DNA from: a virus
Strand: one strand, 5' to 3'
IMG/VR virus record: IMGVR_UViG_3300036791_000873
Coordinates: 1-40,920 of that record
Length of the DNA stretch: 40,920 nucleotides
A program made the position numbers and the translations under genes. The notes under the pieces were generated by a model that made no database searches, was not told the DNA's origin, and saw nothing but the letters and a program-made list of their open reading frames with translations. Below are positions 1 to 40,920 of the stretch, piece after piece (within the stretch, counting starts at the first letter, position 1; every line of letters begins with the position of its first letter).

Positions 1-119
1 ATGCAGCATAAATTATTTTTGCAAGATTGGCAAGTGCAAAAAGCACCCCCGCCCCATGCTACACTTTTTTATTGGAGACCCTATGCATTTCTCTGCTTTG
101 CTGTGTGTGATTGGGGCCC

Positions 120-208
120 CATCCGCGCTCGACTGGCGGGGCATCCGCGCTCGACTGGCGGGGCATCCGCGCTCGACCTGGCGGGGCCCATCCGCGCTCG
201 ACTGGCGG
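120..208. repeat. Tandem 22-23 bp repeat, four units
   Basis: Four head-to-tail units built on CATCCGCGCTCGACTGGCGG start at about 120, 142, 164 and 189. The third carries one extra C and the fourth is cut short. They lie in a non-coding stretch upstream of the first early promoter. Short frames through the repeat have no ribosome binding site and look fortuitous. Iterons of an origin or protein-binding repeats are possible; the sequence shows only the repetition. Confidence 0.85.
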
Positions 209-235
209 CGACTTCCAGGTTACTTTTTTAGAGTA

Positions 236-250
236 TGGGAACTGTCCCCA
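236..250. repeat. REP-like palindrome TGGGAACNGTCCCCA, copy 1
   Basis: A 15-bp near-palindrome whose two arms differ from a perfect match at one position each. It sits between the tandem repeats and the first early promoter. Related copies occur at 3772, 17199, 34799, 40265 and 40756, mostly at gene-block borders. Confidence 0.6.
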
Positions 251-260
251 AATTATTTCC

Positions 261-297
261 TTGACAGATTAGATGAGTTGCCTCATCTTAGTGTAGT
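261..297 (+). promoter_or_regulatory. Early promoter region with internal palindrome
   Basis: A perfect -35 hexamer TTGACA lies at 261-266. A 6-bp inverted repeat (GATGAG-TTGC-CTCATC, 272-287) follows and runs into a weak -10-like CTTAGT near 287-292. By alignment with the two promoter-like modules at 2321 and 2781, this -10 position keeps the same distance (about 22 bp) to the downstream leader hairpin. The -35 to -10 spacing is longer than ideal, so the exact -10 is uncertain. The palindrome could be an operator. Confidence 0.5.
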
Positions 298-308
298 CAA
301 TCAAACCC

Positions 309-322
309 GTGGCGGATGCCAC
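309..322 (+). promoter_or_regulatory. Early-gene leader hairpin, copy 1
   Basis: GTGGC-GGAT-GCCAC forms a perfect 5-bp hairpin with a 4-nt loop. The Shine-Dalgarno sequence GAAAGG and the ATG of the AAA+ gene follow directly. An ATG (316) begins in the loop and is in frame with the gene, so an extended N-terminus is possible. Same element at 1037, 1217, 2366 and 2823. Confidence 0.75.
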
Positions 323-336
323 TCGAAAGGCTCACA

Positions 337-948
337 ATGCTCCTCACTGAAAAATATCGTCCCCACTCCACATCTGATTTCGTAGGCTTAGATAAAGCCA
401 AACGGCTTTGCGCCAAACTAGCTGCAAACCCTTTTGATTCGGCTTGGATGTTTTGCGGAGCTTCTGGTACTGGTAAGACGACAATCGCGCTTGCATTGGC
501 GGAGGAGATGAGCGCGGAGCTTCATCATATCCCTTCTCAGGGTTGCACCGTCGCGGCCGTCGCGGAGCTCCGTCATAAGCTCGCCTACTGTCCCGCTATA
601 GGCCGCAAAGTTCACCTTGTTCTGATTGATGAGGCTGACCAGATGAGTCTCCCAGCCCAGCTCGCATTTCTCTCCATCCTAGATTCTACTAATAGGCCTC
701 AGCAAACTATCTTTATCTTTACCTGTAATGAGACAACCCGTTTCGAGGATCGTTTCCTATCGCGGGTTGTTTCGATTGACTTCAGTTCATACGGATTGGC
801 TAAAGATGCGGCCGCGCTTCTCTCCCGCGTCTGGGATGCTGAGGCTGGCGGAGCTGAAGCTCCGAACTTCGCGCGGATCGTAAAAGAGTCCAATAACAAT
901 ATCCGCGCGGCCTTGATGGAACTTCAAAAAGAGCTGATGCTTTCCTAG
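337..948 (+). CDS. AAA+ ATPase, clamp-loader small-subunit-like
   Basis: This 203-residue protein resembles the ATPase half of RFC small subunit/DnaX-type clamp loaders, which use ATP to open sliding clamps on DNA. It begins with LTEKYRP and a following DFVG box. Walker A is GASGTGKT (41-48), Walker B LVLIDEAD (94-101), sensor 1 TCNE (129-132), and LSRV (141-144) is where RFC proteins carry the SRC arginine finger. The C-terminal collar domain is missing, so it is much shorter than usual clamp loaders. ATG 337 is preferred over in-frame ATG 316 because GAAAGG lies six bases upstream. No sliding clamp or DNA polymerase is recognisable in the window, so it may recruit host replication proteins (inference). 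Confidence 0.85.
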   Translation: MLLTEKYRPHSTSDFVGLDKAKRLCAKLAANPFDSAWMFCGASGTGKTTIALALAEEMSAELHHIPSQGCTVAAVAELRHKLAYCPAIGRKVHLVLIDEADQMSLPAQLAFLSILDSTNRPQQTIFIFTCNETTRFEDRFLSRVVSIDFSSYGLAKDAAALLSRVWDAEAGGAEAPNFARIVKESNNNIRAALMELQKELMLS

Positions 949-1036
949 TCGAGACCCGCGCGGATCATGCGCGGATCTGGCGGAGAATGGTCTCCCGCCA
1001 CTGATGAGACAGACCACTCAATCAACCTTTAACCCG

Positions 1037-1050
1037 GTGGCGGATGCCAC
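1037..1050 (+). promoter_or_regulatory. Early-gene leader hairpin, copy 2
   Basis: GTGGC-GGAT-GCCAC hairpin followed by an AAGAGGA Shine-Dalgarno and GTG 1070. The gap 949-1036 before it holds GC-rich partial repeats (GCGCGGATC twice) and a GGCGG/CCGCC pair but no clear promoter. Confidence 0.7.
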
Positions 1051-1069
1051 GCGAAAAGAGGACTCGAAA

Positions 1070-1258
1070 GTGATTCAAGCTATTTATAAAGGAAACCAGC
1101 TTGATCGAATAGGTCAGATATGCAAGCTATTCCATGTTGGCTTTACTATCAGCCGTATTCGTTTTGATGATGGTTACGAAACCACTGCATGGAATAAACA
1201 TTTGTTTGCAACTTTAGTGGCGGATGCCACGCGAAAAGAGGATTCAAAGGTCGCATGA
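1070..1258 (+). CDS. Small early protein, unknown function
   Basis: A 62-residue protein starting at GTG 1070, eight bases behind the AAGAGGA of leader copy 2. No family recognised. Its last 14 codons run through leader copy 3, so the C-terminus (VADATRKEDSKVA) is simply the translation of the repeated leader; reading copy 2 in the same frame gives nearly the same peptide. It overlaps the next gene by ATGA, so the two are probably translationally coupled. An upstream in-frame ATG at 1004 exists but would run through the hairpin and lacks a ribosome binding site. Confidence 0.6.
   Translation: MIQAIYKGNQLDRIGQICKLFHVGFTISRIRFDDGYETTAWNKHLFATLVADATRKEDSKVA
1217..1230 (+). promoter_or_regulatory. 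Early-gene leader hairpin, copy 3
   Basis: GTGGC-GGAT-GCCAC hairpin inside the 3' end of the 1070-1258 gene, followed by AAGAGGA and AAAGG and then ATG 1255. It is the only copy embedded in a reading frame. Confidence 0.7.
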
Positions 1259-1674
1259 AAAAACAGACGACAATCTATTTCTCGCAGTGCGCCGGCTCCG
1301 TTGTGGAGCTGGCACCGGCCGGTTATTCGGTGCGGGGATTTGAAGCTCTCGCGCTGGGCTATCCTGGGCAAAAACAATTCGTTTGCAATTATGACGGCCG
1401 GCCGCGTCTTCGCGCGCGGGTCGAATCGGATTTGTACCATCGGCATCTTTACATCTCCGGCGTGTGTGAGTCCTGCGGCCGGGTTCACGCGGCGGATCGG
1501 GTGATTCTCTATAACGTTCCCACGGGCGGCGCATCGCCCTGCAATACGCTTTGCATGTTCGCCACTGGGCCTAATTGCGAGTGCAAATGCGGAGGTCGCA
1601 ATCATGGTGCCGGGGATCTGTGCGCCACGCAAACCATTGAACTTTTCCCGGATCTGATGGGGGTGGGGGCATGA
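1255..1674 (+). CDS. Cysteine-rich early phage protein
   Basis: A 139-residue protein with several likely zinc-binding knuckles: CESCGRVH near residues 71-78 and a C-terminal CNTLC ... CECKCGGRNHG block near 96-115. The CxCxCGGxNHG signature recurs in small phage proteins of unknown role. The start overlaps the previous stop (ATGA), and the stop overlaps the next start (ATGA), which places it in a coupled early cluster. Function not known; protein or nucleic acid binding through metal knuckles is inference. Confidence 0.75.
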   Translation: MKKQTTIYFSQCAGSVVELAPAGYSVRGFEALALGYPGQKQFVCNYDGRPRLRARVESDLYHRHLYISGVCESCGRVHAADRVILYNVPTGGASPCNTLCMFATGPNCECKCGGRNHGAGDLCATQTIELFPDLMGVGA

Positions 1675-2021
1675 GTGAATATACTGGTCCTTTTCCGCGC
1701 GGCCGTCACTCTCACAAGTGCTGCGAGTCCTGCCGGCATCGCAGTTTCCATTCTGTTGCCTGTTATAAGGCGCGATGCTCCAAAGGTCAGACTCCAGATA
1801 TTTGCGGGGTTTGTCGTAATCCGCTCGACGCGCGGATCCTGCCGACGTTGGAGTATGTACCGGCCGCGCGCGCGGTGGCGGCGTCTGAAGCTGCCGGCGC
1901 TGATCTGACGGCTCAACTCCTGGCGCCACTCGGTTCTATCACTGCGACGACTGGGGCGATGGAAACCCGGTCGCCGTTATTCCGCGAATCCGGTGCGAAC
2001 CCGCAAGGGTCACTCTTCTAA
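1671..2021 (+). CDS. Cysteine-rich small early protein
   Basis: A 116-residue protein whose N-terminal half carries CCESC, CYKARC and CGVC, enough for one or two zinc sites; the C-terminal half is alanine-rich and of low complexity. The start overlaps the preceding stop by ATGA. No family recognised. It follows another cysteine-rich gene, so the pair may work together, but nothing in the sequence shows how. Confidence 0.65.
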   Translation: MSEYTGPFPRGRHSHKCCESCRHRSFHSVACYKARCSKGQTPDICGVCRNPLDARILPTLEYVPAARAVAASEAAGADLTAQLLAPLGSITATTGAMETRSPLFRESGANPQGSLF

Positions 2022-2063
2022 ACCGCGCGGCCGGCGCGGTATCCGGCACCAAAGGAAATCTTA

Positions 2064-2258
2064 ATGACTAACAAATATCTGGCTTTACTCGAAAAATTCG
2101 AGGGTACTGCTGAATGGACGGCGCTGGGCCGTGGCCTCGCAATGGATTTTGATACTCCGGCCAAGATTCACATCAGCCGTTTTTGTGCGTTTGCCGGCAT
2201 CACCTTACGCGAATACGACTCGATGATGTTGACGCGCGCTGCTCGCAACTCCAACTAA
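2064..2258 (+). CDS. Small early protein, unknown
   Basis: A 64-residue protein with AAAGGA eight bases before its ATG. No recognised domain; charged and likely soluble. It is separated by 43 bp from the upstream gene and followed by a promoter-like module at 2321-2347. Confidence 0.6.
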   Translation: MTNKYLALLEKFEGTAEWTALGRGLAMDFDTPAKIHISRFCAFAGITLREYDSMMLTRAARNSN

Positions 2259-2320
2259 AACCGCATGGCCGGCGAACCTGGGGCGGATCGTCTCGGATGG
2301 CCGGCGCAAATAATCTTTAT

Positions 2321-2347
2321 GGCGGCATTATGCCGTCATGCTATAGT
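2321..2347 (+). promoter_or_regulatory. Promoter module A: palindrome plus extended -10
   Basis: A 7-bp stem (GGCGGCA-TTA-TGCCGTC, one G-T pair) at 2321-2337 is followed by TGC-TATAGT (2339-2347), a good extended -10 element. No convincing -35 is present. Module B at 2781-2807 is the same apart from the loop. The palindrome lies where RNA polymerase would sit, so an operator role is plausible. Confidence 0.6.
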
Positions 2348-2365
2348 CAATTCAAATCTAACCCC

Positions 2366-2379
2366 GTGGCGGATGCCAT
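2366..2379 (+). promoter_or_regulatory. Early-gene leader hairpin, copy 4
   Basis: GTGGC-GGAT-GCCAT, with one end pair weakened to a G-T wobble, followed by AAAAGGA and ATG 2400. Distance to the -10 of module A is about 18 bp. Confidence 0.7.
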
Positions 2380-2399
2380 ACAGAAAAGGACGATACAAA

Positions 2400-2774
2400 A
2401 TGGACGAACTGAAGTATTCAAACCCCAGGATGGCCGCAACAATCGAAAATTGGCCTCACGGTAGCAAGCGGGTTACGGCTCGCTTCGAGATAGAACAGAC
2501 TCCGCGCGGTGAGCGCGCGGTAAGGACGACGACAGGCGCGCCTAAAAAGCTCACCTTTGCGAAGCTCGCGCGGATCGTAGACGGTAGCGACGGCCGCACC
2601 TATATCGCGGAGTTCACCGGCTACGGCATGATTAGCATCATGCGGGGGGATATGAAGTACCAGCATGAAATCATCCACGATTCCAACCCGCGCTATAAGG
2701 AAGTTTTGGAGTTGTTCGCCCAGTGGACTCCAGAAACCGCTCGTATGCAGCGCGGCGGGACTTTCGGAACATAA
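2400..2774 (+). CDS. Early protein, unknown function
   Basis: A 124-residue protein starting nine bases after the AAAAGGA that follows leader copy 4. An in-frame ATG within the leader loop would add nine residues. It is basic in the middle, has no membrane segment and matches no family I can name. It has its own promoter-like module and leader, so it is probably an independent early transcription unit. Confidence 0.65.
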   Translation: MDELKYSNPRMAATIENWPHGSKRVTARFEIEQTPRGERAVRTTTGAPKKLTFAKLARIVDGSDGRTYIAEFTGYGMISIMRGDMKYQHEIIHDSNPRYKEVLELFAQWTPETARMQRGGTFGT

Positions 2775-2780
2775 TTCTAT

Positions 2781-2807
2781 GGCGGCATCCTGCCGTCATG
2801 CTATAGT
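2781..2807 (+). promoter_or_regulatory. Promoter module B: palindrome plus extended -10
   Basis: Near-identical copy of module A: GGCGGCA-TCC-TGCCGTC (2781-2797), then TGC-TATAGT (2799-2807). It follows the stop of the preceding gene by seven bases and leads into leader copy 5. Confidence 0.6.
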
Positions 2808-2822
2808 GGTCTTACTTCAACC

Positions 2823-2836
2823 GTGGCGGATGCCAC
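2823..2836 (+). promoter_or_regulatory. Early-gene leader hairpin, copy 5
   Basis: GTGGC-GGAT-GCCAC hairpin followed by GAAAGGA and ATG 2854. It is nearly identical to copy 1 over about 25 bases. Confidence 0.75.
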
Positions 2837-2853
2837 TCGAAAGGACTAACACA

Positions 2854-3048
2854 ATGCTCGATTCTTTCCTGATTCTCAACTCTCTCAACGATGCAATTCT
2901 CATTCTGGCCCAGGCCAAGCGCGCTACAGCTCTCGGAGCTGCGGCGGTTTGGGAAAAGGTCTCCCATGCAGAAAAGCATCTTAACTCGCAGGTGGGGGAG
3001 CTTTTGGCTCCTCCTCCTGCGGAGGAGGTTTTACCCAATGCAGCATAG
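2854..3048 (+). CDS. Small helical early protein
   Basis: A 64-residue, leucine- and alanine-rich, mostly helical protein behind leader copy 5 (GAAAGGA, eight bases before ATG). Not hydrophobic enough in one block to call a membrane helix with confidence. Its 3' end overlaps the next gene by 11 bp and contains that gene's GGAGGAGG ribosome binding site, so the two are coupled. No known family. Confidence 0.6.
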   Translation: MLDSFLILNSLNDAILILAQAKRATALGAAAVWEKVSHAEKHLNSQVGELLAPPPAEEVLPNAA

Positions 3049-3352
3049 ACGCGCTATTGAGCTTCTAACTGAAGCTGAGGTCTTCTTACCGGCCGTTGTG
3101 CCGGATCTGGCGCGCGGCGGGTTCATCGTCTTCTCCGCGATGCGGATCCTCGGCCGTGGCTCAACCATAGACGACGCGGTAAAAGATGCGCGGCGCAACA
3201 TTCCGCCCACTCCTGGCCGGCCGCGTTTTCAGGGTGACAAGTTCAACGTCATGCTGCGGGATGAAGTTGTTTGCGTCGCAAAGTCTCGAACCTACGCGGA
3301 GCGGATCGCCAACGCATTAAATTTATATAACCCAAACGAAAGAGGTCTTTAG
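3038..3352 (+). CDS. Small early protein, unknown
   Basis: A 104-residue protein started from ATG 3038, which follows a strong GGAGGAGG. The central segment with TIDDAVKDARRN and the later YAERIANALN resemble short 'DAVxDAR'-type phage proteins, but no function is assigned to them. It overlaps the upstream gene out of frame. Confidence 0.65.
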   Translation: MQHRRAIELLTEAEVFLPAVVPDLARGGFIVFSAMRILGRGSTIDDAVKDARRNIPPTPGRPRFQGDKFNVMLRDEVVCVAKSRTYAERIANALNLYNPNERGL

Positions 3353-3354
3353 AA

Positions 3355-3570
3355 ATGAACTGGAATGATCCTGTCGAAAGACTCGCGCTTATTGAATCGG
3401 TGGGGGTTGCGGAGTATAACCTTCGCCTCTCCAATCATCACGAATCTCTCGAATCCATTTATCCGGTCTGGACTCGGTTTGGCCAACTCTTCGCCGTCAA
3501 GGATACGAAGATGGCATTTTCAACGCAGGCTCAAGCACTGGCGCATCTCGCCTCCATCGGTGGCCGCTGA
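3355..3570 (+). CDS. Small early protein, unknown
   Basis: A 71-residue acidic protein with AAAGAGG upstream of its ATG, two bases after the preceding stop. Its stop overlaps the next ATG (TGATG). The C-terminus (TQAQALAHLASIG) is like the tail of many small phage proteins that carry a fragment of a repeated strand-helix fold; role unknown. Confidence 0.6.
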   Translation: MNWNDPVERLALIESVGVAEYNLRLSNHHESLESIYPVWTRFGQLFAVKDTKMAFSTQAQALAHLASIGGR

Positions 3571-3752
3571 TGCTCTTTCGCTTCTTCGTCGTCGCGTATG
3601 GTGTCGGGGTGATGCTGGGCTTTCTCGGTCTGGTGGAATGGCTGGTGGATCGCGCCGGCCGCGTCTGGATTCGGCATCTGGTGGCGGCTCTCCTGGCTTT
3701 CACGCTGGGCGCCGTCTTTTGGATTGCGAGTCGGCTGCGAACCTCACGCTAA
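3570..3752 (+). CDS. Small protein with two membrane helices
   Basis: A 60-residue protein with two hydrophobic stretches (about 4-26 and 35-53) separated by a short charged turn (VDRAGR), and a basic tail. It starts at TGATG with the upstream stop. It is the last gene of the plus early block and is followed by a terminator hairpin. A holin-like or superinfection-exclusion role is possible for this size and topology, but nothing specific supports either. Confidence 0.6.
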   Translation: MLFRFFVVAYGVGVMLGFLGLVEWLVDRAGRVWIRHLVAALLAFTLGAVFWIASRLRTSR

Positions 3753-3765
3753 TCACCCTCTAACC

Positions 3766-3799
3766 TGCCGCTGGGAACCGTCCCCAGCGGCATTTCTCT
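3766..3799 (+). terminator. Terminator of the early plus block, containing REP-like copy 2
   Basis: A perfect 10-bp stem (TGCCGCTGGG with CCCAGCGGCA, 7-nt loop) is followed on the plus strand by TTTCTCTG. REP-like palindrome copy 2 (3772-3786) forms its loop and upper stem. A second, weaker pair (TCCGCT with AGCGGA, about 3800-3828) lies near the end of the opposing minus operon and may serve it. Confidence 0.65.
3772..3786. repeat. REP-like palindrome, copy 2
   Basis: TGGGAACCGTCCCCA, embedded in the early terminator stem between the convergent plus and minus operons. Confidence 0.6.
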
Positions 3800-3820
3800 G
3801 TCCGCTGGGTACGTCCGGGC

Positions 3821-4042
3821 CTAGCGGAATCCTACAATCCAGCGTCGTACCTCTGTGGGGTTGCTAATCCATCCGGGCAACATCATGAAACCCACTCCCA
3901 TGCGGATCCCCACGTGGTTTTCCAGTTCTGGGTGTTTTCTGAGGTCACTCATCATCGACGTAAAAGCCTGGGCGGGATCGCCGGCGTCCAGATATTCGAG
4001 TGCGCGATTCTTGCACCATTCGAGATGTTCATCCTTGGTCAC
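3821..4042 (-). CDS. Conserved small phage protein (EHLEWCK type)
   Basis: A 73-residue protein opening with MTKDEHLEWCKNRALEYL and containing AFTSMMSDLRKHPE. This pattern is widespread as a conserved hypothetical in tailed phages and prophages, usually in the early or middle region. It starts at GTG 4042, overlapping the upstream stop as GTGA. It is the last gene of the minus-strand operon 7759-3821. Function unknown. Confidence 0.75.
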   Translation of the reverse strand: MTKDEHLEWCKNRALEYLDAGDPAQAFTSMMSDLRKHPELENHVGIRMGVGFMMLPGWISNPTEVRRWIVGFR

Positions 4043-4236
4043 TCGTCATAGCCTCGCGGCGTCTTCCATCTGCGCTGGCCGTCTTCCGCTGCCGGCGCCG
4101 GCGCTGGCGGCTTGCGCGTAGTGGCCTGGAGTAACAGGTGGTGAGGGCATAAGGCCTCGCCGGCGTCACATACTTTGTTACAGGGCGGCTTGTCTTCCCG
4201 TTCGCGGTAGCTGCATCCTACGGCTTCAGTGCTCAT
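4039..4236 (-). CDS. Small cysteine/proline-rich protein
   Basis: A 65-residue protein with CSYRERED, CNKVCDAGEALCPHH and a proline-alanine-rich tail. The C-x3-C-x6-C-P-H-H cluster could bind zinc. Both ends overlap neighbours by four bases (ATGA and GTGA), the main evidence that it is real. No family recognised. Confidence 0.55.
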   Translation of the reverse strand: MSTEAVGCSYREREDKPPCNKVCDAGEALCPHHLLLQATTRKPPAPAPAAEDGQRRWKTPRGYDE

Positions 4237-4586
4237 CGGATCGTCTCTCCATTATCGCGCTCCTTCTTCCTTCTGCTTGCTTTGCCCAGTTCCATCCCCA
4301 TGCGGAGCGCATCCTCCGGGCTGGGGTGGCTCCTGCCAAAGTACGGGTGTTCGGTGTCGAATAGCTCGAAGATCCTGTCGGCCTGGGCATGGGTGAGATA
4401 GCCAGTCGCATAGCCAATGTTAGATAACAGTACCTTCCTCATCTCCTCGAGGGGCTTGCTGTAGAGCTCGGCCATCTCTGCGGCCTCCTGCTCTACCAGG
4501 GCGCTCGCTTTCTCCCTTGTGTTAATCTCAGCATCGACAATCAAACCCATGATTTCGCTCATGCTCCGCATCGCAATTCGGCTCAC
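4233..4586 (-). CDS. Unknown phage protein
   Basis: A 117-residue charged, helical protein. GTG 4586 overlaps the upstream stop as GTGA; ATG codons at residues 6, 9 and 13 are alternatives. The C-terminal half contains HPSPEDALRMGMELGKA followed by a basic tail. No family recognised. It is coupled at both ends to neighbours. Confidence 0.6.
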   Translation of the reverse strand: MSRIAMRSMSEIMGLIVDAEINTREKASALVEQEAAEMAELYSKPLEEMRKVLLSNIGYATGYLTHAQADRIFELFDTEHPYFGRSHPSPEDALRMGMELGKASRRKKERDNGETIR

Positions 4587-4764
4587 TTTTTACCTGATAC
4601 TCGGCGTTCTGTTTGTCCTGGCCGGCGAATATCTTCGCTGGTTCGACGGCTTTCCGCTATGGGCGAAGGGAGCGGCGGCGGCGGCATTAGCTTTAGGGAT
4701 GGAGCATGGGCGGCGGCGAAGGCTACGGCGCAATTCGCCAGCCGGCCGCGATGCTCGTCTATGA
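4561..4764 (+). CDS. Antisense membrane-type ORF (uncertain)
   Basis: A 67-residue plus-strand frame opposite two minus genes. It reads like a true small membrane protein: a hydrophobic helix (LTFYLILGVLFVLAGEYL, about 8-25), a WFDGFPLW turn, an alanine-rich second segment and an arginine-rich tail. No clear ribosome binding site is present and it opposes operon transcription. It competes with the minus frame 4583-4774, whose composition is less protein-like. Either could be the real gene. Confidence 0.3.
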   Translation: MLRIAIRLTFYLILGVLFVLAGEYLRWFDGFPLWAKGAAAAALALGMEHGRRRRLRRNSPAGRDARL

Positions 4765-4774
4765 CGATCTTCAT
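4583..4774 (-). CDS. Small unknown protein (antisense ORF overlaps)
   Basis: A 63-residue frame beginning MKIVIDEHRGRLANC. ATG 4774 overlaps the upstream stop as ATGA, and its stop overlaps GTG 4586 as GTGA, which fits the coupling pattern of this operon. The C-terminal half (PPPPLPSPIAESRRT) has the look of antisense noise from the plus-strand membrane-type ORF 4561-4764. Uncertain. Confidence 0.45.
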   Translation of the reverse strand: MKIVIDEHRGRLANCAVAFAAAHAPSLKLMPPPPLPSPIAESRRTSEDIRRPGQTERRVSGKK

Positions 4775-5106
4775 TCCTTCGGCCTCCTGAACTGCTGTGC
4801 TTTGCTGCATGTTGCCCAGTGACTCACGGCCGCGCTCTCGTCATTCTCCATCGGGTTCATCGGCATAGTCCTGCCGTTGGGCGTGTCCCATAGTTCCATC
4901 GTCTCGCCGCATGGACAGGTCTTGGTAGCGATAAAGTCATAGCCGGCTTGCTTCAGCTCAAAGCGGGTCGCGGGGAAGGGCATCTTGTTAGCTCCATGGT
5001 GCTCCTGTTTGGGTGTGGAGCTGGTCGCGCGTCCCAGCTCCACTCCTGCGCGGCTTCCATATTGGTGTCTCTTATCCTCCGGCATCGGCTCAAGGCCTTC
5101 GGCCAT
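4771..5106 (-). CDS. Small zinc-binding phage protein
   Basis: Up to 111 residues. The C-terminal 70 residues hold the conserved part: FPATRFELKQAGYDF, a CPCG knuckle, WDTPNGRTMPMNP and a late HWATCSKA, together a plausible C-x-C...H-x3-C zinc site seen in small phage proteins of unknown role. ATG 5106 has no good ribosome binding site; ATG 4983 has GGAG eight bases upstream and starts just before the conserved part, so 4771-4983 (70 residues) is a strong alternative. Confidence 0.65.
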   Translation of the reverse strand: MAEGLEPMPEDKRHQYGSRAGVELGRATSSTPKQEHHGANKMPFPATRFELKQAGYDFIATKTCPCGETMELWDTPNGRTMPMNPMENDESAAVSHWATCSKAQQFRRPKE

Positions 5107-5175
5107 AGTTCGGAGATACGTTCTGGGATCGGCCTCGCCCTACAGCTCCGGGTTAGGCCGTCGCTGTAATCTCGT

Positions 5176-5253
5176 TCACTTATCCTCCGCCATCAGAAAG
5201 CTCAGGCATAAGAGGAATAGCCAAAAGATTCCTAGCCATATCCATGCGATCAT
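5176..5253 (-). CDS. 25-residue membrane mini-protein
   Basis: MIAWIWLGIFWLFLLCLSFL followed by MAEDK: a single, very hydrophobic tryptophan-rich membrane helix with a short charged tail. ATG overlaps the stop of the SMC-like gene as ATGA, matching every other junction of this operon. It is too short for usual gene callers. Possible small membrane effector; function unknown. Confidence 0.5.
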   Translation of the reverse strand: MIAWIWLGIFWLFLLCLSFLMAEDK

Positions 5254-6680
5254 ATGAGTTGCCCCTGTTCCTCGTTCTTTTTCTTCCTCGTCTTCTTCGG
5301 TACGGAGACGGGCGCGGCCTCCGGTTCCGGCTCCGCGTTGACGGTCTTAACCGCTCCCTCCTCCATGTAGATACCCACCTTCCCCGTTGTGTCAACGCAC
5401 TCTAGCAAAATTTGGAAGTCATGCTCGTGTGCCATCTCCTCCAGGATCGCCATGTTCTTGTCATCGAGCAAACTCCCCTCGCGGATGAGCAGGAAACGCA
5501 ACTCCGGCTTGTTGGCCATCCCGATAGCGGTAGAGACACGGATCTGCTGGGCGGTGCTGGAGTCGGCCAGGGGTACTCCGTGATAGGTGATGATCTTCTT
5601 CGGGTTCTTGCGTTCGCGGCCTCCAGAACCTTCCGCCATCGTCTCGAAGCTCAATCCCGGTACTGGGAACTGGGCGGTATCGAGTGCCTTGGCGATAGCC
5701 AGTTTGCGGCCGCGAACCTCGTCCTCCAGCGTGTCAATGTCCTTCTTGATGGCCTCAACCTGCCCCTCAAAGCTCTCCCGCTGGGCCTTGTTCGCGTTGT
5801 TGGTGCTGATGGCCTGGTTGCGGAGGTTGGCCTCGGTGATCTGGGTGTCGATTGCGCTGCGGTCTCGCGGCTCCGGTAGCGTCTTCCACTTGCTCTCCTC
5901 GTCTGTCATCTCCTGTAATCGGTCTAGGTCTTGCCGCATGGATTTCTCCACGCGCTCAATCTCCCAGCGGAGCTGGAGGAGCTTTTCGGCGCGCTCCTTC
6001 GCGCTCTGCCGCATTTGTTCATGCTCACGCTCGAAATCTTCGCGGCTGCGCTTGTCGCGCTCGATCTGCTGGTTGAAGTCTGCGGCCTCGCGGGAGTGCT
6101 TCAGCAGTTCCCCAACGTCGATGGGTTCGGCCGGCATGGTCTTGTCTACGCTGATATGATCGCGCGCGGCCTCCAGCCGTTTTGCTTCGGCCTTGCGGCG
6201 GGTGATGGTCTCGGCGTCGGTCTCGTTGCGGAGTTCGAGGTCGTCCACGTCGGCGGCTAATGGTACGAGCTGCTTCAATGTCTGGAACTGCTCCTCCGGC
6301 CGCATCCGCATAAACTTCAGCGGGTCGAATCCCAGACTGCCGGCGATACCTTCGAGCCAGTCATCCGGCGCCTTCAGCAGATTCCCGGTGGCCTTCACTT
6401 CGATCTGTAGACTGCCGCCCTTCTCGTCCAGGGTGCGGGTGATGAGGTGGGTGGTGGTCTCGATGGTGATTGCGCCTTTGCGCTGTCCCTGCCGGATAAG
6501 GTTCGTGGGAAGGGTCTTACGTCCCAGCAGTCCGTAAAAGACGGCGTCCAGGGCGGAAGTCTTCCCTGCTTCGTTGGCTCCGCTGATCTTGGTGAGGTAG
6601 CGGTTGGGGGTTATGTCGATGGCGCGGATGTTTTTGAAGTTGGCCGCTTGGACTCGGATAATCGCTTGGTGGTTGCTCAT
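5250..6680 (-). CDS. SMC/Rad50/SbcC-like ATPase
   Basis: A 476-residue ABC-type ATPase with split head and internal coiled coil. Walker A GANEAGKT lies at 34-41; charged heptad-rich helices run from about 160 to 330; an ABC-signature-like SSTAQQIRVSTA is at 374-385; the Walker B/D-loop equivalent is LLIREGSLLDD (397-407). The tail is proline- and lysine-rich. Such short SMC-like proteins in phages are usually linked to recombination or DNA end processing, often near a nuclease. It is much shorter than SbcC and has no zinc hook visible. ATG overlaps the upstream stop (ATGA). Confidence 0.85.
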   Translation of the reverse strand: MSNHQAIIRVQAANFKNIRAIDITPNRYLTKISGANEAGKTSALDAVFYGLLGRKTLPTNLIRQGQRKGAITIETTTHLITRTLDEKGGSLQIEVKATGNLLKAPDDWLEGIAGSLGFDPLKFMRMRPEEQFQTLKQLVPLAADVDDLELRNETDAETITRRKAEAKRLEAARDHISVDKTMPAEPIDVGELLKHSREAADFNQQIERDKRSREDFEREHEQMRQSAKERAEKLLQLRWEIERVEKSMRQDLDRLQEMTDEESKWKTLPEPRDRSAIDTQITEANLRNQAISTNNANKAQRESFEGQVEAIKKDIDTLEDEVRGRKLAIAKALDTAQFPVPGLSFETMAEGSGGRERKNPKKIITYHGVPLADSSTAQQIRVSTAIGMANKPELRFLLIREGSLLDDKNMAILEEMAHEHDFQILLECVDTTGKVGIYMEEGAVKTVNAEPEPEAAPVSVPKKTRKKKNEEQGQLI

Positions 6681-6904
6681 GCTGCGGTTTGCTCCTTCTC
6701 TTTCTGTATGGGGGTGGGGAGTCCCATTTTGGTTTCGATGATGGCGAGGCGAACGTTGATTGTGCCTAACTCCTTCGTCATCTCTAAGCGGAAGTTTGTT
6801 AGCTCGGTTCGGAGCGCATTAATGTCTGCGCGGTTTGATAGCCAGGACAGAATCACGAGGATAGACGGAATACCGATGGCTAAATAGAGTTGTTGGTTTG
6901 TCAT
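6677..6904 (-). CDS. Membrane-anchored coiled-coil protein
   Basis: A 75-residue protein: an N-terminal membrane helix (LAIGIPSILVILSWL, about 7-21), then a coiled coil (residues 27-55, with heptads in INALRTELTNFRLEM) and a polar tail. Proteins of this layout are common in phages as unknowns. ATG 6904 overlaps the upstream stop (ATGA); its stop overlaps the SMC-like start. It could anchor a partner to the inner membrane (inference). Confidence 0.7.
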   Translation of the reverse strand: MTNQQLYLAIGIPSILVILSWLSNRADINALRTELTNFRLEMTKELGTINVRLAIIETKMGLPTPIQKEKEQTAA

Positions 6905-7206
6905 GCTTTCCCCCATAAATCCGAATACTCCGGCTTCGCAAAACAGGTCTTGCAGAGACCAAACTTATGCGCGGTCTCCACTGGAAACTCCTCTTCGCAA
7001 TCTTCACAGTTCCAAGTGAGCTGTTCGTCTTCAAATTCCACTTCGTCACCGTCGATGTATCCGCTGTTGACGTTGAAGTCGCTGGGGAGATACGCCTGAT
7101 GAGTCTCCCAGGCGGCGTCCCAGGCCTCCACTTCGCTGTCGGCTGTGACGGTGCGGGTGTAGGTGCATTTTGCTACGACGGTTACTTGTACTTTCCACTG
7201 GGCCAT
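6901..7206 (-). CDS. Small protein with C-terminal zinc ribbon
   Basis: A 101-residue protein. The N-terminal part (KVQVTVVAKCTYTRTVTADSE) looks like a small beta-rich domain with a 'VEAWDAAWE' helix; the C-terminal part carries CEDC and CKTC about 18 residues apart, a zinc ribbon. Overlaps its downstream neighbour by ATGA. Function unknown. Confidence 0.7.
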   Translation of the reverse strand: MAQWKVQVTVVAKCTYTRTVTADSEVEAWDAAWETHQAYLPSDFNVNSGYIDGDEVEFEDEQLTWNCEDCEEEFPVETAHKFGLCKTCFAKPEYSDLWGKA

Positions 7207-7208
7207 TG

Positions 7209-7418
7209 CTATCTCTTCTTTCCTTCCAGACTCTTGATCCGCGCCTCGTGGCTGGTCATCACAATGCGGGATAGTTTTGTCAGGTGGCTCAAGTCTTTTT
7301 GGGTCTGTTCAATTTCCTTCTCGTTTGAGAGTTGCATTGCTGCCACTAGTTCCAGCGTCTCAACGATGGCCTCAAGGCGTTCCTCGATGGTCGGCTTTCT
7401 CCGTCTCGGCTGCTTCAT
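7209..7418 (-). CDS. Small coiled-coil protein
   Basis: A 69-residue basic/acidic helical protein (IEERLEAIVETLELVAAMQL and following) predicted by eye as one long coiled coil. Its start overlaps the upstream stop by ATGA. No known family; oligomerisation or partner binding is the likely mode of action. Confidence 0.6.
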   Translation of the reverse strand: MKQPRRRKPTIEERLEAIVETLELVAAMQLSNEKEIEQTQKDLSHLTKLSRIVMTSHEARIKSLEGKKR

Positions 7419-7759
7419 CGTGCTCCTGCTTTCTTTGTGGTGGTGGTCATCCCATCTTCGTCGTGTCCGGTTCCGCCGCAGGTGTTACAGGCTCTCCGCA
7501 CTCCGGCCTCTGTAAAAATCCCCGTACCCTTGCATGGCTTACAGTTTTTCGGCAGCTTCTTTAAGGCGGCGATTCTTTTGGTGTATTCGAGTTCTGGGTC
7601 TACGAGGGCGGGGTGTCCATTGAACTGAAGATAGAAGTCGATGATCTTGTTTAGCAGGGAGGAGCGGTCACGATGGTCTTCTTCGGCCATCCTGTCCAGA
7701 ATCTCCACTGTTGTCGTTGGGCAGTTGAAACTAACCTTTGCTGTCTTCATATAATCCAT
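7415..7759 (-). CDS. RHH-like DNA-binding protein with DnaJ-type zinc knuckles
   Basis: About 114 residues from ATG 7759. The N-terminal 45 residues (KVSFNCPTTTVEILDRMA then HRDRSSLLNKIIDFYLQ) fit the strand-helix-helix pattern of ribbon-helix-helix repressors. The C-terminal part has CKPCKGTG and CNTCGGTG, the two-knuckle motif of DnaJ-type zinc fingers. It is the first gene of the minus operon and lies right behind a palindrome at 7760-7778, so autoregulation is plausible. ATG 7750 and ATG 7789 are alternative starts; GGAG lies four bases before 7759. Confidence 0.7.
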   Translation of the reverse strand: MDYMKTAKVSFNCPTTTVEILDRMAEEDHRDRSSLLNKIIDFYLQFNGHPALVDPELEYTKRIAALKKLPKNCKPCKGTGIFTEAGVRRACNTCGGTGHDEDGMTTTTKKAGAR

Positions 7760-7778
7760 CATACTCCAAAATAGTATG
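7760..7778 (-). promoter_or_regulatory. Palindromic operator-like site
   Basis: CATACT-N7-AGTATG, a perfect 6-bp inverted repeat immediately before the start codon of the RHH-like gene. It contains a -10-like TACTAT and the GGAG ribosome binding site, so binding there would block both transcription and translation start. Confidence 0.5.
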
Positions 7779-7800
7779 CGGGAAGACATAAATTTTACCC

Positions 7801-7836
7801 ATAAAATCGGGGCCGGGTGTCTTCATCCCCGGCCCC
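7801..7836 (-). terminator. Terminator of the late minus-strand block
   Basis: A perfect 9-bp GC stem (GGGGCCGGG with CCCGGCCCC, 7809-7817 and 7828-7836) followed on the minus strand by GATTTTAT. It lies 24 bp after the tail fibre stop and separates the late block from the 7759-3821 operon. Confidence 0.8.
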
Positions 7837-7859
7837 AACTCACACACATGCTGTAGACC

Positions 7860-10331
7860 CTACTTTGGTTCTCTGGTGTGATTATCTTCTCTTTCGCTGA
7901 CGACTACCAGCGGGGCAACATCGGCGCGGATCGCCTTAACCTCCCAATAGAACTTTGTCGCCGTGTACTCGGATCGGACGCGGAACTGGCCGGCCTTGAC
8001 TCGTGACGCGGCCAGTTTGCCCAGCTCGCGGTCATCGTCATCTTCGATAAGCTCGGTCAGGTGGACGGTGCGGCCTTCGGGCCGGGTGAGGGCTTCAAAG
8101 TAATCGGGCAACTCGATCACGGCTGCGCCATCCTCTCCGGTCACGCCTTCCCCGCGATAGAAGACGGCGAGCTCCGGGCCTTCGATGCACCCATGAGTCA
8201 GGTGCTTCGTGTCGTCCAGCGGATGAACGATTTGGAAGTTCTTGGCTGAACCAGTGATAGTCCCGCTGGCCTTTAGGTTCCCTGGGCCATCTATGGTCAC
8301 GAAACCTGCGCCGTTATTCACGCCGATGAGCACGCTGGCGAAGTTGAAGTTGTACCCAAATGCTGCACATCCAGCAGTATTCTGGCCTACGCCGATAAAG
8401 GTTGTCCCGCTGCTTGCGGCTGGTTGCAAGAAACTTGCTATCTCTGCTCCGGCTGCACCCGCCAGATTGTTAAGTGTCAGCGTTCCGCTGGTGTCCAGTC
8501 CCATCCCCTTATGGCTTTGAAGCTGGCTTTCGCTGAGGTTATAGGTGGTGCCTCCTGTCGAAGCCGCGCTGAAGAAATTGATGCCTGTGTTGTCCATCCG
8601 AATCAGGCTGAAGAAGTTGGAGGCACCGTCAGTAAGAACAGTGTTGGTTCCGTCTCCGTTGTCTTTGATAGAGCCGCCCAGAGAGAGGATGGGGTAGGAG
8701 CTTGCGCTGCTATGGGATGATGTGACCGAGCCGAACTGCTGGCTGGTGCCTTGCCCCACGGTGCTCAGGCCAGTCGTCGTTGTTGTTCCCTTGGCGGTGA
8801 GGTTGCCCAACGCATCTAGTTTCATCACCGGAGTAGTGGCAACTACAGCTCCGCCCAATAGTGCCTGATACCAGTTGAATCCCCCATAGCTCGGTTGATG
8901 GGAACATACAAAGTCCACCTCTTGAGTCGAATTTAGGTTCCATACAACGGACAGGCCCCCGTTAGCAGTTGCATTCATGCTTTGGGTGTTGAACGTCGTA
9001 TCGAAGCGGCCATTCACAGTCGCCCCCTTGCAGGTAACAGTTCCTAGCGTGGTGAGGTTGCCCGATGCATCCTCGGTTAGCTGAGATGAGCCTAGATTCG
9101 TTGCGCTCACCCATTTAGTCAGCGCGTTAGCAACCGGGGTTATCGTGATGGGAGTACCCCACGCGCTTCCGGTGGAGTTGGCTAATCCAGCGGGGGGAAA
9201 GGTTGCAAGCGTTGACGGGTTGATGGATGTTCCCCATGCGGTTCCGGTGGATACTCCGATGCCAGCTCCGGGGTAAACCTGTGCGGGTGGGATGGTGGGC
9301 TTGTTCGTCAGATCGGCATAGCTTCCACTGGTCGCTACGGTTGCCAGCGATGCCTTGAGCGCTAGGGTGGCGGGGTCGATGGATGTTCCCCATGCGGTTC
9401 CGGTAGACAAGCCGATTCCTACGCCGGGATAGGGGATGCCTCCTGCTGGCGTGTTGGCGAACGTGCGTACAGGGGAACCGGCCACATCGCAGGTTGTAAA
9501 GTCCGCTGCGTCGGCGGTGAGGGTTCCCGTCACGTCGGCGTCGGCGGCGGTGAGGTTGGAGATGGTAGCTGCGTTGGCGGTGAGGGTTCCCGTCACGTCG
9601 GCGTCGGCGGCGGTGAGGGACGGGGTGGAGAGATTGGGTGCGCTGAGATTCCCCGCCGGGTCAATAACCGTAGCGCCGTTGGTGTTGTAGCCGATGATGG
9701 TCTGCCCTACTCCGGGGCCAGCCGCATTGATGGCAACATAGCCGGGGGTTCCTTTGGCCCCCGCTCCTGTTCCCGCTGGGCCTCCGTAGATGGTCACGTT
9801 TCCGCCGGCGCCGTTAGTGCTTCCCGCAGGAGCGTTGCCTCCATTGCCTCCGCGCATCAGAAACGGTGCCCCCGGCCCTGCTGTCTGTCCAGTCGTCCCG
9901 GTGGTCGTCTGTCCGTCTCCGGCTGAAAAGGTGAGGGCCGCGTTGTTGGCTCCTCCGTCGCCGGGGGTCGTCGGGTGGGGCTGGCCTCCGATGAGTAGCT
10001 GACTCCCGTTTAGAAACAGGTCGGCTCCTCCATCCTGTAAATATCCGTTGACTGCAACCATCGGGCCGAAATAGGCCGTGCCGTTCCACTCAAAACACGT
10101 TGGGTTGACCCCGCGTTGGTCTTCGATGTGGATGTTGCTGGTTCCACCTGTAACCGCTCCAATCGTGTCGCTCCCTGCATAGCCGGCCGGGATGATGACG
10201 CGATAGCTTCCACCTTCGGCGGCTGCAAAGTTCACGGCTTCCTGAATAGTCTGGAGAAATCCTGGCCCTACATAGAGGTCGTTGTTTATCTGCTGCGTCT
10301 GGGTCGGGCCTACAAGCGTCGATGTAGCCAT
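7860..10331 (-). CDS. Tail fibre / receptor-binding protein
   Basis: An 823-residue protein of low-complexity fibre type: glycine-rich collagen-like stretches (about 130-200), two near-identical TAADADVTGTLTA repeats (about 240-275), then three GxGxSTGTAWGT repeats (about 305-390), and a beta-rich region with alternating Ser/Thr/Ala. The C-terminal 120 residues (KNFQIVHPLDDTKHLTHGCI onward, then ELPDYFEALTR) match a domain found at the ends of bacterial surface proteins and phage fibres, where 'HPLDP..yL.H..vE' and 'LPdYFEAL' are conserved; it may trimerise or act as a chaperone. It probably recognises the host surface. Last gene of the late block. Confidence 0.85.
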   Translation of the reverse strand: MATSTLVGPTQTQQINNDLYVGPGFLQTIQEAVNFAAAEGGSYRVIIPAGYAGSDTIGAVTGGTSNIHIEDQRGVNPTCFEWNGTAYFGPMVAVNGYLQDGGADLFLNGSQLLIGGQPHPTTPGDGGANNAALTFSAGDGQTTTGTTGQTAGPGAPFLMRGGNGGNAPAGSTNGAGGNVTIYGGPAGTGAGAKGTPGYVAINAAGPGVGQTIIGYNTNGATVIDPAGNLSAPNLSTPSLTAADADVTGTLTANAATISNLTAADADVTGTLTADAADFTTCDVAGSPVRTFANTPAGGIPYPGVGIGLSTGTAWGTSIDPATLALKASLATVATSGSYADLTNKPTIPPAQVYPGAGIGVSTGTAWGTSINPSTLATFPPAGLANSTGSAWGTPITITPVANALTKWVSATNLGSSQLTEDASGNLTTLGTVTCKGATVNGRFDTTFNTQSMNATANGGLSVVWNLNSTQEVDFVCSHQPSYGGFNWYQALLGGAVVATTPVMKLDALGNLTAKGTTTTTGLSTVGQGTSQQFGSVTSSHSSASSYPILSLGGSIKDNGDGTNTVLTDGASNFFSLIRMDNTGINFFSAASTGGTTYNLSESQLQSHKGMGLDTSGTLTLNNLAGAAGAEIASFLQPAASSGTTFIGVGQNTAGCAAFGYNFNFASVLIGVNNGAGFVTIDGPGNLKASGTITGSAKNFQIVHPLDDTKHLTHGCIEGPELAVFYRGEGVTGEDGAAVIELPDYFEALTRPEGRTVHLTELIEDDDDRELGKLAASRVKAGQFRVRSEYTATKFYWEVKAIRADVAPLVVVSEREDNHTREPK

Positions 10332-10342
10332 TGGAGTATCTC

Positions 10343-10648
10343 CTATGTCCAGGTACCGGGCAGGTTCGCATATAACACGTTGCCTGAATATCCGATGAAG
10401 TTTTGCGTGGTGGTGCTGAGGGGCGCGAGGTCTACGGCGATGGGATTTTTACAGGCTGCCGGCCACGCAAAGGTGCTGGGGGCTGCGTCCTGCACAAAGA
10501 TGAAGGTGTAGAGTGCGCCAGGGATGATGTTCGTCACGCGGGGCGGGTTGGTTACATCCGCCGTCATGGAGATTTGCCATACTGCGGCCGCGAGGCCATC
10601 GAATATCATCGCTCCGCCTGCATCGAGATATTGAATCGTCCGGGTCAT
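10343..10648 (-). CDS. Small tail-fibre-associated protein
   Basis: A 101-residue beta-rich protein started at ATG 10648, which overlaps the upstream stop as ATGA. From GALYTFIFVQDAAPSTFAWP to the end it is clearly related to the C-terminal half of the upstream protein (GNLYTFIIIQDATGGRAFQW and following), so this is a partial duplication. Likely part of, or an accessory to, the tail fibre. Confidence 0.65.
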   Translation of the reverse strand: MTRTIQYLDAGGAMIFDGLAAAVWQISMTADVTNPPRVTNIIPGALYTFIFVQDAAPSTFAWPAACKNPIAVDLAPLSTTTQNFIGYSGNVLYANLPGTWT

Positions 10649-11331
10649 GGGATGTAGGTTCCTGGGCCGATGGGCATGAGCATGGTGGATCCGATGGCGA
10701 CGAAGGTTTGTACGGTGGTGGAGTTGGGAAGCTGACAGACTGGCTGCGTCTGATTTTTCGTTCCCGATGGCGCGGTTCCGACTGGCCACTGAAAGGCTCG
10801 TCCTCCCGTTGCGTCCTGAATGATGATGAAGGTGTAGAGGTTTCCTGTCTTCATATTGGTGCAGGTGGCTCCTGTAGAGTCTGCGAGGAGGGTGTATTCA
10901 AACGCGGTATAGTCTGCCCCATCGAAGACCGGAGTTGCGTAGGGAACGATTAGAAGCTGCGAGATGATGAGCGGCGGGATGACGGGCGGCGGCTGGGTTG
11001 GGTCGAAGGGCTGGGCGGTGCTGAGGTCATAGGTGTTGCTGCCCAGAAACAGATAGGCCGCACACTGCACAATATCTCCGTTGGCGTCCTTGATGGTGAC
11101 GGTGTAGTAGGTTCCCGCTGGCTCTATCTGGTCGTTGCCTGTGACCGTCGCCGTGAATGTTCCCTTGGTCGGATCTACTGGAACATCCTGGGCCTGACTG
11201 GTTGGGCGCGCGATGAGGAGCGATGGGCCGCTGGGCAGGAAGCTTCCGTATCCGCACAAAGCTATCTCGACGCTCCCGGCTTCGATGAGGCCTCCCGTAA
11301 CTGATTCGAGTTTTCCGGTTACTGTCGCCAT
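10645..11331 (-). CDS. Tail-fibre-associated or adhesin-like protein
   Basis: A 228-residue beta-rich protein with two parts. Residues 1-115 (VTGKLESVTGG, GTYYTVTIKDANGDIV) look like an Ig-like or carbohydrate-binding sandwich. Residues 150-228 are related to the protein encoded just downstream. A proline-rich linker (PFDPTQPPPVIPPL) joins the two. It lies between the lysis-like pair and the large fibre gene; a structural role in the fibre or its base is the best guess. Confidence 0.6.
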   Translation of the reverse strand: MATVTGKLESVTGGLIEAGSVEIALCGYGSFLPSGPSLLIARPTSQAQDVPVDPTKGTFTATVTGNDQIEPAGTYYTVTIKDANGDIVQCAAYLFLGSNTYDLSTAQPFDPTQPPPVIPPLIISQLLIVPYATPVFDGADYTAFEYTLLADSTGATCTNMKTGNLYTFIIIQDATGGRAFQWPVGTAPSGTKNQTQPVCQLPNSTTVQTFVAIGSTMLMPIGPGTYIP

Positions 11332-11340
11332 CTTCTTACC

Positions 11341-11775
11341 TCACCCGAAGAAAGTTAACTGGCCTACGCTTGCGAGTCGCGGATGGGCCTCCGGCTCGTC
11401 GGTGATGTGCTCGGTGAACCAGGCGCGATTGATATTGTGAAGTTCGGCATAGTAGAGGCTCACGCTCTTGCCGTGTTCGGTCTCCATGTTCACGGCGGAG
11501 TCGTCCGCGATGCCGTGATATACCTCGTCAATCCGGCGTAGCAGCTCTCTGAAGTTGCCGTCGCGCGGATCTACCTGGGTCTCCGGCTGGATGGTTCCGC
11601 GGTGCTGGTCGGCGGTGCGGATGACTCTCAGCCAGTCGCCTCCCTGCCAGCCGGCCGCGACTCGGTTGGCGAGTACCTGGGCCACGGCCAGCATGGTCTC
11701 GACGCCTCCGCTGGTGTAGGCCTCGGCTGCAACGAAGTCCACCAGACGGGCCTTAATATAGTTCTCATAGGTCAT
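11341..11775 (-). CDS. Putative SleB-like cell-wall hydrolase
   Basis: A 144-residue protein. The N-terminal VDFVAAEAYTSGGVETMLAV-AQVLANRV stretch has the pattern of SleB-type cell wall hydrolases (a helix with an essential glutamate, here E18 in AAEAY, then a helix ending VLNRV). The C-terminal HPRLASVGQLTFFG is typical for related small phage enzymes. ATG overlaps the stop of a two-helix membrane protein (ATGA), as expected for a holin-endolysin pair. Short for an endolysin and without a secretion signal, so it would need the holin. Moderate confidence. Confidence 0.55.
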   Translation of the reverse strand: MTYENYIKARLVDFVAAEAYTSGGVETMLAVAQVLANRVAAGWQGGDWLRVIRTADQHRGTIQPETQVDPRDGNFRELLRRIDEVYHGIADDSAVNMETEHGKSVSLYYAELHNINRAWFTEHITDEPEAHPRLASVGQLTFFG

Positions 11776-11933
11776 AGCAGAGGTCTTCCCACAATGAGGA
11801 TGTAAAGCACGTAGAAGAAGGCCAGCAGATAGACGACGATCTTGACTGGCACTCTGACGCGCTCGTTGAGCGTGAGGTCGATGAGCGGGACGACGATATA
11901 GGCGGTCAGCAGAATGACGATGATAAGCAGCAT
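11772..11933 (-). CDS. Two-helix membrane protein, holin candidate
   Basis: A 53-residue protein: helix 1 (LLIIVILLTAYIVVPLI), a charged loop (LTLNERVRVPVK) and helix 2 (VVYLLAFFYVLYILIV). A strong AAGGAGGAG lies three bases before the ATG. It overlaps the hydrolase-like gene by ATGA. Size and two-helix topology fit class II holins; the neighbour supports the call, though no sequence family is recognised. Confidence 0.6.
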   Translation of the reverse strand: MLLIIVILLTAYIVVPLIDLTLNERVRVPVKIVVYLLAFFYVLYILIVGRPLL

Positions 11934-11942
11934 GGCTCCTCC

Positions 11943-12689
11943 TTACTTACTGAGTCCGTTCTTCCGCTCCCGGTGGGCCTTGAGGGTTTCGAGATACAAC
12001 TCGGATGCGGTGCTGTCGTGGACGGGGCCGAAGGCCTCCAGCACCTCCGCCTCGGTGAGCACATCGTTGGTGATGAGTGCGAGGAGTGCGGTGCGCCATC
12101 CCCGGTATCTCTCGCGGGTCGGCACGTCCATCTCGTCAAACCACATGAGACTCCACTCCGGGCCGCAATCGTATTGGAGACTCGTCAGGCATCTCGGTAT
12201 CCGCTTGCCGGCCGATTCGTCCCATACCCAGGCGCTCACTCCGATCCTGCCGGCGTGGGTCTCGCTGGTTCCCTTCATGTAGACCACATCTTCATGCAGC
12301 CATAGCCGCGCGGCGGAGATGGGCTTGGGCGTTGGCACGAGAATCCCGGTCTTGTCGTCAACGGCGTATACCCAGCGGACGGCCGGCGTATCCGAAGCGT
12401 TCACTCCTGCGGCCTGTAGCTTCCGCATCACGGCGCCGGGGGTCATTATGTTCACCAGTCGGGCCTCTTCGTTGAAGCGTCCCATCCATCGCGTCTGTCC
12501 CTGCCAGCGTCGGGCGTGGGCGCTGCGGTAGTTTTCCTCGAAGAGCTCCTGCTCGGCCTCGATGGTCTCCTGGGTGCTGGGCCTGTCGTCGTAGCGGATC
12601 TCCATGTCGGGCGTGGGAAGCTCCTGGTCGTATCCCATCTCGACGCGCTTGAGGTTGGAGCCTACTTCTCTGGCTAAGTCCTGCGCCAT
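11943..12689 (-). CDS. Unknown late protein
   Basis: A 248-residue acidic protein with no domain I recognise. Features: an N-terminal helical part, a central region rich in aromatic residues (WVWDESAGKRIPRCLTSLQY, about 155-175) and a helical end (LTEAEVLEAFGPV). ATG 12689 overlaps the upstream stop (TAATG). Its position between internal virion-like genes and the lysis pair suggests a virion-associated or packaging-related role. Confidence 0.7.
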   Translation of the reverse strand: MAQDLAREVGSNLKRVEMGYDQELPTPDMEIRYDDRPSTQETIEAEQELFEENYRSAHARRWQGQTRWMGRFNEEARLVNIMTPGAVMRKLQAAGVNASDTPAVRWVYAVDDKTGILVPTPKPISAARLWLHEDVVYMKGTSETHAGRIGVSAWVWDESAGKRIPRCLTSLQYDCGPEWSLMWFDEMDVPTRERYRGWRTALLALITNDVLTEAEVLEAFGPVHDSTASELYLETLKAHRERKNGLSK

Positions 12690-14686
12690 TACTTTCCTCC
12701 TAGGATGGCAGGTAGCGTTACAGACTGAATCCCGCGTTGCGCGTTTTCAGGCACTATCTCTTTGTTCTGAATTGTCGGGCGGTCTTGCTGGTTGAGCATG
12801 GCCGAGATTGCGGAGTTCGCTACTGTCTGCGGGATGCGGTTTTTAGCCACATACTCAACCAGCTTTGAGAACTTTGGGTCGGTGGCTACGCGATTAAGTA
12901 AGAGGCTCCGCGCCCAGTTAAGTGTCTGCGGAATCTTTGAGGTTGACTTCGCTAAAATGTCGTCGGCTGCGTTGTTGATTACATGCCCGTACTGCGCGGC
13001 ATATTGTGGGCTTTGCAGAAGTGAGGCCATCCGGGTTAGACCTGTCACTCCATCGTTCCCTAATACCTGTTCAAGAGCGGTGCGGCCGTAGGCGCTGTCC
13101 AGGCGTTTCATCCCGTTCATCAGCATCCCTCCGCTGATTCCTCTCCACACTCCTGCATCTTCGGCTATGGATGGGTCGGGTATATTGATCGCCCTGCGCA
13201 TCACGTTATCAACGGCATCGAGCACCTTTGAAGTTCTCCATGCGGATTTAACTGTCTTATAGTCGAGGCGGTCTAATGTGCCTTTCACCTGGGGTTGGTC
13301 GAACAGTGCATCTATCCCTTTCTCTGCATCTCTGACACCTTTGTAATCGTCCGATTCATAGGCTTGGTCGCGTAGGCCGCGAAGCCGTGTATATTCGCCT
13401 CCGCTGGCGTCATCAAAAGCCTGGAATACCGGGCCGGCATGTTCGCGTATCTTGTCCGCTGCCTGCCCGAACGATCCCACGGTTTGAGCCTCGCCGTGTG
13501 AATCAATGGGCTGGAAGTTGGGCGGTCTCTCTTCGATGTATTGCACTCGCTGGCTGGTGGGCTGTGGTGCTGGCGCTCCTCCTGCTGTCGGCTGTGCGGT
13601 GGTGGGCTGCGCTGGTTGTTGAGGTTGGAAGTCTCCCTCGTACTGTCCCATCTCATCGGTGCGCGCGAGGCCGCTGGGCGGCTGTCCCGCTTCGATCTGT
13701 GGGGCATTGCCGGCGGTTGCACTTGGCAACTGCGGTTGCCCGGTTCCTAACTGGCGTTCGGGCGGGGCCGTTATAGGTTGCGCCTCTGGCGCGAGGTTCA
13801 TATCTGCGCTCCCAGCTTGCCACCGCGCCTGACGTGCGGCGTTGAGATTGTCCAGTTCGCGCTTCGTGATTTGCTGCGCTCTTGTGACTAAGGCTCGTTG
13901 TGAGGCTTGCTGTTGCGCTCCCGCAGTTGCAGGTTCACTTCTAATGCTGGCCACATTCTCCGCGAGTGAAGAGGCTCCGGGTTGTTGTGATGCAAGGGCT
14001 GTGACTGGTTCTCCTAGAACATTCGTAGCTATTGGCTTGATCCTATTGACGACTGCCTGTACTCCCTGTGTGACTGGCTCTGCTATAGCTCCGACGCCTC
14101 CGCCTATTAAGGCGGCTGTTCTTATTTGTTCTGGCGTCTGGCCGTGAACTGCTGCCTGTCCTCCTGCGAGGGCGGCTTGGCGTGTCGCTCCCAGAACCAT
14201 GTTCCCTACTATTTTTGCGGCGGCGGGTGACTTCTGGAGTGCTTGTCTCAATGGTTGCAAAGCATCCATCTTGGTTACAAATGATGCGCCTTTCAAGGCT
14301 TCGTCTCCGGCTGCGAATTCGATAATGTTCTCGATGGCGTTTCCTGCCATGCGTCCGGGTGTGTTCATTGGAATAGCAGCGCGCGCGGCGTCCTGAGCCA
14401 TGCTTCCCGCGATGAGCGGTTTAACTCCGGGGATCATCGCCAAAGCCCTTTCTGCGGTCTGTCCGGTTTGTGAGAGAGCTGTTGTGAATCCGGTGTTGAG
14501 TTCCTTGAGTTGGCTGGCGGCTTCGTCGTACCAGTGATGCGTCTGTACCGCATCGCCAAGGGTTACATCCGGTGGCGGCTGGTTCGAGGTCGGAGTGCCC
14601 AGCGTTACGCCTTGCGGTACGGATGCACCCAGCGTCACGCCATCGGGAACTGAGTTCGGGGTCGGGTTTATTCCAGTGGTCGCCAT
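12689..14686 (-). CDS. Large internal-virion-like protein
   Basis: A 665-residue protein. The N-terminus has three DGVTLG / QGVTLG / PDVTLG repeats; residues 60-230 are alanine-rich and helical with glycine zippers (ALIGGGVGAIAEPV); the middle (270-400) is glutamine/proline-rich and likely disordered; the C-terminal third is helical again. Long, helical, alanine-rich proteins at this place in podovirus genomes are usually ejected internal virion proteins that line the DNA channel through the cell envelope. No lytic transglycosylase motif is visible. ATG overlaps the previous stop (TAATG). Confidence 0.6.
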   Translation of the reverse strand: MATTGINPTPNSVPDGVTLGASVPQGVTLGTPTSNQPPPDVTLGDAVQTHHWYDEAASQLKELNTGFTTALSQTGQTAERALAMIPGVKPLIAGSMAQDAARAAIPMNTPGRMAGNAIENIIEFAAGDEALKGASFVTKMDALQPLRQALQKSPAAAKIVGNMVLGATRQAALAGGQAAVHGQTPEQIRTAALIGGGVGAIAEPVTQGVQAVVNRIKPIATNVLGEPVTALASQQPGASSLAENVASIRSEPATAGAQQQASQRALVTRAQQITKRELDNLNAARQARWQAGSADMNLAPEAQPITAPPERQLGTGQPQLPSATAGNAPQIEAGQPPSGLARTDEMGQYEGDFQPQQPAQPTTAQPTAGGAPAPQPTSQRVQYIEERPPNFQPIDSHGEAQTVGSFGQAADKIREHAGPVFQAFDDASGGEYTRLRGLRDQAYESDDYKGVRDAEKGIDALFDQPQVKGTLDRLDYKTVKSAWRTSKVLDAVDNVMRRAINIPDPSIAEDAGVWRGISGGMLMNGMKRLDSAYGRTALEQVLGNDGVTGLTRMASLLQSPQYAAQYGHVINNAADDILAKSTSKIPQTLNWARSLLLNRVATDPKFSKLVEYVAKNRIPQTVANSAISAMLNQQDRPTIQNKEIVPENAQRGIQSVTLPAILGGK

Positions 14687-16509
14687 TAGAAGTCATGCCA
14701 TCCTTGCTTGTCCTGATACCCCACAAGTTGCCCATTTCTATATCCCGGCTGCGCTCCGGGCGGAACTATCTTTGTGGGCTGGTTAGGATTTGGATTTTGA
14801 TTTGGGTTTGGGTTGTTCGGCTGCTGGCCGCGCGCCAGACTTCGATCCGGGCCGGTGCTGGAACCATAATTTTGAAAGTTTTTTTCGTCCTGGATGAATG
14901 TCTTGGCTGAATCCATGTTGTCGCGCAATGAACCCATGACGGCATCCGGGCCATTCTTAAATTTGTTGAGGATATTAGCCTCTACCGCTTCTCTGTTCCC
15001 GACTGATCGTGAGCCGTGGATTCCTACGGTTGCCATTGCAATGTTGTGTATGCGTGTGCCTACGCGCTGAATAGCTGGGTTTGGGTCGCCTATCATCTGC
15101 TCCACGGTGCTCCACCTGCCGCCTCCTGCACCGAATATCTTCGGGTTCTGCTGAATGAGGGATATGACTTCGTTTGTGTTCTCGTTGATATTGCGCGCCA
15201 GGGATGCTTTCGTGGTGACGGCGGCGGGGACTTTCCCAATTTGCTTAGGGACGATCCCCGGTGTTCCTGTCGGGAAGTTCCGGGCTGGCGGAAATTCCGG
15301 GTCTGTAATTGGGGCAGGTGGCCCTCCGGCGCCTGGAACTGAAGCTTCACCCTCTTCCGGTTTGCGTGTAGCAGCGGAGATGATGCTTTTGGCCCTGACG
15401 CGGTTGGCAAAGGTATCGGGGAGTTTGTTGTCTGTGAGATATTGCGTCTCTAGTTGCTCAGTGTCGGTGGTCTTCGGGGGGGTCTTGTCAGCCTTTTTAT
15501 TGTTGATATAAAGCTGGCTGTTCTTGTTCTCCTGGGCGGTAAATGCAGCGCGATAATCTTTCATTTTCGTGCTCGGAAGTGGCTGCTCGTGCCGAGTCTT
15601 CATCTTTCCATCTTCGGGGTCGATGTAGGCGATAGGGATAGGGGGGATGTTCTTGCCTACCGGCTGATTATCCGCGTCCGGGGTCACGTGATAAACAGAC
15701 GATCCCCAGCGGCTTCTGTCCTTGTTGTAGATAGGCAGTAGTTGTATCTCTCCGTTCCCATGCAAAACCACGGCATCCGGGTGCTCTTTGGCGAAGGATG
15801 GCAGGTCATTGACGCCCTGAAAATCCCCGATTTTACGGTTATCTCCACCCTCTCCCAGCCTGTCATTTACTGCGTTGTAGGAATCATTTAATTCCTTCGT
15901 GATTTTTATATCGTTGTCCTGAATTTGCTGGCTGGCGATTACATGATCCTGCTGTAGCTTCACCATGTTTGCTTTGGCTAGTTGAATCTTCTGTGCGGCG
16001 GTGGCCTGGGCGTTGGCGTTGTCCTGCATCTGCTTGGGGATATTCATGCCGTACTGAATCCCTGCGGCGGCGGCTTTGCCGGCTCCTCCTGGGCCTTGCG
16101 AATTGGCGAGTCCCTGGGCGGCTCCGCCCAGCGCGGCGGCGGCGATTCTGCCCCACTTCTCCCCCGTGGTTGAAGGTTCCTGATCCACACCCGTTACATT
16201 TCCATGTTCGTCCGTTTGAATATGCCAGGTCTTTCCCCCTCCCAGCATGGTCGCAACCTTATCCAGTCCTGCTCTCCACCATGCCTCATGGCCCTGTCTC
16301 TCGGTGTCGGGATTATTGGGCGCGGTCTCGCTGGGAATGGTCGGGGTTTGCTGGGCTGCGAGTCTGTCCAGTTCGTTCGGCCCTTGCGGTGGCGGCGGCG
16401 GCTCCGGCTGAGAGGCCGCAAGGCTCTCCAGTTCGTTCGGCGGCCCCATTGGCGGCGACTGGGCCGCTTGGTCTGTCGTGCCGGCTAAAGTGTCGCTTGC
16501 GTCTGCCAT
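14686..16509 (-). CDS. Internal-virion-like structural protein
   Basis: A 607-residue protein. Its N-terminus carries two PNELxxLAAxQ repeats (about 24-33 and 43-52) separated by prolines, followed by alanine/glycine-rich helices (AAAALGGAAQGLAN). The middle is a polar domain, and the C-terminus holds an Asn-Pro-rich run (positions about 565-580) and a final QPGYRNGQLVGYQDKQGWHD motif. It lies directly upstream of another internal-virion-like gene and probably belongs to the ejected core complex. The domain content gives no enzymatic hint. Confidence 0.6.
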   Translation of the reverse strand: MADASDTLAGTTDQAAQSPPMGPPNELESLAASQPEPPPPPQGPNELDRLAAQQTPTIPSETAPNNPDTERQGHEAWWRAGLDKVATMLGGGKTWHIQTDEHGNVTGVDQEPSTTGEKWGRIAAAALGGAAQGLANSQGPGGAGKAAAAGIQYGMNIPKQMQDNANAQATAAQKIQLAKANMVKLQQDHVIASQQIQDNDIKITKELNDSYNAVNDRLGEGGDNRKIGDFQGVNDLPSFAKEHPDAVVLHGNGEIQLLPIYNKDRSRWGSSVYHVTPDADNQPVGKNIPPIPIAYIDPEDGKMKTRHEQPLPSTKMKDYRAAFTAQENKNSQLYINNKKADKTPPKTTDTEQLETQYLTDNKLPDTFANRVRAKSIISAATRKPEEGEASVPGAGGPPAPITDPEFPPARNFPTGTPGIVPKQIGKVPAAVTTKASLARNINENTNEVISLIQQNPKIFGAGGGRWSTVEQMIGDPNPAIQRVGTRIHNIAMATVGIHGSRSVGNREAVEANILNKFKNGPDAVMGSLRDNMDSAKTFIQDEKNFQNYGSSTGPDRSLARGQQPNNPNPNQNPNPNQPTKIVPPGAQPGYRNGQLVGYQDKQGWHDF

Positions 16510-16523
16510 AAAATCCTCCCTCG

Positions 16524-17168
16524 CTAGGGCGCCTTGGGTACACTAGGTCTACTGCCTAAGCCCTGCATGTATCCCCCTGCGGCCATCCCGCCCACGCTTC
16601 CCAGTGCTCCCAGCGCAGCTCCCCACGGCGCGAAGGATGAAGCGGCTAACGCATTGGCGGAGGTATCGGCGGCTCCTCCCGCTCCGGTGGTGGCTCCGGC
16701 GAAGCTGGTGGGATTTAATAATCCCGCCGTAGATCCCAGCACACTCGCGGCGGTCTGCCAGTTCTGGTATCCCTGCGCGTAGTTTTGCTGGGTGATCTGA
16801 TTCTCACCCTGCGCTCGTTGGGCGGCGGCGGCGTTGGCGTTGCCAGCCAGGATGTTCGCGGTGGTGGAGGAGGGCAGGAAGGTATTGCCTCCGCCCTTGG
16901 CGGCGAGTACCTGGGCGGTGGCGCGCTGGGCCTGGGCGTAGTCGGTGGCCACGGTCTCCGTGTTCTGGGTACGCATGGCGTTCTCCTGGCCGGGGGAGAA
17001 GCCAGTCTGGGATGGGCCGGCCTGAAGGATCGGAGTGAAAGCGGAGGTCAAAGCTCCGGTGATGGCCTGATCCTGACCGAAGATGGTGTTGTACTGGTCA
17101 GTCATCGTTTTATAGAAGTTGGCCTGCTCGTCGGTAATATTCTGTTGCTGCTGGTTGGAGCCGCACAT
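16524..17168 (-). CDS. Virion structural protein (small internal core protein-like)
   Basis: A 214-residue protein starting MCGSNQQQQNITDEQANFY, rich in Gln, Ala and Ser; an amphipathic helical N-terminal half with a tyrosine-containing QNYAQGYQNW segment and a glycine/alanine-rich end (APWGAALGALGSVGGMAAGG). Proteins starting 'MCGs...' with this make-up occur in podovirus tail/internal-core modules (T7 gp14-like in size and place). Ejection into the envelope is the inferred role. GGxG end may insert into a membrane. Confidence 0.6.
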   Translation of the reverse strand: MCGSNQQQQNITDEQANFYKTMTDQYNTIFGQDQAITGALTSAFTPILQAGPSQTGFSPGQENAMRTQNTETVATDYAQAQRATAQVLAAKGGGNTFLPSSTTANILAGNANAAAAQRAQGENQITQQNYAQGYQNWQTAASVLGSTAGLLNPTSFAGATTGAGGAADTSANALAASSFAPWGAALGALGSVGGMAAGGYMQGLGSRPSVPKAP

Positions 17169-17172
17169 AGGC

Positions 17173-17676
17173 CTACCCCTCGCTTCCTGACGTGCTCGTG
17201 GGAACCGTCCCCAAGTCTTCTGGCTGAATGTTAGCGGTGTCGAACGTGGGAATCATACGAACCATCAATCCCGGCGCGTTGGTGAACCCTAGCCGTTTCC
17301 GGGCAAAAATGGTCAGTTCCGGGCCTTCTGTATCGAATAGAAACTCCCTGAAGCGAGCGGCGGCGAACATGGCCTCGATCCATGCCAGTCCTTTTATGAG
17401 CGCATCCCGGTTGCTTTCTCTCTCCTGGGGGGTCTCGTTGCCGGTGAACTGGATGGACATTCTCACAACCGGGGTGGTTTTGAAGTAGAAGAGAACCCTC
17501 CCCTGTGGGCCTTCCAGCGCCCATGAGGTCTCCCCCGGAAGCGGCTTCATAAAGTAATCCGCATCCATCCGGTCACAGTGGTACTTGTCCGCTCGAATCA
17601 AAATACTCAGATAAGAGCGGTCGGACTCCATGACCGGACGAACCATGTAGCCGTCGAAGTGGAAGGATTGGCTCAT
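17173..17676 (-). CDS. GNAT-like virion-module protein
   Basis: A 167-residue protein with the look of a degenerate GNAT fold: an N-terminal GYMVRPVMESDRSYLSILI strand-helix, a central VLFYFKTTPVVRMSIQFTG beta pair, a helix (LIKGLAWIEAMFAAARF) and a RKRLGF segment. Podoviruses often place a GNAT-like protein at this spot of the internal-virion module. No clear acetyl-CoA loop (Q/RxxGxG/A) is present, so catalysis is doubtful. GGAGGG precedes ATG 17676. REP-like copy 3 is built into its 3' end. Confidence 0.55.
   Translation of the reverse strand: MSQSFHFDGYMVRPVMESDRSYLSILIRADKYHCDRMDADYFMKPLPGETSWALEGPQGRVLFYFKTTPVVRMSIQFTGNETPQERESNRDALIKGLAWIEAMFAAARFREFLFDTEGPELTIFARKRLGFTNAPGLMVRMIPTFDTANIQPEDLGTVPTSTSGSEG
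17199..17213. repeat. REP-like palindrome, copy 3
   Basis: TGGGAACCGTCCCCA inside the 3' end of the GNAT-like gene, where it encodes part of the C-terminus. Confidence 0.55.
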
Positions 17677-17707
17677 AGTATCCCTCCAATTTTCACAGGG
17701 ACACGCG

Positions 17708-17730
17708 CCCCCCTTTTCCCAAAAGGGGGG
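17708..17730. repeat. CCCCCCTTTT palindrome
   Basis: CCCCCCTTTT-CCC-AAAAGGGGGG, a perfect 10-bp stem with 3-nt loop, followed by TAGGGGGGTA. It lies between the divergent genes at 17676 (minus) and 17856 (plus). It resembles dispersed C/G-run palindromes of bacterial chromosomes more than a terminator, since no T-run follows on either strand. Confidence 0.6.
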
Positions 17731-17767
17731 TAGGGGGGTATTAAGTATTCATCTGCATATGCATGCG

Positions 17768-17827
17768 TGATGTCACGTGTCGTCACGGCGTGACGTAACG
17801 CTTGTAATGTTTCGTCACGCCGTGACG
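17768..17827. promoter_or_regulatory. Paired 15-bp palindromes upstream of a plus-strand gene
   Basis: Two palindromes, CGTCACGGCGTGACG (17781-17795) and CGTCACGCCGTGACG (17813-17827), are reverse complements of each other with centres 32 bp apart, about three DNA turns. A looser GTGATGTCAC (17768-17777) precedes them. They occupy the promoter region of the gene at 17856 and look like binding sites of a dimeric regulator or initiator. Confidence 0.7.
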
Positions 17828-17855
17828 TGATAAAGTGGCGCGTGAAAGGTAGCTC

Positions 17856-18380
17856 ATGCCATTTATCAAACTTGACACTGAAATACTCTCTTCTTCGCTC
17901 TGGATTGATTCGGATACTACTTTGCTCTTTCTCACTGCTCTCTTGATGGCGCAACCCTACGAACTTCTGGAGGCGGCTCCTCAGTTGGAGATAGCATCGC
18001 TTGACGAGACGGGATTCATCGTTCCTCCGGGCTGGTACGGATTCGTTCCGGCCGCAGGGCCAGGATTGATTCATCGTGCGATGTTGCCTAAAGATAGGGG
18101 CTTTACCGCGCTGAAGACTCTTGGCGAACCGGACATTGAAAGTCGGTCTCAGCAGTTCGGTGGGCGAAGGCTGGTGCGGATTGACGGTGGTTTTATTGTT
18201 CTCAATTACATCCGCTATCGAGAAAAAGATCACACAGGCGCAGAACGATCCAGGCGATATCGGGAACGGCTGAAAGTTGCTGCTCCTATTAGCAATAAGA
18301 ACGTTCCGCATCCACATCCAAGACGGCGCAAACAGACCACCACTGAGAGCGCATCCTTTGGCATGTTCAAGGGTGAATGA
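17856..18380 (+). CDS. Conserved phage protein, possibly replication-linked
   Basis: A 174-residue protein starting MPFIKLDTEILSSSLW. The central VPPGWYGFVPAAG and the later GRRLVRIDGGFIVLNYIRYR-EKDHTGAERSRRYRERL mark a phage/prophage family often found beside replication genes; the dense basic RSRRYRERL helix could bind DNA. It is the only gene on the plus strand among the tail genes, with AAAGG six bases before ATG and paired palindromes upstream, so it is an independently regulated insert. Exact role unknown. Confidence 0.65.
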   Translation: MPFIKLDTEILSSSLWIDSDTTLLFLTALLMAQPYELLEAAPQLEIASLDETGFIVPPGWYGFVPAAGPGLIHRAMLPKDRGFTALKTLGEPDIESRSQQFGGRRLVRIDGGFIVLNYIRYREKDHTGAERSRRYRERLKVAAPISNKNVPHPHPRRRKQTTTESASFGMFKGE

Positions 18381-18385
18381 ATAGC

Positions 18386-18628
18386 TCATAATTTAATTCC
18401 CTTGGCGGGTAAAATGCGCTGCTGGGGGAGTCCGTTGTTGGTATAAAACTGCCGCACAAAAGCGTCTCCGGTGGTAGCCATCAGGGGCATCGAAGCAGTC
18501 ATAAAAGGACTTCTTTCCTGTGCGTTCTGGGCGGCTGGCGGAGTGGGTTTCCGGCTCCCTGAAGTGGGGTTCTGTACCTGCTGCCAGCCTGTTGTATCGG
18601 GCCTCGCGGATCGTCGGATCGAGGGCAT
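18386..18628 (-). CDS. Small late structural protein
   Basis: An 80-residue protein; an N-terminal disordered, proline-rich half and a C-terminal TGDAFVRQFYTNNGLPQQRI. ATG 18628 overlaps the stop of the large nozzle-like gene as TAATG, with GAGGAG upstream. No family recognised; its place suggests a tail-associated accessory. Confidence 0.6.
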   Translation of the reverse strand: MPSIRRSARPDTTGWQQVQNPTSGSRKPTPPAAQNAQERSPFMTASMPLMATTGDAFVRQFYTNNGLPQQRILPAKGIKL

Positions 18629-21600
18629 TATTGGCTCCTCATTTCCTGCCACGTCTGGCCAAAAATAGTGAAGGTTAAAAGCTCATTTGCAGCGTCTTCT
18701 GCCGGCCATGAAACCTCCATCTGAAAGTGTCTGCACCATGCCTCATTCTGGTTCTGGGCGAAGTGATAGCGGTCGGAATAAAGAGTGTTGCTTGGGGGGA
18801 GAATCGGGGGGTCTTGGCGAGTGCGATTTAGCGTCTCGAATGTTCCCGAAACCTCCCCCAGAAGCAGCGCGAGTCCGGCGCGAGTTCCGGTCTTGACGGA
18901 CTCCAGGGTGATGAAAGACAGTGCTGCGAGCTGTCCCGGCAGGGCCAGGACAATGTTTCCGAAGAAGGTCTGGACAGGGAAGGCGTTGCCGTTATCCGTG
19001 TTCTTCGTTGAATCTCTCTGCCATATTGGGCCGGTGGTCGTGCCGGAGATAAGCAGGCGGTAGACTCCGGGGGTTACTTCGACGCTCTGAACGCATCCCA
19101 TTGTTCCGCCGGCGAGGATGGCCTTGGTGCTCCATGCGCTGCCTGATTCGGGGGCGTTGTTCTGGGCCATCCGATACCACTGCCCTGTCGCGCTGCTGGT
19201 GGTCGATCCGGGCGGCACCACCGCTCCGTTGGCCACATACAGGGCGGAGTCGAGGCTGGATTGCGAGTGGAAGGTAACGTAGCTGGCGGAGGAGTCGTAC
19301 TCATTCATCAGCATATCCGCGATGGGGAAGCCGGATTCGACAATTCCCGCGCTGGGGTCGAGGGCTACAAGCTGGTTGTTGGCCATCAGCAGGTAGGGGG
19401 TGGTCTTATTGACGGTGAAACAGTCATAGCTTCGGAGCGGAAGGTTCTCGATAAAGACCACCATGTAGAGCGGGTCGGTATCGGTTCCGCTGCCCAGGAT
19501 GATGTAGGCATCCCTGACGGTGAAGACCACCATCCCCAGCGAACAGGCCCAGAAGCGGGTGATCTTTGATTGCGCTACGAGCTGAATATCGAAGCCGGCG
19601 TTCCCGCTCGATCCGCCTACCGTTGCATCCGGGCCGGAGCTTACCCAGACCACGTTCCCCACGGCCGCAAATATCCTGCCAACGTGGTATCCGAGACAGG
19701 TTGCGCCTATCGGTAACGGTGTTCCCTCTCCACCTCTCTGCGCCTGCCACTCGATGTTTACAGCGGCGTCGGTGGTGGTATCGGTGAAACTCCAGGTTTG
19801 GCCGGCGCCGGGATTGGGCACCTGGCCTATTTCGCCATAAGTCGAGCCTCCCTGAACGGTGCGGAAGATAACGATTGTATCTACCTGTGTATCCGCCGAA
19901 CCCGGCCCCTGCACGATTATGTTGTCCCCCACATTGGCGGTGATTGCTATGCTTGGCGGAGACATATTCGAGAGGTCTACGGTGACCGAGTTCATGTATT
20001 CATAGCCATACGTGACTGGCGCAGTTCCGGCTACGGCGAAGGCTCCGGCATTAGACCATGAGACGGTTGCGTCGGTGGTCACTGCACCCAGCGAAGTTTT
20101 GAAGCTCGGCTCCGATCCGGCTGCGCTTGACTTGCCGGGTTGCAAAACGTTCTGGAGGTAGCCGTTCGGGTCGAGAATGGTGGGGTTGAAGAGTACCGGG
20201 CATTTAGCACCAAGGGTGCTCCACTGAAGGGTGAGGCCAACATTCATCCAGACGACGTTCGGGCCATCCCCTATCGTTGCCCCGATAGCAGCCGGCCAGA
20301 TGGGGGGGGTTGGGCCGCTGGTATAAACCCCGCCAGAGGTCTGATTCTGAAAAAACATCTGTTGCGAACCGACAGTCACGACTATCACCTGGTAGGCGCT
20401 TACTGAGCCGTTCGCAACCCACGCTCCGCTTCCTGCACAGTTCCACGTCAGAGTTCCATCCGTCGTCGCGGCTCCACTGGTCGTCCCCCAGGGGGTCGGT
20501 TTACTGTTGCCTGTCGCGCCAATATTCACCAGTCCCGCAGTCACCTTTAGAACCTGTACGTTGCTGTTGTCGTCGATAATTGCAAGAAATCCCCCGCCCG
20601 CGGTGTTCACGCAATAGGCTGTGCTCGCCGTCCATGAGGGATAGGGGTTGGGTTTAGTCGTCTGCGAAACATTCGGCTGGGTGATGGGCGCCTGAATACC
20701 CCAGTCCGCAATGGTCGGCCCTTGATTCACCCACAGCACAATGTTGTCGGTTACGTAAGTGCCAGACCAGGTTGGCGCGGTGGCTCCGCTGGTTCCTCCG
20801 GCACTTGCCACAGATACGTAGTAACCGCCGATATTAGCTGCCGCGAAAGTTGGAACGTTGGAAGGCAGATTGCTCCATGTGACGATTGCGCCGTTTAATT
20901 GCGACGGCTGGAATACAACTCTGTTCATGGCCGTTACGCTGGTGCCGTAGAGTGCGCCCGGAACCATCGTCCCGGTAACGTTGCTGGTGGCGGTGATAGT
21001 CGCCACATTTCCGCCCTGCGTGGATTGCACCTGTGCCTGTGTAATTTTGTTTGGGTAAAACCCCGCGCATAGCCACTGATTCCCATTCGGATCAAGTATC
21101 CGGTCGCCCGCGTGATAGGTTGTATTCGCAGTCCACCTTCCCAGCGGAATAGTCCACTGCTTATTCTCTTTTCCATTCGTGAAAAGAAGGGTATTTCCCA
21201 CGCCCAGGAAGTAGGTAGGCCCAGCACCCGCAGCCTTGCTCCACACTGCCGTATTTGCGCCGTTCCCGGTTCCATCATTTGCGCCTGTTACGTCATAGAC
21301 GGCGGATGCGGTATCGGCTAAAACCTTGGTTGCTTCGTCGGTGAGGGTGAAGGTATTCCAGCTATAGAAGCGTTTTACTGGGGGAATACTGTTCTTGTTG
21401 TAGACGCTCGTTCCCGCGCGGCGGAGGAGGGTGAGCTTGGGGCTTATCTCGCTGTTCTGGCCTCCCAGGATGGAGTCCTGCCGTCCCATGCCGAAGTGCT
21501 CCTGGTAGTCGTTGGTGGCGGCGTCACGCAACAGAGAACGGTTCGTCCACAATCCGGTGAAGATCCGGTTCGTGTGCAGCGGAGCGAAGTTGGTAGGTTC

Positions 21601-21636
21601 GCTGAGTGCTCCCGCTTCCTGTAGCGCGTTAGGCAT
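18628..21636 (-). CDS. Tail tubular/nozzle-like protein (gp12-like)
   Basis: A 1002-residue beta-rich protein. The N-terminal QDSILGGQNSEISPKLTLLR-R (about 53-73) matches the opening of podovirus nozzle proteins, which begin with a similar 'G..n.dlsP.gtl.rR' strand. The rest contains repeated W(S/T)-x-x-A-type and TTDGTLTWNCAG / TTDATVSWSNAG blocks (about 375-535) suggestive of a beta-propeller or repeated sandwich. It follows the two adaptor-like genes, as the nozzle does in T7-like tails. Longer than T7 gp12 (about 800). GC and codon use match the neighbours. Confidence 0.6.
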   Translation of the reverse strand: MPNALQEAGALSEPTNFAPLHTNRIFTGLWTNRSLLRDAATNDYQEHFGMGRQDSILGGQNSEISPKLTLLRRAGTSVYNKNSIPPVKRFYSWNTFTLTDEATKVLADTASAVYDVTGANDGTGNGANTAVWSKAAGAGPTYFLGVGNTLLFTNGKENKQWTIPLGRWTANTTYHAGDRILDPNGNQWLCAGFYPNKITQAQVQSTQGGNVATITATSNVTGTMVPGALYGTSVTAMNRVVFQPSQLNGAIVTWSNLPSNVPTFAAANIGGYYVSVASAGGTSGATAPTWSGTYVTDNIVLWVNQGPTIADWGIQAPITQPNVSQTTKPNPYPSWTASTAYCVNTAGGGFLAIIDDNSNVQVLKVTAGLVNIGATGNSKPTPWGTTSGAATTDGTLTWNCAGSGAWVANGSVSAYQVIVVTVGSQQMFFQNQTSGGVYTSGPTPPIWPAAIGATIGDGPNVVWMNVGLTLQWSTLGAKCPVLFNPTILDPNGYLQNVLQPGKSSAAGSEPSFKTSLGAVTTDATVSWSNAGAFAVAGTAPVTYGYEYMNSVTVDLSNMSPPSIAITANVGDNIIVQGPGSADTQVDTIVIFRTVQGGSTYGEIGQVPNPGAGQTWSFTDTTTDAAVNIEWQAQRGGEGTPLPIGATCLGYHVGRIFAAVGNVVWVSSGPDATVGGSSGNAGFDIQLVAQSKITRFWACSLGMVVFTVRDAYIILGSGTDTDPLYMVVFIENLPLRSYDCFTVNKTTPYLLMANNQLVALDPSAGIVESGFPIADMLMNEYDSSASYVTFHSQSSLDSALYVANGAVVPPGSTTSSATGQWYRMAQNNAPESGSAWSTKAILAGGTMGCVQSVEVTPGVYRLLISGTTTGPIWQRDSTKNTDNGNAFPVQTFFGNIVLALPGQLAALSFITLESVKTGTRAGLALLLGEVSGTFETLNRTRQDPPILPPSNTLYSDRYHFAQNQNEAWCRHFQMEVSWPAEDAANELLTFTIFGQTWQEMRSQ

Positions 21637-22351
21637 TGGCTCTCCCCTGTGCGCCCTGCTGGGTGGCGAGCTGTTCGCGGCCTTGCTGGTTCATCAGGTC
21701 GAGGAAGTTGCCCAGGAAGATGTTGCGCTGCTGCGCGGTGAGGCCATCCTGTGAGCTGAGGAGATGGCTGGCGAACTTGCCCAGGAAGATCGGCGCGCGC
21801 GCATCTTTGACGAGTAGCGAGACGAAGCCCAGAAACCCCCAGTCGTAGATGAAGGCCAGATGGTCGGGGATCGGTGCCCAGCCTGCGGCCAGTGAAGTCA
21901 TCCAGACCGGAGCGCGTTGATACAGGCCGTCAATCGTATAGGCCTCGTCGGGCAGGGTATTGAGCCGCAGGGTGACGTTGCCGATGTTGTCCTGTAGGTA
22001 CAGGGCCGCGCTCGAAGGCCGCTTGATGACGCTCTCTGTCGAGAGGGCGGAGACGATGTTGGATATTTCTGTAACTTTTCCGTTCGGGTCGGTGAGCCAT
22101 ACTTTTTCGCAGAAGTGGAAGTCCGGCAAAGAGAGCGGGTAATCCTGATCCCATGTAGTCGCGTTGGGGTCAAGGGAGACGGAGAATCCGGCGCGGTTCC
22201 ACGGCCATTTGAACGGTGGCCCCAGCATGGTTTGCTTGACGATGTTCGCGGCGGTGAGGGCTGGCTCCTGGTTGCTGATGTTCACGGGCTGGTAGCCGAT
22301 GAAGGGCCGCGAGAAGAGTGCGCTGGCCATGATGTTGCGGGTCGCGCTCAT
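21629..22351 (-). CDS. Tail-tube/adaptor-like protein A2
   Basis: A 240-residue protein. The region around residues 38-75 (NIVKQTMLGPPFKWPWNRAG then WDQDYPLSL) shares the pattern 'hydrophobic helix, WxWN, Q-DY' with the protein encoded upstream (22671-23681), so the two look like paralogues. In podoviruses a single gp11-like adaptor normally sits here. C-terminal 60 residues are helical and Gln-rich. GGAGGAG precedes ATG 22351; its 3' end overlaps the nozzle-like start. Confidence 0.55.
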   Translation of the reverse strand: MSATRNIMASALFSRPFIGYQPVNISNQEPALTAANIVKQTMLGPPFKWPWNRAGFSVSLDPNATTWDQDYPLSLPDFHFCEKVWLTDPNGKVTEISNIVSALSTESVIKRPSSAALYLQDNIGNVTLRLNTLPDEAYTIDGLYQRAPVWMTSLAAGWAPIPDHLAFIYDWGFLGFVSLLVKDARAPIFLGKFASHLLSSQDGLTAQQRNIFLGNFLDLMNQQGREQLATQQGAQGRANA

Positions 22352-22401
22352 TGGCTCCTCCGCGATAGAATGGAGCCTGTTATTCGGTTTCCAGTCGGTA
22401 G

Positions 22402-22430
22402 TTGTGATTGTGCGGATCGGAGCGCATTAT
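22402..22430 (+). promoter_or_regulatory. Promoter of the plus-strand structured RNA
   Basis: TTGTGA (22402-22407), a 17-bp spacer and CATTAT (22425-22430) form a plausible sigma70-type promoter directing transcription into the hairpin-rich region that ends with a terminator at 22616-22655. Each hexamer matches consensus at four of six positions. Confidence 0.5.
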
Positions 22431-22509
22431 GGCTCGCATGAGCGCAGATTGCGCTTAACGCAATCACCCCCCGATGTTCAAGCATCGAGGGGCGTTGGAG
22501 AATAACGCT

Positions 22510-22608
22510 ATGAGAGTGTCGGTTGCTCTCTTTTGCCAGATAGATAAGGAGGTTCTTATCGCTCTGGCTGTGCTGCTCACGAAGTACATGCTTCGCAGGC
22601 GGCGGTAA
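22510..22608 (+). CDS. Possible 32-residue hydrophobic peptide
   Basis: Starts MRVSVALFCQIDKEVLIALA, continues VLLTKYM and ends LRRRR: one potential membrane helix with an arginine cap, similar in style to type I toxins or small membrane regulators. GGAG lies nine bases before ATG. The frame runs through hairpins H3-H5, so the base composition is constrained and coding is unproven. Confidence 0.35.
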   Translation: MRVSVALFCQIDKEVLIALAVLLTKYMLRRRR

Positions 22609-22615
22609 CATAAAC

Positions 22616-22655
22616 GAGGTCGGCGGCTCTACCCGCTGGCCTCTTTCTTTTTTTA
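22616..22655 (+). terminator. Terminator of the plus-strand RNA unit
   Basis: An 11-bp stem (22616-22626 with 22633-22643, two G-T pairs, 6-nt loop) followed by TTTCTTTTTTTATT. It faces the plus strand, although both neighbouring genes are on the minus strand. Confidence 0.8.
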
Positions 22656-22670
22656 TTGTAGCAAAATGTG

Positions 22671-23681
22671 TCATCCCCAGGCCCTCCATCTATAGGGCCA
22701 TGGGCCGGGATCGCTGGTGTAGCTCGGCGCCATCACGCTTCTGTCGGGGAAGAAGCCCTTGGCTTCGTCCTCTCTGTCGTTCTGCTTGGTCTCCATCTCC
22801 ATCGCCTGGAACCAGCCTTGCTTCTTCTGCTCGAATCGGTTTTTGACGGCGGGGTTGGCGCTGTACTGGTGGGCGTAGGCGATACATCCGTCGCGGAACC
22901 ATTTGCTTTCGTCGTCGGGTACGGGGTCGATGAGCTGCTTGAGGGTGGTGAAGAGTGGGGCTTTCTTCTGCGCCCATAGCCGCGCCAGCCACACGTTGCC
23001 TCCGCTGGGCGGCATAGGCCTGAAGCGGAAACCCTGCGCGTCCGGGTTCATCACCGTCCAGGTGCAGGTTCCATCCGTGATAATTTGGCCGATGGGCCAC
23101 GTCGGGGGCTGGGGGCCGGGGCCGGGCCACGCCGGAGCCAGGGGTTGGATGGCTCCGGTCACTCCGTAGTTAACCAGCGAGAGGATGTTGCCCTGGGCGT
23201 CGAGGATATTGGTGGGCGGGTTCTCCGGGGTCGTCGTCGCGCCTACGGGCTGGATATAGGTCTTGCCGGCTCCGGGCCACGCGCCTTGTTCGAGGTCGCG
23301 GTTGAAGTGCCAACTCACCTGATACGGGAATCCGCCCTGCTGGTTTTCCATCGCCAGATGGCGAACGGCGTAGATGGGCCACGTCGGGGGTGGGTACTGC
23401 GAGTTGTTTATATCGACGCGGAGACCGTTCTCCAGCCAGCCGATATTCTGGAGATTGCCGGCGTAGTCCTGCTGGAGCGAAGTGAGGGGGAAGGGCGGGA
23501 TCTTAAAGCTGTTCCACTTCCACGGATAGCGGATGCTTAAAAGTTCCTGCATCACATCGTTTCCGATTGTGATGGCAGGCTGATCTGCCCATCCGCCTGT
23601 GTTGTTGAACACAGTTTGCAGGTCGCCTATTGCGGCGATGGAATCCATCACGTCCTGTAACTTGATAGTGGAATTGCCCAC
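22671..23681 (-). CDS. Tail-tube/adaptor-like protein A1
   Basis: A 336-residue protein. The N-terminal part (LQDVMDSIAAIGD, then NDVMQELLSIRYPWKWNSFK and LQQDYAG) has the pattern of podovirus gp11-like adaptors: early helices, then a conserved W-K-WN and Q-DY. A middle insertion rich in Pro and Trp (TWPIGQIITDGTCTWTVMNP) looks like a small beta domain. The C-terminal part (VKNRFEQKKQGWFQAMEMET) is helical. Related to the protein encoded at 21629-22351. It would join portal and tail tube. Confidence 0.6.
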   Translation of the reverse strand: MGNSTIKLQDVMDSIAAIGDLQTVFNNTGGWADQPAITIGNDVMQELLSIRYPWKWNSFKIPPFPLTSLQQDYAGNLQNIGWLENGLRVDINNSQYPPPTWPIYAVRHLAMENQQGGFPYQVSWHFNRDLEQGAWPGAGKTYIQPVGATTTPENPPTNILDAQGNILSLVNYGVTGAIQPLAPAWPGPGPQPPTWPIGQIITDGTCTWTVMNPDAQGFRFRPMPPSGGNVWLARLWAQKKAPLFTTLKQLIDPVPDDESKWFRDGCIAYAHQYSANPAVKNRFEQKKQGWFQAMEMETKQNDREDEAKGFFPDRSVMAPSYTSDPGPWPYRWRAWG

Positions 23682-23696
23682 GGCTCCCCCCTCGGT

Positions 23697-24308
23697 TTAT
23701 TTCGCGTACATCGCGTCTGCCTGCGCCTTGTCCCGCTTGGCGCGCGCGTCCATCTCCCCCTTCAGCCTTTTCTTCTTCTCTGCCGGATCGTTCTCGTTTT
23801 TGAAGTCCTCCAGCACTTGGGCGCGGCTCTCCTCCTCGCCTTTGGCGTCGAGCGGGTAGACGGAATCTCCTATCACTTCTCGCGCGCCTGCGGCTACGGC
23901 GGTCTGGGCCTCGTTGACGGCGTTGTTGTAGTCCTCGTTAATCTGGGCCTGCTCCAACAACTCCTCGACGTGCTCCGCATGAGTCTTGGGCGGCGGTGGC
24001 CAGTCCACGAGGCTGCGGGTTCGCGTGGCGTTGGCGTCGGCTCCGCTGCCGGCTCCGCGCTGCTCCGTACCTGGGGCCTTGTTTCCGGTTGGTCTGGGAG
24101 CGCCCTGCGCGCTCGCTGACTGGTTGTTTCCCTGCTGGGCTTGGTCGGTCATTTTTCTTCTCCTTTGAGGCCTCGATGCCTCTCTCATGCGTTGGTCGGT
24201 TGGCTTCTTGGATCGTTTGTTGGGTTTGGAGGCCTGCCGCATCCGCTCATGTACCTCACCGTCTTTCGGCGGTTTCTTCTTGAGCGGCTTGGGCGGGGCC
24301 TTCGGCAT
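23697..24308 (-). CDS. Charged late protein with two possible starts
   Basis: A 203-residue charged protein. The N-terminal 52 residues contain two ERMRQASKPNKR / QRMREASRPQRR repeats and are very basic; the rest is polar, with a helical end (KKKRLKGEMDARAKRDKAQA). ATG 24308 has a weak ribosome binding site. ATG 24152, after the basic part, has AAGGAG eight bases upstream, so a 151-residue short form is likely made too, or alone. Sits downstream of the capsid, upstream of the adaptor. Not recognised. Confidence 0.6.
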   Translation of the reverse strand: MPKAPPKPLKKKPPKDGEVHERMRQASKPNKRSKKPTDQRMREASRPQRRRKMTDQAQQGNNQSASAQGAPRPTGNKAPGTEQRGAGSGADANATRTRSLVDWPPPPKTHAEHVEELLEQAQINEDYNNAVNEAQTAVAAGAREVIGDSVYPLDAKGEEESRAQVLEDFKNENDPAEKKKRLKGEMDARAKRDKAQADAMYAK

Positions 24309-24312
24309 GGGT

Positions 24313-24771
24313 TCACGCGGCCTCGTCTGTGGTGATGGTGAAGATCACGGTTCCGCTCGGCTCGTTGTCGGTGGGGAGTGCCAGGGCGCGGCGGTACTCT
24401 GCGAGGTCTGCGGAGTATTGAGCGCGCTCCTCTTTGCTGGCGTTCTTGGGCAACCTCTCCGGCTGTCTCCAGTCCTTCCCGCATCGCTGACAGATAACCA
24501 GCGTGGGGCCGTGACTGAGCGTATGCGTAACGACGGCATAGTTTGAATCATTGCCGTTGTAGATGCCGTCCTTCCCCTTGCCTCCCTTGCGGTGAACACA
24601 TCCGGCCTGGATGTATTCCTTCTGCTCTCTGTCCCGCTTGAGCGAATACTCGATGGCCTTGATTTTGTTCTCCCGGCTCATGCGTCCCTGCTTGCGGCCG
24701 TTCGCAGCCTCACGGGCCTCTTCGAGCTGAAGCATCTTGAGCTCGTCTTCCATCTCTTTCATGTTTGGCAT
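24313..24771 (-). CDS. Late protein with C-H/C-C zinc motif
   Basis: A 152-residue protein from ATG 24771 (GGAGG four bases upstream). An N-terminal helical region (EMEDELKMLQLEEAREA) is followed by a zinc-like C-x-H ... C-x2-C set: GCVHRKGGKGKDG and VICQRCGKDWRQP. Phage proteins with the same CxH...CQxCGK layout are frequent among late genes; function unknown. It is the first gene after the capsid exon 2/HNH insert. Confidence 0.65.
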   Translation of the reverse strand: MPNMKEMEDELKMLQLEEAREAANGRKQGRMSRENKIKAIEYSLKRDREQKEYIQAGCVHRKGGKGKDGIYNGNDSNYAVVTHTLSHGPTLVICQRCGKDWRQPERLPKNASKEERAQYSADLAEYRRALALPTDNEPSGTVIFTITTDEAA

Positions 24772-24794
24772 ACACCCTCCTTTGCAATAAAATA

Positions 24795-24866
24795 GGCGGT
24801 ACACATTCCAATTAGCCGTGGAGGGCTAAATGAAAAACCTGTCTGGACAGGTAGGCGTGTACCGCC
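24795..24866 (+). promoter_or_regulatory. Folded RNA leader of HNH gene 1
   Basis: A perfect 10-bp stem (GGCGGTACAC, 24795-24804, with GTGTACCGCC, 24857-24866) closes a junction holding hairpin 1 (AGCC-GTGGAG-GGCT, 24814-24827, ribosome binding site in the loop) and hairpin 2 (CCTGTC-TG-GACAGG, 24838-24851). ATG 24830 lies between the two hairpins. The same architecture precedes the HNH gene at 32666. It should limit translation. Confidence 0.7.
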
Positions 24867-25531
24867 GTCCTGATACTAACAACTCTTTGCTGGCCCTTTC
24901 GATACATCCACCAATCCCCGTAGGGGAGCAATTTGGCAAATGGGTTGTGCTTGAAAATGATTGGTATAGAGGTTCCCCAAAATACACTGACCGCGCCTGT
25001 CTGGTTCGCTGTCAGTGCGCGACTGAAAGTGTTGTGACCTATCGCGCTCTCCGCAATGAAATAAGTTCTTCCTGCCTTAAGTGCAGGCCGATACCCAAGC
25101 GAAGCGTAGATACGGTCTGGAAATGCCTGTTCAACATCTACAAACAGCGCGGAAGAGTGATGGACAGGAAGATGCATCTCACGCTCCCCCAAGTAAAATT
25201 TGTGTCGCAAATGCCTTGTGCTTATTGCGGAAAAGAGCCATCGAACCTTTTTCGACGGAAGTACAAGGCTGATGATGGCAAGCATGGCTACGGGCCTGAG
25301 ATGGAAATTCGCTATTCCGGCATTGATCGGGTGGACGCAACGAAAGGCTATATCCACGGCAATGTTGTTCCGTGCTGCTGGGAATGTAACAAGATAAAAA
25401 GTGCCTTAACCCTCGATGAGTTTTTGGGGTTGATTGAGCGGATTCGTCAGCACAATCCCACGGCTGACGGAATCCGCTCAATGGCTGCGGCGATGTTCGA
25501 TCAAGAGACCGTCGAAACAGCGTCGATGTAA
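24830..25531 (+). CDS. HNH homing-type endonuclease 1
   Basis: A 233-residue free-standing HNH nuclease. The N-terminal part (GEQFGKWVVLEND ... LVRCQC ... SSSCLKC) is a zinc-bound accessory module common in phage HNH proteins. The nuclease core has CAYC (130-133), GIDRVDATKGY (164-174), N178 and CWECN (183-187), the usual beta-beta-alpha-metal layout with zinc knuckles. It lies on the strand opposite to the late genes, 48 bp past exon 2 of the intron-split capsid gene, and has a folded leader. It probably cleaves a target in related genomes to spread itself and perhaps the intron. ATG is preceded by GGAG. Confidence 0.9.
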   Translation: MKNLSGQVGVYRRPDTNNSLLALSIHPPIPVGEQFGKWVVLENDWYRGSPKYTDRACLVRCQCATESVVTYRALRNEISSSCLKCRPIPKRSVDTVWKCLFNIYKQRGRVMDRKMHLTLPQVKFVSQMPCAYCGKEPSNLFRRKYKADDGKHGYGPEMEIRYSGIDRVDATKGYIHGNVVPCCWECNKIKSALTLDEFLGLIERIRQHNPTADGIRSMAAAMFDQETVETASM

Positions 25532-25579
25532 CGCATCCGCATCGTGGTGTCCGGGGGCAAAGTTGCGGTATACATGCAA

Positions 25580-26902
25580 TTATATGAAGCAAAACCCGAT
25601 CAATGTTGCGGGTAAATCGTTTCCATTTACCCTCTTGCTGTCGCCAGCAAGGCCAGACTATCTTTTCATCCACATGGGATGCTCCGCGCTTCGGTCCCAC
25701 TTGGGACCTACTCCCTTTCGGGATAGTCGTTGCACCTTCCGATTGCTCGGCTTGGCTCAGGATTGTCTGCATGAGAGTTTCCCTGAATTCACGGAGTTTT
25801 TCGATATCCATTACTGGATAAAGCGGCAGTTTTGTTTACCGATCATTCTGCTGGGGTCATAGCCGCTCGGCTCGGTCAAGCGGCGAACCCAGATACTCAG
25901 ATTGCGATAATTTCCATCACCTATCTGGGTATTTTCCTTGGCTCCGAAGCTGATGCCGATTACTCCGTCCTTGCCCATGAGGTAGGTTCGGAGTCCGGTC
26001 TGTGTGGTTCCGCTATAGTTAGCCGTTTGCTTGACGAATGTGGATTGGAAGAATGTTGCTCCCGCCCAGTCAATTACCGTTACGGCATCGCCATCCGGGG
26101 CCGGAAGCTCCTTCAGCCGCTCGTTGCCTTCAGCCGTCCGCTTTACCACATCCACCAGTGAGTTGTTGGCCGTGTCTACCAGCACATCGCCCACCGTGAA
26201 GGGATGGATGATGCCGAAGTAGCGCCCATCCTCGAAGGGCAGGGCATTGACTCCCTGCAAACTCTGGACGGCGGTAGTAATATCCGTTGTCTTTACCGTG
26301 GCTGCACCAACCTTCGAGAGATGGCCTACCAGCGCGTCGACGGCGTTGGCTCCGTCCGCTGTGTTCTGGATGATGATGTTGATGAGCTGCGCCAGACGAT
26401 AGGCCATCTGCTCCCCAAGGGCTTCGAGCGCGGGGTCAATCGCGGTCTGGAGCGCGTAGGTCGAGATGTTCATATAGTCGGCGTAGTTCCCGATGGTGCT
26501 GGTGTTCTGCGACACCGTAACCGTAAGGCCAGTCTGGATCGTGCCTTCCGGGGCCTGGGTGATGGGCGGGGCGGGAAGATTCTGGTACATGAACAGGACG
26601 AGCTTGTTACCGCTGTTCTCGTCTAGCTGCCGGCGTGACGTGCATCTAACCCACGGCGTATTTCCCTTGAGATTTTCGACAAATACTTTGTCGAACTGGG
26701 TGACAACGCTTTGCGGGAGATTGCTTGTAAGGTTCGACGCCGGGGATACTCCAGCACCCAGCACAAAGGCGTGTGTTCTGCCCACTCCGCCCAGATACGC
26801 CCATGAGCTTGCGCCCAACGCGCAAACCAGCTCGATAAGCGGGACAATGACATACTCGAAAAACTTCCTGCCGCACGTAGCGGCGCGACTATCGTTTCGC
26901 AT
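25580..26902 (-). CDS. Major capsid protein (N4-gp56-like), split by a group I intron
   Basis: Joined exons 26902-25838 and 25594-25580 give 359 residues. Conserved blocks of N4-gp56 family capsid proteins are present: NLPQSVVTQFDKVFVENLKG (61-80), GNYADYMNISTYALQTAIDP (138-157), and a YFGIIHPF segment in the middle. It follows a scaffold-like gene. The intron (25837-25595) sits between codons; splicing joins ...SRMIG to FCFI and a TAA at 25582-25580. Unspliced message would read nine other codons (KQNCRFIQ and stop). ATG 26902 has GAGGGGG upstream; residues 14-41 are oddly hydrophobic for this family, so the true start is not certain. Confidence 0.8.
25595..25837 (-). ncRNA. Group I intron (IA-like), 243 nt
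   Basis: Minus-strand core elements: P3 CTCCGTG (25796-25790) with CGCGGAG (25688-25682); P4 TTCAGG with CCTGAG, inside the classic ATTCAGGGAAAC and CAATCCTGAGCCAAGC boxes; P6 CCGA-GCAA-TCGG; P7 GACTATC (25728-25722) with GATAGTC (25662-25656); P7.1 CCC-GAAA-GGG and P7.2 GGTCCC-AAGT-GGGACC; P8 CATCC/GGATG; P9 CTTGCTG-GCGA-CAGCAAG; P9.1 GGGTAAAT/ATTTACCC. P1 pairs exon CGGU with GCCG (U-G at the 5' site); P10 pairs CAAAA with exon UUUUG. The last intron base is G. No ORF inside. Confidence 0.9.
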
Positions 26903-26918
26903 GGCTTCCCCCTCGAAG

Positions 26919-27779
26919 TCACGCGCCCATTGCATCGACCTGCCTGCGGAAGTCTGGGTCTGCACGAAGTTTTTCGTTAAACTCAGCTCGGCTCATCTTC
27001 TCAATGTCAGCGCGTGTGTACTGCTTTTTCCGGGCCGGGGCCGGGGCCGATGCGCTGGCGTCCGATTGCCTGAGTCCGGTTGATACGCTGCGAGGTCGCG
27101 GAGAGGGAGCTGCGGGAGCTGTTGTCTGTCCACTCGCGGATTCACTACCGTTGATATAAACGGGTTGTGTTCTGCGGTGCTGTGCAGGGATTGGTTCCTG
27201 CGGTATCTGTTCCTGCGAGTCGTCTGGCCAGGGGATCAGAGTGTCCCGATCCTGAAGGGTTTCAAACGCCAGCGCAAGGTTGTTTCGTGTCAAGTCCCAC
27301 CCGTTGGCCTTCAGTTCCTCGAAGATTTGGTCTCGGTTCTGGGGTACGGGGTAATACTCTGGAGTCGCTTCGATGAAGGCTCTGGCCTCGCGGTCATAGT
27401 AGGCGTCCTGCTCGGCCTTACTCATGCGCGCAAACTCGGCTCCAATCTTGTTGGGGGAGAGGCCCGTCCTGCGGGTCACAATCTCTTCGACGGTCTCAAC
27501 CACGCGCTCCGGGTCGCGCATATCCTCCGCGTAGCGCAAGCGGTCTGCCGGCGTTATTTCCTGTGTTCTGACGGTGAGCGGGGCCTTGGCGGAGTCGGGT
27601 TTGCGGAGCCGGCTTATCTCGCGGTTCGCATTGACTTGCGAATCGGCCAGCTTATCCGCCACTTCATCCATCGTCTTGCCTTTGAAAGTGGACACGCGCG
27701 CGCCCTGGGCGTTCTTGATAACGAGAACGTAATCGCCGTTTTCGTCGGGCTGCTTGTCGTTTTGCCATTCTTTGAACAT
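26919..27779 (-). CDS. Scaffold-like protein
   Basis: A 286-residue charged helical protein directly upstream of the capsid gene, the usual place for a scaffold. The N-terminus (DYVLVIKNAQGARVSTFKG) forms a small beta hairpin; the middle is helical; residues 190-255 are Pro/Ser/Ala-rich and probably disordered; the C-terminal helix is basic (YTRADIEKMSRAEFNEKLRA), a typical capsid-binding feature of scaffolds. No protease motif is seen. Confidence 0.6.
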   Translation of the reverse strand: MFKEWQNDKQPDENGDYVLVIKNAQGARVSTFKGKTMDEVADKLADSQVNANREISRLRKPDSAKAPLTVRTQEITPADRLRYAEDMRDPERVVETVEEIVTRRTGLSPNKIGAEFARMSKAEQDAYYDREARAFIEATPEYYPVPQNRDQIFEELKANGWDLTRNNLALAFETLQDRDTLIPWPDDSQEQIPQEPIPAQHRRTQPVYINGSESASGQTTAPAAPSPRPRSVSTGLRQSDASASAPAPARKKQYTRADIEKMSRAEFNEKLRADPDFRRQVDAMGA

Positions 27780-27788
27780 GGGTTACTC

Positions 27789-28181
27789 CTATGCACCCAG
27801 AAACTCCTCGCCGGAGAGCGGTCTGGTCACATCGAGTATGTTCTCGATGATCTGCTCGTCGTGCGTGAGGGGTGGTACGGGTGGTTGTTTAGCTATGGAC
27901 TGGAGATAGAGTTTGGCTTCAGAGTCGATCTTTTCCTGCATGTGAATAAACATTTGCCACGCGGCTTTCGCCATCTTGTGATTGGCCAGAACCTCGGATT
28001 CGTTGGCGGCGTCGGTGTTGAGCAATACGGTCTCGGTCTCGATACACACCATCTCGATCACATCCAGCACGTCCGGGTATACCTCGGAGTTCTGGAAGGC
28101 CAGCAGGTGCATCCTCTGGAGGGGTCGCAGCGAGGCCGTTACGCCAAACGTTCGCTCGGTTCTAATCTCCGGCTCGTTCAT
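27789..28181 (-). CDS. Unknown late protein
   Basis: A 130-residue mostly helical protein between a small gene and the scaffold-like gene. It has a histidine/methionine-containing helix (NHKMAKAAWQMFIHMQEKID) and an acidic C-terminus. ATG 28181 overlaps the upstream stop (ATGA). No family recognised. Confidence 0.6.
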   Translation of the reverse strand: MNEPEIRTERTFGVTASLRPLQRMHLLAFQNSEVYPDVLDVIEMVCIETETVLLNTDAANESEVLANHKMAKAAWQMFIHMQEKIDSEAKLYLQSIAKQPPVPPLTHDEQIIENILDVTRPLSGEEFLGA

Positions 28182-28402
28182 TGCGTCACCTCGACAGCAC
28201 CTTCACATTTGGCTTGATAAGCTTCTCTGATTAGTTTGGGGGCGGCGTCCACGTCTTTTCCCCACGCATTAATCGTCATAATCCCGGTGGCCTTATCGCG
28301 CGTGAGTAATACCATCGCGGTTGTTTCGGAGTAAGTGCCAGCTCGCATCTGTGCCGCAATCTCTTCCAACTCCTTCGCCGTCCATTCGGAAATAGTCATC
28401 AT
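28178..28402 (-). CDS. Small late protein, unknown
   Basis: A 74-residue protein starting MMTISEWTAKELEEIAAQMR; mixed helix and strand, no recognised domain. ATG 28402 overlaps the portal stop (ATGA), and its own stop overlaps the next ATG. It would be co-translated with the portal. Confidence 0.6.
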   Translation of the reverse strand: MMTISEWTAKELEEIAAQMRAGTYSETTAMVLLTRDKATGIMTINAWGKDVDAAPKLIREAYQAKCEGAVEVTQ

Positions 28403-30519
28403 CCCCCTCCTGTTGGCGCGTAGAACTGGCTGGCTTGCATGGATCGCTCGTCGGCGGTGCGCTCGGCAAAGCTCGAAGCTCGATCCAGCGGCGATTCGAT
28501 GGTGGCCTGGTGTTTGTCCTTGATGGTCTGGGCTGCGATGCGGCCGGCAATCTTCTTATCTTCAAGCTGCATATCTCCCTGCTGCTTCTGATTAAGGAGA
28601 GCGGCATCGGACTGTGCTTTGGCGGCGGCGGGGTTCTGCTGCTGCATTGATTGTTGCTCCTGCGGGGTCATCATCACCACCAGGTCTCGCTTGTTCTTCC
28701 ATTCGCTCATCTCCAGAACCATGTTCACCAGTTCCATCGCGTTAACCTTCCACCCGGTCTGCGAGAGTTGCTGGATGAGGGCCTGGTTGCCGAACACTTC
28801 GAGCAGGAAGGGAAGCGCCTGGGCCATCTTGTTCTTGGCGGCGAGTCGTGTGCCGGCCAGCGTGTCGAACTTCACCTTCGCGTCCATGAAGTCTTGCAGG
28901 TCTGGCTCTATATCGGCGGCGCGCTCGGCCAGCACGTCGCGGATTTCGCTCATCGGCATCCGCTCCTTCACCATGCGGTAGACGAAGTCGAGGAAGGGCA
29001 GAAATACTCCGTCGATCACGCGCTCGACGGGCATCTGGAGGCGTTGGCTCGAAGCATTGCCCACAATTCCGGCTCCAGTACCGGAACGGACAATGCTTGA
29101 GCCTCGGCCGGGGATGGAGCCCTGGACGCTCGCCTGATCCGCGCCACTGGCTCCTTCGCTCGACGCTACTGCGGCCTGAATGGTTCGCCACGCATCCGGG
29201 GGAACCTGCGGCTGGCCCACCAGCGAGATGGCTTTGGTGGCGTCGTTGCCGTCCACCATCCTGATTCCTCCCAGGCGCCGGCGCTGGTCTTGGGTTGGGA
29301 CGTTCGCGCCTCGCGCGATGGCGTACTCCGGCTGGCAGGCAAAAGCCAAAATATCAGCGATTGAATTTAAGAGCCCCTGTTCGAGCCTTTGGTCGCTTCC
29401 ACTGATGCGGCCGACTCCAAGTCCAAATCCCGCGTTGTCGATGTCCCAGTAGTTCGCGCTCCAGAACGGCTTCTCTCCCAGCTTATGCGCGCCGTTGCGG
29501 ATGACGACTTTCTTTTGCAGGACGACACGAACCTGCGTTCTATCCCACCACTCCAGACATTGCATCGGCTTTTTCAGTGGATCTTCTGACCACTGGAAGT
29601 CCGGCCGCTCGGCGTGGTGGATGCTGGTATTCGCAATCATCGCCTGCTCTGTGGCGTTGATACCTTCAGCCGTCTCGGTGTCTTCGAGGAAGATGGCTCT
29701 CAGAACATCGTCTGGGGGTATGTCGTAGTCGGGATTGTCGCGGAGTTTGGTGAGGTCGTCATAGTCGAGATACAGCTCATGGACGATCCACTTTGCTTTC
29801 CAGAGCTGATTCGGAGACTTCCACTTCGGGTCAACGAAGACCGTTCCCAGTTCGCATTTTTCAAAGGTGGGACGGTTGCGGGTTACTTCAACGTCGATAG
29901 CTTCAAATTCGTCGCTGGCCTCAGTATGAACGGTGACGGGTCTCCCAAACGGCATTGCGACCTGGGGCGGGGAATGTTTGCGGACGTAGTGCGTTTCCAC
30001 CTCCGTCACCGTCTCCCATCCGCCTTTGAAGATTACAGTTCCCTGATTGGTCATGCCCTGGATGCCGTAGCTCAACTCCGCTTTGAAGTCGATCTGATCC
30101 AGCAGTTCCGCGATAAGTTCGCTCCACGCGCGCGCGGTGTCGGCGTGGGTGTTGGGCCGGGGCCGTATCTCGAAGGGGGTTGCATCGTTAAAAAAAATTG
30201 CCCCCGTGATTGCGGGGGCGAGAGAGTTTACCTGCTTGGCAACTGTGAATCTTGAGACGTTGGCGCGGGTGACTGTCGAACCCTCGAAGACGGCCAGGGA
30301 TCGGGGCGATTGGTAGAGCACATCCGATTCCGTCCATTGCAGCGGCCAGCGGCGGTCTTCGAGCCACGCGGAGGCGCGGAGGTAGTCCTGTACCACAATG
30401 GATAAAACCGCTTCGTCTGTGTATTTAGGGTTGGCGTGGGTAGCTGGGGAGGTCTCTACGTCGCGCGGGAGGACGGGTGCGCTCCAGTTGCCATGCGAGA
30501 CTAGGGTTGCCGTCGCCAT
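28399..30519 (-). CDS. Portal protein
   Basis: A 706-residue protein matching podovirus portal proteins in size, order and texture: an N-terminal NSLAPAITGAIFFND region, a long central wing domain with many aromatic residues (PMQCLEWWDRTQVRVVL, ANYWDIDNAGFGLGVGRISG), a stem/clip region and a C-terminal helical crown rich in Gln (QEQQSMQQQNPAAAKAQSDA). The dodecameric ring would sit at one capsid vertex, bind the terminase during packaging and the adaptors afterwards. It lies downstream of the terminase with one tiny gene between. Confidence 0.85.
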   Translation of the reverse strand: MATATLVSHGNWSAPVLPRDVETSPATHANPKYTDEAVLSIVVQDYLRASAWLEDRRWPLQWTESDVLYQSPRSLAVFEGSTVTRANVSRFTVAKQVNSLAPAITGAIFFNDATPFEIRPRPNTHADTARAWSELIAELLDQIDFKAELSYGIQGMTNQGTVIFKGGWETVTEVETHYVRKHSPPQVAMPFGRPVTVHTEASDEFEAIDVEVTRNRPTFEKCELGTVFVDPKWKSPNQLWKAKWIVHELYLDYDDLTKLRDNPDYDIPPDDVLRAIFLEDTETAEGINATEQAMIANTSIHHAERPDFQWSEDPLKKPMQCLEWWDRTQVRVVLQKKVVIRNGAHKLGEKPFWSANYWDIDNAGFGLGVGRISGSDQRLEQGLLNSIADILAFACQPEYAIARGANVPTQDQRRRLGGIRMVDGNDATKAISLVGQPQVPPDAWRTIQAAVASSEGASGADQASVQGSIPGRGSSIVRSGTGAGIVGNASSQRLQMPVERVIDGVFLPFLDFVYRMVKERMPMSEIRDVLAERAADIEPDLQDFMDAKVKFDTLAGTRLAAKNKMAQALPFLLEVFGNQALIQQLSQTGWKVNAMELVNMVLEMSEWKNKRDLVVMMTPQEQQSMQQQNPAAAKAQSDAALLNQKQQGDMQLEDKKIAGRIAAQTIKDKHQATIESPLDRASSFAERTADERSMQASQFYAPTGGG

Positions 30520-30734
30520 ACCATCAAACCTCGAAACTGGGAGAAAATTTCGGGTTCGGGTTGTCGTTAGCCGTCAACCACTTCCGCATGAAGCTCTAGG
30601 CGTTTGCGTTCCGCCGTTTGAAAGTTACTGCATATTACCCCTGCGTGTCTGAATTTGAAACCTTTTGCCTTGCTTTCGCTAGCAATTTTGCTAGATGACA
30701 TTGGTGGTTAAAATTCAACCGCTCCCTGAAATTT
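30520..30734 (-). promoter_or_regulatory. Non-coding gap upstream of the portal gene
   Basis: 215 bp with no convincing gene. On the minus strand it holds a palindrome CTAGCAAAATTGCTAG (30694-30679), a GGTT/AACC hairpin, a TTCAAA ... TAATAT pair spaced by 16 bp that could be a weak promoter for the portal gene, and a 21-codon frame (30589-30524, MRKWLTANDN...) whose stop touches the portal start region. GC is lower than in the flanking genes. Confidence 0.4.
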
Positions 30735-30842
30735 TCACGTAACTCCCATGATCCACATCAGGAACCACAGTAGGCCAAGGACGGAGATGATGAGGATTAC
30801 CTTGATGAATCCGGGGATGCCGTACTCTTCATCGTTCTGCAT
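30735..30842 (-). CDS. 35-residue membrane protein
   Basis: Starts MQNDEEYGIPGFIK, then one membrane helix (VILIISVLGLLWFLMWIM) and a short end. GAGGGA lies about six bases before the ATG, just after the terminase stop. Single-helix, N-out or N-in undetermined. Too short for standard callers. A holin-like, spanin-like or regulatory role is open. Confidence 0.55.
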   Translation of the reverse strand: MQNDEEYGIPGFIKVILIISVLGLLWFLMWIMGVT

Positions 30843-30852
30843 GGAAAGTCCC

Positions 30853-32607
30853 TCATCCGTTCAATCCGCCCAGGATGTTTTCGAGGCCAAACTCGTTCAA
30901 CGCCTCGCTCGTGGGATCGGGCTGTTCCGGCATCTCCTCCGGCTCCGGCTCCGGTGGCGCATAGGCTCCGCGCTGATAGATCATGTTGTACCAGTCACGC
31001 TCCGCCACTGCTTTGTAAGCAAGGTCTTCGTCTTCGAGGCCTTCGGCTGCGATGCTCTGGGGTAGATGGTCGGCCACGCGGGAGATTACATCGGGGATGG
31101 CGTTGTCGGGGATCATCCCGTACTGGGTAAACTCCAGCATCAGGGCCTTCAGATGTTTGAGGCCGGAGAAGATGAGGAGTCGTTTGGAGGAGAGAATATC
31201 TTCGATGCTGCGGATGCGAAGGTCGCGTTCCCCGGTATCCTCCTCGCCGTCTTCCCGTCCGATCCATTCGAGTCCTATCTCCCAACCTGTCGTGAGCGCG
31301 TAGTTTTGGATGGGCGAAGTCATCAGCCGCGCGCCGGGGCTGTCCTCGATGGTGACGCGGTGCTGGCCATACTTCCGCGCGGTGCTCAGTACCAGCTTGG
31401 CCAGGACGCTCGGCTTATAGTGGCCCTCGAACACATCCACGATGTAGCAGCGGTTGCGGTAGAGCTGCCCCACGCAACACGCGGCCGTCTTCCAGGTATG
31501 CCTTTGGCAAGGGAATCGCCAGTGGATAAAGGTCTGGCCTTCGAGCGGGAGCGCGGCCTCTTCAATCATCGCGGCCAGCATCTGCTCCTGCGAGAAAACC
31601 ACCTCGGCGGCGCCGTATTCATCGAGCTGATACTGGGTCATAAAGCTGTCGAACCCACTCTCGTACTCGGCGCGGAGGTAGTCGTAGCTCAGGATTTCAG
31701 GGAACAGCAGATCCACTTCATCCTCTTCGGGAAATCCGTTAGGGTCGAGACGTTCGCCGTTTCTCAGGCGCATGGATGGCTTGAGGACGCGGCGGATACT
31801 TCCCGGCCTCGACGTTAGTACCTCGTCGGTGAATATATCCCCGGTTCCATAGATGGTTCCCACCTTCAACTCAATGCCGATGGGAAGGAGCACTTTTCGA
31901 GCCAGCTTATATTTTTTGGTGATTTTCTGCCGCGCTTCAAAGTTCTGCGAGTTTCTGTTTGTTGTCGCATCATCCACCACTAGCACATTCGGGTGATACC
32001 CCGAGATGCCGGATTCTACTGACTCACCCCAGATAGCGGGTTCGATGATGCGCGGTTCCTCCTGGCGGAGCGCGGCGGTAAACTCACCACCGTCCGGGTC
32101 TTTGCTCACGCACAGTTCCGGCCATAGAGCCTGAAATAGCGTCGGCGTTCGGATGTTCTTCCTAGCGAAAAACCCTCCCACCTGATCCACGAAGTCTCGC
32201 GCTAGGTCTCCGCGTCCGGTCATAATCATGATCGAAACAGTGAGCGGCCAGCAGATGATAAGTTGAGTGCAGTTGGCGAGGGAGATGGTGGTCTTGTAGA
32301 CGCCACGCGGGTAGAGCAGGGAACCGCGCCGGAGATAGTGGGTCGCGGTATAGGCCAGCCACTCTTCGAGATTCAACTCCGGGTCTTTGGGCAGGAAGAA
32401 GTCGAGCGCGTCATGGTGGGTCACTTCATCGACTAGGCAGAATCCCAGTACCCAGCACAGCGCGAGGAGGTTGTGCTGGGTGACTCTGCGGCCATCTTCG
32501 CGGACTGCGGGATCGTCAATGACAAGCTGGGTTAGCTCGGTGCGCCAACGCTTATTGTCGGATTTCTCCTGCGTCACATCTTTAAGGCGCCTCCAATCAA
32601 AGTGCAT
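30853..32607 (-). CDS. Terminase large subunit
   Basis: A 584-residue packaging motor ATPase-nuclease. Walker A region YPRGVYKTT (99-107) has Tyr where terminases usually have Gly (PRGxGKS/T); Walker B is VLVVDDATT (208-216). The C-terminal half has the nuclease-like TIEDSPGARLM and later acidic residues. The final 40 residues are proline/glutamate-rich. It would bind the portal and translocate DNA. No small subunit is recognised; the genes at 33187-34180 are candidates by position. HNH gene 2 lies directly upstream on the other strand. Confidence 0.85.
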   Translation of the reverse strand: MHFDWRRLKDVTQEKSDNKRWRTELTQLVIDDPAVREDGRRVTQHNLLALCWVLGFCLVDEVTHHDALDFFLPKDPELNLEEWLAYTATHYLRRGSLLYPRGVYKTTISLANCTQLIICWPLTVSIMIMTGRGDLARDFVDQVGGFFARKNIRTPTLFQALWPELCVSKDPDGGEFTAALRQEEPRIIEPAIWGESVESGISGYHPNVLVVDDATTNRNSQNFEARQKITKKYKLARKVLLPIGIELKVGTIYGTGDIFTDEVLTSRPGSIRRVLKPSMRLRNGERLDPNGFPEEDEVDLLFPEILSYDYLRAEYESGFDSFMTQYQLDEYGAAEVVFSQEQMLAAMIEEAALPLEGQTFIHWRFPCQRHTWKTAACCVGQLYRNRCYIVDVFEGHYKPSVLAKLVLSTARKYGQHRVTIEDSPGARLMTSPIQNYALTTGWEIGLEWIGREDGEEDTGERDLRIRSIEDILSSKRLLIFSGLKHLKALMLEFTQYGMIPDNAIPDVISRVADHLPQSIAAEGLEDEDLAYKAVAERDWYNMIYQRGAYAPPEPEPEEMPEQPDPTSEALNEFGLENILGGLNG

Positions 32608-32631
32608 GGCGCACTCCTATTGGCGTAAAAT

Positions 32632-32700
32632 GACGACACATCAAACCAGCCTTGGAGGGCTGAATATGACCAACCTGCTTACACAGGATGTTGTGCCGTC
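32632..32700 (+). promoter_or_regulatory. Folded RNA leader of HNH gene 2
   Basis: Same plan as the leader at 24795: a closing stem (GACGACACA, 32632-32640, with TGTGCCGTC, 32692-32700, one A-C mismatch), hairpin 1 AGCC-TTGGAG-GGCT (32648-32661) with the ribosome binding site in its loop, ATG 32666, and hairpin 2 CCTG-CTTACA-CAGG (32674-32687). Stem bases differ from copy 1 while pairing is kept. Confidence 0.65.
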
Positions 32701-33181
32701 TGACCCATCTTATCGTCTCATCCCACTTACACAAGGGCAGTTCGCCATCGTTGACGCGGCCGATTTTGAATGGCTGAATCAGTGGAAATGGTTTGCGCAA
32801 AAAACATCTAATGGACGGGGTTACTATGCGAAACGCTGGGATTCGGGAAAGCACCGAAAATATCTGCGGATGCATAACGTTATCTTGGGAATCAAGCGCG
32901 GTGGCGATCACCGCAATGGAAATACCCTCGATAATCGGCGTTCTAATTTGCGCAAGGCCACGAAGCAGCAGAACTCCAGAAACCACGCTCTCCGAAAAGA
33001 CTGTTCCTCTGGATTTACAGGGGTAGGAAAAATTGTGCGGAAGAGTGGAATGGTTCGATGGAGGGCTTACATTAGGGTATCGAAAAAAATGCGCCTCTTG
33101 GGGTGTTTCCCCTCTATCGAAGAGGCTAGAGCTGCTCGGAGCATAGCAGCTAAAAAATATTACGGGGAATATTCTCGATAG
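32666..33181 (+). CDS. HNH endonuclease 2 with AP2-like domain
   Basis: A 171-residue homing-type nuclease. The N-terminal FAIVDAADFEWLNQWKW precedes the HNH core (LRMHNVILG, 67-75; DHRNGNTLDNRRSNLR, 81-96); residues 117-165 (FTGV ... WRAYIRV ... LLGCFPSIEEARAA) form an AP2-like DNA-binding domain. This is the I-HmuI/HNH_3 plus AP2 architecture. It is inserted on the plus strand between a conserved late gene and the terminase. Related to the gene at 40303. ATG 32666 fits the leader structure; an upstream in-frame start at 32387 would lie inside the terminase gene and is not used. Confidence 0.9.
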   Translation: MTNLLTQDVVPSDPSYRLIPLTQGQFAIVDAADFEWLNQWKWFAQKTSNGRGYYAKRWDSGKHRKYLRMHNVILGIKRGGDHRNGNTLDNRRSNLRKATKQQNSRNHALRKDCSSGFTGVGKIVRKSGMVRWRAYIRVSKKMRLLGCFPSIEEARAARSIAAKKYYGEYSR

Positions 33182-33186
33182 CTCCA

Positions 33187-33495
33187 TCACCCCTCCGTGT
33201 CGTCAGCGTCCGGTTCCCCTCCTGGCGGCATGGGTTGGCCTTGCGCGTTCTGCTGCATATGCTGAGCTACCGCTTCCTGAAGCGCGGCCATATCCGGGTG
33301 CTGCATCTCCATTGCGCTTTTCTGCCCATCTGCTGGGTGGTTCCCATTTTTATCCCTCAGCTCGTGGCGGGTGATGTATCCGCCGTTGTCAGCGTGGCGG
33401 ATATTAAATTCGTGGGTGTGGAGCTTCGCTCCCTTGCTACCCAGTACCTTGTGAGCCGACTCCGGCAGGGTCGGTGCTTGCGATTGGGTTGCCAT
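33187..33495 (-). CDS. Conserved phage protein upstream of the terminase
   Basis: A 102-residue protein with ELHSKRA-like features: FNIRHADNGGYITRHELRDK (about 30-49) is a pattern often seen in small phage proteins near the terminase genes. C-terminus is Gln- and Pro-rich. Role unknown; a packaging accessory or small-terminase substitute is only suggested by its place. HNH gene 2 separates it from the terminase, so an ancestral junction was probably interrupted there. Confidence 0.65.
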   Translation of the reverse strand: MATQSQAPTLPESAHKVLGSKGAKLHTHEFNIRHADNGGYITRHELRDKNGNHPADGQKSAMEMQHPDMAALQEAVAQHMQQNAQGQPMPPGGEPDADDTEG

Positions 33496-33703
33496 CGGGT
33501 TTCTCCTCCGAGATTTTGACGTAAACCGTTACGGTATCTCCAACCCGCTCGAAGCGATACCACTTGCGATTGTCCGGGTGGGTCAGTTCATAGAGTATCT
33601 GGGGGATGACTGCAAAGCTGATGGCCACGCCATCAACATACAAATAAGCGGCGTCCATCGTGATTGTGGCCGGAACCTTCACCTGTGTCGGGTAAAGGCT
33701 CAT
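33437..33703 (-). CDS. Unknown small protein
   Basis: An 88-residue beta-rich protein (MSLYPTQVKVPATITMDAAY). ATG 33703 overlaps the upstream stop as ATGA, which supports this start over GTG 33712. It overlaps the next gene by 59 bp in another frame. No recognised family. Confidence 0.6.
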   Translation of the reverse strand: MSLYPTQVKVPATITMDAAYLYVDGVAISFAVIPQILYELTHPDNRKWYRFERVGDTVTVYVKISEEKPDGNPIASTDPAGVGSQGTG

Positions 33704-33852
33704 TGACGCCACGGCGCGTTATCCCCGGTGTACTTGTTGTCTCTGGGGTCTTCTTCCCGCACCAGCCATCCGGTCTCCGGGCATACCTGTTTCGCCGGCT
33801 TCACTTCGACGCCTTCAGCGGCTTTCGGATCTTGTACCTGTTCACGCTTCAT
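33700..33852 (-). CDS. 50-residue unknown protein
   Basis: Starts MKREQVQDPKAAEGVEVKPA, then QVCPETGWLVREEDP and DNKYTGDNAPWRQ. Strong AGGAGG seven bases before ATG, and four-base overlaps with both neighbours. Short and below usual gene-caller limits. The conserved-looking CPETGWLVREED part suggests a real, functional small protein of unknown role. Confidence 0.6.
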   Translation of the reverse strand: MKREQVQDPKAAEGVEVKPAKQVCPETGWLVREEDPRDNKYTGDNAPWRQ

Positions 33853-33986
33853 GGGGTTCCTCCTTCTTCAATCACTTCGACGGTATGGTTGCAGCTTTCT
33901 TCATCGACGGCATCCACGGCCGCGTCCAGGGCTTCGGCTTCGTCGTCCGCTTCCACTTCTACGTCAAAGGTAACTCGATAACGCAT
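33849..33986 (-). CDS. 45-residue acidic protein
   Basis: MRYRVTFDVEVEADDEAEAL ... ending HTVEVIEEGGTP: a strand-helix-strand mini-fold with an alternating D/E/A helix. ATG 33986 is inside a long shadow frame; the composition changes sharply at this ATG. Its stop overlaps the next gene (ATGA). The same strand-helix-strand style recurs in many tiny phage proteins. Confidence 0.6.
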   Translation of the reverse strand: MRYRVTFDVEVEADDEAEALDAAVDAVDEESCNHTVEVIEEGGTP

Positions 33987-34180
33987 GGCTCTCCGCCTTC
34001 CGTCATTTCGGTCTTCAGCACAATACGCGGGATAAGTTCTCCGCTCAAATCGTCCTTTGATGCGATGCGGTGAACGAAGACAATTACCTGCTTGTCGTCC
34101 TCGGTGACTCCATTCCAGACGCGACACTCTACTCCGTCCAACTTCGCCACAATCTCTGTTGGCTCGGCCTGGATTCTCAC
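33959..34180 (-). CDS. Unknown small protein
   Basis: A 73-residue protein (RIQAEPTEIVAKLDGVECRV-W) of beta-rich character. GTG 34180 overlaps the upstream stop as GTGA. It overlaps the following gene by 28 bp. No recognised domain. Confidence 0.6.
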   Translation of the reverse strand: MRIQAEPTEIVAKLDGVECRVWNGVTEDDKQVIVFVHRIASKDDLSGELIPRIVLKTEMTEGGEPCVIELPLT

Positions 34181-34371
34181 TGTGTGAGTCCTCCCTGAAA
34201 TAGCCGCTGGGAATATCTCTCCAGCGCGGCGGGATTTTTCTGAGCGCAATCGAAGCATACCTGCTCCTGATTTGGCCCTGCTGGTCTGCACTCGTCCATC
34301 TTCCCGCAAAGCTCACACTTTCGCTCGTCTTCCCCCTCGATCACGACGGTATTACCGATTCGTTGGGTCAT
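34177..34371 (-). CDS. Small zinc-ribbon protein
   Basis: A 64-residue protein with CELCGK and CFDCAQK 17 residues apart, a four-cysteine zinc ribbon, after a short beta N-terminus. ATG overlaps the upstream stop (ATGA) and its stop overlaps the next GTG. Function unknown; nucleic acid or protein binding is possible. Confidence 0.65.
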   Translation of the reverse strand: MTQRIGNTVVIEGEDERKCELCGKMDECRPAGPNQEQVCFDCAQKNPAALERYSQRLFQGGLTQ

Positions 34372-34568
34372 TGTTCATTCTCGGAACGGTTGGCTCGCTT
34401 CTTAGCCTTGCGCTTCTTCCTGCGGCTCTCTGCGAAGCCGACGGCAACAGCCTGTTTGTCCGCAACCTTTTTGCCATGCCTCGCCTTTGTCTTTTTGTAG
34501 GTGGGGCCTTTGTGAAACTCGCTGATATTGCTCGCTACTGCTTTTTTACCGCCCTTCAGTCCCGGCAT
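34368..34568 (-). CDS. Small basic conserved phage protein (DUF6496-like)
   Basis: A 66-residue very basic protein. SNISEFHKGPTYKKTKARHG followed by KKVADKQAVAVGFAESRRKK follows the 'f.hG.....k......KQAiAIal..aRk' layout of small phage proteins (DUF6496-type) of unknown role. Positive charge suggests DNA binding. It overlaps both neighbours. Confidence 0.65.
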   Translation of the reverse strand: MPGLKGGKKAVASNISEFHKGPTYKKTKARHGKKVADKQAVAVGFAESRRKKRKAKKRANRSENEQ

Positions 34569-34773
34569 ATTTTCCCCCCCTCAACTGGCGGATAGCGGTT
34601 CGGCTGATGATTGTGGATGTTCCATCCTCAAAGAGAACGTGTGCGGTTTTGGTTCCGGCTTTGAGGATTCGGCACTTCTGGCCTTTGCGTCCCTGTACGT
34701 CCCAGCGGCAGTAGTAGGGGAAGGCGTTGGGGTCTGACTGCTGCATCATAACGCTACGCGTGTCTTTGGTCAT
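34546..34773 (-). CDS. Unknown small protein
   Basis: A 75-residue protein; KCRILKAGTKTAHVLFEDGT has the look of a small SH3-like barrel (KOW-like strand pattern). ATG 34773 or, in frame, MMQQ at residues 9-10. It overlaps the downstream gene by 23 bp. No family assigned. Confidence 0.55.
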   Translation of the reverse strand: MTKDTRSVMMQQSDPNAFPYYCRWDVQGRKGQKCRILKAGTKTAHVLFEDGTSTIISRTAIRQLRGGKYAGTEGR

Positions 34774-34798
34774 GGTCTAGGGTCACTTTCTTTAGCCG

Positions 34799-34813
34799 TG
34801 GGAACCTTCCCCA
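34799..34813. repeat. REP-like palindrome, copy 4
   Basis: TGGGAACCTTCCCCA in the 68-bp gap between two minus-strand genes. Confidence 0.55.
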
Positions 34814-34841
34814 CTCAAACGTTGGGGGTTCGGCGGGAGAT

Positions 34842-35165
34842 TTATGCCTTTCTGAAATTTTTCACCCCGTCCACGCCTTCAATGAACTTCCTCCCGCGCT
34901 CCAGATACTTGAAAAACTCCACCATCCCCTCCTGCGTCTTGCCGGCTGCTTTGGCCATCGCGTAGAGCGTGTCCTGGTCTTCGTCATAGCCGATGAGGAT
35001 ACTAAAGTTTGTGGGATATTTTGGCGGAGGAAGGCCTCCGCCCTGTTGCCGTGATTCGAGGGTTACGGGATCGGCGGTTTTCATCCGCTCCAGGTTGTCT
35101 TTTTCGAGCACGATAAGCAGGACGCTGCGCTGCTCGTTCGGCATGTTCACCATTGACATAATCAT
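34842..35165 (-). CDS. Unknown protein
   Basis: A 107-residue protein with a hydrophobic strand (SVLLIVLEKDNLERMKTADP) and a helical C-terminus. ATG 35165 overlaps the upstream stop (ATGA). In-frame ATGs at residues 3, 5 and 8 are alternatives. Family not recognised. Confidence 0.6.
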   Translation of the reverse strand: MIMSMVNMPNEQRSVLLIVLEKDNLERMKTADPVTLESRQQGGGLPPPKYPTNFSILIGYDEDQDTLYAMAKAAGKTQEGMVEFFKYLERGRKFIEGVDGVKNFRKA

Positions 35166-35524
35166 TCGCGCTCTCCCGTTGTGAGTCGTTTCGTGTTGCT
35201 GGCCTGAAATGCCTTCCAGAAAGTCTCTCCCTCTTTATCGACGGCATACGGCAGGAACACTTGTCCCATCTCCGCCTGTAGTGATTCGACCATAGCGAGC
35301 TGCGCCTCCACCCAGCGCAATAAAATCCTCCAGGCCACCCGCTCCGCTCGTACTATGTCGCGCTTGTTGGGTAGCTTTTGCGCTACGCCCTGAATCTGCG
35401 GAGCCAGCCGAAACGGAACCAGATTTTCTCCCACCCGGATCACAAAAGTAATCGCAGTCGCTTTCCCATCCTGATAGTCCGTGTTGATTTGCGGTCTGCC
35501 ATAATTCGGAAACCAGGGATGCAC
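35162..35524 (-). CDS. Conserved phage protein, unknown role
   Basis: A 120-residue protein from GTG 35524. ATAITFVIRVGENLVPFRLA and VAWRILLRWVEAQLAMVESL, then MGQVFLPYA, form a pattern I associate with conserved phage proteins lying near recombination or replication genes. Function unknown. No good ribosome binding site precedes GTG 35524. A different frame starting at 35577 (MSYRREWRHVK, coupled by TGATG to the upstream gene) reads into this region, so a frameshift at the 5' end is possible. Confidence 0.6.
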   Translation of the reverse strand: MHPWFPNYGRPQINTDYQDGKATAITFVIRVGENLVPFRLAPQIQGVAQKLPNKRDIVRAERVAWRILLRWVEAQLAMVESLQAEMGQVFLPYAVDKEGETFWKAFQASNTKRLTTGERE

Positions 35525-35576
35525 AGGAAGTCTGGAGACATACTTTTAACATGTCTCCACTCGCGTCGATAGCTCA

Positions 35577-35942
35577 TCACTTCTCCTTTGCTGCGTCGAG
35601 TGCTGCGAGAATCAGCCTTGCTAAATACCCAGATGTTTCTCGTCCGTCATGAGCTTCTATTACCGGAGCAATCTTCTCAATCCTCGGGTCAATCGTCTCT
35701 AGCAATAGAGGGGAGTTGCGGCGGCGAAGCATATCGTTGGCGTGGTTCAAGGAACCTTGGCTGTTATGCGTGCAGGTCGTCCACTCCTCCTCCGTAAACG
35801 GCTCCCACGGTAGTTGGAGGTGGGGGAAGGCAGCATTAGCGGCACGAACGCATCTATCGTTTTGCGTTCCGGTGGCGCTATACACTTCTCGCGCAATCGC
35901 TCTCGCCGCGTTCTCAATCTGCTCTGGTGTTGGTTGGGTCAT
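35577..35942 (-). CDS. Unknown protein
   Basis: A 121-residue protein starting MTQPTPEQIENAARAIAREV, helical in its first third. ATG 35942 is chosen because the residues before it are low-quality and belong to a different small gene; AAGAAGG lies a little upstream. Stop overlaps a following ATG by TGATG. No family recognised. Confidence 0.6.
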   Translation of the reverse strand: MTQPTPEQIENAARAIAREVYSATGTQNDRCVRAANAAFPHLQLPWEPFTEEEWTTCTHNSQGSLNHANDMLRRRNSPLLLETIDPRIEKIAPVIEAHDGRETSGYLARLILAALDAAKEK

Positions 35943-35943
35943 C

Positions 35944-36066
35944 TCACTCACCTTCTTTCTCTTCATTGGAAGAGGATTTGGGTGTTGGTTGGGCACTAGC
36001 CCTTCGAATACGCTCTTGCATGGCATCGAACATCAATTCGGGGAGCTTCTTGACTACCTTTTTCAC
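35944..36066 (-). CDS. 40-residue basic/acidic mini-protein
   Basis: Starts (GTG) MKKVVKKLPELMFDAMQERI, ends with a Ser/Glu/Lys tail. GTG 36066 overlaps an upstream stop as GTGA and has AAGAAGG six bases before it. Its last codons use the same 21-bp DNA segment as the upstream gene end (see repeat at 35950 and 36072), which also supplies the next gene's ribosome binding site. Confidence 0.5.
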   Translation of the reverse strand: MKKVVKKLPELMFDAMQERIRRASAQPTPKSSSNEEKEGE

Positions 36067-36092
36067 TGTTGACCTTCTTTCTCTTCATCGGA
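35950..36092. repeat. Direct repeat of a 21-bp gene-end/RBS segment
   Basis: ACCTTCTTTCTCTTCATNGG occurs at 35950-35969 and 36072-36091. On the minus strand each copy gives GAAGAGAAAGAAGGT just before a start codon (35942 and 36066). Confidence 0.7.
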
Positions 36093-36124
36093 CTTGGGAA
36101 GGAGGAGGGCAAGGACTCTATCTG

Positions 36125-36475
36125 CTATACCTCCACCCGCTCCGTTGGGGCCAGCTCCGCCAGCCTCCGCTTCAGCCGTTCGTTCTCCTGCGCGATACGG
36201 GTTAGATCGGCTACCTGCGCCACAAATTGCTCGTCGGTCAGACCCTTCTTCATGGCCTTCTTCCACGCGCTGAAGAGAGCGCGGTCGGCAGGGGTTGATG
36301 GTTTCAGACAGTATCTACATTCTGACTGGTCTTGAAGGCTGCGAAAATAGTTCTTTCGCTCCTTAGTGCATTGCGGGCTACAGGTAACGGAGTCTTTCTT
36401 TCGCGTCGAGGGGATGGGCTTGGAGCACATCACGCATTTCACCTGAACGCCGGTGTAGTGGTCAGTTCTTGCCAT
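36125..36475 (-). CDS. Zinc-finger protein with coiled-coil tail
   Basis: A 116-residue protein. Two cysteine pairs in the N-terminal half (CVMCSK, CSPQCTK) form a treble-clef-like zinc site, with a third CRYC later; the C-terminal part is a helix (ARENERLKRRLAEL-like heptads). It resembles the DNA-binding N-terminal part of some HNH or RusA-associated proteins. Its 5' end overlaps the RusA-like gene by 14 bp. The 62 bp downstream may hold the end of another tiny frame. Confidence 0.65.
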   Translation of the reverse strand: MARTDHYTGVQVKCVMCSKPIPSTRKKDSVTCSPQCTKERKNYFRSLQDQSECRYCLKPSTPADRALFSAWKKAMKKGLTDEQFVAQVADLTRIAQENERLKRRLAELAPTERVEV

Positions 36476-36905
36476 TGATTCGCCTCACTCGGTATTCGGT
36501 GCGGGGATTGCCGCGCTGGTCTTTGTGGACGATGCAGCGCGAGGCGGAGCCGTCCACGGCGGCGTCGGTGTGGATGGCTCCGGCCTTCACCAGTGCGTCG
36601 AGGCCTGCCTTCCAGAAATTATCGAAGTCTCCCCGGCCCCTGGGCGGGAGAAACACGTCGATGGTAACTCCGTACTGGCTGCGGCGCCGTTCGGCGTCGG
36701 TCTCCGGCGCCACCGTCTCTCCCCGCAGGAAGATGGCCACGGCGTCATAGTAGGCCTTGGCCTCTTTGGTGAGCTTGAAGCCCATGTGAAGGCCTCCGTC
36801 GCGGCCGATATATTTGCAGGGTTTTTTATAGTGATTCCCGCTCGGCGGTATCAGGTAGGGAACGGTGAAGCGAAGTTCTTTTAGAGCTTCTGGTGCAATC
36901 TCCAT
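36462..36905 (-). CDS. rusA: RusA-like Holliday junction resolvase
   Basis: A 147-residue homologue of RusA-type endodeoxyribonucleases, which cut Holliday junctions and branched DNA during recombination and before packaging. Seen: an N-terminal strand with IPPSGN (19-24), the metal-binding region LPPRGRGDFDNFWKAGLDAL (86-105) with its D-x-D-N, and AGAIHTDAAVDG (108-119), where RusA has a further catalytic Asp. ATG 36905 lies close to a -10-like TATTAT on the minus strand, so the message may have a very short leader. First gene of the long minus-strand block. Confidence 0.8.
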   Translation of the reverse strand: MEIAPEALKELRFTVPYLIPPSGNHYKKPCKYIGRDGGLHMGFKLTKEAKAYYDAVAIFLRGETVAPETDAERRRSQYGVTIDVFLPPRGRGDFDNFWKAGLDALVKAGAIHTDAAVDGSASRCIVHKDQRGNPRTEYRVRRINGKN

Positions 36906-36933
36906 AATGCTGTCATAATAGCACCACTATGAC
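36906..36933. promoter_or_regulatory. Divergent promoter region with palindrome
   Basis: The gap between two divergent genes is only 23 bp. It holds GTCATA-N10-TATGAC (36912-36933), which runs into the plus-strand ATG. CATAAT (plus) and TATTAT (minus) could serve as -10 elements, leaving almost no 5' leader on either side. The RHH gene starting here could repress both genes. Confidence 0.5.
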
Positions 36934-37174
36934 GACTTCTTCAAAGATAAGAGGCGGGGCGCCTCGGCCGGATCGCTACTCGGATAAAACCGGGGGCAAG
37001 ATGCGCCAGACGCTCCGCCTGAGTCCCGAACAGAACCAGCTCCTCCGCGATGCTTCGGAAGAGGAGGGTCTGTCTATCAATAGTTGGGCCATCCGCATCC
37101 TGGTCAAAGCGGCCAGAGCGCAACTCACCACCACCACCAAACTAAAAACACGAAAGCGAGTAAAAATTGGCTAA
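36929..37174 (+). CDS. Ribbon-helix-helix regulator-like protein
   Basis: An 81-residue basic protein. RQTLRLSPEQNQLLRDASEE and GLSINSWAIRILVKAA give the strand-helix-helix of RHH DNA-binding proteins (HicB/Arc-type). Disordered basic ends flank it. No ribosome binding site precedes ATG 36929, so a leaderless message is possible, or initiation at the internal MRQTLR. Likely a transcriptional regulator of the divergent pair. Confidence 0.7.
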   Translation: MTTSSKIRGGAPRPDRYSDKTGGKMRQTLRLSPEQNQLLRDASEEEGLSINSWAIRILVKAARAQLTTTTKLKTRKRVKIG

Positions 37175-37346
37175 ACAGACTGTCTCTCAGGCATCCACGA
37201 AGGCTCCGCTCATCCCCAAGTCCACCGATCCCCGCGCGGAGTTGTTCTATCTGCTGGGTAAGGTTGCCGGCACAGAAGAGGGGCCACGCATCTGCGAAAT
37301 TGTTATCGAACACTTGATGATGAAGCCAACGGAGGTCTCCGCATGA
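37167..37346 (+). CDS. 59-residue unknown protein
   Basis: TTG start overlapping the previous stop (TTGGCTAA). Sequence begins AKQTVSQASTKAPLIPKSTD, then AELFYLLGKVAGTEEG and EIVIEHLMMKP. The helical C-terminal half is protein-like, and it overlaps the next gene by ATGA, which argues for coding. No other start codon lies closer. Unknown function. Confidence 0.5.
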   Translation: MAKQTVSQASTKAPLIPKSTDPRAELFYLLGKVAGTEEGPRICEIVIEHLMMKPTEVSA

Positions 37347-37513
37347 CGACAGAAGAACGCCTCGATGCCGTTGCTATGAATCTTGAACTGGTCTCGCGTG
37401 AGTTGCAGATGCTTACCGGACTGGTTCATCAGACCACCACCAACGTCGAGAGACTGGCCCTGGTTGCGGAGAGTCATAATCGGCGTATTTCGCAGTTGGA
37501 GGATGGGAAGTAA
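37343..37513 (+). CDS. 56-residue coiled-coil protein
   Basis: MTTEERLDAVAMNLELVSRE and following residues form one amphipathic helix over nearly the full length. ATG overlaps the previous stop; the following gene begins one base after its stop (TAAATG). Similar in make-up to the small coiled-coil protein at 7209-7418. Function unknown. Confidence 0.6.
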   Translation: MTTEERLDAVAMNLELVSRELQMLTGLVHQTTTNVERLALVAESHNRRISQLEDGK

Positions 37514-37834
37514 ATGGCCACTTTTCTTTACACCCCGGAGCCAGACGAGCAAATCAGGATGGTCAAGCCCAGGGGCGATTTCTGGACGCCGGCGGAGCTG
37601 CAAGCTCTGGTCGGCGGTTCCACCGCAGTCGTCAGCACCATTGACGGGCGGCGGATGGTCATAAACGATATGGGGAAGCTCTTGGAGCTTCCCCTCAACA
37701 AACAGGCAACCCGCATCTACCTTCATGGCCGCACTGATCCAATCGTCGGGCCGGCCGTCGTCGCTGATTCGAGGGAGGAGTTGAACTATGGAGACACCGG
37801 AGTATATGGCGATTATGGAGGCCTGGGCGGATGA
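37514..37834 (+). CDS. DUF3846-like protein
   Basis: A 106-residue protein. IRMVKPRGDFWTPAELQALV (14-33) and VINDMGKLLELPLNKQATRI (49-68), then RTDPIVGPAVVA, follow the pattern of DUF3846 proteins, common small proteins of phages and mobile elements with no established function. ATG follows the upstream stop directly; GGAGGATGGGAAG is upstream. Its 3' end overlaps the next gene by 47 bp. Confidence 0.75.
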   Translation: MATFLYTPEPDEQIRMVKPRGDFWTPAELQALVGGSTAVVSTIDGRRMVINDMGKLLELPLNKQATRIYLHGRTDPIVGPAVVADSREELNYGDTGVYGDYGGLGG

Positions 37835-38138
37835 GACGGATGGCGTTCACGAAGCCTTCAGGTCTCTCTTTCCCAGCACCACGGAGGGGTACATGAAGTT
37901 CCTCTTCGCGCTGCATTACATGGCGATGGCGGAGTGTTGTCAGCGCAAGATTTCACCGGAGGCTTTCCTGCAAATCGTTCCCGCCATCGTGGGCCACTGG
38001 TTCAATGCCGGGAAGCCGGAGGGTGTGGAATTGCTGTGCATAACTGGTTTCGATATGGAGACCCTGAAGGAGCGGCTGGCGGAGGCTATGCGCGATAAAC
38101 CGCTGGATATGGGCGAAAAACCCTCAAGTGACGCTTGA
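37788..38138 (+). CDS. Unknown protein
   Basis: A 116-residue, mostly helical protein (MKFLFALHYMAMAECCQRKI in the middle). GGAGG precedes its ATG within the end of the DUF3846-like gene. The stop codon lies in an 8-bp hairpin (38121-38141). No family recognised. Confidence 0.6.
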   Translation: METPEYMAIMEAWADETDGVHEAFRSLFPSTTEGYMKFLFALHYMAMAECCQRKISPEAFLQIVPAIVGHWFNAGKPEGVELLCITGFDMETLKERLAEAMRDKPLDMGEKPSSDA

Positions 38139-38141
38139 GGG
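38121..38141 (-). terminator. Hairpin at gene end, possible minus-strand terminator
   Basis: CCCTCAAG-TGACG-CTTGAGGG, a perfect 8-bp stem. TTTTT follows only on the minus strand; on the plus strand GGAGTATC follows. It may stop leftward transcription from the right end or mark the mRNA end. Confidence 0.4.
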
Positions 38142-38275
38142 GGAGTATCTGCTCCGTTAACTTGTTGTAGATGTTAATCTTGCGGTATTCTGGCACTCTT
38201 AGTTTTTCCCAAAGCTTGCGGCGGCGGGGGACTAAAGCGTGTGGCTAAGACGCGGGTCGCTCCTGCGTTAATGGT

Positions 38276-38301
38276 GGGGGAAGGCAATCTCCCCTTCCCC
38301 C
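38276..38301 (+). promoter_or_regulatory. GC-rich hairpin before a small ORF
   Basis: GGGGGAAGG and CCTTCCCCC pair around an 8-nt loop, 8 bases before the AAAGGAG of the ORF at 38324. A weak promoter (TTGTTG ... TATTCT) may lie near 38163-38192. The wider gap 38139-38323 has no other gene. Confidence 0.45.
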
Positions 38302-38323
38302 TCTGCCCACAAAGGAGATTTTT

Positions 38324-38482
38324 ATGTGCAGTACCCACGAGTTTCGTAGTTTTGAAGTTTTTTCCGGGTTTCAGAAGAGAGGCGGATCATGCGCGAATGT
38401 GGCGCGGGTCGCGCCGATTTTTTTTGAGATTAGGGGCTGGGCGTTCCACCTTGCCCTGAACAATGAAGTGGGGATGAGTTAA
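38324..38482 (+). CDS. Possible 52-residue protein across a terminator
   Basis: Starts MCSTHEFRSFEVFSGFQKRG behind a strong AAAGGAG six bases upstream. The frame passes straight through the GC hairpin and T-run at 38401-38424, giving VARVAPIFFEIRGW. The ribosome binding site favours translation; the terminator in the middle argues for a truncated or unused message. Uncertain. Confidence 0.35.
   Translation: MCSTHEFRSFEVFSGFQKRGGSCANVARVAPIFFEIRGWAFHLALNNEVGMS
38401..38425 (+). terminator. Rho-independent terminator
   Basis: GGCGCG-GGT-CGCGCC followed by GATTTTTTTTG, a textbook terminator for plus-strand transcription from the 36929-38138 operon. A second pair, GGGGATGAG (38470-38478) with CTCATCCCC (38506-38514), lies downstream. 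Confidence 0.85.
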
Positions 38483-38602
38483 CCCTTGGGGTCTCCCCCT
38501 CGGCGCTCATCCCCATTCAAATTTCAACTGTGAGAACTGGCCGGAATTCCAGGTCTCACCCTAACAGCACTGCTTTTTCAGCCCCGAGAACTTAAACCCC
38601 TT

Positions 38603-38620
38603 ACTCGTTGTCATACGAGT
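38603..38620 (+). promoter_or_regulatory. Palindrome upstream of the initiator-like gene
   Basis: ACTCGT-TGTCAT-ACGAGT, a perfect 6-bp inverted repeat 35 bp before the GTG start. It contains a -35-like TTGTCA, but I see no good -10 at the right distance. The gap 38515-38654 is otherwise featureless. Confidence 0.45.
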
Positions 38621-38654
38621 GATACAAGAGAGCTTCGCGCTCAGGAGTTACCCT

Positions 38655-39422
38655 GTGAGCACTATAGCAGAATTGCCAGTCCTGCAAGCAAAAAATAATG
38701 ATGAAAACGCGCCAAAGTCACTTAGATTACACAAGTTTGAGGGTGGGGTTACTAGCAAGGTACGGGAGGGTCGGCACTTCGTTAAATCCCCTGTCGACCT
38801 GAACCGCGTCATTAGCAGCTCCAGGGATCGGGACACCTACCTGTTCCTCAATCGCTTCTGCTGGGGCGGGAGTCGCCACTTCCGGCGCGGTGTGCAATTC
38901 ATGGTGCGGGAGAGCGGGATCTGCAAGCCAACCCTGATGAGGAGCTTCTCACGATTGGAGAAATTGGGGATTTTGACGCGCCGGAAGGATTGGCGTGGGA
39001 GCGGCCACACCCACTACCACCTGGTACTCATTGACGAGGCTTTTTTTGCCGCAAAAGTGAGACCCAGGCTGTCTCAAATTGAGACCCCCACAGATAAGAA
39101 GATTAAAAAGCTTAAAAAACTAAAAAAACAACTACCCTGCGTTCCGCAGCTCCCCCGCGCTGAAGCGCGGAAGAAGAGTTCACTTCCAGAACCACGCAAA
39201 AGCCTAGCTCGTAGCCGGCACTGGCAGCGGGTACGTGGAGACCATCGCAACTGGAGGGAATGGCGTATGGCTAAGGCTTTGGAGCGGAACAGTATAGCGA
39301 CACGCAAGCAAGTGGGGGTGTTTGAACCCCCTCCACCACACGATTTTATGGCGAGTGCCGAAGACGCTCTGTACTGCGAAAAATGTGGATTTGGGAGAGG
39401 GGCGGAGCACCATGAAGCTTGA
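38655..39422 (+). CDS. Winged-helix replication-initiator-like protein
   Basis: A 255-residue protein from GTG 38655 (GGAG seven bases upstream). Residues 60-125 ([40 protein letters not shown], then HYHLVL) form a helix-turn-helix with wing, as in RepA/DnaD/O-type phage initiators. A lysine-rich linker ([11 protein letters not shown], 148-158) joins a basic, arginine-rich C-terminal half that ends in a CEKCGF zinc pair. It could bind an origin and recruit host helicase (inference). The linker is encoded by an A-rich run with a slippery heptamer and strong downstream hairpins. Overlaps the next gene by 11 bp. Confidence 0.65.
39122..39170 (+). promoter_or_regulatory. Candidate -1 frameshift signal
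   Basis: In-frame slippery heptamer A-AAA-AAA (39122-39128), 8-nt spacer, hairpin CTGCG-TTC-CGCAG (39137-39149), then hairpin CCGCGCT-GA-AGCGCGG (39155-39170). A -1 shift would add eleven codons and stop at TGA 39161-39163, giving a 169-residue form with the winged helix but no C-terminal half. Confidence 0.4.
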
Positions 39423-39990
39423 ATCTTTGCGTACCATAGCCCTAAAAATGGACGAACTAAAAGAACATGGCCAGGTTTTCCCGGCTAAACGACCAGAGGG
39501 GGCTGGGCTTATCTGCTGGTACTGTGGAGTAAAACTATATTTCATAATTCCTAACCCGGAATGGCAGTGTACGGACTGTAAGGGAACAGGTTTTGCTTAT
39601 GCCAGCGAGGGAAATGGCCCCTGTTATAAGTGTGGTGGCGGCGGGAAACCAATCGCTTGGACACCGGAAGTACGACCTGACCGATATGTGCGGGATCATG
39701 TTATCCCGCGTAGTCGAGGCGGCAGCAACCGAACAGAGAATCTTGTGGATTGCTGCTGGAATTGTAATAGTAGGAAAGGAAGCAAAACGCTGGAAGAATT
39801 TCGAGTTTACCTGTCAAGAGAAAACGACCTCGGTAGGCTCCATGATGAGCTTCGTCAGTGGGAGGAGAGCCGAGTTCTATGTGAGTCTGACCGGGACGTG
39901 ATAGCTAAATGCCGGCGACTTCTGACGGCTCCTCCGGTGATTAGATTCTATGGAGAGGGAAGAGAATATGAAGGATCGGCTGGGGAATGA
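39412..39990 (+). CDS. HNH endonuclease 3 with zinc knuckles
   Basis: A 192-residue protein from ATG 39412. The N-terminal half carries CWYC (35-38), CTDCKGTG (53-60) and CYKCGGGG (71-78), DnaJ-like knuckles; the nuclease core is [13 protein letters not shown] (94-106), ENL (109-111) and CWNCN (115-119). Such proteins are often recombination or restriction-linked nucleases rather than homing enzymes. It overlaps the initiator-like gene out of frame by 11 bp and is part of the same transcript. Confidence 0.85.
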
Positions 39991-40261
39991 GCTGAAGGTC
40001 GGGAACAAGGTTTTGATTCACTTGCCGGATTCCTCGATCTTCGGCTATGTGGCCCAGGTGGAGGGCGGCGGTCTCATCACCGGAGTCCGTGGCGTCAAGG
40101 GCGGAGCAACCCAGACGCCGGGGCGGATTCTGGTGTCGTGTGTGATAGCGTTGCCGGTTCACCCGGAGGTGGGACAAGTGGCGGAGTTGGTGCGGGTGTA
40201 TGACCCAGACAAGCATGAGGAGCTTGGTGAGGGTGGGATGCAACTCATCAAGCCTAATTGA
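39968..40261 (+). CDS. Small SH3-like protein, unknown
   Basis: A 97-residue protein ([20 protein letters not shown], then [14 protein letters not shown]). The 'G..l..Gd.V' opening and beta-rich strand pattern suggest a small SH3/KOW-like barrel. ATG 39968 has GGAAGAG upstream; it overlaps the HNH 3 gene by 23 bp. Role unknown. Confidence 0.6.
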
Positions 40262-40264
40262 GTG

Positions 40265-40279
40265 TGGGGAGTGTTCCCA
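40265..40279. repeat. REP-like palindrome, copy 5
   Basis: TGGGGAGTGTTCCCA (inverted relative to copy 1), 23 bp before the start of HNH gene 4. With copy 6 it flanks that gene. Confidence 0.55.
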
Positions 40280-40302
40280 GCATCGTAGAGCAGGGGATAG
40301 CG

Positions 40303-40764
40303 ATGCCGGACGCGGCCTATAGGCTGATTCGTGTGGGGTCGGGGCTGGGGCGTCATGGCCGGCGCATGGCGATAGTGGATGAGGCCGATTATGCGGAGCT
40401 GGCGTGGCGGAACTGGAGCCTGAAGCGCGGCGACGGCGGAAACTACTACGCAACGACGAGCTGCCGGGGCGAATCAGTTGAGATGCACCGTCTCATCCTC
40501 GGCGTGAGTGATCCGGGCGTGTACGTCGATCACCTGGATGGGTTCGGGCTGAATAACAGGCGGTACAACCTCAATCCGACGACGCCAAAGGGTAATATGG
40601 AGACGAAGAAGCGTTGGCGCATCGAGCGGCGGCGGTCTGGAGTCTATGAAGTCGTGGTGAGGGCTGCGGATGGCTCAGAATCGGTCTTGGGGCCGTATCA
40701 AAGCTACTCGGAGGCCCATGATGAGCGGTACAGCAAGCGGGACTATTGGGGGCTGTGGGGATAG
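40303..40764 (+). CDS. HNH endonuclease 4
   Basis: A 153-residue homing-type nuclease related to the gene at 32666: AYRLIRVGSGLGRHGRRMAI then VDEADYAEL, the HNH core VEMHRLILG (59-67) and VDHLDGFGLNNRRYNL (75-90), and a shortened AP2-like end (SGVYEVVVRAADGSESVLG, then SYSEAHDERY). ATG 40303 has GGGGA upstream; an in-frame TTG at 40258 is less likely. It is bracketed by two REP-like palindromes, which suggests insertion as a unit. Last gene in the window. Confidence 0.85.
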   Translation: MPDAAYRLIRVGSGLGRHGRRMAIVDEADYAELAWRNWSLKRGDGGNYYATTSCRGESVEMHRLILGVSDPGVYVDHLDGFGLNNRRYNLNPTTPKGNMETKKRWRIERRRSGVYEVVVRAADGSESVLGPYQSYSEAHDERYSKRDYWGLWG

Positions 40765-40770
40765 TTCCCA
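40756..40770. repeat. REP-like palindrome, copy 6
   Basis: TGGGGATAGTTCCCA, overlapping the HNH gene 4 stop and extended by one base pair each side (GTGGG/CCCAC). Confidence 0.55.
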
Positions 40771-40920
40771 CAAAAACATAAAAGTGGGGTAGAGGTAGAC
40801 CGTGAAAGTGCCACGGAGGGTAGAAGTGCGCCCAGAAAACAAGCAAAATAAAAAAGAGAGTAGTAAGCAGAAAGGAAAAATGTTAGTATAGGCAAAGAAA
40901 AATAATGTAAATAAATAAAT
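40771..40920. other. AT-rich, purine-biased right end without genes
   Basis: 150 bp, A- and G-rich on the plus strand with few T and C, ending in TAAATAAATAAAT. No ORF of quality, no terminator and no repeat of the left end is visible. If the genome is circular or circularly permuted, this would abut the AT-rich first 60 bp and the tandem repeats. Confidence 0.55.

Follow-up and report, generated by a model that had tools for sequence, protein, structure and literature searches.

A compact ORF-less group I intron near the 3' end of a major capsid gene in soil-phage DNA, next to a free-standing homing-endonuclease-like gene

The DNA analysed here (the window, 40.9 kb in its whole length) is soil-phage DNA from an IMG/VR virus contig. 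By profile matching, the product of one of its genes was identified as a major head protein (phrog_1357, E=6e-11), which upholds the initial annotation in its placement of an intron in the major capsid gene; genes matching portal (SU10-type) and terminase profiles lie upstream. The capsid gene is read from the minus strand and consists of two exons. Exon 1 (25838-26902) begins at the ATG at 26902 or at an in-frame alternative and ends in ...MIG (ATG ATC GGT), while exon 2 (25501-25596) encodes GFASYNCMYTATLPPDTTMRMRYIDAVSTVS followed by a stop codon, in agreement with the C-termini of intronless relatives. Between them lies an ORF-less group I intron of 241 nt (25597-25837, minus strand), delineated by the RF00028 match, empty-site comparison and covariation, with the base at 25597 as its terminal guanosine (omega-G). 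A free-standing, convergent HNH/Endo VII-like homing-endonuclease-like gene (HEG; 24830-25531, plus strand) overlaps the capsid stop with its 3' end, and its start codon is spanned by a conserved three-way-junction element of 72 nt (24795-24866, plus strand). An additional ORF (25179-25811, minus strand), which runs across the intron, exon 2 and the antisense strand of the HEG, was rejected as spurious.

Capsid relatives were collected from IMG/VR in two scans, the first of which yielded 38 sequences and the second 80 loci. The alignment of the relatives begins at a conserved GVSPASNLT region, upstream of which the first ~45 residues of the capsid protein are situated; the candidate start codons (window 26779-26965) are GTG at 26965 and ATG at 26902 or later. 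Since the nearest isolate capsid (42.5% identical) is that of Tunturiibacter phage Tunturi_3, an acidobacterial host seems plausible on sequence grounds. A scan of genome contigs with the capsid found no prophage and no host, and the capsid had no match in a profile search of the PDB. The AlphaFold2 model of the intronless homologue L001, based on a 14-row alignment, reached a pLDDT of 34, at which the C-terminal tail is not placeable.

The initial annotation had described a group I intron with all of its core helices and named RF00028 as the model to search with. In the cmscan search this family was matched at 25634-25847 (minus strand) with 73 bits (gathering score, 50; E=8e-17), the model being covered completely (1-253), and it was the sole RNA family found in the window. 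Helices P2-P9.1 are all present according to the helix map and the fold, and the catalytic core, which in the Rfam alignment and the helix map extends from the 5' strand of P7 (25724-25728) to its 3' strand (25656-25660), encloses P7.1, P7.2, P3' and P8 (25656-25728, minus strand). The intron folds with a z of -4.1, none of 200 shuffled sequences folding as well; the corresponding value for the intron of a related contig, L029, is -5.2. Of the 24 columns in which these two introns differ, all 11 that fall in helices retain pairing, and five pairs, located in P7.2, P9 and P9.1, are fully compensatory. When a third intron, from L026, was added, 97% of the cells of the alignment (three sequences only) were paired, and double changes were seen in 23 of 62 pairs, compared with 1-4 for slid control structures; P7 is invariant in all three. 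This also makes it very improbable that the intron has decayed, no longer splices and truncates the capsid protein: the core helices are all intact, the changes with respect to L029 are compensatory, and exon 2, as described below, is under purifying selection.

The 5' splice site was confirmed by pairing analysis to be as initially annotated, with a P1 formed by CGGU of the 5' exon (25838-25841) and GCCG of the internal guide sequence (25824-25827), including a U.G pair at the site itself. The 3' boundary required correction. Intronless relatives read ...SRMIG-GFASYN.MYTATLPPDPV.R.RYIDA.S..-stop, i.e. nearly all have 31 residues after MIG. Translation from the three possible terminal positions gave RMIG-GFASYNCMYTATLPPDTTMRMRYIDAVSTVS-stop for G25597, loss of the reading frame for 25596, and RMIG-FCFI-stop for G25595. 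The last of these had been proposed originally, together with an intron of 243 nt (25595-25837) situated five codons from the end of the gene; its FCFI terminus disagrees with the intronless relatives, and its P10 has a two-base offset and five contiguous pairs. With omega-G at 25597, and only then, P10 comprises seven contiguous pairs abutting P1, formed by CAAAACU of the intron (25828-25834) and GGUUUUG of exon 2 (25590-25596). Most of the CAAAA/UUUUG pairing previously recognised is thus retained in a longer helix, and the intron does end in a G, albeit two nucleotides from where it had been placed. In addition, the UC just before the terminal G pairs with the GG just 3' of P7 to give a P9.0, which forms for G25597 only; L029 has CC at the equivalent position. 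The four wobble bases that make P1 and P10 (ATC GGT/GGT TTT, the slash marking the junction) do not occur all together in any of 61 distinct intronless relatives, the product of their frequencies being 4e-4.

Because both the C-terminal motif of the relatives and the seven-pair P10 fit G25597 only, the intron is taken to span 25597-25837 (241 nt), with U25838 as the last base of exon 1 and G25597 as the last base of the intron, and it is followed by the last 31 codons of the gene and the stop codon. The alignment with intronless relatives has therefore supported the intron itself and moved its 3' boundary by two bases. The spliced junction is predicted to read ...ATCGGT/GGTTTTGCT, and splicing would restore a complete capsid protein with the 31-residue C-terminus of the family. 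Taken together, the covariance-model match, the P1 with its U.G pair, the terminal G, P10, P9.0, the covariation of the helices and the precise restoration of the host gene, as seen in the spliced C-terminus aligned with intronless relatives, characterise the element, as far as its sequence tells, as a genuine compact ORF-less group I intron of the IA-like type (P7.1 and P7.2). It shares with the IA-like introns of T4, Twort and SPO1 the P1-P9.1 core, the U.G at the 5' site, omega-G, P10 and P9.0. Such an intron would be expected to self-splice from the late capsid mRNA with the use of exogenous guanosine.

In the unspliced message the reading frame continues for eight codons into the intron and ends, after KQNCRFIQ, at an in-frame TAA (25811-25813, minus strand; ORF 25811-26965). 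It had been proposed that unspliced message still yields a nearly full capsid protein, and that incomplete splicing could fix the proportion of two capsid forms that differ at the C-terminus. The unspliced product, however, is devoid of the 31-residue tail, in which seven residues (G315, Y319, N320, P329, R334, R336 and D339) are conserved without exception in an alignment of 14 relatives (identities down to 49%), and none of the relatives in the comparison of C-termini ends in the unspliced residues. The FCFI terminus assumed for the other form is the product of the mis-set splice site. Moreover, close relatives lack the intron entirely, hence it is dispensable. Considering the loss of a conserved tail, the absence of relatives ending in this manner and the dispensability of the intron, isoform control is rejected and the existence of two functional forms is regarded as hardly credible, even though the unspliced ORF stays in frame past exon 1. 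Comparison of exon 2 with that of L001 revealed differences at 36 of 96 nucleotides but at only 4 of 31 amino acids (27 of 31 identical), with 20 synonymous codon changes. The pattern clearly indicates purifying selection at the level of the sequence, as would be the case if spliced mRNA were the source of essentially all functional capsid protein. The synonymous divergence of exon 2 (~73% of shared codons) is raised in comparison with that between relatives (roughly 50%), which hints at a co-converted tract; given the shortness of exon 2 and the lower divergence in L174, this hint was not relied on. Splicing could also be imagined to regulate capsid production, with guanosine level or temperature determining its timing. 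This is improbable: the capsid mRNA is late and very abundant, but nothing more specific speaks for such regulation, and the intron is dispensable in close relatives. We regard the intron, within the boundaries given above, as a selfish passenger rather than an isoform switch, with a joint probability of about 85%. As the annotated capsid ORF would here end in KQNCRFIQ, automated annotation will truncate capsids in such phages.

The HEG encodes a product of 233 aa, which by profile match (phrog_1035, endonuclease VII, 2e-15; phrog_3118, HNH, 4e-8) is a phage HNH/Endo VII-like homing endonuclease in the broad sense; no Pfam match was found. It carries CxxC, N178 and a further CxxC, and the motif D-R-V-D is present in all four capsid-linked homologues aligned. 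The DHHRN motif of F-CphI and Endo VII (CxxC...DH(D/x)H...R...N...CxxC) is thus altered by an Arg at the position of the first His. As this His is reported to be conserved in all members of the DHHRN family, the gene product was not filed among them, although its sequence suggests that it works like these enzymes. The 72-nt element at the start of the gene consists of GGCGGTACAC ... GTGTACCGCC arms and two inner hairpins, in one of which a Shine-Dalgarno-like GGAGG sits. Its DNA is almost identical in L174, L177 and L188, although the identity of the HEG proteins is no higher than about 50-63%. It is absent from L221, was not found in HEG-less relatives and corresponds to no Rfam family, and a scan of genome contigs with a pattern of the HEG element found none. 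Possibly the element serves translational control or forms a part of a mobile unit.

The end of the capsid gene was readable in 82 contigs, counted over both scans of relatives, and five of them have the HEG at the capsid 3' end: the window, L221 (the L026 contig), L177, L188 and L174 (the L040 contig). In the four other phages the homologues occupy the same convergent place, and in L177, L188 and L174/L040 they adjoin an intronless capsid gene. Two of these three are intact; the third (L040, 3001-3686) is split by a frameshift and looks like a decaying free-standing HEG. Further relatives of the HEG were noticed in two phages with intronless capsids (L164, 1432-2322; L165, 1342-2106), where they occupy the other strand immediately 3' of an adjacent ORF that by eye resembles TerL, suggesting that this gene family tracks the ends of late genes.

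Introns near the capsid 3' end were found in two of the five HEG carriers (the window and L026/L221) and in none of the 77 HEG-less contigs (Fisher p = 0.003, kinship ignored, the association resting on two cases of an intron with a HEG). A distance of 10 bp separates the two insertion sites (GGT/GGT in the window, GCTT/CA in L026). The intron of L026 resembles that of the window only distantly, so two distinct introns have inserted close to one site. The presence of a free-standing HEG beside an ORF-less intron corresponds, by analogy, to the arrangement known from collaborative homing (PMC6083498, PMC3984707). As the intron has no endonuclease of its own, the neighbouring convergent gene would be the most likely source of its mobility at the DNA level. 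The endonuclease would be expected to cleave capsid alleles devoid of the intron, close to the conserved codons for MIGGFASYN, and repair would then copy the HEG, the last ~100 bp of the capsid gene and the intron together. We consider the odds of such homing to be about even. Against it speaks the Arg of DRVD, where Endo VII-type enzymes carry a catalytic His, and the three HEG carriers with intronless capsids imply either that the enzyme does not cut the intron site or that those alleles resist.

An intron of the window type was found in one further contig only. That of L029 is 92% identical and is inserted in the middle of the gene, after STIG, downstream of the same 5' exon AUCGGU; in the few relatives available this site reads ATCGGC or ATCGGA. 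No HEG was found in this 35-kb contig. The occurrence of a near-identical intron elsewhere in the gene of such a relative suggests that the intron may also be able to jump to new sites that match its guide sequence. Guide-directed reverse splicing would be the simplest reading of this copy; the evidence is circumstantial, as it is for other introns (PMC3984707). The same copy, together with the HEGs adjoining the intronless capsids of L174, L177 and L188 and with the common AUCGGU, is also consistent with an intron that is immobile at the DNA level and spreads by rare reverse splicing only, the HEG being unrelated and homing into the gap between the capsid gene and orf163. This is a possible but less likely course of events, considering that both 3'-end introns reside in HEG carriers (2/5 vs 0/77) at sites just 10 bp from each other. 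Collaborative homing with occasional ectopic insertion, both of which are known mechanisms, would account for the distribution as a whole.

Capsid introns are already known, and the present one adds a member in an informative setting. In the case of mycobacteriophage LittleE, splicing of a capsid intron was proven by RT-PCR and N-terminal protein sequencing (PMC3706429). As in the window, the host is a tailed phage, the interrupted gene is that of the major capsid protein, and an endonuclease is encoded on the other strand. The LittleE intron, however, is ~819 bp long and contains its endonuclease gene (PMC3706429), whereas that of the window is 241 nt long and has the endonuclease gene outside. 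A close parallel in layout is the psbA intron of S-PM2 with F-CphI and T3-type collaborative homing (PMC6083498, PMC3984707, PMC10448857), where an ORF-less intron is likewise accompanied by a free-standing Endo VII-like/HNH gene beside the host gene. Unlike F-CphI, the HEG of the window carries DRVD where the DH pair would stand, is convergent and overlaps the capsid stop, and its cleavage activity is putative. ICP1 and other HEG islands situated near capsid and terminase genes resemble the locus in that HEGs are clustered by essential late genes and some are paired with introns, but the nucleases surveyed there belong to other families (T5orf172, IPA-HNH; PMC10448857). Few natural cases illustrate the way in which a mobile intron arises from an ORF-less intron and a free-standing endonuclease. 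Close relatives of the window display separate states at a single locus, and the gene concerned is the most abundantly expressed of the phage; the locus offers a useful natural series for the study of this association.

Capsid genes had been considered less usual hosts of group I introns. Isolate-phage introns that are about 70-77% identical to that of the window over much of the core do lie, among the matches listed, mostly in DNA polymerase, terminase, helicase and tail genes, in contrast to the ORF-less 241-nt intron of the window in its major capsid protein (MCP) gene. A host-blind pattern derived from the intron core, however, matched at least 119 IMG/VR stretches, which crude dereplication reduced to 84 loci, and RF00028 confirmed introns in all 14 loci sampled. 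In 25 of the 84, among the matches listed, the exons cluster with representative MCPs from eight other PHROG groups. MCP is thereby the commonest host class identified among these matches, which makes the supposed rarity of capsid hosts doubtful; 47 loci are without a host class, and the bias may stem in part from the origin of the pattern in capsid introns. Tentatively, MCP genes may be a preferred refuge of this intron lineage across unrelated capsid families (the eight further PHROG groups among the matches listed), and the capsid end of the window a mobile island, composed of the HEG, its structured 5' element and different introns 10 bp apart, that is caught at every stage: empty, with the HEG alone, with HEG and intron, and with the intron alone elsewhere. 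The introns of this core type in other MCP groups are within L042-L160 (e.g. L047, L109, L146, L152 and L154), and L109, L146 and L149 contain two or three introns each. In one phage contig (L100, 865-932, minus strand) an int-alpA RNA (RF02996) is located near a capsid-gene intron.
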